From the NCBI GenBank assembly GCA_037074765.1, contig JBAMDO010000023.1:293837-357836 (forward strand): DNA of 64,000 bases, read 5' to 3'. Below are positions 1 through 64,000 of this stretch, piece by piece (the first letter of the stretch is position 1; the number at the start of each line of letters is the position of its first letter). The DNA is from Mansonella perstans (taxonomy: Eukaryota > Nematoda > Chromadorea > Rhabditida > Onchocercidae). Made by a program: the position numbers and the translations under genes. Under the pieces are notes generated by a model. The model was given only the letters and a program-made list of their open reading frames with translations, searched no databases and was not told where the DNA came from.

Positions 1-743
1 CCTTTGAAATTCGTGAAGTAGTTATGACAGGGTAAGGAGCGAGAATATATTGTTTCGAGAGCATTAAAAATTTTTAAAAGGTCAAGGGAACATTTAAATT
101 ACAAAAGACAGTAGTGACATTTAAATCACAGATTGGTTGAAAAGTATGATTTAACGATAAAGAATTTAATAGTCGAAAGAACGTGGACAATGATAGATGT
201 AAGGAATTTTTTTTGAAAAAGAATAAAAGCAATTAGCAAATTTATATATTGCAGCTTCAATGCAGAAAAAGTATTTTAAAAGTTTCAGCTATGTCTGAAT
301 TTTTTCTTTTTTTTAATCTATGAACTTTGAATTTAAATTATTGTTTCAATTTGCATTTTGCTTCAATCGCCTGCACATTCTTCAGTAGTTATAATATTTT
401 AAGTCTTAGCTTAATGCTTTTAAATTTGAATTAATTCGAATTCGAATTCTGTTCCAAATTAAAATTTATTTCCTAAGAACTTTTTTTCAAGACAAATTAA
501 AAGTAAAAATTTGCAGCAGCATTTTCTTTACAATCAAAAATTGGCAAAATGATTAATTATTTAGTGCAAGGTTCAAAAATTCAACATTTACAATTTCTGA
601 TTATTTCTAAAAAAAATTCGCAACTTTTCGAACTGTTTAGTTCAGTTTTCATTTAAAAAAAAGCGTTTAAATTACTAATTTTTTTAAAGTGAATAACTGC
701 ATTTATTAACCTAAATCATTTACAACATTTCGATCGCGGCAAA

Positions 744-905
744 CTTATCAGATAATTCTAGCAGAAGTTTTATCAGGCAATTCAGATACCAGATATCATC
801 AAATATCGGACAATATCAGATAATTTATCAAGTAATATCAGACAATTTATCAGATAACATCAGATATCAGAAAATATCAAATAATTTATCAGATAATAAT
901 CAGAT
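744..905. repeat. Degenerate short tandem repeat (ATCAGATAAT-like)
   Basis: Variants of 'aatatcagataatttatcag' recur about eight times with substitutions and small indels. The unit is partly self-complementary (ATCAGATAAT next to ATTATC...), so single strands could form small hairpins. It looks like an old minisatellite; no gene overlaps it. Confidence 0.7.
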
Positions 906-3900
906 GAATGTAGGAGCGAAGTTGAGAGCACAGGTGTAAGTGTTGAGAAAAAGTTTTAAGCCCGGATCATTTTATCAGTAACTGATTAATAGAATAAGAG
1001 TTAATAGTATCACTTATATCTACTTCTCATACCGTTTGTCTATTTCTAATGTACATTAACTATAACTTTGTCACTAGAAATAAGGTCATTAAAATGATAT
1101 TTATATCAGCACAACACGAGCGGACGGATCAAAGAAAACATTGCAGCATAATGAAATCGATGATAACTATCTGTAGTGAAAGATTAAATAGGCTTAGCCA
1201 AAACATTACCTTTTTTGTCAGTATAAACGAAATTAGCCGTCAGAGTAAAGTATCCAAAGCAAACCTGAACAGGACAAATTTCCAACTGGTAATCTTTGCT
1301 GGAATTTAAAAATAAACTTTTCTCAAAGCTAATGCTTGCATCATTGCCTTGGAAATTTCAATATATACAGCATTAAGCATTATGTGAAAATTGAAATTAA
1401 AATTTACAATCCAAATGGCATTGCTTCATCGTTTGCATCAAATCATTTTACAACACTGATGTATTACCGTAATCTTTTCCAAAACCTTTTTACTTGTTTA
1501 ACTTTATGATGAAGGCCTAAAGTTTTTCAAAGATGTTAACACTTTAAGCAAGCCATTAATTGTTTTAATTTTTGTTTGAAAAGGCAAAAAGCAGTGAAAA
1601 ATATAGATTATGCAATGTCACAAGAAAAAGTAAGAAAAAGGAAAATGCAAAATTAAAACTTTTAGCAACTTTTCTCACTGTTATAAACTGAGTGCACAGG
1701 AAGGAATATTCGAAATTTGGAAACTTTACTTGGGCTTCATTGAGAAGTTTACTTGAAAGTAATTGTCATTACAAAATGGTAAAATTAGAAGTGTTCACTT
1801 ACGAGATTATTGTTATTACAATGAGATTGGAAGATTTTGCTGGAATAAATTTTTTCATTTTTTGTTTTAAAATTTGAATTGATATTTTATAATCAACTAA
1901 AAATGGTGACATTGAATGATGTGTATCTCACCCAAAATTATCGCTGTTAGCTTTTGTAAGATAAACCGATCTGATTGAGTGCAAGTATATATTAGTATTG
2001 AAAATGATTGATCTCAAATTTTACTCAGATATTCATTTCTTCTCTTGTCTTCGATATTATTGATTTTTGATGATCTAACTTTCAAATCCCTTGATCACTG
2101 ATCACAGAAATTATTCAGCGCGGCTTTACAGTTATTACATAGTTCTGAGTAAAAAAATAAGTTATTAAGCTGGTAATAAAATATCATGGATTTTAAAAAA
2201 TTTAAAACTATTATTGATTGATATATTAAAGATAAGAGGAGTTAATCACTGCTCAATTTATCGATCAATAATAGCTTCAATTTTTTTCAACATTCAATAT
2301 CGAATAATGATAAGAGAGAAAAAAGATTACTAAAAAATTCTTGGCGACACTTAGAAATTGGACAAGGAGAGAAAAAAAATACTAATAAAACGCATAAGTC
2401 TAGTTGTTGTTTGTTTTTTTAAAAATTTTCTACCAATTAAAAATGTTGATTAAATGAGGAAAATGCTGCAAAATTTTTTCACTTTATTTTTTTAAAATAA
2501 ATTTCGATCATTAAATGAAACATATTTGTGAGAATTTATAAAGTAAGCTAAGATGATAATAGTAATGTTCCATCGGTAAATTTCAACTAGTTACAACAAA
2601 TAAAAAATACCAGAAATTTCTTTCAACAAATGATGAATATTTAAAGATGACGAAGGATTTAATAACTTAAACCATACGTGTTTTCTCATGTATGAAACGT
2701 GAAGAAATATAACGTTTGTCAGTTGACAAATCACCACTATAGCCAATATCGTATCATCCATCAGGAGTTGTATTACAATTAAGTCATACAATACCAATAT
2801 ATTTCCAGCTTTTTCTCATTATGTTTCAAATAAATTCCTCAAAAAAAAAAAAAAAAAAAACAAATAATTAAATTAACAAAAATTTTTGATGAAAGAAAAA
2901 AAGAGTGAATATAAGATGTCACAGAAGTGTCACAGAGGCTCTTTTTTTCGCTTTACTGTTACGAAATTTTTGCGTCCAAAAAAAAAGAATTTGTAAAATT
3001 TTGAAAAATACGTGATTTTTATAAAGTAAATCGGCGATTTACAATTTTCTTACTCTGCACGTTTCAATGACAAACGGGTGAGACAAAGTTTATTTATTTT
3101 CATCGTCTACACTGAAACTATTTCCTGTCATTTCAAAAAGTAATGATATAAATAAATGTAAGGATGACATGAAAATAAGGCCAAATTGTTATGAGAATAA
3201 ATCAGTCAAGAGATCTGTGACATATCTGCTTTAACGGTGACATAAAATTTAAACAGAAGGTAAAATATTGCTTTTATTGATGTAATACCGTTTACTGTAT
3301 ATCGTTCATTTTTTAAAAATTTCAGTATCGAAACGATAAAAATTTTTTGCCAACACTCCAAAAATAGGCAAAAATATTTAAAAAGTATGTCATTAATTTG
3401 ATAAGTAATTTAAAGTAACAAGTAATCAATGAAAGTATTAATGTCAACTTTCTAATGATGCAATTGGTGATAAAGAGCTAAATAAATGATTGTATTGAAA
3501 ATGTTTACTTATCAATTAGCCAATTCATTCACAAGTTTACAGTGCAAACCCACTGCAAACTTAAAACTTATCTTATCAAAAAATTTAAACTTATCCCCAT
3601 TTATGTCACATATTCAAAAGATTTATATCAGATATATTTAGAAGGACAATCAAATGATTTTACAATGTTCAAAATTCATAAGATATAAGAGATTTCAAAT
3701 GTCTTCAGATTTCAACGACAGAATAAAATTAAATAGGTGAATTTAAATTTTCTCTAATCATACATTTATACAAAGTTTTAAAGTAAAGAATTAGTTATAC
3801 TAATTTACTAATTAAAGAAGCTCGACATAGATTAATTGGAAAATAAAAATAGTAAGCTATGTGAGAGATAATAGTGTGAATTGAAAGTTGATGATGCGTT

Positions 3901-4929
3901 TTACCTTAACAAGTTGACATCATAATGTTAGAATTATAGAATGAAATTTAAATGAACTAATAAAATGCTTCCAATATTTGTTTCGAATACTAAGCTTACT
4001 AAGGAAGACTAAAAGTTAAATTATTTACAATTCGACAAGTTTTCAATTTACATGACAAATTGATTGTGATTCCTTGAATTTTTGCTTTTAAGTAAATGAG
4101 ATTTGAAAAAGCGATGGAATGATCATTTCTCACTTTTAAACGATGCAATTACGATTTTAAAAAAGAACCGACAAAACGAACAAATCAATCACTGATCATT
4201 GTAAAAAATGGTGATTATTTCCATAAATTTATTAGCTAAAATTTCAGAATATTCTATTGATTAAAAGATATTTAAGCATTCCGTGCATAAGATGATTGGA
4301 GAATACTAATTAATTTTCCTAATTAAATAATGAATTAATCGAAGTGAAAAGCTGCTAATCATTAAAGTTTAATTAATAGAATTTAACACATGAATCATTC
4401 AACACAAAGCGCTGAAAATGAATCATAGATTATTTTTTTCATCATTTTAAAAATTTTAGCTGCTCAAACATTCCATTTAGTCCGCGAAATTTGCGGATTA
4501 ATTTTTTTTGTAATTGAAAAAATTTAATAAATCATAATTAACTGTGCATAAAAAAAAAAAAAAATTTAGTAAATCATAATTAATTGCGAATAATAAATTA
4601 CATTTGAATTTACTAACAATTCTTAAGAGATAAATGACATTTTCAAATAAATTATCGTTTCTACAGTATAAAAATATTAGAAGAATGTTCATTCCGAAAT
4701 TGAAATGAAATCAGAAATGAAGCTTAAATGATTGAGCAAGACTTTACAACACTAATTTTTGGAATGTTAAAATTTTCACATATGAATGAAAATATGACTT
4801 AAATGGAAGTGTAAAAAGTAGGAGCAAATTGAGCCATAAAATTAGTGATTGCAACAAAAGCCAAAAAAGAGAATCAAAATTAAAGAGAAGAAAGTTATGG
4901 ATCTCAATAGAAGCAGTTCATTTCACAGA

Positions 4930-5600
4930 CTGAATACTGATAACGAGGTATATTAAGAAGAAATTTAGATTTTTGCTAAAAAAAGTTACCAAAAATTTTT
5001 AAAATGTCAAACGAAAAAATTATCTAATGAGCAAATGAAAGCATTGAAAAAAGTATGAAAAAAAAAGCAATGAACAATTTGTGCAGTCAATCAGCTCCAT
5101 GTCGTCCGTAATTTCAAATTTCTTCAAGATTTTAACTTTTACCGTATGCTATCGTCAAATTCATTTCTTTTTTTTTTTTTTTGCTATTTTAAATGAAATA
5201 CTGATAACGAAGTATACTGAGATAAATAAAGTGCAAGAATATGCATTTCGAAATAAAAATGACCTTTCACTTTTGACCTGAACTTTTTTTTAGAAACAAT
5301 AAGCCTCATAAAATGTTAAATCATTCAAAATGCAGTATTTCTAATCACGATGGAAATGATCAGACAAATGGATAATTTTATAGCTTTAAGAAGATGTTTT
5401 TTTGGGAAGAATTTTGAAAAGTTCAAGTTTAAAAAAATTCAAAATATTTTTTTTCAAAACAAAAACTTCAATACGAAATTTTTCAGAAAAACTTTTAAAT
5501 TTTAATTGGAACAGTTAACGAAATTTCTTCATCCTTTCGCCTGTAATTTCAAATCTCTTCAAGACTTTAATTTTTATTATACCGCAATCGTCAAACCTAA
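4930..5600. repeat. Diverged local direct repeats
   Basis: Two phrases recur. 'aatactgataacga' followed by '(g/a)gtat(a/t)' is at about 4934 and again at about 5199. A longer block, with 'gtaatttcaaat' and then 'cttcaaga(t/c)ttta', is at about 5108-5165 and again at about 5541-5595. Spacing and indels show old, independently decayed duplication. The two largest frames in the region (5081-5281 and 5506-5688, +) start inside these repeats, which explains their resemblance, so neither was called a gene. Confidence 0.6.
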
Positions 5601-7526
5601 ATTTAAAAACACTTTTCTATATTTTAAAGGGAACTGTAATGAGGGTTTGATTTTTTGCAACCTTTTTTTTGACTCTATAACAAATTAATACCGAAATTTA
5701 ATTTTAACACAATCTGATTTCATTTTACATCAAATCATGAACTCTAATATATTTATATGTATATATTTATTTATTTATTTATCTAATATATTTAGCTCTG
5801 TGACGTCAATTTCGCCCCACCATAAAGTATAAAATGTTTGAATCTTAATTAAATCCAAGCGTTACAAGGCTTAAATTTATATGCCTGTTTTTCAAATACA
5901 AATTGTTTTATATGTGAATTTGAATTTGTCGAATTGATCCGACCGATCAATAATTTACAAATATAAGAAAAATTGATATGCGCGTACAGATGACATATAT
6001 TTTCTAATTAACTTTTATAGCTAATTTTATAATTAGAAAGTTAAAAACGATTGCTTCAATTTAGAAGAGAGATGATCAATTAAAGAAAAATCAAATAAAC
6101 AGACACGAGACAAAAATACCAGTATTTCTCGGTAAATGTATGAAAGGCGGCGGGAAGAAAATGCAAGAAATAGAGATGACAAAGTAATTGTCAGATTGTT
6201 ACGATTTTAATTTGTTTCTTCTTTATTTCCTTACACCAAAACATGATCAGATTGTCATGATTTTATTTCTCTGGTACGGGTCAGCTAAGTTTTTCAGTAG
6301 CATCAATGGATTAATTAATAATGAGCACTAATTTATCATTTCATCTCCTATCATTTCTTTCCGCAATTACTTTTTTTCGCTTTCGTTGAAACGTTTACTT
6401 ATTCTCTAATCTTTATCTGTAATGAAGCTAATTAAATTTTTAATGATTTACAATAAAATTTTGAATAAATTACAACCTTGTTTATTAGTCTAGATCGCAG
6501 AAAATTTTTTTCATTTAGCATCTCAGTTTATCATTACAACTTTTTTTGCTTTATGCTAATTTTTATTTCTGGTTATATTTTAAAAACTATTTTAAGCATA
6601 TCAAATAAGAAAAGCAATGCTTTTAGGTACGTTAATTATTCCTCATTTCAATTAGGTTAAATTAAACTCTGAACTTCTTTGTTTTTTTCTGTCTCAGATT
6701 ATTTCGCATTCGCAATTTCAATTTCATACTGCTAATGAATGAGCTCATGGGAAATTTTATTGAAATTTTAAAACTGTGATTTTTTCGGTCTTCGAAAATC
6801 ATTTTTAGAATTGATGGAATTATTTATTGGAATGAGATTGATCGTTGAAATGGACAGCTTTTTTCAATTTAGTAAGGAAAACCAAACAACGTCTTGAACT
6901 GATCGACAGATGTATTTTAATTAATGAATGTCGTTTAATGATTATTTTCTATTTACGTCTTATAATAATGAATGCTCTTTAATTGTAATTTGAAAAAGGT
7001 GTATTTTAATTAATGAACATCGTTTAGTTATAATTTTCTGTTTTATACTATTTCATATCTTCCTCAGTTTTTTTTTTTTTTTTTTTTTTTTTCATCTTTA
7101 AATTATTTTTGAAATTTTTGCATTTTTGTATCTGCCTGCTATAAACAATCATAGTATGATATGTACATGAAATTCTTTTACTTCACCATGCAATAAGGGA
7201 ATATCTAAATTGTTAGCAACATTCGACTAGAACTTGAAAAACTTTTTGATTAATTAATTACAAGGATTACAAGCGAATTGTGCTAGTCATGTAACGCAAG
7301 TTTAAAATAGCTAAAAAAACTATTGTTTGAATTTACTGATTCAAATTTGTTGAAGGAAGTCTAAAATAAATAAATAATAAAAAAACGTGTGATAACGTTT
7401 TTTTTTTCAGTATTTTAATTGAATTAAAACAACAATTTGCTATTTGATATATTTCAACAGAATTGGCTTAAAAAATTTCCTCGAAAAGACACAAAATTGA
7501 GCATAAATGAAATTGATTAACAAAAT

Positions 7527-10500
7527 CTATAACAAAATATAATTACTGCTAACATTGACATGACTAAAAATCCAATCGTCTGCATCATTCAACGTTTTCC
7601 AGCATAGATGATACGGCGCCTTACAATCATACATGCGCCATCTATGAAAAAATGTGAACGAAATTTTAATCAATATAAATGTTGGTAAGAAACTTAGAAA
7701 TTATAAATGGAGCGAAACATTCATTAATTTACTGTCAATAATTAATAATTATTAATAAAATACCATCTTAAAAGTTTCAAAATACAATTAATTATTTAAT
7801 TAAACTAATGAATTTTTTTTAAAAAAACTTTAAAACTTACTTAAACATACATTTTGTAATTCTTTTGGAAAGAAGTTTCCATACAGGAATAACATTCCAC
7901 TCTTGCCATGGAACTTGTGACATAATTTTTTGATAGTGCTCGTTCAAATCAGTAATGTATTTGCTAAAGATATCCGTTGGATAATAAATGGTATCATTGA
8001 GACTTGTAAAAATCCAGTTGGAACGTGCATGATATAATAGACCATCATTGATATTTATCTGAAGTCCATTACGTAATAACATGAAAATAGAAACGTTTAT
8101 TTGAAAAAAAATCAGAATGATACGAGGGAAAACCTCATCACTGAATTTTATTTAAACGTCATATGGAACATTTTTTTCACATCTTTAATGGAAACATAAA
8201 TTTCATCTAAAACTTAATTTCTTAAAAAAAACTCGAAATTATTAAAATTAGCAGAACTGTCTTATCATTCCATTTTCCTTATTACAGTAGCTTCTACAGT
8301 GTAAAAATTAAATTTCATCTAAAGTTAAATTTCTTAGAAAAAATCAGCATTTTTTTAATCAACAAAAATTAGCAAACTATCTGATCATTTCAATCTCCTT
8401 ATTATAGTAGTTTCTAAAATTTAATAATTATATAACGAATACATACTTTAAATGATTTATGTGGTTTAAAAAATTCGCGCACTTTATGTGTAACTAAAAT
8501 TTGTACACGTTCAGGCATGAAAACCGTTTTTGATGGGCCTTGTTGAATTTGAAATTCAGCGTTTTTTAGCCAATTAAAGTCAAATTTCAACTGTAGTTTC
8601 AAGGTGTTCCAGTTCTGAAACCGGACTCGTGCATGCTCGAATACGAAACTTCCAGCCGTATCATTCAAATTATGCATTTTACGTAAAAATGGCAGTAACA
8701 TTCCGGAACTAAAATTTTATAAATAGATTGGTAAGTCAAAAAAATTTCGAATTTCAATATTTTCGCAAAAAAAATGAAAGAATAAAAGAGGAATGATGTA
8801 GAAATTTCGTTCAAATGATATTATGCATCAAAGTTTATTATAACAATAACTTATGATATGGTAGAGGTGTCATCCAAAGAAATCTGCTAGTACTTTGGAA
8901 TAATAAACTCATCGGTATCAACCAGCGCAACATATTTGGCAGGTGAACTGTACAAGCAATCATTCATACTAAGTGTGTGACCGAAACGGTAAATCCATCG
9001 ATTTGGATCGATCAGTTTTGATCGTGGTATCATCTGCCAGCGAATCAGTTGAATAATTCCCTGAAAAGGTAATCCGAGCTAAACTGAATGGTTGCTATTA
9101 CTTAGGGAAAGCAAAATGAGTCGGAAAAGCTTGAGTTAATCCAAAATGGATTTACCTATACAGTATACAGTAGCTGACAATTAAAATATCATACAATATG
9201 ACAATCAAAACATCTTAAGCCAAGTAAATACGTCACTTTTGCGGTCAAAGTGATTCCGCAAATTTTTTTTTTGACAAATTACATTCTTTTAATACAATCA
9301 AACAGTTTCGGCCTATTTTTTTCGACATTGCATTTTCATGATTTCACATTACTTACCATTTTTTCGTAAATTTTTAAAATATCCATCATACGGCTGTTGA
9401 CCGATACATAATAAATATAAAACATTGTAGCACCTTGTTTTTGCCAAATCTTAAAATTGTTATTGAGATTTTATAAAATGCATACGTCTTTCATATTTGA
9501 TCTACAGTAACCACCTTAACATATAGTAATCTTGATACACGGTAACCACGGTAAAAATCTTGACGTTTTGATATATTCAAATAAACTTTTTCGTTTTGTT
9601 TTTTCTTTGTTTTGTGAAGAAGCAAATAATCAAAGGATAGGAATACTTTAGAACTCGAAAGAAATCTTAAAATTTGTAAAATTTTAATTAATTTGATGAA
9701 AATTTTAACGAAAAAAAAACTTTTTCTTTGTTTTGTATATACTAAGAATTTGTTACAAAAATTTTCATTTCAGCCAGACGAAATATGCAAAATTGTATAC
9801 CTCGATGAATTTTATGAATGCAACATAATTCCAGTACCAGTAGAGAGGTGGTATACAAACATGTAGAGTGTCGTGATAATGTTCTGGTAGTAAATGCAAC
9901 GGAATAACAGCCGTTCGATTTCTTTCACTCACCATTATTTCCATCTGGAACTTTCTTTTAATTAAACAATGTTTTTTTAATAACAAATTTTTCATACAAT
10001 TTTTTACAATTCGTATTCATTAACAAAAATTAATTAAACCTTTTTTTCATTCAATTAAAAATATATTTGTTTATTTATTTTTTGCAACCATGTCACAATG
10101 CTTGTTAAATTTTATCAAAAAGCATTTTATAACAATTTATAAAACAAAAAAAAAGAACATTATTGAATTAGCTTCAGTAATATTTAATAACGCTAACATG
10201 ATTGAAATATACCAAAGTACGGCTAATTTTATAAAACTTTTTCAATTATTCGTACAAATGATTGGAGCGCAAAAGAAAAAAAGAAAATCCTTGAAGTAAA
10301 TGCAAGCAGTAAAATATATACATATCCTTGAGGTAATTGCAAGCAATAAAATACTTACAGTACTGGAGGAGAAATTGGCATCTCTTATATTAAAGATTAA
10401 CATAAAAGAGAACCATTTGCATTTTGGTACCCATTTCCATGGACAGTCATATTCTATCGTAACATCTTTTGCTGATATACATCGTAAACCATGATGAAGG

Positions 10501-11018
10501 ATGACGTTAATATCACGACATTGACTGAATGCCAGAATTCGGATTAGTGGTTCATTTCGCCGTAAATCCAGAAAAGCTTTGTGAATGAACAATGTATCAT
10601 CTGTTACATCTTCCGTATAATTCATTACTGATGGAATCTTCCGCAGATCTAGCATTCCAAATAAATACCATCTTAGCAATGGAAAAATTTCCAGTGCAAA
10701 ATTCGAAACTTGTTTAATAAATGTTTGAATGTGATACAGTATCCAATCGGCTTTCATTATCAGTTTTTGTTTCTCTTTTGCCAAAATTCCAGTTGCATTT
10801 GTCGCCTCCAATCTTGCATTTCTTGTTAATCTATCATAAACTGATGATGACACACGAACCATGTACCACAAAGTTATTAACAGTGTTAGAAAAACTGAAA
10901 TCAAAAATAGCCTGCGAAGTTTTCTGTTAAATCCAAACTGCTTGTAGAAATTTTTGATCGAAATGGTCGAAATTCTATCATTTATTACAAAAGGACGATA
11001 AAAATTTCGTTTTAACAT
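7527..11018 (-). CDS. Glycosyltransferase family 92 (DUF23) protein, seven exons
   Basis: Predicted Golgi glycosyltransferase of 552 aa. Exons on the minus strand: 11018-10359, 9944-9801, 9449-9357, 9060-8894, 8708-8447, 8058-7841, 7641-7527 (stop TAG). Donors are GTAAGT, GTATAC, GTAAGT, GTACTA, GTATGT and GTAAGT, and all phases agree. The N-terminus is a type II anchor: a basic stretch, then a hydrophobic helix at about residues 37-54. The DUF23 domain opens at about 246 with VCIPPLYWYWNYVAFIKFIE, continues with FYIYYVSVNSR, and has the metal-binding DxD in VALVDTDEFIIP (D347, D349). The Cys/Trp-rich C-terminal exon (WRMYDCKAPYHLCW) closes the domain. GT92 members, such as worm GALT-1, add beta-1,4-galactose to core fucose; whether this paralogue shares that substrate is not visible. 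N-glycosylation sequons (NYT, NFS) are present. Exon 6 is taken to start after CTTCAG at 8059. The open frame runs further up to an ATG at 8082, but no acceptor lies there. Confidence 0.93.
8195..8430. repeat. Two-copy tandem duplication inside a GT92 intron
   Basis: A block of roughly 115-120 bp is present twice, head to tail. 'tttcatctaaa' starts at 8201 and 8313, and 'ccttatta(c/t)agtag' is at 8277 and 8397. The copies differ by many substitutions. The whole duplication fits inside the intron between exons 6 and 5 and touches neither splice site. Confidence 0.75.
10289..10353. repeat. Short tandem repeat in GT92 intron 1
   Basis: A 37-bp unit beginning CCTTGA(A/G)GTAA is present at 10289 and again at 10326, ending just before the exon 1 donor (GTAAGT on the minus strand at 10358-10353). 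The minus-strand frame can be read through this donor into the repeat, giving an artificially long exon; the donor and the DUF23 continuation at 9944 show that read-through is not the gene. Confidence 0.7.
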
Positions 11019-14000
11019 CGATTAGAATTGTCTGAAACACTTTGAAAAGTACTGTCGCTAATCGAAACAAAAAATCAATTTGATCGATTTTATCTTAAAT
11101 GCACAATTTTATTTAAGTTTAATTTTTGTCATACAATTTGTAAATTTGCATAAGACTCAAAAGATGAGTATCATGCACGTGGATTAACATTTTATTGATA
11201 TTTAATATGATATAATAAATAAAGACAATTAAATTAATAATACAGTTTTCTGGTATGCATGATTGTGTTCAGGCAATTGACATGACATGCTATTTACATG
11301 CAAATAGCAGTGCTTTCAGTGAAATAAATTCAAAGAAAAAGTTTTGACAACGGATAATTTATCCCAAAACTAGAAAATGAAAACTTATGCGAAAAAACAA
11401 ATAAATAAGAACTGAAAAATTTAATAAATTAACGTATGGAAGCAATATTGAGTGAAGTAAGGATTGATAAAAGCGCATGCAATTAATTCAAATTTATTTT
11501 CAACATCAAAATGCTTCTATACTAAAAGATTACAGACTTGCTAATGATGAATTTTTTCTTTTTTCTTTTTTTTTTTTTAACTAAAACAGATGACACATTT
11601 AATTACTCACCTAGAAAATCGATTCCTTCTTTTAAATTTTGTTGAATAACATTTAACAATTAAACGTTATGAAAATTTTTTCATAAATACCTTCTAATTA
11701 ATCTACCCAGTAAAAGTATCAAAATTAATTGCTTTTAATTAAGATTTCAATATTTAAAAATTTTTTAAATAAATAAAAAGGAAAAGCAAAAAAAGTTACA
11801 GCGTAATTTTCAGGTGAAAACATTAATTAATCATAGAAGTTTCATAATTTAACAAAATTTTTCATTGATTAACTATTTAACGATCCTAATGTTAAGACAT
11901 ATGAATGAAGCGTGAATAAAATCAGAAAAAAGCTTTTTTTACAGGAATTCTTCTCATTTTTATCTTCTATAAATAAATGCTAAAATGTATTATTTTTGCA
12001 TATTTTAATTTTTGAATATTTAGTTAAATAATTGATTGACTGATTGATTTCATAGCTAAGCATTAATAGTGTATACAAAAAAGTGGTCAGTGAATTAGCA
12101 GCTGTTTAAACAACTTTATAAACTAATCAAATAAAAGCTTATCAATTACCAGAAAGGTAAAGCTGGAATTGCTATATAAACAAATCATTTTGTTTCTCTT
12201 CTGTGGTTAAACACCAACTGATCGGATAATGTCAATTTTATAATTCAATTTTATTGTAAATTTTTTTTTGATTTTTTTTTTTAGGAATCAGAATAAGTCA
12301 ACTCAAGCATCCAAGATTGATGTAATATAAACACTGTTTGGAGCAGTGTTCATAGGCTAAGAACGCACGGTTAAATTAAATTATAATTTAAAATTTATGC
12401 TATATAAGTCTATATTATATTGATGGACAAAATTACTTTTGTGTGTGCATAAATGTATGCATGTGTGTGTGTGTGTGTATGTGTGTGTGTGCGTGTGTGT
12501 ATTGTGTGTATATATGTGTGTACTTATGAATGTATCTGTTTGTTAAATTAGTAAAGTGTATCGATTCAATGTTTTGTACTGCTCAAACCAATTAGTAATT
12601 TTCATTCTCGAATTTTGTGAAATTTGTTAATTTTTTTCAATTATATATGCAAAAGTCGATTTGTTTATTCTTTTTTTTTCTTTCCTTTTACAAAATTCCA
12701 AATAGTTCAGAGAATGAAAATGTCGATTAACATGCGCATAATCTTCCTTTTTTTGTCGATTTCTGTTTTCTTTGGAGACAAAATTTTGTTCCTTCAGCAG
12801 TAAAATTAACAATTAAAAGATGAAGTAGCGAGGAAAAGAAGAGATGGAATGTAATTATCGTTGAGATAATTGCAAGAAAATGAAGTAAAATGTAGATATA
12901 GCATTGATTGCCATCAATGTTCGTCGTCTATTTCATCGATCATTCCTCGATCACATTTACTTTATTCTTAATTTTTCCTCCAAAGGTCGATATTTGCATA
13001 TCATAGCATCCTTTAACTAACCTTTTTTTGCTTTTTCTTAATTTCTACAAATTTCAATGAATTTCAACTTCTTGTTAACTATAGAGAGACAAGAGGTCAC
13101 AGAATGGTCGAACAGTATTTGGAGCCGATAGGCTCAAGTTCTGGGATCGTTACTCGCAGAATTTGAATGAAAAAGCAAAGGGATTATGAAGGTGCGATAG
13201 TTCAGAGTGATTGTCGTTCCATCCTTGTTTCATTTCTTCTTTTCATCTTCCTTTCATTTTTTTAAACTTTTCATTGATTGCAAAATAAATATTCAAATCA
13301 AAAAATTTTGCTAGGCAGCATAATAAATTTTATTAAAATGAGGTTATTGGTGCTATTTCACTCAAAGAGCAATTTCTTTGAGGGCACTTTTTAGTTTTTA
13401 TCTTGTAATTCAGAAAAAAGGTTTGAAATTTGTTAGCAATTTCAGATCATTAAAGTGTGAGATGAAAGTTACAAGATATTTATGGATTATTAAATTGCCG
13501 GAAACATTTCCGTCCGGAAAACTGTGCTTTTAAACACCCTTAAAGAGTTAATTTTAATAACTAGTTTGTTATAACTGTTATTTATGACGAAATAGAATAA
13601 AGGTCATACAAGAAAAGAAATAGAATCATTTTTGACCTTATATTATAGCCTTTGGTGATTTTTGGAAGGCTATATGAAACACAAAATCATGTAAAGAAAA
13701 TGACGTTATCAGCTCTTGAAATTATTTAAACAATGTCAAGAAAAACTAATCACTGATCACTGTGATTTGAATTAGTTAATTTGATGATAACTGAAGATTA
13801 GTTAGACTAAGCATTGAAGAAATCGGCAGTTATCCTTTTAATGGCAATGTTCAATTAATGATTTTTGCCTTCCTGCAATTAAACAGATGGTTGAATGGAT
13901 AGTGCATGTATTATAATTGAGAATAGAGCTAAAAGTTAGGTCAAGGCTGAAAGAAGAAAGGTAAAAATTAAAAATTGGAAGCAGAAGGAACAAATATTTC

Positions 14001-17000
14001 TTTTAAAAGATAAGAAAGGTACGTGGAGAGAAATGGAAATGATGAAAGGAAACAGGCAAACTGTAAGAAAATAATTTTTTAAAGAAATAATGGAAAAGTT
14101 GGCTGAGTCAAATAAACATAATAACCTTGACGATTGAATCAAAATAGTAGTAAATCATTCAGTGGAAGTAACAAACGACAATCATTTCAGGTCTCGTTTC
14201 ATCACCGGACAATAGATATGAACCGATTTCTTCTGAAGTTAATTTGATAAGATTTCGCTTAGGATATTACCTAATTGAAGTTGCATAGTAACGGTTTTTT
14301 TTTTTCACTTTTTATTTAAAACTTGAACTTTAATAATTGTTGCGACGGAATAAAGAATAACCAGAATTTGAACATATATATTTATTGTACTGGAACATAT
14401 TTGGCCATAGGAAGATTTAAGAATATAGGTTTTTTTTTTTCAGTTAAACTTTGATAGCACCAATTTCTAATGAACTTCCATAATTTCAGCTTTTTCAACT
14501 CATCAACTCTGATTATCTAATTTGCTCCATATTTTCGTCCAAATTTTAAATTAACCTACCAAACTGAATTGAAACTTCTCACTTGATTTTAATTGCCAAT
14601 TGTGGCCTACATTTCGATCGATAATAAAATTTATTTTCTTATACAACATATATCAATAAATATTCAAATTTCAAATTGCAAACTTGCGAATGCAATAAAA
14701 CATTTATTGTTAAATATGAAATTTTCTATGAAAAACCACTGAAATAATCAATGGGTTATTTATATATGAACGAAAAAAAAAAATAACCAGTTATATAAAA
14801 TTATTTGCCTTCTAATGGAAAATTTCCATACCATAAAATTCAAATATAAAAGCCCAAAAGTAATTCATAACACATAAGTAATAAAAATAAATAAATGCTA
14901 GAGAATGGCCGTTATCTAATAAAATATTCAAATATCCAATATCAATTGGTTTCTTCCAATTTCGTTTTTCTCATGCATACTGCGCCTTTCTTTTTTTGTG
15001 ATATAATAATGTTTTTGTACAATTTGACAAAACATTAAATGTTTTGCCAAAGAAAAAATTATAATTTTTGTTTTTTAATTAATAACGTAAAAGTTTAATT
15101 TTGAAAAAAAATTAAATTTGATTGATAATTTCTCTTCTTTTTGCGCACTATTTTCATATTAATTGTTGTTGCTCAGTTCGCAAATTTGATTTCTTCTAAT
15201 ATCTTCAATAATCAATTTGATCCCACTCGTCAATTTCTGTGCACTTTGATTTATTGTAATTGAAAATGATTTCATATGCAAATTTACATATGAATGCCTA
15301 TGACTAATTAATTTTTAATTCTGCAAGTTTATTTAATTAAATTTTACTGAATTTTGATGATTTGTGAGAGGGAAAAGTTTTGAATAATTCGTCTGATAAA
15401 TTTGCAATAATTAAGGTTTTTTATTTTTTTTCCCCTTTTTTTTTTCTATTTCGTATCAGCAAATAACAGGCGAAAATTTTTATGCTTAATTTTAAAAATT
15501 TTAAAATAGTCTTTAACTCTTTTTATCAACTATCGCTCGCTAAATTTCCATTAACCACAGAACTTGATGACATAAATCGTCGTGAAATTTTGTTTGTGCT
15601 TTCAGCAAAAGCATAAGAGAGAGTGACAGCAAATTATTAAATTCCGGAAACCCCAGAAATAACCGCTTTTACTTCAAGGACACTTATGCTGATTGCTAAC
15701 TGGGGAAATTTCAAATAAACAATCAGGAATTTCATTAAATTACTATCAAAAGTCTCTTCTAGAAAATGATTTCTTATTATTGAAGATATATGAATAGTTG
15801 GTTATATTGAAAATATATGATGGTCCACTAGCATGTTAAATCAACTGACCAGATGTTATGATGAACTCAGGACTAGTTAATATACGAATACTATTTAAAT
15901 AGTATTGCATGAAGTTCTTCTATTTATTGATTATATGTTGGAATTTTAGTTCTTTAAAATGTAAAATAACATAAATAATTTTTTTTTTTCAATTTTATTC
16001 ATCTTTTTAAATTCTTGCTGAAAAAAAAAGTTAACAGCGATGAACTTACTTTAACAAAAAAAATCAATGAAAAAAAGCAAAGTTTTATTTTTCCTTTTGT
16101 AAATTTTCTAACGCCAAAATTTTGTGTAATCAATTTGCCATTGTCAATAATAATTTAATACCTGATCTTTCTTCAATTTTGATTCTGATTGAACTAATAA
16201 AAATGTCGAAAACAGAATCAAACTTTTGCAATCAAATTGAAATATTTTAAATGCAAGTTTGAAATGATTTTAAAAGAAACGATATTTTGAATTTTGAAAT
16301 CAAAGAATACAGCCAATAATTTTTTTTTCACCAACAAAAATTTATTGAATTTCGTCACTCGCTTTAGAATTCTCTATCAAGGCCTAAAAATGATCGTAAA
16401 TTTTCCACGATATAATTTGTGGAACTCTCTGATGAAAAAATTTCATTGGTTGAATAATTTAGACTGAATACTTTGATGAACTGTTACTAATAGATGTGAG
16501 GTGGGCACAATTTATTTGCAGAAGACAAAGTCACATCATTTTGACATTTGCATTTCAACCAGTTGCAATCACTGATATCAGTCGAGATGAATAGTTAAAG
16601 GTACTATTTACTTTTACCTTGCTTTTAAACAACTCAAAAATTAGCTGGCTCGATTATTCCTGAGAATAAATTGACATTCCAGCAAGGATGAAAGCACATA
16701 ATCATTTGAAATCTTCACATTACAATGGTCAGCTTGATTTAATGAAGAAATTTAAAGAGTTGCCAAATCCTGTTTCCGAAATCTTTGTTTAATCTTAAGA
16801 ATGTCCGGGACAAAAAAAGATTAGAATAAATTTTAGCTCATATTTTATCTTGCTGCTTTAATTATCTGAAATTGCAGTCCTAAAAATCATTTTGTCGTAG
16901 CTGATGAAATTATGCTGTATTTAAAAATCTTAATTCTTTTCGAAATTTTGAAATATTAATTAGTCCTGATTGGGACATCTAGATGGATTAATTAAAGCAA

Positions 17001-18545
17001 GTTAGCATTGCCGCTATCATCGTGCAAATTCTTGATAGAAATGATATATATAAATTTAAAGGTCAATATTTAAGAAGAATTTTTATGACAAAATGAAATC
17101 ATAACAACAGATTTTATTATAATAAATATTTGACCTTAACACCAGGAATATTACTCGTCATACTTCATACATTGCACAACTGCAAATACTCTGAAATTGT
17201 CATCTACCGTCATCTTAGTCATCTTATCGCTCTGATACAAATACTAACTTTTATTTGTTTAGAGTTTTTTTTGTCATCAGTGAAGTTTGCAGATTTCTTA
17301 ACTTTTATTTTAAATATTTATTTTCTTTCCGATTACTTTCTTATGTTAGTAACATGGAGATCTTAATACTAATTAGTTTTGACAATTTAAATTGTATTTT
17401 GTTAATAATTCTGACAAATTAGAAGCAATCGTTTGTAATTTTACAAAATGGCAGTAAAATGATTTCACTTAAGTACTTTTTTTTGTTAATTAGCATTTCG
17501 GAATCTTTTCTCTGTCATTTTAAGCAAAATTTCAATTAGTGTAAAATTAATCATGAGTCGAAATTATTATTGGCTAAGTTGCATAAATTTCATTAATGAT
17601 GAGGGAATCAAAGTGAGTTTGCAATTTACAAATTACTTTCAATTTGAGAAGGTATAAATTTTAATGCATATGAATTTAATGCATTTGTTACTTTTCCCCT
17701 GTTACTATTTGGAAATGGACTAAAGGATGATTGCTGCTGTTTCATTGTTGTTATTTTGGTTATTATTGTGGTTGCTGTTGTTTTGTTGTTGTTGCTGTAA
17801 CCGCAATTAATGTTGTTGCTGATTTTAATTGTTTTACAAGAAAATATGTGATACTAAAAAGAAATTCATTCATAAATCAAAATTTTGTCAATTTTAAATT
17901 TAAAAATCTGTCAACGTCATGGCAAATTTTCTTATAATTACTCATTCGCAATTCCGGCAGTTCTTCATATATTTCATTTTCTTTTCTTTTTTTTTTTTGT
18001 TTTGAATTATTGTTATTTGCAAGACTGAAACGATATAATGTTTTTTTTCTTCGCATTTTCTGTCATAATTAATCTGTTGTTGATCTATTGCAGTAACAGT
18101 ACAAATGAACAGAACAAATGAAATGATAGGAATTTAATTAAATTTTGCATGCAACAGCGATATTTCAACAAGAACGTGATTTCGAATGTAATTTCGACTT
18201 AGCACTTGTTTGGGATTGTTCAAATTAAAATGCAATGCTATTTTCTAATGTTAAAGTTGCTATGATGAAGTAATGGACCTATGCAGTACACATCTCCTGT
18301 ATATCTCAAAAGGTTGCTTCTTATCATGTTATCTTAACATTTTTTTCAACCATTATCAGTCTATTCGTACAAATACCATTTTGAACTGAAAATTTAATCT
18401 AAATGTGAATGAAAATTTGTAAATTAAAAATGATTTATGGTTTCGGTTCGTACAAAGGAATACATTTAATAAAAATTTATTCATTTTCCTTTGTAATCGT
18501 AAAATTTATTCATTTTCCACTATAACCGTATATTCTTTTTGCACT
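11019..18545. other. No recognised gene; TG microsatellite and a few open islands
   Basis: Seven and a half kilobases without a recognised coding family. Open islands of 30-35 codons preceded by acceptor-like sequence occur on the plus strand at 13085-13189, 14191-14288, 15606-15699 and 16688-16792. Each ends in a stop, none matches a family I know, and they do not join into one frame. A TG run lies at about 12440-12524. The left end contains the GT92 5' flank; the right end may hold the promoter of the membrane-protein gene at 18546. Confidence 0.45.
12440..12524. repeat. Interrupted TG/CA microsatellite
   Basis: Runs of GT dinucleotides interrupted by ATGC, GCGT and ATATAT. Purine-pyrimidine alternation of this kind is a common polymorphic marker. 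Confidence 0.9.
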
Positions 18546-21500
18546 ATGATGCTTACCTATGATGATACGCTACAGGTTTACAGATCACCGTATCGTCTTT
18601 ATCGACCATATCAATTTGATATTCAACAAGCGACCGTCCCAAGTAATTCAACACCGCTCTATCGTACTCCAAATCTTAATATTTTATCAGAAATTAATCG
18701 ACGTTCTAGGAGATTTGAGCGTATTGTATCTTATCAAAAAATTTTAACAGTTACTCAGGTACATTTTCATAGGTATTTTAATTTATTATTCTAAACGCTG
18801 ATGAAATTTTTATATTAAAAAAACTTTACAAAATTCTTTGTTCTATTAATCTACTTTCATTATTTTTTCATCCAGCAAATGTTTTAATTTTATTACTTTG
18901 CAACATAACAACTTTTCGACATTCAAATTTTTGCTTATCGCCGAGATAATAAAATTATAATGGAAGTTATAAATTTTTTTCTGAATGGTTTTAAAAAAAT
19001 TTTTTTGTACGAAAAATATTAGACTATGAATTTTTTAAGAATAGTAACTTTGTTCACATAGAGAGAGAGAAAAAGAGGGAGAGAAAGAAATTGATCGCAT
19101 ATTCTGTCAAAAGTTTATGCGAAAACAAACAATTGATTGACATCTGTAAAAGTTTACAAATTCAAAAGATGACAAATATACACAAGAAGAAAAAAAAGCT
19201 AATTTAATTTATATTTATCTCTTTTAATAATAAAAATCAATTTTCTCTTTCTGTTCAAATTTCATTTTTGAAAATGAACATTTCAGATGTTCTTTTCGTT
19301 ACTTCTGATGATATTAGAAGTGACGAAAATTCTGTTAATGTGGGAAAATTTCAACAACTGGGAGCAGAGATTTACGCTTGTCTGTTTTTTATCATTTTTT
19401 CTTTCCTTTTTCATTTAGAATTTTATATTGGAATGAAATAGAAAACAATAACTGCATTCCTTTTATCTTATGAAATTTCAATACTTTTTTACTGTAAAAT
19501 TCAAACATATTGCAACTGTTGCTTTTTTTATTTTCGAAATTTGCAATTAAGATTTGTATTTGGCCTAATTAGTGCAAGGGTTTAGTAGTGGAAAATCATG
19601 AAATGATAAATAATTTAAATGAAATTTGTATAAAATTTTAGGTTTGTGAAATATTTCAACCAATACTTTTTGCTACAGCCGCATTTCTAACACTTTACAG
19701 TGTTTTGCGACCAACAAAAAATACTTCACAAATTGCTATTGCATCACTTGTCGCAGCATTGGTACCATTGTTTATGTTTCCCACTCAGTCACCATTTGTG
19801 ATTAGTAAGTTCTGAAAATTTTTGAATCCTTTTTGTTTAAGGATGAAGTGAATTTAAAAGGCTATAATCGTATTATCGGGGCTTTTTTGATTATATCAGT
19901 GGATTGTATGGTTTTTTGTATGGTTTATATTTTATGCTTCTCAATTGTATGGCTGAAAAGAATGCATGAGGATGTGTGCTTTTTTTTGGTTTTTATAAAT
20001 TTCAATTTTCATTCATAATAATAGTTTAATGTGTTACGGTATCGAACTTTAAATTACCAATTTACTTTTTATAAAAATCTGGAAGTTTTTATCGGAAAAT
20101 GTTGAAACTACTAAATAAAGGTGGGGTAATTACTTTTGTATTATGACGAGATTTTTCTCACAGAAAAGTGATTCTTCGCTAAAAAACTGAACTTCCGAAC
20201 TTTCTTTATTTTTGGAATTTGAATTTTAAATTTCTCTTAAGAAAGAATGCAAAAAAATATGCAAATATATTATTCTAAAAAAATCATTGAAACTGAAAGA
20301 AAAGGTCAATTAAATAGTCGAAAAAGTTTATTGAAATACAGGACATTTTAAAGAAAAATGGAGAGAAAAAAAATCATAGTGCATTTTCAGGAAAATAGAA
20401 AAAAAAAGATTTTTTTTTTTAAATATGCGGCATTTTTCAGAATTCTTCAAACAATGAGAAATCCCATGGTAGTACTAATGATTATGGTTGGGGTTTAGAT
20501 GCTGCTACAAACTAATCTGCATTTCCTCTTGTCCTGAATGAACACGTTCATTGGGATAGTGATATTATAATTTTCTCCTCGAATTTGAATTTTAAATTTA
20601 AACTCAGAAAAGTTTTATATTATAGATTTTTGCAAAAATAAGAAATGAGAGTTTTTATAAGTTAGAGGGTAAATTGGAGCTTTGGAAACAGGAAATTTTT
20701 GAATTTAGAAAATGGCGTCAGTGTTGCTAAAAATTTCGAAACATTATTGGTTACAATAAATTTAAATGATAAGATTCCGAGAGGTTGAAAGTTGCTGTAA
20801 TATCTTGAAAGTTTTCGATTCTAAGAAATGATGATTTGGAAAAAATAAAAAGTGTTCAGAAATCATAAAATTTTAATTGATCAATTCGTTCAATCGGTTT
20901 TCATTTAGTCCCAAAATTCGATTTTTGCTAGCAACTTTTATTTCTTAAAGAAATGGAAGGCTTTGCGGAGTCGATAGTTTTTCAATCATTTTTTCATTAT
21001 TACTTCGTCAACGTGACCTTAGATTCACTTCAGTGGTCAGGAAATAAAACTGATGAAAAATTAAGATGAAACGTGTTTGAAGTTTAATTATTTGCATTGC
21101 ATTTATAAAATTTAATAAAATTCTGACAGATGCTAAAGAATATTAGGAAGCTGCAGTTATTATGGGTATTTTTTCTAATAAAAAGAATGAATAGTGAAAT
21201 TTCATTAAATGAACTTTGCAAAAGAAAATTCATAAAAGCAAATCAAGAAAACAACAATAAATAGCTGTTGAAAAGTAATTTTCAAATATTTCCACAAAAA
21301 AAAATTCGAATTAAATTTCGTTTGTATTTTATTCTCTTACAGATGCAATTGAAGCAATACGTTTGAGTCGGTTGATCGATCATCCGTCTATATCGAGCGA
21401 TGAAGCACAGCCCGAAATTTTATCACCGTCAATTGGTATGAGTAATTTGGAACGATTACAACAATTGACACATCTACCGATTCTTACGCTTTCTAAACAT

Positions 21501-22187
21501 GTTAAAGCACAGGTATCTTAATTAACTGAAACTATTATTTTATATTGAAAATTTTAATTCGTAATTTATTTTGGAAATTTCTCGAATGTTAAGGTTTTGT
21601 TGAAACTTTGATCTAAATTATATTTGTTTCTAAAAGAATAAATGCGGATATTATCACTTCGGATGGTATAATGATTTGTTACATGAAATTTTCAATTAAT
21701 AAACTTCCAACAACAGTATTGCCTTATTTTAGTGACATGATTCTTAAAAGCAATTATGACACTAAAAAAGTAATAAGGATATTAACAAGGTTTGAAATTA
21801 AACAGATGCAATACGAAAAATTGTATTTTAAATAAATTGGCAAAATAATTGAAATTCCAATTGAAGTTATTAGGAAAAATGCTAAAATCAGTGTAATTTT
21901 AGATTAAAAATGATTTCAAATGTTTGAATTTTCTACAAAGGAAAGAAATGTAACAATAAAATGCAATCTGTCAGGAAAAATTTTATTTTCAGAATTGGAA
22001 ATCAATTCCGACTTTTCCTTCCGTTCCTTCATCAACCTCGTCAACATTAACAACATCGTTCTACGCAATTCAACAACTGCTCACTTTACAATATTTACTG
22101 ATTGCTTATGCATTCTTCTCATTTGCTTATTACATTGTGTTAGTCATGACATTAATTACCTATGTTCAACTAGTACAGTTGCAGTAA
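18546..22187 (+). CDS. Multi-pass membrane protein of unknown family, four exons
   Basis: I do not recognise the family. Exons: 18546-18758, 19642-19804, 21343-21512, 21993-22187 (stop TAA), giving 246 aa. Donors are GTACAT, GTAAGT and GTATCT; acceptors are TTTTAG, CTTACAG and TTTTCAG; phases agree. The N-terminal 70 residues are polar, Tyr/Arg-rich and without a signal peptide. Hydrophobic segments lie at about 77-93, 101-118 and 210-236 (the last contains LLIAYAFFSFAYYIVLVM). A polar 90-residue loop between the second and third ends in a Ser/Thr run (VPSSTSSTLTTS). If the third donor is ignored, the frame stops at 21521; the acceptor at 21992, the phase fit and a third membrane helix favour exon 4. 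Start: two ATGs in a row at 18546; an upstream exon is possible. An AATAAA follows at 22241. Confidence 0.65.
19293..19329. other. Intronic hairpin
   Basis: TTTTCGTTACTTCT, a 9-nt loop, then AGAAGTGACGAAAA: a 14-bp stem with a single G.T pair, inside intron 1 of the membrane-protein gene. Just upstream (about 19260-19278) is a second, shorter A+T-only palindrome. The stem is too short for a typical miRNA precursor. Confidence 0.5.
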
Positions 22188-22240
22188 CTCTGTTCACTTT
22201 TTTTTCAGTTTAATTAATTTTTGATCTTAATTGTTTTTAC

Positions 22241-22246
22241 AATAAA
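22241..22246 (+). terminator. Candidate poly(A) signal of the 18546-22187 gene
   Basis: A canonical AATAAA 54 nt after the TAA at 22187. Spacing suits a short worm 3' UTR, but the motif is common in such A+T-rich DNA. Confidence 0.5.
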
Positions 22247-25200
22247 TAGACTTGTTGTATTAATTGTGAAATGCTCCAAAAATTTTTTTGTCCCAATTTT
22301 AAACAGAAAAAATTTGTCATTGTGATATGTAAATTTGTCCTTTCAACTAATAAAGCATAATTTGTTGATAATTAAATAATTAAAATAAAAGATTGAACAA
22401 TTACAAATATTATGATTGAAAAATGTACAGAGCAGAAGTGGAAAAAGAAAATCCTTCATCGAAGATGCTATGAAAGCTAAAAATGATTGAAGTTAGCTTG
22501 CCTTGAGGTTTAACCATGTTTTATGGTAGCTTTTTCTTTTAAATGTTTCAAGGTCAGAAATCTTTTTTGGTCAATGATAGATTCGGTTATTTAAACTTCG
22601 AAGTTTCAATTTTATTGGTCTTATTTTCGTAGCAAATTACTTCCACTAGCGATTACATTATCAATTTTTTCGATTTGAAATTTTATCAATCTATCTATTA
22701 ACTTAATGGTTAAATTGCGATGATCGCACTAAAGTGCGCTTACAGATATCAGCTAGTAAACTGATTAGGCTTCTCGATTTTAAAGTATACTTACAAAAAC
22801 TCATCACTTTTCTCTATGCTAAATGAAACTGACCCATGATAGTGGACTATTTAGCTAATTTCACAAATTCACCGTCTAAATAATTTTTTTCCTTCTCAGC
22901 TTCTCTGTTGTTTTATTTAACAAAACTTTATAACGGTTTTATGATTTCATTAAATTTGGCATTAATTCTGCGCGTTCCTAAATTCCTTCGGCTAATTCTT
23001 CCATTGTTCACATTTGTCATCTCATCAAATGTCAATCAGTGCTATGATAAAGATCTGATTTAAACAGGAAAGTCATCAAGAAAGCTAAGCTGACTGTCTC
23101 TCTTAATTGAAATTTTATTTAAATTTTCATTTTGCCTAAGCCAATATTGGCAAGTTTTTTGTTAGATAAAAAGTTATTTTTTCGAATGAAATTTTCCCTT
23201 CTAATTCAATTCATTTTGTTTCAAAAATAAGCAGCAAAATTGAGCGGTTTTTTTTTTCAATTTTGTTCAATCTATTTTTTAGTTTAAAAATAATTTCTTG
23301 TGATTCTTTTTTTTTAAATTAATTATAAGATAGACTAAGAATAAAATTTTATCAAAGACAAATTGCATTAAAGCATCTGAGCGTGGAATTTTTTTTCGAT
23401 TAATTTCATCAATCTATTCAACTTTTCAGTCTAAAAGGAATTTCATTATGCTTGAAATTGGTAAGTTTTTCAACAGTGAATTTTTGTTTAATTTCAGACG
23501 AAAATCATTTTTCTGGAAGTGATGTTTTATTGAAAAGGTAGGAATTGTGGTGAAATATCTGTGCTCTCAACAAATCAAATCCTTTTTATTTTTTTTAAAA
23601 TTTTTTTAAAAACTTTTGAATGATGACGCCGAAAAGAAAATGCTATGAATGAAAGCGAATTATTTGGCCAATTTTAGGCTTGTCTTATTTCCTGGGACTT
23701 TTCTTTTGAGTGAGACTGTATGATCTTTCTTCACCAATACAATGCATTGTTCATGACTTCAAATATTATTTTAATTTGTTTTTTTATAATTTAAATTAAT
23801 TTAAAATAATTCATTAGCAAAAGAACATAATCAAAAATAATCCTAAATGATAGCTAAATGGAATTTTTTGGAAACTATTTGAAAAATAAATGCAAGCATA
23901 AAAAAAAGTCTTTCTTCAATTCATTAATTAATTAAACGATAGCTTTGCAATCAATAAAAACTAGTTCTCTATTTGATTTATTAATGAATATTTCGAATTA
24001 GGAACTTAGTATTATTTGGTATTTCTCCTCATTATTAATTTAACTAGAAGAAATATCGCGCTTTCAATTTATTTGATGGAATCATTTTGTGTCATCTATT
24101 CTTGCATATTTATTACAAATCGTAATACACTGAAAATTGAAAATTGCAATTTTTATATTCGCATTTGATTTCCTGTTTTTTACAGAAGGAGGTCTTAAAT
24201 TTCAAAAAACAATTCAGCTTGCTAATTGGTAAAGTTAATTAAATGTGAAAAAAACTGTTACATTAATGAATGATTAATTGCTTTATTCATAAATATTTCA
24301 CAGCTAATTGCAAATAATAGATCATGTCCAAATCATAAAAATGTCAATAAGTAGTAACAATGGCGATTTCGAGCAAATGTCAATTTAGATCAAATGGAAT
24401 CCTAATTAACAAATTAATTATTAATATGATTTCTGATTTAAACAATTACAAGAAACATTGCTAGCATAAATTGTTTTTATTTTAAATCGTTGCTTTTTTT
24501 TAATTTTCTTTATGTGAAAAAAATTGCCATCATGAAGAATTAGCAGCAGTAGAATTTTCAACGTTTATTTGGCAATTTGCAAGGAAGTTGTCAATGAGTT
24601 TTGGTGAAATCAGCCTGCAACATTTATCAGTTTAAATTAATCCAATACAAAGATCAAAATGAAAGGTATCATTAAATAGGAACTAAAATTTTCGAACATT
24701 TTATGAAGGAATTTTTTTTAAACTTTAAAACCTTTTGCACTTTTCATTTCGTTCCTTTTCTTTGGTATTTTGAATTATTATTTGTAAAAAGATTAGTTCA
24801 TTTCGTTTTTTTTTTTCTTTTTTTTACAAATAGTTTTAAAAAACTAAACGTTTTAACATAATATTTAACGAAAAAAAGACAACGATTTTCCTAAATGCAT
24901 AAGTTTTTTATATAAATGCTGAAGCATTCATGTAAACAACTTTTAAAATATTTCATTGAAACTTTCACTATATGATTCTGCAACTTAATATATGAAATCT
25001 GATTGCCATTTCACAAAAACATAACAGCTGTAGTTAATCAAATCTATTAAATGAAAATAAATGGATTCATGGAGTAAACATTATTTGAAATTTAATTTTT
25101 CTCAATAATTTCTTCTTCAGCTTTTTCACTTAAAGCAGTAGTAACTGTTAATGTTGTTTTTATTAGATGTGTATTATACATCAATCAACATTTATTTTTT

Positions 25201-28200
25201 TTAATCAAATGAAAATTTTTTTCTATTTAATTCTAGATTGGAAGGTTTAAATTAAAGTTACAGTTTAAGTCAGAATTTAAAAGTTAAAAGTTAAAATTAT
25301 TAATAAAGTTTCACAAATGCGACAGAATGACGCGTTTATTTTACTGCTGAGTGTTTAATGAGTAATATGGAATTTATTGATTTAACTTCAAAATTTTGAT
25401 AGCGAATTTTGATTCTAACCTTGGTTTTATTTTCTGCCTGAGAAAAAAAGAAATTTTTTCCTGAGGCAAATCAAAAAATAGCCATATCTATAATAGAATT
25501 AATTTCCATCTCTTTTCAATTTGATTGGAAAACTTTTTTGCTTTTTCGTTTTTTTCTTTGTATAATGCTTCGTCGATAAGTTATTTCATGAAGTAGCTTT
25601 TATAAAAGATTAATTTATTAAGCCAAAAGATGCTTTTCTATTTGATTCTCTTTTGAATTTTATATTGAAAGAAGACTGAATTAAAAATTTTTTTTTTTAA
25701 ATACTGATTTTTGATCTAAAAAAAATGGCTAATTAAATTGATTGTCATGAAATTCCCATCTATCTTTCTAATTAATTAAATCTTACTTATTCTAGCAGAA
25801 CTGCAATTCTTTACATACACAAATCTGTTTTGCTGTAAAAATTAAATTTCACATAACTTTTATTTGAAATATCTTCCGCTTCATTGTAGCTTTGTAATTT
25901 TCATCTCAAATAAACTTTCCCAGCATCCATTCATCACTTTCAGCACTCTGTTTCAACATATTTTCATTTATTAAATGTCAAAAACAAACAGCAAAATGCA
26001 GACATAACGTATGCACCTGTCACAGGTATATTGGGCATTTTATTTCATATGAAATAAGGCGCTTGCATCATCAGCATGCATCAGTTATTTGCCACAACTT
26101 ACCATGCTACCAACGCAAGTCGTGCCCTAAATTTGATTTGTAAATATGTGATTGTTATGTAATTGATATTTGTCGAATATTATAAAGCAATCTAAAATTT
26201 CATTATTCATTTGCAACAATTAGTAAATTATTGACCAAATTGTTGACCTTAAACTGACCAAACGATAGTAATTATGTGTTTTTAGTAATTATGTGATAAA
26301 ATTATGTGTTTTTATTATTTGTACTAAAAGTACATACAACTTTTATTTTTTCCATTAAAAATAGAACTATGATTTATATTTTGGATTGATAGTTCAAGAA
26401 TTTCATCTCCGAGAATTCCTAACTGATGATTTAACCAACACTAAATTATTTGAAAATTTAACAAATCATATATTTTTAGTATAAATAAATGATCAATGAT
26501 AAATTTAATGACACAAATTAGAAATTAATAAGAATTCTAATGGCGAACTTCACAATCTAATTGGTTTCAATTTTTTGAAAAGCAAAGGAATTGTGAAATT
26601 TTATTTTAATAATCATATTAAGTATTCAAATCAATTGGAAATGAACATCTCAGAGTAATTAGCCGTGTCGAAATGTTGCTTAATTTTTAATAATTATACA
26701 TAATATGCGAGGAAAACTTCATCCAATTGATAGGAAAATTTGAGCATTCTTGAAGAACAAAAAGATCTCCGAGAATATTCAATTTAATGGAAATAAAATT
26801 GAAATAAAATTTCACAAATTATTGTTCAAATTTAAAAAAAAAAAAAAAACAGATAAAAAGAGGCGGGTTATAAATTGAAAGAGGCGGAGATGATTTGACA
26901 ACGAGCGTCATCAACTCTGAGGAAGAACAATGAACAATAGCATTATTATCCATTGGGCAAGATATTCATGTTTTGATAGGTGGTGGAAAGATGTTTAGGA
27001 GTTAAACTTTGTTTATACCGCAACTGTAATTCGTTTATTGTAATCTATTTTTAGTATTAATACATTCAATTCGATTGTTATTACCGTCTATCTAATCGAG
27101 TTTAAATTATATTCTTATTGTTGGTACTACTTTTTTTTTTTTTTTAAATGATTTGATTGCAAATTGGTTCATTGTTTTATATTATGCATTCGTTTAGATT
27201 CTTATTAGATCATAATTCGTTCCATACATTCTATTAACTCCCAATTATATCATTATTCGTTTTATGCACTTCATTAGATCAGATTAGATCACACTGTACG
27301 GTCAAATTATTATTGATACCACATTTCTGATATGTTACCTGTACCAAATTATTAATTTATATCGTTGATATTATCATTTTTGATGGCTTTTTTCTTCATC
27401 ACTTCTTTTAGATCTATATTTTTTCAGATCATTTCAGATAAAATGTTTCAGATTTCAGATAAATGATTTCGAATCATTGCATAAAATAAAGTGCAATGTT
27501 TAAAATTTCCTTTAAACAGATTTCATTCATTGCTAATTAAATGGTTACGGTATTAATTGCGTGAACTTGAACAAAATTATTGATGTCATATATTTCCCTT
27601 GACTTCTGACCCTTGACTACATGCATCGCTCATTGTAGTATTATAAGAAAGATGGTTTTTTTGCAAATAATTTGAAAATTTTTTCCCTACATTCTTTTCT
27701 TGTTTATATAGACTCAATTATTTTATTCAGTTAAAACTAAAATTTCTTACTTATTCTTCCTGAAATTCTTTTTCCTAATTTCTTCAATGTATACAAAAAC
27801 AAAAAAAGCCCATAAAGAAGAATGAAATGATCATTCATCAATTGTAATCTTTTCATCTCTATGATCGATGATTATTTTAAATAGCATTTAAACATGAAAT
27901 ATTTGAACTTTTTATCTCTTTGAACTCACTTTTCAAATCTTTGAAACAATTTCAAAGCTTGCCGAATGATTATTTCAGTTATATGATTAGCTCGATTTCC
28001 CTTGTACGATATTGAAATGACCGAATCACATCAGTCATGTTAGGATGAAAGCATTGCCATTTTAAAATTTACTTTATTAACCTACTTTTGCACCTTTATA
28101 CAAAGTATATTTTGTATAAAGAAAGCAAAATGCATCTAAATTTTTCGTTGAATTATTGTTGAACAAATTAAGTTACTCGTAGAAAGTTACAACGATTATT

Positions 28201-28822
28201 AAGTTACTCGCAAGTAGAGTTAACGTTTATATTTAAAATGTTTAAGAGGTGGAAAAAAGTTCCGTAAATAAATTAATTTTTTTACATAAATCAAATGGAA
28301 ATAATGATTATGTTTAAATAAAAGTATATTCTAACTCTATCAGCTATTTTCTTATCAGTATTGTTTTTTTACTTGTAAATTTTTTCTTTGGCACTGCAAT
28401 AATATCAAAGCATTAAATACAGCAAAACTCTTGAGTTTTAGAAGAAGCAAGAATATTTCCATATTCAGGATTTGTCTAGACAATCTTTTAAGCTTTTTTT
28501 TCTGATAGATGATTTATTTCTCAATACCTTTACATTCACTTATCATTCACTGAGCAGCCAATATTTGAGAATCAAAGCAGTTGCTTTGCAAAATTTTTGA
28601 AAAGATTTTTATTTTCACTAATCGAATCAATTTTCAGCGGAAATGTTTTTTTAAAGAGAGAATGTTGTAAAGTGATGAAATAATTTGAAAGGATGTTTTA
28701 GATAAAATTGGCTCATTTGGTATTTTAGGTGAAAACTTACACTTACAAATATTGAAGCAACAATCAATTCAAACAGCTTATTACAATAAAGCGCAAAAGT
28801 ACTGTTCTAAAGAAAATTCTTG
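22247..28822. other. No recognised gene
   Basis: About 6.6 kb of A+T-rich sequence with poly-T and poly-A tracts and no convincing exon. A GAGGCGG-containing patch at about 26865-26945 (with TATAAA at about 26871 and the phrase AGAGGCGGAGA) resembles a phrase in the KH-gene promoter at about 48005 and could be regulatory. A degenerate ATTCGTTT/TTAGATCA repeat lies at about 27165-27290. The region probably holds the 5' flank of the GPCR gene. Confidence 0.4.
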
Positions 28823-31800
28823 ATGAGCAGCCGAACGATAGTGACATGCGTTGATGTCAATGATATTATGTCAGCATTTGGTGATTGGACATTAAGACTC
28901 GATGTAAAGGTGCTACTTTTATTTGCATCTATTTTGGTTTTTACTGAAATTTCAGCTTTACTTTTTAAAGATAGAGTCTAGAATATACAATTTTTAATTG
29001 TCTTATGACTCAAATTGAATTAAACTGAATAATGCGGGATTGATGAATCTCTGTAGTTTGATATAAAATTGGAAAAAGAATTATCTAAGATGAGAGAGTA
29101 ATTTTTATTTTGCTTCAAAGGCTGTTCGTGAATTTCCATCAATCATTTTTCGAATTTTTTTTTTCATTTTTTTCACCAAACTACAGAGGTTCTTCAATTT
29201 GAAGGAAAAAAATGAAAATTGATATCGAATAAAAGTTTCAATTTTTTTTTTTTTTTTTGGAAGAAAATGGAAAATTAATACGGAAGTGTTTTTCCTTTCT
29301 GTTTAACTAGTCCAAATAATGAAAAATAGACCGGATGGTAATATCATTAAGTTTAAGCTGCTTATCAACTTTTCTTAGTCCTATCCAGTCAAATTCTGCC
29401 GTATGGGATGAAAGAAAATGGAAAAGTAATAAATATGTAATGTGAAGTTTCAATTCCATCAATAAACAGTTTATCTTTTATCTTCTTAGATCAGTAATTT
29501 ATTCTTCATTAATTTCTCTTCTGAAAATACTAGCCGCTTTGTTTAAAATATTCAGTTTTAAAGCGTTTTATGTTTGGAATATTTTTTAGTGTTAAGCTTG
29601 AAATTAACTAATAAATGGAGATTTCAAATATTTCATATTTAAAGAAGCATTTGAATGCATCGCGCAACAAATTTTTCATAAATTCTCTAATTATTTTTGT
29701 GACAAAAATTTCAAAAGTAAATTTTATTTTTAAATCGTTTATTTTTACCCAACAATTTGCCATTTTCTGTCTTTCACTAAGTGAAGAATAAGCTATAAAA
29801 CGCACACACCTATTTTACTGTAAACATAAGTAATTTCAAAATTCCCAGGTGATCTCTTTTGAGTTTTATCAGTAGCCTTATCACATACAAAATAAATTGA
29901 AAAATTATTGAGGATAACACTGAAAATCCATCCGCACAATTTTTTCGTAGATTTTTTTTTTTGTTTCAAAAAAATCTCGCAATTACAAGTTAGTAATGGT
30001 CTATTTGATCTTCTAGCTTTAACCATCAGATGTCCACAAATCAAGCATTTTGGGCTCAAACGATATCTGGAAAAAAGGAAACTTATTTTTTGATAATGGA
30101 CAAATTTGTACTATGCATTTCATAATCTCATCTTTTTCAAAATTATCCTAAACTTATGCAATGTTGTATGATTTCAATCAAATTTCATACAATTTGTCAA
30201 TTAGCATTAATTAACTTCTTTAGCAATAAAATATTTAAAAATTAAAAGAAAAAAACTTTAAATAATGATGAAAATCACTGAAGGATATGCTTTTTAATAC
30301 AGGAAAATAAACGATTCAAATGTAAGAATATGAATTCTCAATGAAATTCATGTTTCCTTTTGTTTTTTTACCGTGTTTTCCTATTTCTTAATAATCTTTT
30401 AATTTCTTATTTAAAATGATGTATTGTTACATTCAGAAATAGAGAAGAGAAGTCCTACGTAATCATTCTTGGCAAAAAAGGTTGCAAGAATTGAATTTAA
30501 GTAGAATAATGCTATTTAATAATGACGTTATGAATAACATAACGGAAATTATTTCGCTATTTAATAATAATCTCATGAAAAGCATAACGGAAATAATTAT
30601 TTCACTTTAAAAAGAGAAAAGAAAATAAAATTACTGTAATTATCATACTAATTTTAAAGACTAATTATCAAAAAGAAATGAATTACATTCTTGAATAGCT
30701 GTTTCAGAATAATTTCAAAAAAAAAATTCAAAGTTTGATTATCACAAATGAAAATACAAAGAAATAATTATAGGAATTGAAGTCTCAAATTATCATTTGC
30801 CCTTTTCCTGTCGTGCATTCATCCAAACAGCTTTAATCCTCTCTGTAAATTAGCATGATTAAAAATAAGTTCATGTGAGAATTGTCGAATAAAGAAAGAA
30901 ATTGAAGTCTAAAATTATCATTGGTCCTTTTCCTGTCGTTCCTCAATAGACAATTTTAATTTTCCTCTATAATTAACATGGACATTTCATCAGCAACCTA
31001 ATACTTACTAATGGCATCATCCTGAATCTATTTTTGCTCTATATTTTAATTAAAAGTTCGAAATGAAATTGTTATTTGAAATTATTTATTTAAAAAAAAA
31101 AGAGAGACAATAGACATTTGAATATTAGCAGATTTTTCAGTAGACCTTCCGGAATCATTATTAAATGAAAGTAAAATCGAATAAATTTTTTAAAATAGCT
31201 GAAATTGTTGATGAGAAATAAAGTAAATGAAATTTGGGGAGAGGACATAAGGTATTTACAACCGTTGTAAGGATTGCTGATCAGGAATCTCTGATGTTAG
31301 TGCATAAACACTTTATCACACTAATTAAATAGTACGTTGTAATTTCAGTTTCTATCCAACGTCTGAGACAATAAAAAAGCACTAAATTCCTTGCATCAAT
31401 CTTGCATGTAATGGATTTTTAAAGTTCTTGCAAAATGCATTAAAAGCTACAATTTGGAAAGATATTTCTTTCGAAGTGTGGTTTTTTTTCATGTCTGTTT
31501 TTAACTTTATTTAAATTATTAAGCTAGATGAACAGATGCAGAAGCTTTAATGAATTTTATAAAAAAGCTTGTTCAAAATTAAAGCGGAACATTTTTTTAA
31601 AAGATTTTCTTTTTTTAAATTTAATTCTTTCCTGTTTACTCATTTGCATCCTTCATAAATTTCAGCATTTTATTTTCATTGAAAGATGATAATATTATAT
31701 CGCATAAAGTTCATATCTCATTGATTTTGCTTGCTCTGTCATTATTTTTACAAATGATTTGTTTTTTAACTTTTAAATTAAATTTTGAAATTTCTTTTTG

Positions 31801-34800
31801 GCAAAATTCATTTTTTGTCGCAAATTTCCTACCGAAAATGAAAAAAATTGAACTCGTTTTTCTCTTTAGGTTGCCGCGACTTTTTCAGCATGCTTCCTAA
31901 ATTTTTTTCTTTGATATTTTGTTCTTGTTAATTATGATCTAAAAGAAAACAAGCTCTACCCAATACAGTATCATTTTAAAAAAAAGTTTGAAATTTGAAT
32001 TCGAATTCCAAATGTAAAAAATATATGTGAAGTTTTAGAAAGAAGGTTTTTCCAAATAATTTTTAAATATAAATTTGAGTCTTAAATTTTATTTAGGACT
32101 TTTTTTGGTTTCTTTTTTTAGATATTTTTGCATATTCCCCTTGTACTAAACAATGCATTTTTTAATCAGTTTTGGCTCAAATTTCTTTGAAATTGTAGAC
32201 TTTGGCAGAAGTAATGATTAAAATGGGTATTGCTGATACAGTGTTGAATTGAATGGAAGCAATACGCTTAAACAATTTGAAATTTCAAAAATGATTTCTC
32301 TAAAGGTCAAAGTACAAGAAATATTCAGTCTTTTATGTTAGAGAATTTTTTATTTTTCATTCAACAAATCTTTTGCTTTGAAACATTTCTAGCCTAAATT
32401 ACTTACTATTATTTTCATACCAGCAAACTATGTACATATGCAAATAAATCATTGAAACATACAATTTGTTTTTTTTTCTTTTTCACAATTCATTCAAGAA
32501 TTTGTGCTTTTTTTAAAAAACTCATTTGCATAAAATGAGAATTCGAGTTCATTATTCGTCATTGTAGTACTGCTTGAAAATGTGATAAGAAGTTAATATG
32601 CTAAAACTCATAATTTTTTTTTTTGAGAAGAAATAACGGAATAAATTATAGAAAATTTTCGAAAATGCCTGAAATCAACTGCTGTTGCACTTTTTAGCAC
32701 TTATCATCAATCTCTGTTCCCTGCGACCGTTTCCCAAGAGATTCTTCGTCGTAATCGGCCGTGAATTGATGTAAAACAAACTATTCAACTGCTTCCTTCA
32801 ACATTTTCTTCAATCATTTTATTTGGAAGGAAAATAAAAAAAATTGAGCCCAAAAGCCTAGGAAATGAACGTTTATTTACAGATTTTTTTTTTGATAATA
32901 CTAAAGAGAATTTACCTGTTTAAAATAAATTTTTTGAAATACTAGAATTGGTACAAAAAATTTTATTGAAATTTACAACTTCATTACTGTATCTTAATAT
33001 GAAATTCGCTTGCAAAAAATTAATCTTTCTCACAGTTTCTTCTCGTTAAACTTACAAAATTTAACACACACGAAAAAATTAATATCATATTAACAAAATT
33101 AACAAAACTTCAAAACTAAAAAAAAATTCGAAAAGTAAAGTTCTTCATGTACAAAAGTCAAGTCAGGCTGCATGAAAGTAAGTCAAGAGATGCTGCAATA
33201 AGTCGAATCAGTTTTGCGTAATCTTGTTCGGTATTAGTTTCGATGCTTCATACTATTGGCGTCATCAAATTCATGACCTCGAAATGAATTGCAATGTGCA
33301 CGGGAAATGCTCTTTGCAACAAAAGCGCTTTGCAGCAGTAAACGTCACAATATCACTTTTTCTTTGATTCAAATCAATCAATCTTTTTTTTTTTAATTTT
33401 TAAAAATTTGAATATAAGAAACTGATTAAAATTAGTTTTTCCAAGTGCATGGTGAATGTAAAACACTGTGAATATCATTAAATAGATTTATTGAGAGATT
33501 GAAACATAGAATCAGTGATATCAGTAAGTATTTTATTGGTAGTTGAGATCATTTTTCTTTGTTCTGAAATTTGTAAAACTGAATTAAATCAATTTAATTT
33601 GCACTTTGTTGCATGCATGATGTCTTTATTGAAAAATTAAATAAATCACTGAAACCGATGAGAGATGATTACACAAAGGGATTCAATCACTTACAATATC
33701 ATTTTATATTTTAATTTCTATTTTAAATTTGTTTTATTATCATTTTCAGCTGTTTTATTCGGCTCTCTATGCGATAATATTTGTTGCTGGATTAATTGGA
33801 AATGGTTTACTGATTGGAAGTTTAGCTAAGAGGAAACGAATTTCAGTCCCAAACATATTCCTCATTAATTTAGCCATTTCCGATTTGGTTAGTATTTGCT
33901 TCATTTTTTTTTTAACAAATTTTCATTTTAGAAAAAGTTTGAAGATGTGTTTTTCTTTTTTTCAAAAAAAATTTTTTCAGAAGAATTGAAATGATTTTGT
34001 TAAAATTTTCAACTGAATATTCCTGAGGCTTGAAACTCTTTTTTTGTTTGCAGTCAGTAAAAAAAAATAAAAATTTTTGAAATATTTGTTACAATAGAAA
34101 ATTCTCCCTTAGGAATTCTTGTTGATACGATATGAAATTGTTTAGATGGATTTCATCATCATCTTGAACATTTCTCAAATGAACATTCAAAAAAGTTTAG
34201 TGTCAAGTTTTCAATTTTACAAATCTTTTCCAAATTTTTTTTTCTTTGATCATATTTCATCATTGTAATACGGTATTACTTTTTTTGTGCTAAGAAATTT
34301 CAATTCGTTTCATTCAAATTTTTTCTCTTTGTGTTTATAAATTAAAATCAACGCACCAAATGAAAGCGAATCTTTGCGCATTGAGCTCTGGTAGACATCC
34401 AATTGAGAATTTAATAAATCTGTCAGTAAGGAAGAAAAAAAAAGGAACAAGTGGCACTTGTAGAAGTCAATAAAATTTAACATCCCGCCAGATAAAGATT
34501 GCTATTTGAGTGACAATATCTCCCACAAGTGAAAGTTACTACATAAGGCTCGGATGCCTTGTTTTCATTGCTGCAAATCTTTTTAATCTGCCAACAAAAA
34601 AATGTCTAAGGGCCTTTGACATGATATTTTACCAAAAACAAAAAAAATATATAAGAAATAATGGATCGAAGAAAAAAAATGAAGTACTTCAAAAATTTGA
34701 AGAATGAAATAACCGGAAAAAAGACTGCTAATACTAAATTCAGTAAATGTTTGGAAATAAATTGCTTCAAATTGTTTAAATTTTTACCACGCAAGAATTA

Positions 34801-37800
34801 TTCCATTTTTTCGTACTACTTAGAGTTAAAAGCCAAAAATAAAATAGAACTCAAAATTTGGAAAAAATCTTTATTTGTTGGAAGAATTTAATTTTCGTGG
34901 AAAAATTTTTCTTACTTTTTTTTGTTGTTAATTTATGGAAAACACGAAAGTAAAAAGAAAAGAGTGAAGCAATGGAAGATTTAATACTAAATTGGAATGT
35001 CATTGGGTAAAGTTTACAAAAGTTAATTTAATCCTTCAAAATTTTTCTTTTTAAAAAAAGAGTAATAGAAAAGTATGAGATTCCTTTTTTTGTTTGAGTT
35101 TTTAGTTAAGGAATTTAATTTAAATTTGTAATAAAATAGAAACGATTTAAATTCCAAATGTACCAAAAAATTTGAAATTAACAGTTTTGTAAAACTAGAT
35201 GAGATTTAAATGATGCATTAATTTAAAATAAAATCGATGTGATCAAAGTTATTTATTAATCATTGTAAATAAATTCTGATCAAAATGAAATAGCGAAAAC
35301 AAGTGATAAGGTTGATGGGAGAGAAGTAAAAAGGTCAGTGGGAGTGATGATAATTTGAATTTGTTTAAATTAAATAACTCTGTAATAACTTCTATTTGTT
35401 TATTATTACCGAACATAGCATCAGTAATATCGCATGAGCATTTGAAATTTGAAATCAGTATTGATTCGAGAATATTTCTGGGCTTCTAGGTAAAATTCAC
35501 TGCGTAAAAGAAGTCGTTCCTCCGAAGAAAAAGAAACGAAGGAATACTTGCATTTTTAATGATTGATTTTAGTTTATAAATTTGAAGCCAAGTTTTTTTG
35601 TTCTTCATTCAGTATTATCCCAATGGACCCATTATATTTTCCAAAAATAATAGGTAATTATAACTGATAATGATGATAACATGACACTTTGAAGTGTTAT
35701 CCCTGTGGATGTGCATTGATGAATTATTTCTTTTGCTTTTTTTTCCAAAGAGATTTCTTTATATGACGAATTATTTCTTTTGCTTTTTTTTTTCAAAGAT
35801 ATTTATTTATAAGAATTTTTAACATCATCGATATACAAATAGCAAAAGTTATTTTACAACTGTTCTTGGTGGCACTTCATTGTCTACTTTCCATGATAAT
35901 CGGCCTGGATAATGCAATAATGAAAGTAAACAAAGCCTGAAGAAATCTAAGACACAACAATGAAGCCATAAAGTTCAAAATGTCAACAAGATATTCCATT
36001 CTGATTCCGCTTAATGGAATCATCTGATGATTTATAATTTACTCATAATTGTCTAATAAGTGGGCTTTTTTGTGATTACTGTCAGGTAAACTGTAGTGTA
36101 TACGTATAATAGAAAAGAAATCCAAGTAATTCTAAATTATCCTAACAATTATTTGTCTAAGTTTTCAAAACTATGTTATTGGTATCATTAATTTTTTTCC
36201 CTTAGTTAAAAATTAATAAACAGAAAAAGGACAGTACAACAGCACTTGCAGTTTCTTCAAGAAAGTAATTGATAACTTCATTATTATAACAATATCAGTT
36301 ACTTGCATAATTTCATAACAATGAAAGTTAAATTAAACGAATAATCTTCCGTGATTGGGAAACATCTGAAATCCAGAAAATATGTATTTACTTTTAAAAC
36401 ATCTAATCTGTTAATGGATTAAATTAATCGTTATTTTCCACATATTATGAAGTCATTGAATTCAAAATGCATATGGAATTATTTTAAAAACAAGTATTTA
36501 TGTATTTCTCTATTTAATTATCATATTTAATTGCTGTATTACAGTTATTATGCATAACAGCGCTTCCAATAACGCCGGTATTGGCATTTGTAAAACGTTG
36601 GTTGTTTGGCTCATTACTATGCAAATTAGTTCCATTATGCCAAGGAATTTCAGGCATGTTCTTTTATTAATATTTTTTTTCTGTGATTTCAGTAAAAAAA
36701 TATAAAATTACGTCTTATCATATACGGAATTTATGGAATTTTACGTGAAATCGACTAAAAACTTCACAATATTTTAATGAAATTTGAACGAATGCTTTCT
36801 ATTAATTACTAACTATATGCCATCCTTTCAAAATATTAATTTTAATTACCAGTAAAAATAATAGCTTAAAAATTTTAGTTCTAATTTCAAGTTATTGCTT
36901 ATGCTTTATTGCTGTTGATCGATATCGTAGTATAGTGATGCCAACTCGAGAGCCATGGACAACATATCATGCTTATTCATTGATGACCATATCTTGGCTT
37001 ACTTCGGTTACTATTTCATCACCTCTTTTTGTTACCCAACGATTGCAACCATTAGCGCTTGAAAATATAACACTTTGTGGTTATGTAAGTTAATTGCAAA
37101 TTTAAATATAACTTGTTAAAAAATTCAAAATTTTTAATACAAGTATTTCAAAGTTATCGTTAAGTAATATGTAAAAACTGCTCACCTTATCTTTGTTATA
37201 ATTGTTATCAGTTTTAATTAATTCCGCACATGAATTTTTTTGCATATCGAAAATATTTTGGAAATAGAAAGACAAAATTAACCTGCAATCGTTTAATCTA
37301 AAAGTAAAAGTCTTCTAATTGTCTCATTAAAGCCTAGCTTGATATTGGTAATTTGAAGATGCAATTTCTTAACCATTGGATGGATTTTTATAACTTTTCA
37401 CTTATCCGTGTTTTCTTTATTTGATAAAAATTCAATTCAGTTCATTTAATTAGTAAGTTTTAGATTAAGTTAGTTATTTCATGGCATTTTTTTCTTTTCG
37501 CTTGAATACGTTTTTAATTTTGAAGTAGCACTTACCTTTCAAAGATTCCAATTAATTTCACTTACTGTAGCTAACCATTAACGTCTAAATTATCCTTTAT
37601 TAACGTTCTCAGTTTCCATTTTGTGACTGCTGAAGCATACTAGTTAAAGTGTTCATAGATTTTCTTGGAAATTATTCATTGAAATAAAGAAAAACACATG
37701 CAATTTCAACAATCCATAATCACTTTCTTGCAATCATATTTGATTATGTTATTGTGGGGAAATTTGCTTCTCATCTTCGTTCTCGTAATTTATCACTTGT

Positions 37801-40239
37801 TATCAAACTTGTAATTCATTATCAAAGTAAATTAATGAACTAAAACTAGATATTTTAAAGCAAATATTTTTTTAATTTTTACTAACAATTACAAAAAAAA
37901 ACTTTCGAAAAAATTTGAAAAAAAATTTCGAAAATTTTTTCATTTGCAGTTCTGTGGTGAGTATAATTGGCCAGCAGATAGTCGTTTTAAATTATTTTAT
38001 GGTTTAATGCTACTTATTTGTCAATACCTCATTCCGGTAACTATTATGACATTTTGCTACTGGAAGATTTTACAAAAGGTTCTATTTTTTTTCTGCCCAT
38101 CGTTTATATGAAATTATTTTACTTAATTGATTTAGACAAACATTGAATTTTCATTTTGCTTCCCAAAAATTTTTACTGTAAAATTTTCATTAATCTTAAA
38201 TTCATAAGCAAATATTTTGATCCGTCACTTCAGTTGTTATTTCTGAATTACCTGAAAATTTTCTAAAGATGAAAATTTTTGGAATCATTTTTTAAGGTTC
38301 GGGCTGATTGGATTGTGGCCCAGCATTCGATGTTAACTGCTGCCCAACAAGCTCAAACTGCTGTTCGAAAACGACGGGTAATGTATGTGCTGATATTAAT
38401 GGTGGTTGTGTTCATGGCATCTTGGCTTCCACTAACAATTGTTAATATCTTCCGTGATTTTGGAATAGGTTAATTGTTCACTTAATTCTTACAGTTAATT
38501 AGCTAAAATGTGGGAGTAATTAATTTTTCAATTTTCAAAATATCTTAAACTACATGAAATTATTAATAATAAATTATTAAATCTTATGAAGGGACTTCTT
38601 CACATAATATTGTTATTCGGTAGGAAAAAGTAAACATTTAAGAAATTAAATTTAACGGTGTAAAAATGAAAATTCCTTGACTATCTCAATTATTCCAACT
38701 TAAATTAAATTATGAAATATACATATTTTCTACCAAGCGTTTAACATTGCAAACTTTTGCATATATTTATTTGACAAAATGGAGCAAAAATACCTGAGTG
38801 GGCAATATTATAAAAGTTTTTTCTTTTCGAAATTTTGCCCTCTTTTTGTATTTTAAAATAATTCTACCAAAAAAAGAAACAGAAAAACAAACAAATGAGA
38901 AACATTTTCTTTTGAAAATTAAATGTTTACTTTCTCGTTTTAAAATAAAAGATTCGTTAATTTTAATCATGAGAAGGTAGAGAATTTTTTCTTCCACCTT
39001 TCAGAGAATTTAAAGTCTTAATGAAAAAAAAGTAATTTCTGTTCTTTTTTAAAATACAGGAAGGAATCAATGGAACCTTAATTTAATAAGCTAAATTTTT
39101 TTGGAATTATATAATTTTGTTTGCAGAAGCATTTTTGGATATACAAATGTACTTCAAATTGCTCAATGTTCATGCAGTAGCAATGACATCCATTGTTTGG
39201 AATCCATTGTTGTATTTCTGGATGAATAAGGTTAGATTTTGACCTTCCAAAAGGTCAAGGAATGAAAGAAAAAATTTTTCGAAATCCTCCCATTTAACTT
39301 GTACTTTATCTGTGTTTTATCAAATGATTCTTTTTACGAAGCAAAAATGATAAAATATTATTCATTAATGGGAACTTTAAAAAATGACATTCATTGATGG
39401 AAGTAGGTAGCAAGATTAATTTACTTGCAGTAAAATTTAAATTTTGAGGTTTTATAAACCCGTATGGAAAGTTAGTGCGATATTCACCAAACCAGTTTGA
39501 ATAATTTACTATTAATATAATAAGCAAAATGCAATTGGTTTCATAATTTTACTTTGTTTATTTTATCATTTTAATGTTATTTGGGCCAGAAGACAAAACT
39601 TGGAGGAAAGAAAAAAACTGATCGCTTATTTTATTTTGCTTAATTAACATCAAACATAATTACTTTCTTTATTCATTTGTAGTTTTGTTTATCGATTACT
39701 ACTTCAAAGTATTTATTAATTTCGAGATTAATTATGAGAAGTGATAACAAGTAAGCTTAAGTGATATTTTCAAATGAAAACAAACTTTTAATTCTTTTAT
39801 CATTTTTCTTCACTAATTACTATTTTTCACTTTCTTTTTTTGAATTTTGTTTTTACTTAATTGTCCTGTTAATTTTCCTTTCATTTTTTTGATTATCACA
39901 TGTTTCTATCATATTTCGTATCATTGTTTTGCTTCTTATTAATTTTTTTTTTTTTTTAAATATTTGTGAAGAAATTAACTGTATCTCATTATACATATAT
40001 AAGCATGAATATATGAAATTTTTTGGTTTCCAAAATTTTATGATTGATAAAATGAAGACTTTTCATCATCCAGTTTAACTTACTGATCGTACCAAGCAGC
40101 AATGTCCCAAATGTTCCAAGCAATTTTGCAGCGACATCGGAAAGAATTTAAGGAAGTTATGATCGGAACGGGTAATAATTATCGGCGGAACAACAGCAAC
40201 GATACGCTGAAACGTTTTGCTGTACTGCGAACAGCATAA
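28823..40239 (+). CDS. Neuropeptide receptor, NPY/sNPF-like rhodopsin-family GPCR
   Basis: A seven-helix receptor of 350 aa, related to neuropeptide Y / short neuropeptide F receptors (nematode NPR group). Exons: 28823-28909, 33750-33887, 36545-36653, 36879-37084, 37950-38078, 38297-38468, 39127-39230, 40132-40239 (TAA). Family marks in order: GN in TM1 (N47); NLAISD in TM2; Cys101; a DRY box (D125-Y127); extracellular loop 2 with CGYFCGEYNWP and sequon NIT; TM6 ASWLPL (usually CWxP); TM7 NPLLY (N306-Y310); basic tail RHRKEFKEVM. All phases fit. Intron 3 must use a GC donor (CAG/GCATGT at 36654), because only this keeps TM3 in frame. The first exon is the least certain, since it lies 4.8 kb upstream; its end, LDVK, fits the residues that normally precede TM1 in sNPF receptors. 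An alternative first exon exists at 33284-33337. If the last intron is not removed, translation ends at 39242 (VRF stop). Confidence 0.9.
29987..30066 (-). other. Candidate antisense exon with CxxC (nested in GPCR intron 1)
   Basis: On the minus strand an 80-nt segment lies between a TTTTTTCCAG acceptor and a GTAATT donor. It reads YRLSPKCLICGHLMVKARR and, if read on past the donor, LLTCNCEIF. The CxxC and the following CxC suggest half a zinc finger, but the spacing does not match the nuclear-receptor DBD, and I could not find partner exons. It could be part of a nested gene, a relic, or chance. Confidence 0.25.
30511..30603. repeat. Two-copy tandem repeat (45/48 bp) in GPCR intron 1
   Basis: Units beginning GCTATTTAATAAT at 30511 and 30556. 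Both contain CATAACGGAAAT and end in ATTTC. Confidence 0.8.
30762..30990. repeat. Tandem duplication of about 125 bp in GPCR intron 1
   Basis: The phrases ATTGAAGTCT and CCTTTTCCTGTCGT recur with a period of about 120-125 bp (first pair from about 30776, second from 30901). The copies are diverged at their 3' ends. Confidence 0.7.
35718..35810. repeat. Two-copy tandem repeat (about 47 bp) in GPCR intron 2
   Basis: GACGAATTATTTC / GATGAATTATTTC followed by TTTTGC, a T run and CAAAGA occurs twice head to tail. Confidence 0.75.
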
Positions 40240-40427
40240 CCTGGAAATTTCGCTATATAATCAAGTCCATAGCACTTATAGGTATGTTTCAAAAAGAAAT
40301 ATCCAAATATATGGCATATTTGGGACTCATATGAAAAATTTAAAACAATCCATATTTTTCAAATTATTAAAATCTATCCAAGTTACTAGCATTCACAGAA
40401 AAATTCCTAATTAATTAAGTAATTCCA

Positions 40428-40433
40428 AATAAA
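40428..40433 (+). terminator. Candidate poly(A) signal of the GPCR gene
   Basis: AATAAA about 190 nt after the stop at 40239. This is the first canonical hexamer on the plus strand that I see after the last exon. Confidence 0.5.
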
Positions 40434-42428
40434 TACGAAAGTATAACTGGCAACAATGATACGCTTGCCCATTTATCTTCAAATATTTGAATAATTGGAC
40501 ATCGAAATCGGTGTTAGCCAAAAAGAACCTAAAATAGAAATTTTCAAAAAATATTCTCTGAGCGACTCGATTAAAATTTTGCCATTTGAATAAGATTGTG
40601 AATAAAAAAAATCAAAACTTTGATCTTCTCATTCTTAACTTCTAATTTAAAGTAAATTACCAATTTTGAGGTAAAAAAATTTTTTAACATATAGAGAAAC
40701 GGAAAACTGAATCCTCATCAATAACGGTGAATCAATGTTCCAAGTTTTGAGTTTAATATTAAATTAAAAATGGTTGCTAATATCTTTATAATTGTCAGGT
40801 TTCGATTATTAGCAATCTACAATAATTTTGCCACAACAAATTCAGAAAATCAACATTCAGCTCTTCGAAGAAATCTTTTTCACGTCAATTTCTAGAAACT
40901 GAATTTATTAAATATTCACTAATTAAGTTTGATATGATGGACTATTTTAGTTCAGATGGGTCACTTTCACTTTCTGCTGTTTGACCACTAACATTTAAAA
41001 TCAGCCTGAGGAATCCAACAAAATATGCAAAACCTTTAAAAGCACACCGAATTGATTGCTTGTAACACTTTTTGCATTTCAATCGTTCGCTTCAAATTTG
41101 ACATTTATGCTTTGTAAAATAATAAATAGTTTAATTATAAAAATTCGTTTAATTCCCTTCTTATACTTCAGAATATGCTAGTTTCAGATGTTTTTTCAGA
41201 TGCGCGGCACATTAACTGATGCGACATATGTCACTGCTGAAAAGGCTTTTCGCATGTGCGTGCTAATCGCTTCCTTCTGAAACTACTTTTATCACTGTAC
41301 ACAGCTCGGCAATTAACACTGCTCGGCCATAAATCAGCCAGATTAATGCTATGCAAAAGTTTCCTTGTAGGCCTTAATTGTGGATAAGCAGTGAGTAGAC
41401 AATGAAAAAAAGGAGTCTGAAGGCTTTTTGGTCAGAAAATATCCAAATTTTAATGACAAGATCTTAAATGTGCTCAATTCCAAAACATGTTATTTGTGAT
41501 TCAGTTCTTGCTGTTTATATACATACTTTTGAATAAATGAAGCAAATATAATTGAAATAAATCTTTTCTCTCTATGTCCCAAAGTGTGACGTAATTCAGT
41601 GATAGCACATTAAATTGATACCAGACCACCTGGTTATAAAATTACCCTACATTTAATACGACGGAAAATATGAATTATCTCGTGAATAAAAACCGTGTCA
41701 TTTAGGATTCTTGAAATTGCTTAATTAATTGTTTATCAATTAATCAATATTGGGTATCAATATGATCCAAGTTCAGCTAAAGTTTGAAAGAATATTTCAT
41801 ATCATGCTTTTTGTTACTATTTTGCTTTGTGCAAAAAAAACTGATAACCGCTTCCTATCCGGACTTATCTCACAGTTCTTACCGGCGGATCAAAATAGGT
41901 CAAAAGTTTTTTTTTCTTCCATCCTGCACCAATATTCTTTTCTCATTACACTTCCAATTTAAATTATCCCAATTTTTGCCTTTTTACTAACAGGTTAAAT
42001 TGCTCAAAAAAAAGTTTCGTTCCCTTTCTCCTATAAGAATCTTCCTTGAACATACCTCTGTAAATGATAAAATGAAACAGGAAAATAAGCACTGAATATG
42101 CAAGATAAGGAAAACAGGATGAAAGGATAGAAATAACTTTAGCAGTAAAATTGATTAATTAAAATTAAAATTGCTTGAATGCTTTGCGAACTGAAATGTT
42201 AAAAGCAAAACTTTTCGATGAAAAAAATGTTTTCTTTTCTTTTCTCATATTTTTGTTTCTTTCTTTTCATTTTAAATTGAAAAGAATGTTTAACAAAAAA
42301 AGCGAACATAATAAAGCCATTGATTGAATCATTTTGCCGTAACCAAGGAATTATTGCATCCACTTTCGAAATAATTTCACTTTTAATAGTTTTTGTATAT
42401 TTTTTCGAGTGCAATTATTTTGACTATT
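40434..42428. other. Intergenic, no recognised gene
   Basis: Two kilobases between the GPCR and the cysteine-module gene. Frames at 41750-41990 (+) are short and match nothing. Somewhat G+C-richer sequence lies at about 41190-41400. The right end presumably contains the promoter of the gene starting at 42429; no clear TATA box was seen. Confidence 0.45.
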
Positions 42429-44810
42429 ATGCTTAAATTGTTGAAATTTTTGCTTGGGATTCTGTTATCATCATTGATGATAGCTTCGACAATCGGTCAG
42501 AATCCTTTAATTCTATCGGTGACATGTAGAAACTATGGGAAAGTTTTACTACGCGGTCAACTGGATGATTGCGTTCCAGAAAACTTTCGTTGTTTTCTGA
42601 GAAATCCAATTGTTGTTAATTTAACCGAACTTGTCTGTATTATGGATGAGGAGAATGCTGCAAGCAAACCGCCATTGGTAATCTAAAGTTACTTTATTTT
42701 CAATTTGTAAAAATAAAAATTGCCCATCTTCATTAAATTTTAAATTTTTGGAACATTTGAAACATTGTATTAATTTTGGAAAGTTATTTTTTGTTCTTGA
42801 AAAATCTTATACTTTTATTGTTACTATTTGGATGAGCTTCAGGAAGAGATCAGAATTAACCAGCAATATAGGTATTCAAATTTCTAACAATTTGAAATAT
42901 ATTAAATTAAATTGTAACTGTAAAATAAATTATTCAAACAGTATGTAAACAAAAATAAGAGTATGGGAGAAGTCTAGTCAAGTATCAAGTAACGAGAGAC
43001 ATAATGTAGCAAGTATGACCTAATTAGAGAAAAAGTGTAGAAATCAGAGGTAATTGAAGAGTGCCTAGTAAAAAAATAAAATTAGAATAAAACAAAAAAA
43101 AAAATATGTAAAGTGATGCTTTGAAAAAAAAAATTAATCAAATAATAAATTCAAATAACATTAGCTATAGGTGTCATGTATTGTGACGGGAAATGTCCCA
43201 CTGATGAAAGAGAAATGTTCAGAAGAAGGAGACTGTCATTCGGTGACGGTATCATGCCCAGTTGCAAAAAAAATTGATGATATTATCAGTGCTAATAATG
43301 TAGTAGAAGAAGAACAAACTATTATCAAGGAAAAGGTCGCATTACCTCATCCTCCGCTTCTATCAGTTTCTGCACCAGAAGGTTAGTCAGTACTTGTTGT
43401 GTCTAAAAAGTATTCAAATAATTTTTTATACGAACCAAAAAAAAAAAGTAAAGAATTAAAATCGCATCATAAATCGATCAGGAAAAGATATAATGTTTCA
43501 GTGGTACATTTCATTGAGAGGTTTGTTCAAATCAGTTTTAAATAGCTTTCAAAAAAAACTTGCATTAAGATTAAGAACTAGAAATGATGTGATGTTTTGA
43601 AAGGAAGATAAAAATTCAGTTAGAAATTTGGTCAAGACCAATTTCAGATAACTCTAACGAAAATTTGGTCAAGACCAATTTCAGATAACTCTAACGAATT
43701 ATGGGTTAAGATCGCTCTCGAGATCAATTTCAGATAGTCCTCGATCGTGTTTCTTCTTTAGCGATAACAAAACAGCAGGAGGAATCGATGATGGAAATAG
43801 AATTAATGGTGGTAATAGTTGGAAACCCTGCATGCCAGTTGATGCAGTTTGTCGTATGGTTGAGATGACAACTGTTGGAAAATCGTCTGTCGCTTGTACT
43901 GTTCAAAAAAATGAAAAATTGGCTAGTTAAACAAGTATTTAAAAAAAAGAAAGCAATATTTTTTAGATGAAAGAAGAGGAAATAATCTTCCAACATTATA
44001 AAACTTAACAAAGTAACTTTGAATTCTTTCAGCATGAATGCTTGATAATTTGGGAGACTGACAAACAACGCTGTCACGATTTGAACTGCATAAGTTTACA
44101 TTTGAATTGTCCTGTGCTGCAAGAGTATGAGATGGTATTACCAATTCAGAAAAGTAAAACTGGTTAGTTTAAAAAACTTTCAATTTTTTTGCTAGGAAAT
44201 TGAGAAAAAAAAAGTTAAGATTTTTTGGAAGCTAATAATTTTTACAAATTGTAAAATGAATTGCTGAAGAGATTTTTTGTCGTTTGTCACAAAAATAATT
44301 TTATTTAAAGATTAATGTGAAAGTCAAGTTTGACAAAAAAAATCCGCTGAATATTGCGATAATACCTTTTGAAATAATAAAACTAGTAATGGTATCGAGA
44401 ATTTCGCAAGAAATTTGCGAATTAATTTTCTGCTTGCTATTTTATAAATTTGACTGGATTTAATAAATCAGTTTAGGAATAAATGGGTTTAGATTCAATT
44501 CATTTACACATTTATTTTATGCTTGACCTGCTTGAATAGATGATGATCATTTCTATCTAACTTGATATAAAATCCCTGATGAGCTTTCATATACTATTCA
44601 TACAGAAGTAAAATGATGTAAATGAAATTATTTGCAGGAGTTCTCGGTTTAGTACTATCATTAGCATTCTTTACCGGTGTTATTGCCGCTTGCATTGGAA
44701 GTTACTTTCAACAAGTATGCTTGAAAGGTGCCAATATCAGAAACGAAAATGAAGATAATGAAGCTAAATTCAGTGGAACCAACTTATATCTTTCATATAC
44801 TAATAAGTAA
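42429..44810 (+). CDS. Secreted/type I membrane protein with two cysteine modules
   Basis: Not a family I recognise. Exons: 42429-42677, 43171-43381, 43776 to about 43921, 44033-44162, 44638-44810 (TAA); about 300 aa. A signal peptide (LLKFLLGILLSSLMIAS) starts the protein. A C-terminal membrane helix (VLGLVLSLAFFTGVIAACIG) precedes a short Asn/Glu-rich cytoplasmic tail. The ectodomain is a duplication: exons 1-2 and exons 3-4 each carry C-x6-C-x14-C, then C-x(10-12)-C-x(4-5)-C-x6-C-P-V, with C(V/M)P at the start of each. Each module is phase 1 at its outer borders and phase 0 at the internal intron, so it could duplicate in frame. Weak point: the exon 3 donor. Phase 0 is required, leaving GTTCAA at 43901 or a GC donor (GCTAGT) at 43922; the second matches the length of exon 1 better. 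ATG 42429 is the first in-frame ATG. Confidence 0.8.
43624..43697. repeat. Perfect 37-bp tandem pair with palindromic core
   Basis: Two identical 37-bp units at 43624-43660 and 43661-43697 in intron 2 of the cysteine-module gene, each containing the palindrome TTGGTCAAGACCAA. A third, decayed unit follows to about 43745. Perfect identity implies recent duplication. Confidence 0.9.
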
Positions 44811-44883
44811 TAATTGTTTAACAAAGTAAATATCAGTAATTGAAGAAAAAAATTTTATTCTATTAAACGATAATTTTTTTTAA

Positions 44884-44889
44884 AATAAA
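44884..44889 (+). terminator. Candidate poly(A) signal of the cysteine-module gene
   Basis: AATAAA about 74 nt after the stop at 44810. Confidence 0.45.
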
Positions 44890-47823
44890 TTTTCGTTAAA
44901 ATTTCATTAAATTGAATTTAATTTTGCAGATGAAAGAATAGAATCATGTATTTTTTTTTTCGGAGTTTTTTTTAATAATTTTAAAAGATAATAGCAAATT
45001 TTACCTAAATTTCTACGATATCCTATCAAAGGACTAATTGAAGAATTTGCTTCACAAATGTCTCTTTAGCAATACAAATGAATATTTCAATGGTAATTAT
45101 AATGCTGAATTCAGACTGGTAATTCATTTCTGCTGTACTGATGACAATTAAACAGACAATTTGTGAATTAAAATAAAGTCTTGGAAAAAATTAATATTAC
45201 AATAATAATTTATTTTAAGCAATAGAACAGTATTGCAGAGGTGAATCAAGTGAATTATACATTCATTACTATTACTTTATGCTTACTAATATTTATGATT
45301 TTCAAATTAGTTAACAGTTAAGATGGTATAGTACATATCTGTTATGTACTGATATATCAAAAATCATTTCCTACTGAGCATAACATATCCAATAAAAATC
45401 AATCGAGATACGGATTGATTACTTCCAGACGATCGATCAATAATACTATTTGGATCATTTATAAATTATGATCATAAGATTTCTACTGGTGTAATTGAAA
45501 CAATTGAAATATTTTATCAAATTACCAAAATATGAAATTTATTGGATAAAAAATGAAAATAAACAAAAAAGGTTTCCGAATACAATTTTAATAACAAAGT
45601 TTGTACAAAATTGAAACGAAATAAATGAAAATCTAATGAAACAATAAAAAAATTGATTTAATAAAAAAATCATTGACAATAGTAGACGACTACAAGAACA
45701 AATTTAAAAAGTCAAAAATTAGATAAATCAATAAAGATCCAAAAGAAGTAAGAATGAACTAACTTAGAAAGCTACTAATTGAAGAAAAATGTAAAATAGA
45801 ATTTAAATTGACCTATGCCCTAAGCTCTAGGCAACATGGAAGAAAACCATCAAGGTTACATAAATTGTTTACATCAGTACCTCTCAAGCACTCAATTTAA
45901 TATAATAAAGGTTCAACTTGAAATCTAAATCCAATTCTGGAAACTACCCTATAAATTAAAAAAATTTTTCTTTCGTTTAATTTCTTCACTTTATAGTTTC
46001 GCAAGAAGAGGAGGTATGATTGAGAAATTGAGTTACAAAAAAAGAAGAAAAAACCCTGAAGTTTTTTAAAATTAATCAATTTTCATATTAAAAATTTAAG
46101 GAAAAAATAAAACTTTTCTTTTTGATTCGCGAGAAGAAATTCGATTGTCCCAATTCCCTACAAATGTCACACAGAACATGAAATATGGATGAAAGTGAAA
46201 AAGTGCAATGATGAGGCTTTTTCTGCTTACTAAAATGAATTTGATGCCAAATATTTCTCCTGCCAGAAACAATAAGTCCATGTTTATAGCTACAGCCTAA
46301 TTGCTTCATATGAAACAGATAGCAATCAGTCAACTTTTCTCGAATACTATCGCTTAAATGAAGAAATTTATTGTAAATTAGCATTAAAGATCGCAAAATT
46401 ACTATCATTTTCAAGTGAGTAATTATAGAAATTCATGAATTATATATCTGGAAATATTGAAATAAAAAAAGAAAACTCATTCAAAGCAGACTTAATTAAT
46501 TGGAAATTGGAAATTGAAAAACTAAAAAGAATAGAAATAGATATCGTTAAACTGAAATGCTTGCATAAAGATAGAATTATTACAAATTTCAGTAATGGAA
46601 GTAATAATCAAAATTAACTGGATAAAGAAGAAATCAAGAACTAATGATATTACTGAAATAAAACTACACAGCTAATTGTCCCGAAACAAACTTGCACAAG
46701 TAACGAAAGAATTAACCCATGCCGTAATGTCCATTACTCTCCCGAAACTATTTTGGATCGTCGCTTTACATTTTTACGTCCCTTTGTAATCACCCAGAGC
46801 ATGGATTAAAGGGATAACTGCATATATTGCGTGGGAATATATGTTTCGCGATTTTTCTTAGACTGACTCCCGAGAGGAAATTAATGAAGTGTCAATCAGT
46901 AATCATGACAAGATATTTTAAAGATGAATGAAGTGGAAAGTAATTTGGAAAAAATTTGTCTTTTTGACCTTTTGCAATTTTCGTCCAGTAACGGCATATG
47001 TGAGGCTTAAATTAAAGTAGGAAATTCGACAGGAAATCGATGAGATTTTGAGAATAAATGGTGCAGTAGCCTTCCTTAATTCTAGAGTTTTTACCTTTAA
47101 AATTGAAAACTTAGATGAAACTTAGAAAAATATATAAACGAGAATGAAAGGATGAGCCTTACGGATAGTTTTCAGAATTCAAAGAAATTAAGAAAATTTT
47201 CGATTTTAAAGAAAAGTTATTGATTTTCTAATAATTTCCTTATCATTGGATCATTCAAAGGTCTTTGACGGGACAAAAAAGTGCTGAATATTTGTAATAT
47301 GGAGAACTTGTAGAGTAAGGAAAACTGAAATGTATGGTGTTTCGATCTGACTTTAAATAATTCTTGTGAAGCAAATCTTGCGAGAATCCCTGAAATAATT
47401 CAGTACCGAAGGAACATCCCTGAATTGCATACATTATCGTTGCAATTAACCCATCTAACAATTTCTACTTGTGATCTTTAGTGAACTCTTAAATTCCTAA
47501 TATAGAGGAAATTCCTAATATAGACTTTTTAGTGAACTCTGAAATTCCTAATGTAGATGTCATTTCTCACGGGTGACTTTGTACAATTTATGTAATTTGG
47601 TGAATTTTTCACTCAGATGCTTTTACTTGCATTTTCATGTGCAAATGATTCTTTTTCAAATGAAAAAAAATGATCTATACTAATCGAGCAAAAATTTTTA
47701 AATTTCTCAAAATATTTGACTTTAACTTTTTCTCTCATACAAATCAATTTTAATGGTCTAATTTAGCAAAGAGAAAATGGACAAAATAACACAAGTATAG
47801 TAATTGTATCATTATCAGAACTA
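44890..47823. other. Mostly intergenic; one possible small two-exon gene
   Basis: No known family. Plus-strand frames at 46435-46617 (60 aa, Lys/Glu/Ile-rich) and 46672-46809 (46 codons after a CTACACAG acceptor; reads TCTSNERINPCRNVHYSPE) look more coding-like than their surroundings and the second is G+C-raised, but a donor joining them in phase was not found. A 108-codon frame on the minus strand (46414-46088) overlaps nothing recognisable. A TTAGTGAACTCT/AAATTCCTAAT repeat lies at 47478-47556. Confidence 0.35.
47478..47556. repeat. Short tandem repeat TTAGTGAACTCT / AAATTCCTAAT
   Basis: Full units at 47478-47505 and 47529-47556, with a half unit (AAATTCCTAATATAG) between them. Confidence 0.8.
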
Positions 47824-48001
47824 TTGAGGTCAATCTTTCTATATTTTGTAATTTTTGCTTGTACATGTCATCCGGACATTGTTGAGGTCAATCTTTCCAT
47901 ATTTCGTAATTTTTACTTGCACTGTTTCATTCAAAAATTGTTGAGGTCAATCGATCAAATTTTTATTGAGGTCAAACGGCTATGAGTGGTCGTTGAGGTA
48001 A
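47824..48001 (+). promoter_or_regulatory. Array of five TTGAGGTCA-like sites upstream of the KH gene
   Basis: TTGAGGTCA occurs at 47824, 47882, 47941 and 47976, with a one-base variant (TTGAGGTAA) at 47993, all in the same orientation. The first two lie in a tandem pair with a period of about 58 bp (followed by ATCTTTC and GTAATTTTT). AGGTCA is the consensus half-site of nuclear hormone receptors, and an A/T-rich 5' extension is typical of monomer-binding receptors. The array ends 62 bp before a TATA-like box, so it is well placed as a regulatory element. Function is inference. Confidence 0.5.
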
Positions 48002-48063
48002 TTAGAGGCGGAGAGAGAAGCGATGATTGGTAGTTGTAAAAAAAAGCCAAGCAAGGTAGTCCT

Positions 48064-48071
48064 TATATAAA
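48064..48071 (+). promoter_or_regulatory. TATA-like box of the KH gene
   Basis: TATATAAA preceded by CCT and followed 25-35 bp later by a pyrimidine-rich stretch (CCCTTCAACTTCTCG) that could hold the start site. The first exon would then run from about 48095 to 48388. Confidence 0.5.
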
Positions 48072-48240
48072 TGCGTCTGTTTCCCTTCAACTTCTCGTTG
48101 TCAAAGAAATTCGTCGCGAGCTAGGCACTATTTCGGACCTGAAAATTCTTATTGATTGGGTGTTTTTATACTTTTTATTAAGATAATAATCTTTTTTTCC
48201 ACCATCTCATCAATTTTTAATCTTAGTGTGAATTTATTTT

Positions 48241-48388
48241 CTTTAAATTCGTCGCCGGGAAACGCAACGGAAGTGCGAAATGGAATCAGCCGTTTTTAAT
48301 GTCATTAGTTTCAGCTTTAAAATCATCGCCCGGAAAAGCAACGGTAACGTGAAATGGAATCAGCCACTTTCACTGTCATTAGTTTCAG
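48241..48388 (+). repeat. Exact-length 74-bp tandem duplication ending at a splice donor
   Basis: Copies at 48241-48314 and 48315-48388 are both 74 bp, without indels, differing at about 12 positions. Both contain ATGGAATCAGCC and end GTCATTAGTTTCAG. Only the second copy is followed by GT (GTGAAT), so the right edge coincides with the exon-intron border. Because 74 is not a multiple of three, the two ATGs are in different frames. Confidence 0.9.
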
Positions 48389-48942
48389 GTGAATTATAAA
48401 TTCAGTTTCATTTCATATATTTTTTAGTTTCAAAAAATATTCGAATCTGTATTATTTTCATTACTTAATTTCTTGTTGGTTTCAACCTTCTCCTATTTCG
48501 TACCTTAATTTAGGGTCCCAGCCGTGATGGTGGATTTTTTGGTGGGAGTTGATGATCAACAAGCGCTTTACATAGCATTTATGACTGAAACGGAATTGGA
48601 ATTGCCACGTCGATACCAAAGTACAACATTTGTAGTCAGTGGATATCAAAATAATGTCCAACGAGCTCTACGGATGATTGAAGAAATTGTCAACGAAAAG
48701 TATGGTGATTTGGATTCTCCACATTATGCCTTTATTCCTGATCCGAATAGGGTAAGATATATTTGAATTTCAAGAACCATTTTACGAATGAATATTTCAT
48801 TTTTTTAGTTTGAACTCATGAAAATTATTTAATTAACTTCTAAATTTTACAGGAGCAAAGTCGCGCTGATTATATCCTCTGCAATGGACCTATTTATGAA
48901 GCGAAATATAGGCCAGGAAGAGAAGGCATGCAACGAGGCTAA
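48354..48942 (+). CDS. Small protein with a degenerate KH-type domain, three exons
   Basis: Exons 48354-48388, 48514-48751, 48853-48942 (TAA), 120 aa; donors GTGAAT and GTAAGA, acceptors TTTAG and TTTACAG, phases agree. Residues 13-70 align by eye with a type I KH RNA-binding fold: VPAVMVDFLVGVDDQQ matches the usual VPxxMVGxLIGxxGxx, then a TELELP strand, FVVSG, and a last helix VQRALRMIEEIV. The RNA-contacting GxxG loop is replaced by GVDD, so ordinary RNA binding is doubtful. The tail is polar and ends PGREGMQRG. The start is the second of two duplicated ATGs; the first (48280) is out of frame and would open a short upstream frame that ends in exon 2. AATAAA follows at 49160. The KH assignment rests on pattern, not on a search. 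Confidence 0.7.
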
Positions 48943-49159
48943 TCAATCAAATACTTGCATATTAAATTACCTTCTGTTTTTTTTATTTTTGTATATGTTG
49001 TATCAAAAATTGTTTACGTACAATATTTTGGAGTTATTTATTGTACAGTATTTTGGAGAATTCTTCGATCACTATATTTTCATTTATACTTATTTACTGT
49101 GTTCAGATATTATGAAATTACTTTGTACATTTGTGTCCAGATATTGTCGCGAAAATTAA

Positions 49160-49165
49160 AATAAA
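49160..49165 (+). terminator. Candidate poly(A) signal of the KH-like gene
   Basis: AATAAA about 218 nt after the stop at 48942, upstream of the foldback element. Confidence 0.5.
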
Positions 49166-49267
49166 ATTTTATACAAATTCATAGGGAATGCTTTTCGTGA
49201 TTCATCAGTTATCTCATTTTTGAATTTTTTCTCATACCTTAATTGTATAATTATATTCCTTAAAATT

Positions 49268-50088
49268 ATTCCCATACTTTTTTGTCATTATCTATGATTT
49301 ACGCTCCTTATAATTACTTCCCATTGCCGAAACTCGTGTCTTCTCTCAACTATTTTTATCTTATCACATTATGACCTGTTATATTAAACCATTAATCAGC
49401 TTATGTAAAATGATTTATGGCCCTTGTATTAACAGATCCACTCCTTCTTCTTCCCCTATATAAACTGTTACTCTAATCACAATGTTCATTATCATTAAGT
49501 ATTAAGCATTAACTGCTCTCATCGGCTCCAGTCTAGTTAGCGTTAATCCAGCACTCTCGTACTATATCAATCCATTTGCTTCGCATTTTAAACTAAAAGG
49601 TTGTGCTACAAAAGTTTTCCCGGCTCGTGGCACCCAAAAATATTTGTCGGGAAAAGTTTTCCCGGCTCGTGGCACCCAAAAATATTTGTCGGGAAAAGTT
49701 TTCCCGGCTCGTGGCACCAAAAATATTTGTCGGGAAATTTTTGTAGTACAACCTTTTATTTTAAAACGCGAAGCAAATGGATTGATATAGTACGAGAGTG
49801 TTGGATTAACGCCAACTAGACTCGGGCCGATGAGAGCAGTTAATGCTTAATGCTTAGCTTAGTGGTAATGAACATTGTGATTAGAGTAACAGTTTATATA
49901 GGGGAGAAGAAGAAGTGGATCTTTTAATACAAGGGCCATAAATCATTTTATATAAGCTGATTAATGGTTTAATATAACAGGTCGTAATGTGATAAGATAA
50001 AAATAGTTGAGAGAAGACACGAGTTTCGGCAATGGGAAGTAATTATAAGGAGCATAAATCATAGATAATGACAAAAAAGTATGGGAAT
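49268..50088. mobile_element. Large foldback element: ~355-bp inverted arms around a repeat core
   Basis: The left arm 49268-49621 and right arm 49732-50088 are reverse complements, about 95% identical by eye, with only small indels (for example around 49495 against 49850). Landmark pairs: GTCATTATCTATGATTTA near 49284 with its complement near 50055; TATATAAACTGTTACTC at about 49456 with its complement near 49895; CTTCGC near 49580 with GCGAAG near 49776. The centre holds three 42-bp repeats. No transposase frame is present, so this is a non-autonomous foldback/MITE-like unit or a palindromic duplication. No clear short target-site duplication was seen. A related phrase (AAATTACTTT, then GTGTCCAGA) flanks both sides as a diverged direct repeat (about 49112-49142 and 50093-50116). 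A transcript crossing it would form a hairpin of about 350 bp. Confidence 0.9.
49610..49734. repeat. Three-copy 42-bp repeat at the centre of the foldback
   Basis: Units at 49610-49651, 49652-49693 and 49694-49734; the third lacks one C. The first two are identical. Each carries TTTTCCCG near its start and CGGGAAAA across its junction with the next unit, so each unit can form its own hairpin. At 42 bp the repeat keeps frame and would read KSFPGSWHPKIFVG per unit on the plus strand, but no start, splice context or conservation supports translation. It is much richer in G+C than its surroundings. Confidence 0.95.
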
Positions 50089-50801
50089 TATAAAATTACT
50101 TTTTATACAGTGTCCAGACATTATAAAATTATTTTGCTTGAATACATAAATAAAAAATTATTTTTGATTCCGTTTCGCATCGAAGTTTGCACAGAGACAT
50201 CAATATTAAAACTATACTAATAAAATTTCTGCATTTCAAACAAACAATCAAGGATGTTTTTATCGGTTGAAAATGGTCATTTGTCAATAAATGTTTCACT
50301 GTGTTTGTTACTGCAATATTGGCGTTTGTCTTTTAAATGTTGGCGACTGATTTAAATTGTAATACAGTATTACAGTATTAGTTCACGGCAAAAAGAAGAA
50401 AAAGATATTTAAAAAAAAACAGGAAATTTAAGCGAGAAATTGTCTTCCATTAAGCTCCAGGATATGTTCTCATGAATATATCAAATGTTAAGAAAGGAAA
50501 AGAAAGGATAATATATTTAGTGATTAAAGTGTCGACTGATAGCAGTAACAAACCATATAATTGGTATTTGCTTGTAAAAACTGACTCGTGGAAATTTTTC
50601 ACGCATATATTGCAATATTGCTAATGATGAAGCTTTGATAATTTCACCTGGAACCATCATGAAAGTTAAGTTAATCCTTTGCTATTTCGTCAGACAATGA
50701 AATTCAAACATTCAAATATTGTAGTTATTTGAATTTGTATTACTTGATTGCTTAATTTTTTGGAGGTTCCAGCTTTTTTCTACTTGATACTTCCATTTAA
50801 G

Positions 50802-51060
50802 ATCCCTGCCGTGATGGTGGATGTATTGCTGGGAGTTGAGGATCAACAGGTATTTTTTATAGCATTTAAAACCGATCACTATACCACTTCCAAAGTGCCG
50901 CATTCGTGGAATACGTCCGTGGTAAGTGGTAAGAACAAAAAAAGTGAAAAGTAGAAAAAACATAATCATGGAATACATATGGAATACATCTTAATCAACC
51001 AAATTCTTCCAGAAATCAATAATTGATGAGAAGGAAATATTAGGTGATCGGTATGCTTGA
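50802..51060 (+). pseudogene. Broken second copy of the KH-like gene
   Basis: After a CATTTAAG acceptor the frame reads IPAVMVDVLLGVEDQQ and continues FFIAFKTD, clearly paralogous to exon 2 of the gene at 48354. It then loses alignment, recovers VVSG, and stops at 50954 after a Lys-rich stretch. A further fragment at about 51014-51060 (IIDEKEILGDRY) recalls the EIVNEKYGD part of the intact copy. No equivalent of the first or last exon was found. The relic is in the same orientation as the intact gene, with the foldback element between them. It carries V-E-D at the GxxG position, so loop loss predates the duplication. Confidence 0.65.
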
Positions 51061-52261
51061 TATGAATACATTAATAAATTATTTGGCAGCAAATGTTTTG
51101 CATTATTTCTTACATGACTAGCAGCTTTTTGCCTATCAAATAGATATATGGTTTTTTTTTTGATTAAATTTATGACTATGCCAGAATAGATGCAGGTGTA
51201 AATTGAATAAAGCCAAGAAAAAATGTTGTAAATGAATCTATTTGCATTTAATTTTCATTTTTTCCTCTGAAGTATAACTGATCCGTTATAATTGACTTTT
51301 AAGTATAATTGATCCGAATTAAAATCATATTGAGTTATATGTGTGGGTGTAAAAGTTTTGTAGCTCATTCAATTTTGATATTGTACGAATTAGGAATGGA
51401 TGTTTGTGTCATCTTTATGCTCAAAGATTAATGCGCAATTACAGAACTTAATACAGGGTAAGTATGTTTAATACATGAGCAATAATGGTAATGAAGAAAA
51501 ATGTTACTGGAAGGTAAATAAAGGAAAGTAAAAGTCTAAATTACAATTGGATAAAAAGATTGAAAAATTGAGAAAAATCAGAGAGCGGGGAAGAGAGAGA
51601 AGACGAACAATCGAGAGAAATAAGAGAATGTCTAGTTTCAGATTTCAGCATTTTATATTATATACGAGTGGGTTTAGCTCACAAAATTCCAAGACAAAAC
51701 ATGATCTTTGAAAAAAAATGATAGATGCCTCATATTTGATATTTTAAGATTAATAGTTTGTTACATCAATTTTCAAAATGATTTCAATTTTTTTGCATAA
51801 GGAATCACTTAACTCAGAAATATTTGAACCTGGAACAATCTATATTCAAAAATTTTCATTATCACAAGCATTTATAGCTACAAAGTTCTTAAAAGTCAGA
51901 GGCCCTAACTATTTACAGAATCTTAACTTCTCACTTAAATCGGCCTGAGAATTTGTAGCATTTTCTGAAATTGTCAATTACAGTTTCTAGGATTATTAAC
52001 TGTACAGATGTTTAAATCAAATCACTTAAATAGTGAATATTTGTCCGAAGCCTCTTACTGATGTTAGAAGAAACATACAAAATCTCGAAAATTTGTTTTG
52101 TGAGTAAGCCTTTTTTCCATAAAATTTAGTTTTATTACAATGCTAGCCTTTATGTAGGACTAACTTAGGACCAAATTGTTCAGCATTGTTATTTTTTATC
52201 AATATGACGGTGAGCCAATATGATCATATTGATATGATCATTTGATGTAATCAACTGTTTA

Positions 52262-52404
52262 TTAGAATGATATCAGAATGATATCATGATTAGAATGATA
52301 TCATGACCAAATTGATTATGCAATGATCATGCAATTTTGATTATGCAGTGATCATGCAGTTTTGACTATGCAATAATCATGTGAATGATCATGCAATTTT
52401 CGGT
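52262..52404. repeat. TGATCA-rich tandem repeats
   Basis: First AGAATGATATCA(TGATT) about three times, then TTTTGA(T/C)TATGCA(A/G)TGATCATGCA about four times. Each unit contains the palindrome TGATCA or GATATC. Confidence 0.8.
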
Positions 52405-53391
52405 ATCATCTTTTTCACATTCTTTAACTCAAATGTTTTTGAAATTTTTGAATTACTTTAGATTTCTTTATGTTGACTATTGTTTGTATTCTTGAATTAA
52501 ACAGGTATATCGGTTATAATATTCCACTATTTTAGTGTCTTAACATTTTCCGATTACAGCGTCCTCTTTTTTTTTTACATGACAAATATATTTAACTTGC
52601 ATGCCATTTTACATGACAAATATGCCTAATCAAACTTTTTCATGCAAATCACTGGAGATGCATTTTACGGACACGTATTTTACGAAATTTCATGGAACTG
52701 CCGATGAGAATGTCGGTGAAGGGTGACCTTAAGTTTGGTTGAAGCAAGATGCTAAAAGAATGGATCGTTATTCACCTTTTTCCACGGTTACATTCATACT
52801 CCTTGGAAGCGAAAGTTTGAGAGAATGTAGCAGACACATAGCAAGGGCCATATTCTAATTCCGCTTCGATGCCATATATTCAGATTTTTTTTTGCTTATT
52901 ATATCATTTGGAATCAATAATCTCTTTCCTCAAGCATCTGCTACAACTAGAAATATGTTGGTTTTTATTCAATAACTTTAATAGCTTTTGGCCTCGTTTA
53001 AACTATGGTAACATGTTAGCAATGTTAGTAGACATCTTCAATTTGCTCAACAATAAATACTAATAATTTTTTTATGCAAAGATGTTGCAATGTTTTTTTC
53101 AGATTGATTTCAGATTTCCTTTAAGTTATCAAACCCATGTATTACACTCTGTCCGCGATATATTCGTCGAGGCCATTCATCAATTGCATCATATCTGATA
53201 ATGACATTTCATTGTTTTAATGATCCGTCTGTCTAAGGTAATTCTTTAGAAATGCACACAAATTTTTGAATCATCAAAAAAATATCGATCCATTTGGGAG
53301 AATGTGATTCATTTTCAACCATTTATTTAACAAATTTCAAGAAACTATAGGCCAAAAACAAGTAACAATGAAACTTTTCAAAGATTTTGTA

Positions 53392-53500
53392 TTCTTTTGT
53401 AGCACGTTTACTTCCTGTTATGTATGCATTCTTTTGTAACACGTTTACTTCCTTTTGCAGCACGTTTACTTCCTTTTGTAGCACGTTTAATTCCTGTTAT
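53392..53500. repeat. Four-copy repeat CTTTTGTAGCACGTTTACTTC
   Basis: CTTTTG(T/C)A(G/A)CACGTTTA(C/A)TTC occurs four times at 22 to 37 bp spacing, all in one orientation. Each unit includes the E-box-like CACGTT. Confidence 0.85.
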
Positions 53501-53742
53501 TGCATGAAACATTATGCGTCTGAGCACATGTGATGCGTAACATGCGTGCATGATGAACAATTTATTGCTGAATTTTTTTTTTGTGAATGATTTATGTGAA
53601 TTGTTATGTACGATTAAATAAAAGATATGAAATTAGTATAAAATTTAAAGTCGAATTTTATAATTTTTTTGAATCTATCTGAATATTATTCTGTGAAAGC
53701 AATTCTATCAGTTACATTGCGCATAGGGTGACGTCGTAACAG

Positions 53743-53813
53743 ACGTTGTAACAATTACGACAAAGCAAAGAAGTAGGTGACGTTGTAACAATTACGACAA
53801 AAGCAAAGAAGTA
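53743..53813. repeat. Two-copy 36-bp repeat with palindromic core
   Basis: Units starting GACGTTGTAACAATTACGACAA are at 53743 and 53779, each followed by GCAAAGAAGTA. TTGTAACAATTACGACAA is an imperfect palindrome. A partial unit with TGACGTCG (CRE-like) lies just upstream at about 53730. Confidence 0.85.
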
Positions 53814-56269
53814 CCGATGTGATGATTGAAGATCATAACTTTTAATTATAATCGGTAATTTATATGGATCAGTAAGATCAGTAAGAAATAGCAGTGAAAT
53901 ATTATGTTTATTTTGAACTGATTCTAATTGCTCTGGCACTTCGAGCTATTTAATTTTTGCTTAACTATTTCTTACTTGCGGATTAAGGAATATGTTTGAA
54001 ATATTTGCCTATAGTACATAAAGTTACCAATATACTACTGTCTTTTAATAGGCTCTATTGTGTAATTTGTCTTAAATCTACGGTAAATTCTTTGATGCAA
54101 AATAGTTCATCGATTCTAAGGTTATCAATCTTTCTTAATCTTATAGTGATAATTTTGATCATTCTGTTATCATTCTGTTATGGCTTATTCGTTCCATCGT
54201 TAAGGAAATGCTGTTGCTTACTGCTATCTACATTCCCTTTTTTGTGCTTAGCTCAAACATAAAAATGCTAAAGTATGTGCTGACTCATTTAGGACTTTAG
54301 TCGATGTGTTTATTACAGCGTCATCAAATAAGCAGCAAATGAATTGGACATTTTTAATAGTTTCAATCATTGAAAAAAGGCAAATTGCAAAATGGAACAG
54401 ACTTCAGGCACGGAAAATTCTGGAAAAGACTTCAATTATTAGCACGATCGAAAACGACAAATTGTAAAAGTGTAACTGCAAATTTATCGCACTTATCCAA
54501 TCAAGTTCACTACAATAATCAATATTTCTATCTCTAAGTACAGTAATTACTTTTCTAGATGCACAAAATAATCCCTTTTACTTTTAAATAGGTATGAATT
54601 TTTAACGGATACAGTAGTGTCCATGCATATGGCGTAAAGAAACTAAAAATCTTCCGAAATGTTGATCATCCAATCAATTATATATTCATTTTACAGGAAT
54701 CATCCGGTAAGTATTCATAGATTGACCAAGATGTTTGATAACTTTTTTAATTTAACAATATCACATTCTGATGCGAACTTTAACGTCAAACCAAAATTGT
54801 ATTAGAAAAAAAAAAATTGTTGAAAAAAAAAAACTGGTATTATGCTGTTGTGGAAAAGTGAGATACACATGATAAATTCAGACATTATGCAACATACGTG
54901 TTACTTCAGGTAATATTACTGAATATTACATCAATTAATAAATCTATTCATTCTATTCTCTCTATTTATTCATAAGGAAATAAATAGACTAAAATGAAAT
55001 AATTCATGTTTGAGATTTTAAATCATTCTGATCAAAAAAATCTCCAGAAAGCTTTTGGGCACTAATTATACTTAAGCACAAAAGTCATTGCATTCATACG
55101 TCACTGCAACGGATGACATTGAATCACCACCACATGAACGTCATCGCTATCTGTGAATCTTAAAACTAAATACCAGCGCTTATTCGAAATAAAAAAAATA
55201 GGATGAAATGTTAGTTTCCGTTGAAACAAACATTTCATTTTATGCATGGATGACTAACAAAGAATGAACCCATTTTAAAAGTTATTTAAATGGGCTAATG
55301 CTTAATGCATTCTTTTTTCTTCTTGTACAACAAATTGCAGCACATTTGATCATTGAAGCAATTTTTTCTTTTTTTATCTTCAATCAGATTTAATAAAAAT
55401 TTGAATGAAATTCTTTTCTATTAAAGATATCAAATCATTCAAAACAATTAAATGTGGCCAATATGCCTTGCAAAATGCAAATAATTCTTATTTCATATGA
55501 GATTTAAATCATTCTGAAAAATTCATGCAAGCATTGATTAACAAATTTAAGTTTTTATTAAATGTTTCTCTTTTATTTTTTCTTAAATTTTTATTCAATC
55601 TAATTTTTTTCTTCTATTAAACTTTTGCTTAATTAAATTGCACTTTTTTCGCAAGAATATATATTTCATTACGGTGTGTTGATTCGAGCTTTAGAGTTTC
55701 AAATCATTTCAATAACTGAGCGCACAATTTAATTTTTAGATGAGTGATTTGATGTAATGAAAGATGCAACCAAAGATTATTCCATATTTCCTGAAGTGCT
55801 GCAAAAGGTCAATTTCCATTTCGTAGTGTACAATCAAAAGACAATTCCTATTTTCTTAAGGTACAACTGAAGGTCAATCCTATCCCTTAATACTAAACCC
55901 ATCAATTTATTCAGTGAATGCTTGCAGAAAATGGTTATTGATTGTATGGCCATGTAGGTCATTCAAGCGGTCATTTAATTCGTTTGAAAATACGACTTTG
56001 TTGTGTTTGATAGTTGCATTGCATATTATTTAACTTTTACTATTTTAAATTGCGTTTTTCTTCATCAGCGACATTGCATTATAGTATGCTCATCTATTAT
56101 CATTTCAAATCATTTAATAATTAAGCATACTATTTAATACGTATGTTATGTGACTTGAAATTCTCACGTGTAACATACCTCTGTATGAGAATAACCGTAC
56201 GTGTTTTATAGGAGATGTAGTATGGAAACATTCTAAGCTTAGCATTTCGATTGATTTTTTTTTCTTTTT

Positions 56270-56309
56270 TTGCACAAGATATGCAAATTTTGCACAAGAT
56301 ATGCAAATT
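56270..56309. repeat. Exact 20-bp tandem pair carrying two octamer motifs
   Basis: Two identical 20-bp units, each with ATGCAAAT (56281-56288 and 56301-56308), the POU-domain octamer. They lie about 600 bp upstream of the fucosyltransferase start. A decayed third unit (TTTTGCATAAGAT) follows at about 56338. Confidence 0.75.
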
Positions 56310-56490
56310 ATGAATTCTCAAAAAATGAAAGTTTGGAATTTTGCATAAGATCTGTTGAATTGCTTTACTTCCTTATCATTACGTATTGTTTCCACTTTAA
56401 TAAGTTTCAAATTTATAATTTTTTAGAATTCACTGTACAGATCTCTTTTCAACTCCTATAGCCTAGCAAAGCGTAGAAATAGTAGTGAAC

Positions 56491-56566
56491 ATGTCCGAAA
56501 TTCGAAACGGATCTTTAAGTTTAGCGTATTGTTTGATTTATTTGACGGTTATTCCATTAGCTAGAT
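56491..56566 (+). other. Possible leader exon with signal-peptide-like sequence
   Basis: ATG at 56491 opens MSEIRNGSLSLAYCLIYLTV, reaching a good donor (GTAAGA at 56567) in phase 1. No exon that continues it in phase was found. It could be a 5' exon of the fucosyltransferase transcript, whose own ATG lies at 56916, or a separate small gene. Confidence 0.25.
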
Positions 56567-56915
56567 GTAAGATCGGTGACAACGAATGATAAACAGAAAA
56601 TATTTGAACAGCTTGCTATGCTTGGTTTCGAATGAATTCATTGATGTCTTAAGAACAAATACCATGAATCCTGATGACATCCTGATAAATTCTAATGATA
56701 CTATACTTTCAAATTTAACTGCTTGCATAATTCACTCTTGTAACATTAAAAAGAATGGTCTATTTTGGTTCAAAAATTACTTTCATTTTTGCTTATGTCA
56801 TACGTTTTGTTCAGGAATTTTTCAAATTAACGTTTTTTTCTTTACCAATGAATCAATCGAATTTATTAAACATGCAGTAAGTATTAATCAATTGATTGAT
56901 GCAATCATTTGAAGA

Positions 56916-59566
56916 ATGATGAAATTGCAAGGGCTAAAGCTATTTCTTCCTCTTTTCACTATAGTTATTATCGTTATCAGTTACGTCTACTTACAATGGA
57001 GGATATTGGATGAAATGCTCATTTTCAAGGCAGTTTTCAATGCAACGAAATTGGTATGTTATTTGTTTGTTTATTTCATTGATTTTAATTGCAATTTATT
57101 ATTAAAAATTCTTTTTTTCTTTCATTCCTTAAAACAAATAAAACTGAGGTTATTAATTGTAATTTAATCATTTTGTGACATTTTCAAATCTAATAAATAT
57201 CATTCAGAATGCTAAGATTTGAATGACCTCTCTTCAGACAATTCCCGAAATATCGTTTGCTTCAGGATCGTACATCGCTGACACAATCATCACCATTGAT
57301 ACTTACATGGACAAAATTTTTCAGTCGACCATGGGCTCATCGTATTGAACAAGATATCACGAAATGTGCTTATCATTGTAGGATTACTGATAATGAAGAG
57401 TTAGTAGATTTCATATTATCACCTGTCACTTGCAATAATTGATAATATTTCATACTACTATTTTACAAAGTGCTCTTTCTATAATACTTATTATTTTCAA
57501 CGCTATCGTATATTTACAACAAATCTGAATATTTTTTCGTGTTATCATACGTGTGATAAGTCAAAAATTATCGGATCATCCAGAAACAATTCAATTCTTC
57601 CTGCAAAATATGATAGTACGAATGTTTTATTTTAATGCATTGATGATCACTTCGTGAAAATTACATAATCTTTTATAGGATCAAATCAGCCATTTTTTAT
57701 TTTTAGGGACGAAGAGGTAAAAAATCAACTGTGAATCGTTTGACAGTTCACTTTTGAAAAGAAAGTTTCACTGTTTAACAGAGTATGAAAGATATTTCTA
57801 GGAGGCTGGAAATGGACAGAAAATTCCTAAACATTGATTGGTTGAAGATCGATAGGTAGAATTGCATTAACATAGTGATAATCAGTGATACTACACGAGG
57901 TGTTAGTTGTAAGTCTGTGTTCAATGGTGGTAATGTAACGATAACGTTATATAGCTATAATATTTTAGGCAACTCTCGAGCGCTTCAGCTTTATTGTTTC
58001 ACATTCGAGATTTGGATAGTTTACCAGAACTAAGGAATCCGAAACAGCTGTTTGTATTTGTACTACATGAATCACCGCTTTATACATTTGATTATTTGGA
58101 TTATGTGCCAAAAGATTACTTCAATTTAACGATGACCTATAGGTCTTCATATCATTTTAAACGAAACTTGTTTCATTGAAATCTTTTTTTTACTTAGTAT
58201 ACAGACAGCAGATAGGAAGTAATCTTGTAACCTGATCCGTTGATAAATGTTTCAGTCTTAATTTTCCAAAATTTATCTGAGAATTTTCAGAAAATTTTTT
58301 TAGAAAAGAAGAAAAGGATTTTATTAGTTTAACTAAATGTTTTAATTGAGTTAATTTTATGGAATTATTTCAAGTATTAAATGTAAAATATCCAATTGCC
58401 AATTTTTTTCTGGAACTTTGTATTGACATTATTGCAGACGTGACAGCGACATTTACGTACCATACGGTATGATGAAAAAGATCACGAATCTCACATCGAG
58501 GGAACAAATTTGGAATTGGACTGAAGTGTGTTGTCCTTTTTGATTTGATATTGAAGTAGTTTAGGCTATAAACTAGTATCAAAAAATTTGAAGTAGTTTC
58601 TGTTTCTGACAGTTTTCTGTTTGGCAGCCAATTGCAAAATATTAAAACAATGAAATATTTGTTTAAAATTTCTCAAAAACTTTTTCGAATTCAGCAAAAA
58701 ATTGTCTTTATTTTGAAAGGTGGTGAAAATAGCCAGCAAGAAAGTACGACCTGTTTTGCAATTGGTTTCAAATTGTCAGACTAGATCAAAACGTGAATTA
58801 TACGTGAAACGACTTCAAGCATACATAAATGTCACGCAACATGGACGATGCAACAATAGTACTTGCGATGAAGAATGTGAAGTGAAAGAAGCTGGTACAT
58901 TTTATCCTCCTAACTTTTTTCATTGAAATTCTTACTTCCTGGCTGACCTTTGAGTTCCTCACTGCTTTATAAGTTGCAGCACAACATCGTTTCTATTTGG
59001 CATTTGAGAATAGCATATGTCGTGATTATATCACTGAGAAACTATTCAAAAGCCTATTGAGGTTGCTGGTACCTGTGGTGCTAAAAAAGTCCATCTATGA
59101 AGATCTTTTACCGCCTGGATCATTCATTGCTGCAGATGACTTCACATCTCCACGAGAACTAGCAAAATATCTGCTATATTTGTCAAATAATAATTCGGCA
59201 TATCTGAGGTAATAATGTCTTAAATACTAAGAAGATAACTTAATTGGATAATATTACTTTTTTTATCGCTAATTGAATAATAATAAATATCGGACAATAT
59301 CCAAATATATACTATGATAAAGCATTCCTTTAATTGAACGATTAAATTATCACTCGATTGTTTGCATTCTGTTACATGACCTTCATCTTGACCTTTTCAG
59401 TTATTTGAAATGGACGAAGTATTATCAGAAAACATTCGACCGAAACAATTTCTGTGAGCTGTGCAAATATCTTCATCGTAAGATTACTAGGCCTCATATA
59501 ATTAAGAATATCAGAAAATGGTGGTTCCAGGGATGTATTGAGGACTATGCTGTTGACTTGCTATAA
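56916..59566 (+). CDS. Alpha-1,3-fucosyltransferase (GT10), seven exons
   Basis: Golgi fucosyltransferase of 367 aa that transfers fucose from GDP-fucose to glycans in alpha-1,3 linkage, by family. Exons: 56916-57053, 57266-57399, 57969-58142, 58438-58525, 58720-58894, 58980-59208, 59401-59566 (TAA); all phases fit. Type II anchor at about residues 8-27. Domain marks: LILTWTKFFSRPW at about 102-114 of the luminal part's start; ALLFHIRDL; VLHESPLY; FNLTMTYRRDSDIYVPYG spanning the exon 3-4 junction; SNCQTRSKRELYVKRL in exon 5; and the diagnostic FYLAFENSICRDYITEK at 241-257, the GDP-fucose-binding motif. The C-terminal Cys-containing exon (CELCKYL) is typical. Length is slightly short for the family but nothing essential is missing. 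Two ATGs in a row begin the frame; the donor after ATKL is GTATGT. Exon 2 is taken to start at GCTTCAG/GAT, because the alternative upstream acceptor breaks the domain frame. Worm paralogues differ in acceptor choice, which cannot be read here. Confidence 0.95.
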
Positions 59567-59660
59567 AAAACCAAGGTTATCGGCGACTGAGCCATTTGCT
59601 AAAGTTCTCTTCACTGCTCCTTGCGACTTGTAATATTCATTTAAGTTAAAAACAGTGTTC

Positions 59661-59749
59661 GGACAGTAATCGATTTTGCAACTTTTTACCTGGCTTATAA
59701 AATGGCAGTCTCTGAAACTGAACAAATAACATTAATTGATTACTGTCCG
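59661..59749 (+). other. Stem-loop in the fucosyltransferase 3' UTR
   Basis: CGGACAGTAATCGATT (59661-59676) pairs with AATTGATTACTGTCCG (59734-59749): a 16-bp stem with one wobble and a 57-nt loop. A second TTAATTGATTAC follows immediately. It lies between the stop at 59566 and the AATAAA at 59986, so it would be in the 3' UTR. It could equally be the remains of a small inverted-repeat transposon. Confidence 0.5.
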
Positions 59750-59985
59750 TTAATTGATTACAGGGTGTGACAATCAGCATAAGACGTGGTATCTGATGGC
59801 AATAGCAGTGCGTACGTTATTATAATATTTGTGTTTGCTCTCTTTTCGTTATTCGAACTACTGAATTTGAATTTGAGTTCAAATTTATTTATTTGAGAAA
59901 TCTCAATTTCAAAAATGAATTTTGATTCTTCAACTGAGAATGATCATTTGCCGAACTGATTTTGAAAATCAAGGCAGCGGCGCTA

Positions 59986-59991
59986 AATAAA
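59986..59991 (+). terminator. Candidate poly(A) signal of the fucosyltransferase gene
   Basis: AATAAA 420 nt after the stop, followed by an A-rich stretch. Confidence 0.45.
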
Positions 59992-60071
59992 AAACAGAAT
60001 GGTTGTAAACGTGAATGTTATGTATGACGAATGCGCACTGGGAACTGTCGGCTGTGGTTAAAGACTTTTAG

Positions 60072-60158
60072 GGCCCACACAGTTGTGCCGAATGTGTTTC
60101 TGATCCCATATCCGATTCCTGCCATGATGACCTTGATGATCTTTGCAGTTTTCGAACT
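60072..60158 (+). other. Possible upstream exon of the HSD gene (G+C-raised island)
   Basis: Between a GACTTTTAG acceptor and a GTAATT donor, 29 codons are open and Cys/Asp-rich (HSCAECVSDPISDSCHDD). The segment starts and ends in phase 0, as does the open frame that begins after TCACAG at 60419 and runs into the SDR domain, so the two could be joined. Against it: the same island is also open in another plus frame (ATG at 60030, 43 codons) and on the minus strand, so frame alone does not decide. Confidence 0.3.
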
Positions 60159-60427
60159 GTAATTTGTTAATTTTTTTCAAATTCTTGTTTGTATCTTTGA
60201 TTAACTGTATATATTTATTGATTCTTGAATTAAACGAATACGAGAATATGTTTGAAAACTTATTTATATGAACTTGTTGCACAGTTCATATCTTATTCAT
60301 GTATTTTGTATGATTGACTAATAAGCAAAACGCAACATTGCGAATTCAGTACTCCAATTATTAAGTATTTAATTTAACATTGATACAAAATTGAGGACAT
60401 ATTTTCATTCAATCACAGCAAGATGTT

Positions 60428-63400
60428 ATGCAATGTTTGAATGAAGAGTGGGAAAATATAGAAATTTGGAAAGATGCAAAGAGGAAGGTCGACAATTTCA
60501 TCCATTTAAGTAGCAGTGAGAATTCCAAAAGGAAATGCAGTAGCAAAGTGATGGTTGAGGAAGTTGTGGCAATAACTGGCGGGAGCGGATTTCTTGCGCA
60601 ACACCTCATTGTCTGTTTACAGAATGCGAATCATCGCGACGGAACTGTTGTCGAGATTCGAACAATTGATAGGGATCCATTTCATAAATTCCTCGGTACT
60701 ATAACTTTCCCCGAACATTAAATTTGTTTTGTGAAAATTAATTTCTGATTGCGTTTTTTAAAGCATTAATTTTACTACAGTAATAATATTTCACCGAATA
60801 TGCGAAAAAAAGTACTCAAATTATCTTAGAATTGATTAATTCATTATTTCAACGTCTATTTCGAGTACTCAAATATTTGATTAGTGTTTTGCTAGTTCTT
60901 GAAAAATCGTTATAAGTGCGATATGTCCGATTGCTGAAATTCAATGCAGTACTAGAACTGAATAATAACTGTATAAGTGATATTAAATTTCCGACAGTTT
61001 ACTAGTTTTGAATTTTAACTTATATTCTTTAATGAAACAATTCAATTAATTCCAATCTTTGCTAACGATTTGTTAAAAGGAAAAAAATGTAGAATTTGTT
61101 AAATTTATTTATAAATTTTACAAAATTTACCGAGATATAATAAAATTTGTAGTAAACTCATAATTATTTCTTTTTCTCTTTTTTTCTTTTGCCATACTGA
61201 TGGATTTATATCACTTAGCTTAGCTTTTCCCTTGCAGATTTCCAGTCAGAAAAGAATATTTCAAGTCTCTTCATCATTTCAAAATATGAAATGTGAAATT
61301 TCCAAAAGTCTTCTTAATTTCCAATGATTTAGTTGTTATCCAATTAACAAGACTGCATCAGCAATCTATTACTTCTTGAATGAATGCACTCACAAAAGTT
61401 TCAATTTCAAATCTCATTTTCCTCTTTCAAATAAATTAAAAAATTTTTTTGCTAGGAAAGTTAAAAATTAATGTTCATACTTTCTTATTTTTGAAATTTT
61501 TTTGATTCACACAACCTGTCTTTCAATCGCCTTTTCTTCTTGCCTTTCTTTGAATTAAAAAAAAAATCTAACGATTTTTTTAGTAATATGATTTAAATTG
61601 ATAATATCAGCAAAAATTTTGTCCTTTAGCGGAAAAAAATATCTTTCTTCTTCCAAGATTTCAGAAACGTTTAATTCAAAGGTGATAAATTTCAAGTTAA
61701 AAACCATTCTTTATTCGATAGGATGACTAATTTAATTCAAAAAAAAGTTAAATTGCTATGAACAAATGCAAAATGCACAAAAATACAAAAATGTAATTAA
61801 ATAAAACAATGTAAACGTCTGAAGAATAGAAACATGAAAACAAAGATACTGATGTTTTTAAATTTTCGATTTCAATTATAGATTATCCATCGTGCATACC
61901 TTTAAACCATCATCAGCTGGATGTTTGTGATGAAAATGCGCTCAAAAAAGTGCTTAACTCTGTGACTACGGTATTTCATTGTGCTGGAAAATCATTGGAA
62001 TATTTGCATGACGGTATCAATCATACTGATCAATATTGGCATGATAATACTAATGGTATCATTAATGTTCCTTCATTCTATTTGTTTTTTTTTAAGTAAA
62101 ATGCTTATAATAAATTAAAGATGATAAATTTTTTTTACGGTTTATTATATTAATAAATCTAATTTTTATCTTTGGAATGAATAAAAGTTTGTTTCATTTT
62201 TTTTATCTTATCATAGGATAATAAAACTGTAAAAAAAAAAATTTAATTGGAAAATTTGAAAACTGAAATCATATTAAAATATAATTGTTAAATTGTAAGA
62301 TTTTGCAGTGAAAATTTTAGTTTAGTGAATTTCAAATTTAAATGAAATTAACAATTCAGCAACGGAAATTCTATTAAAAGTCATGCATGAACAAGAAGTT
62401 CCGTATTTGATTCATGTAAGTGACGCATATGCAAACTTACCGGCGGGTGACAATTATGGCTTGTCGGAGCAAATGCATCTTGGTTTACCGGATAATTTCA
62501 TGCTTGGAATTTATGGACAATCAAAAATACGGGCAGAAATGTGTGTTCGAAGAGCTGCAGCTAAGGGTATGGATATTTTGAAAGTTGAAGATGAGATAGC
62601 AGGAAAATAATGTTGTGGTGTGAATTTTCGTTAAATACTTCTATTGATTAGCGCAGACAGAGTTAGCATACAAAAGGCTCAATTTATAATAAATAATTAA
62701 AATTTCACGATCTATTTCTATTCTGGAAATTCAACATCAAGCTTTGAAATAATTAATTAGCTAAGCCTATTAATTATAACAATATTCTGTGGCATAAAAG
62801 ATTTTGAATACTTGTTCATATCTGTGTGAAGTCAAATAGAAATTTAACAAATTGATTCGTAAGGTCAAATAAACGCTCTAATTTTACGTCCAACATTTAT
62901 CTATGGTGAAGGTGAAAAGCATCTGCTTGGTTCAGCGTTGAAATTATGTTCCAGCTACGGTGATATTCCGTATTTGCGGGATAAAAATAGAGGACATCAT
63001 CAGTTCGTCAGTTTTTATCTTTATTTTTTGCCATATTGTACAATATTTAACACGTTTTGATATGCGCGTTAATTTATTCATACATTTACGCGATTGGTAA
63101 GTGTATGAATAAATTTATTTATACACAATCAGAATCACATAAGTATATAAACGTAACATTTTCACATGTAACTCACGTTGATGCGTATTCTGACGCGTAA
63201 TTGTGTATTTTTCGATTGTTGAAGAGTTAAAACAATAATTATTTACTTAATTTGGAATGATTGTAATGCTTTGGAATATTTTTTGTTTTAATTATTGGAA
63301 AAAAAGTACTTTTTATAGCTCTATGCGGGCAATATGGCTGCGATAATGAAACGTGCAATGGTATGCTTGAAGGAGAATCCGGAACGCTATAACGGTGAGG

Positions 63401-63995
63401 TAGTAATCTGCATGGATTGTACACCGTGTATACGATTTGTTGATGTAAGTAAAAACTGAATAATTGTTTATCAGTTATCTTCCATTATAAATTCATAGCT
63501 GATTACAGTTGACTATTATTGATATTATTATCAATTATCTTTATTTTTTAAGTTGCCCATTCACTTGTCATTTAAATGTGGTGTTCCATTCATTTATCAT
63601 TTCATCTTTTCATCTTTACAATTCTTTTGATTAATAACATCTCATTTCCATAAGAATAGTGTCTGTTATAGTTCATGGAACCATTTTTGAAAGCAAAAGG
63701 TTTGAAACGTAAAACTACAGTAAGCTATATGCAAACATATTTGACGGCTATATTTTACGAAATTCTGAATAAATTTGCTCCAGAAAAATGTTACGGTCAT
63801 TTGACATTCTTGGCGAACAAATTTATTAACTGTAAGTTGAAAAATACTATTAATACTTCTGAAATATTACCAAGATAAGTTGTAGTCGATTCATTAAATT
63901 ATCTGAAACATTAATTAAATCATTTTTTTTTCTATTTGTTTATTTTTTGTATTTCCATAGATTTTGAAAAGTGCTATCACTTTAGTTATTTTTAG
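60428..63995 (+). CDS. 3-beta-hydroxysteroid dehydrogenase-like SDR (edge of window)
   Basis: Extended short-chain dehydrogenase of the 3-beta-HSD/isomerase family, NAD(P)-dependent oxidation of sterol 3-hydroxyls; in worms such enzymes are linked to dafachronic-acid synthesis. Exons: 60428-60695, 61882-62055, 62360-62566, 62864-63006, 63319-63444, 63672-63831, then 63961 onward. Numbering from 60428: nucleotide fold TGGSGFLAQH (50-59), ISR-type acidic end of strand (IRTIDRD), VFHCAG, HVSDAY with S168, the catalytic YGQSK (Y199, K203), LRPTFIYGEGE, and LYAGNMAA of the substrate side. Phases agree. Two starts are possible: 60428 (or an acceptor-bounded frame from 60419), giving a 41-residue polar extension, or ATG 60551, which matches the usual family start. 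The last exon reads FEKCYHFSYF and meets TAG at 63995, early for the family, so either the protein is short or the true end lies outside the window. Confidence 0.92.
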
Positions 63996-64000
63996 AAATT

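What the first reader, a model, noticed from the sequence alone, without database searches (positions are those of the whole stretch)
49268..50088. Nearly perfect ~355-bp-arm foldback element with a 3x42-bp core
Two arms of 354 and 357 bp are reverse complements with few differences, enclosing three tandem 42-bp units that are themselves hairpin-forming and much richer in G+C than the surroundings. There is no transposase. High arm identity implies recent origin or ongoing gene conversion. Both arms contain TATATAAACTG, so divergent transcription is conceivable, and read-through from the neighbouring KH gene would make long dsRNA, a natural endo-siRNA source in a worm.
Basis: partly seen in the sequence, partly recalled or inferred. 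Interest (0 to 1): 0.75.

Follow-up and report, generated by a model that had tools for sequence, protein, structure and literature searches.

The report
Palindromic LTR insertion of Pao retrotransposon
A near-perfect DNA hairpin in a filarial worm genome turns out to be two copies of the end of a retrovirus-like jumping element facing each other, most likely a faulty DNA copy that folded back on itself during reverse transcription and was then inserted as a unit; relatives elsewhere in the same genome show that such mirror-image copies do get integrated.

Summary
The inverted repeat is real (338 of 353 aligned arm positions identical, 95.8%), but it is not a transposase-type foldback element. 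Both arms are LTRs of a BEL/Pao retrotransposon family, in opposite orientation with U3 outward. The left LTR starts with TGTCGCG at 49145, 123 nt outside the reported start; the right LTR lacks that stretch. The "42-bp units" are the end of U5 plus the 18-nt primer binding site, three times, on the minus strand. LTR and PBS of this family precede a DUF1759 gag gene elsewhere. In the centre the 3' end of the PBS runs straight into antisense U5; a separate locus on contig C24 has the same junction, partly deleted. Three of nine U3-outward inverted pairs elsewhere have exact 5-bp target duplications (CCCCT, GAAAT, GGTCT) and a fourth has 4 of 5, so such molecules can be integrated. Best explanation: plus-strand cDNA snapped back at the PBS, copied itself, and was inserted through two U3 ends; slippage tripled the centre and a deletion took the right tip. 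The snap-back is inferred. The arms' promoter-like boxes are convergent, not divergent; siRNA output is untested. Ordinary family, unusual integrated form.

The parts
49145..49622 (+). Left LTR, complete at its U3 end (TGTCGCG...), ending in ...GTTTTCCCG where it runs into the antisense PBS; the final ACA of a normal LTR is missing
   Evidence: 92% of aligned positions identical to a 500-bp LTR with TG...CA ends at C303 (L015); LTR boundaries set by copies with 5-bp TSD
49457..49467 (+). TATA-box-like TATATAAACTG in left LTR
49610..49734 (-). Core: three tandem units (42, 42, 41 bp), each = end of U5 + linker + PBS
49618..49635 (-). PBS copy GGGTGCCACGAGCCGGGA (1 mismatch), followed directly by antisense U5 of the left arm: the palindrome junction
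49660..49677 (-). PBS copy GGGTGCCACGAGCCGGGA (1 mismatch)
49702..49719 (-). PBS copy TGGTGCCACGAGCCGGGA (exact)
49728..50088 (-). Right LTR, complete at its U5 end (CCCGACA), lacking the first ~123 nt of U3; the right limit is uncertain by about 3 nt (50088-50091)
   Evidence: compare L015 LTR
49890..49900 (-). TATA-box-like TATATAAACTG in right LTR, pointing at the left one
49099..49144 (.). Left target flank: unit GTGTTCAGATATTATGAAATTAC... and the first part of a second unit, GTGTCCAGATAT
50089..50145 (.). Right target flank: rest of the interrupted unit (TATAAAATTAC...) and an intact third unit GTGTCCAGACATTATAAAATTAT...

Best explanation
The locus is one insertion of an aberrant, palindromic cDNA of a BEL/Pao LTR retrotransposon. 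Shown: the arms are LTRs with U3 outward, the core is U5 end plus PBS, the 3' end of the PBS is fused to antisense U5, and some other inverted U3-outward pairs in this genome sit between exact 5-bp target duplications. Inferred: plus-strand (strong-stop) DNA, U3-R-U5-PBS, folded back so that its 3' end CGGGA paired with TCCCG at the end of U5, primed synthesis on itself and yielded U3-R-U5-PBS-U5'-R'-U3'; integrase accepted it because U3 and U5 tips look alike (TGTCGCGAAA and, reverse-complemented, TGTCGGGAAA). The central 42-bp hairpin was then tripled by slippage and a small deletion removed the right U3 tip with part of the target duplication.
For: Family: LTR and PBS of this kind stand ahead of a gag ORF with PF03564, E 1.8e-25, in L014, whose relatives are filarial Gag / Pao proteins (best hit Loa loa 71%). 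PBS: 71 sites genome-wide at up to 1 mismatch, 0 in the reversed-pattern control. Family TSD is 5 bp: 18 of 47 same-strand U3..U5 rows are 5/5, 17 distinct, 16 of them LTR-sized. Of 9 distinct U3-outward inverted pairs, 3 are 5/5 (L028 CCCCT, L057 GAAAT, L059 GGTCT) and L016 is 4/5; flanks of different loci match 5/5 in 30 of 4374 comparisons. Junction: window GAGCCGGGAAAAC... and L028 CGAGCCGGGAAAAATG..., both PBS end into antisense U5; L082 shows the same kind of turn 68 nt past the PBS at a 4-nt match, GGAA. The window's two arms are nearer to each other (95.8%) than the left one is to L015 (92%). The flanks join into one repeat unit like its neighbours (27 of 34 positions to the left unit, 26 to the right one; 152 of 20000 random right sides reach 27).
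Against: The window copy has lost one end, so its own TSD cannot be tested. The 5-bp stem at the PBS end is weak: 23 and 16 of 200 shuffles fold at least as well for the two window-type strings, 133 of 200 for the L036 type. 22 of 39 PBS contexts, the window's own included, have the complement, yet only the window and L028 show the PBS junction among loci read. L057 and L059, with clean TSDs, are not PBS snap-backs: L057 joins 51 nt of leader to an antisense PPT end, its LTRs best match different references (91% L047, 87% L036) and are 88.9% alike. 5 of the 9 inverted pairs have no matching flanks (0-3 of 5). In L028 the left LTR starts TATCGCG, not TGTCGCG.
Confidence: 0.62

Rival explanations
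1. Two truncated cDNA ends were joined by host end-joining (not by snap-back priming) and the U3-U3 product was then integrated.
For: L057 joins 51 nt of leader to the PPT/U3 boundary of an inverted body and has TSD GAAAT, and its two LTRs match different references; no hairpin is needed there. L059 is likewise composite.
Against: Window and L028, with LTRs about 79% alike, share the same junction at the last PBS base next to the complementary U5 end; random end joining would rarely hit the same base twice.
Confidence: 0.2
2. The palindrome arose in the chromosome after insertion: inverted duplication of a resident solo LTR, or two separate LTR insertions in opposite orientation.
For: Window right end is truncated and has no testable TSD; C205 (L014/L065) has a palindrome with 2.1-kb arms, 99.3% alike, that includes 145 bp outside the LTRs, so chromosomal inverted duplication seems to happen here.
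Against: The window flanks read as two parts of one target unit; U3 tips directly at exact 5-bp TSDs on both sides in L028, L057, L059 need an integration event.
Confidence: 0.13
3. A selected hairpin-RNA locus: convergent or read-through transcription makes long dsRNA that feeds siRNAs against the Pao family.
For: Near-perfect RNA hairpin; TATA-like boxes face each other; at the presumed poly(A) signal the left arm reads ACTAAA while the right arm has AATAAA, so read-through from the left is conceivable.
Against: No expression or small-RNA data; arms differ at 15 of 353 aligned sites; few other loci with this layout were found.
Confidence: 0.04
4. A foldback or MITE-type DNA transposon, as first proposed.
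For: Inverted arms without coding capacity.
Against: Arm copies with both ends read are mainly solo LTRs with 5-bp TSD; the core is a PBS; a gag gene lies behind LTR and PBS in L014.
Confidence: 0.01

Closest known systems
BEL/Pao LTR retrotransposons of filarial nematodes (DUF1759 gag; Pao elements of Brugia malayi in PMC7181701, passages read)
   Same: LTRs, PBS, DUF1759 gag in relatives, 5-bp TSD in this genome's copies
   Different: Here two LTRs inverted, no coding region, PBS triplicated
HERV-K124 (PMC3625200, passages and section 5 read): human element with inverted, partly deleted internal and 3' LTRs
   Same: LTRs inverted relative to the 5' LTR in an integrated element; authors speculate on LTR inversion plus template switching
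   Different: No PBS-centred palindrome is described in the section read; its authors leave the mechanism open
Circular retroviral DNA with an inverted segment (Shoemaker et al. 1980; title seen only in a reference list)
   Same: Aberrant retroviral DNA with inverted parts
   Different: Circular products; here linear with two U3 ends at target duplications in sister loci
DIRS-1 (PMC5633606, passages read): retrotransposon with inverted LTRs
   Same: Inverted LTRs
   Different: DIRS-1 has a tyrosine recombinase and circular intermediates; this family has 5-bp TSDs and a BEL/Pao-type gag

Membership tests
BEL/Pao LTR retrotransposon | LTR with TG...CA ends | tested here: met
   Left arm begins TGTCGCG at 49145; right arm's U5 end is CCCGACA; full LTRs in L015, L020, L036, L047
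BEL/Pao LTR retrotransposon | tRNA primer binding site next to U5 | tested here: met
   18-nt PBS in all three units; 71 sites genome-wide, control 0. The primer tRNA itself was not identified
BEL/Pao LTR retrotransposon | relatives with such LTR and PBS carry a BEL/Pao gag | tested here: met
   DUF1759 gag behind LTR and PBS in L014, filarial Gag/Pao homologues. Pol was not tested
BEL/Pao LTR retrotransposon | gag-pol in the copy itself | tested here: not met
   The window element is LTR-core-LTR only; its longest stop-to-stop ORFs are 94 codons through the arms and core
BEL/Pao LTR retrotransposon | short target site duplication | tested here: inconclusive
   Family: 5 bp. Window copy: right tip deleted
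BEL/Pao LTR retrotransposon | LTRs as direct repeats | tested here: not met
   Inverted here; hence an aberrant derivative, not a regular member
Foldback / MITE DNA transposon | multiple copies with the same inverted arms and arm ends | tested here: not met
   Copies with both ends read are mainly solo LTRs; inverted loci found differ in core and arm length
DIRS-type element | no target site duplication (recalled as typical of tyrosine-recombinase elements) | tested here: not met
   Exact 5-bp TSDs in this family
DIRS-type element | tyrosine recombinase | not tested
   No search for it was made
TRIM | short terminal direct repeats | tested here: not met
   Repeats are inverted

The most novel reading that the evidence does not exclude
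U3-U3 palindromic cDNA is a regular by-product of Pao reverse transcription in this worm because the 3' end of the PBS is complementary to the end of U5, so that strong-stop DNA tends to fold back on itself; the inserted palindromes, with convergent LTR promoters, then act as built-in hairpin-RNA sources against the family.
Probability: 0.1. Interest if true: 0.7.

Novelty: new variant of a known kind. Interest (0 to 1): 0.42.

Why it matters
Integrated retroelements with two U3 ends and clean target duplications are natural evidence that integrase does not need one U3 and one U5 end, and they preserve the junctions of failed reverse transcription. They also give a simple route from an LTR retrotransposon to a foldback locus that could make double-stranded RNA, and warn that foldback elements without transposase may be mis-filed LTR derivatives.

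Tried and rejected
Foldback or MITE transposon: rejected, since arm copies with both ends read are mainly LTRs. A 4.9-kb 'autonomous' foldback at C205 (L014): it is a gag-bearing Pao copy in a palindrome with 2.1-kb arms that include flanking DNA. A TSD ATTAT around the arms as first delimited: dropped once the left LTR start was found 123 nt further out. L020 looked like an inverted pair but is one solo LTR (own TSD AATAT) nested in an inverted LTR. The inverted LTRs of C429 (L047) face each other with their U3 sides and look like separate insertions. Primer tRNA: one pattern hit, which was itself a PBS (L046); ARAGORN, run with the bacterial code, found no tRNA there. Rfam: no match at gathering score in 46000-53000. 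Empty site or haplotig without the element: the flanks match only themselves, apart from a 77% exon-like stretch and one 84% local repeat on the same contig. Junction-pattern search: 7 sites, 3 in the window, 1 in C24 (L028), 1 a normal leader at C36, 2 (C125, C360) not read; reversed-pattern control 1. Literature: nine full-text searches (open-licence library only), of which one search was about Pao in filariae and the others about inverted or palindromic LTRs and their possible origin, gave no description of U3-outward palindromic BEL/Pao insertions in the listings seen; two listings were cut (20 of 50 papers, 20 of 789) and one search found none. One search was about SL1 and Pao. Passages were read in five papers and one section of one of them.

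Full report
OBSERVATION. The inverted repeat is real: 338 of 353 aligned arm positions match, with 7 gap columns. The core has two identical 42-bp units and a third that is one C shorter. The window lies at C23:293837-357836 of a 75.7-Mb, 539-contig assembly.

WHAT THE ARMS ARE. A search of the genome with the 821-bp element gives 88 match rows; the query is palindromic, so most places appear on both strands, and counts are lower bounds. One place, C205 (L014), has the arm sequence (84%), then the core sequence in reverse, then a 348-aa ORF with PF03564/DUF1759 at E 1.8e-25. The ORF's relatives are filarial Gag and Pao proteins: Loa loa 71% for the best hit, Onchocerca ochengi 52-73%, and entries from Acanthocheilonema, Brugia, Dirofilaria and Wuchereria among 64 hits. 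The host is therefore very likely a filarial worm; I do not name the species. Copies with direct LTRs (L036, L048) and solo LTRs fix the LTR ends as TGTCGCG... and ...CCCGACA. Aligned to the 500-bp LTR of L015, the window's left LTR runs from 49145 to 49622 and has both features except the last ACA. The right LTR runs from 49728 to about 50088 on the minus strand and lacks the first ~123 nt of U3.

WHAT THE CORE IS. Read on the minus strand, each unit is the end of U5 (TTTTCCCGACA), a short AT linker and (T/G)GGTGCCACGAGCCGGGA. With up to 1 mismatch that 18-mer occurs at 71 places in the genome, with none for the reversed control. 42 distinct contexts were read, three of them the window's own units; more than 20 of the 71 sites stayed unread for want of letters. 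In most contexts it follows a U5-like end and precedes a leader (ACGGACGGAATGTCC... and similar). It is the primer binding site. In the window unit next to the left arm, and in no other context read, it is followed at once by antisense U5. L028 on C24 was found through its LTRs: its PBS is cut to the last ten bases, but those run into antisense U5 in the same way.

INTEGRATION. In one search I tested flanks for the LTR ends found in the fetched loci. Same-strand pairs: 18 of 47 rows are 5 of 5 (17 distinct places, 16 of them LTR-sized, one a 3.5-kb direct-LTR element); L036, a 2.6-kb direct-LTR element, is 4 of 5; most of the rest are LTRs beside a PBS or PPT. Inverted pairs with U3 outward: 12 rows, 9 distinct after removing L065 (same as L014) and L058 (same flanks as L057). 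Three are 5 of 5 (L028 CCCCT, L057 GAAAT, L059 GGTCT), L016 is 4 of 5, and five are 0-3 of 5 (L014 twice, L020, L044, L066). Flanks of different loci match 5 of 5 in 30 of 4374 comparisons, a figure inflated by duplicate loci. In L028 the first LTR base pair reads TA instead of TG. So molecules with two U3 ends were most likely inserted here at least three times. Further inverted loci whose outer ends could not be tested are L018, L061, L082, L083 and the window itself. The window's left flank ends GTGTCCAGATAT and its right flank begins TATAAAATTAC; joined, they restore a repeat unit that lies intact on either side (27 of 34 positions to one, 26 to the other; 152 of 20000 random right sides reach 27). 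This suggests one insertion and a later loss of the right tip.

HOW IT AROSE. Shown: PBS 3' end next to antisense U5; two U3-outward LTRs; TSDs in sister loci. Inferred: snap-back of plus-strand DNA at CGGGA/TCCCG. DNA folding puts the 3' base in a 5-bp stem at -5.6 kcal/mol, but 23 and 16 of 200 shuffles fold as well, and the L036-type string is no better than shuffles (133 of 200). 22 of 39 PBS contexts carry the complement, so the stem is common while the palindrome is rare. L082 shows a similar turn 68 nt beyond the PBS at GGAA (arms 98.4% over 369; normal leader in L076); its outer ends were not resolved. L083 has PBS, a 24-nt leader, then antisense PBS and a diverged U5. L057 instead joins 51 nt of leader to the PPT/U3 boundary of an inverted body, and its two LTRs match different references and are 88.9% alike, which fits end joining of two molecules better. 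I therefore keep end joining as the main rival. The tripling of the unit by slippage is inference.

FUNCTION. The RNA of either strand would be a near-perfect hairpin (+ strand folded). The two TATA-like boxes face each other. The presumed poly(A) signal is AATAAA in the right arm and ACTAAA in the left. Whether any RNA is made is unknown, and nothing here speaks for selection on the hairpin.

NEIGHBOURHOOD. A stop-to-stop ORF at 48509-48766 has a weak KH match (PF24668, E 2e-5, 24.4 bits against a cut-off of 27), and a 77% similar stretch lies 2.3 kb downstream, so the element sits between two diverged copies of an exon-like block.

PRIOR WORK. HERV-K124 has inverted partial LTRs (PMC3625200, passages and section 5 read); DIRS-1 has inverted LTRs with a different mechanism (PMC5633606, passages); Pao elements and SL1 in Brugia (PMC7181701, passages). 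In vitro use of two U3 ends by retroviral integrases is recalled, not checked. The searches named under Tried and rejected cover only an open-licence library.

VERDICT. A well-explained derivative of a known family with an uncommon integrated form. Interest 0.42.

Noticed in passing
L086:323, L081:242, L080:114, L062:2083(-), L059:6339(-) and others: Many Pao LTRs carry the nematode spliced leader SL1 directly behind AATAAA: 36 distinct AATAAA+SL1-like stretches (16 or more of 22 positions) in the fetched loci, 10 of them 22/22 (no chance control was run). Trans-spliced RNA could thus keep matching ends (R) for strand transfer; that is inference. PMC7181701 reports SL1 within 1 kb of PAO in B. 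malayi (passages). The window LTRs have only 12-13 of 22.
   Followed up: partly
L014/L065, G000:C205:40832-46233: Palindrome with 2.1-kb arms, 99.3% identical, each with LTR, PBS and gag plus 145 bp of outside DNA; looks like a chromosomal inverted duplication.
   Followed up: partly
L057 and L058, contigs C530 and C19: The same 3.9-kb inverted-LTR insertion with the same near flanks on two contigs: duplicated segment or uncollapsed haplotypes.
   Followed up: partly
L047, G000:C429:9223-10286: Two LTRs in tandem, separated by the 4-nt LTR-PBS spacer, before a PBS.
   Followed up: no
L044, G000:C173:1147-2719: LTR preceded by a PPT-like end, then PBS and a gag-like fragment, joined to an inverted LTR (arms 99.8% identical) with complete U5 end and no TSD; possibly an autointegration product.
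   Followed up: no
window 48438-48581 and 50726-50868: 77% similar stretches on both sides of the element, with a weak vigilin-type KH match in the first: diverged tandem exon copies.
   Followed up: partly
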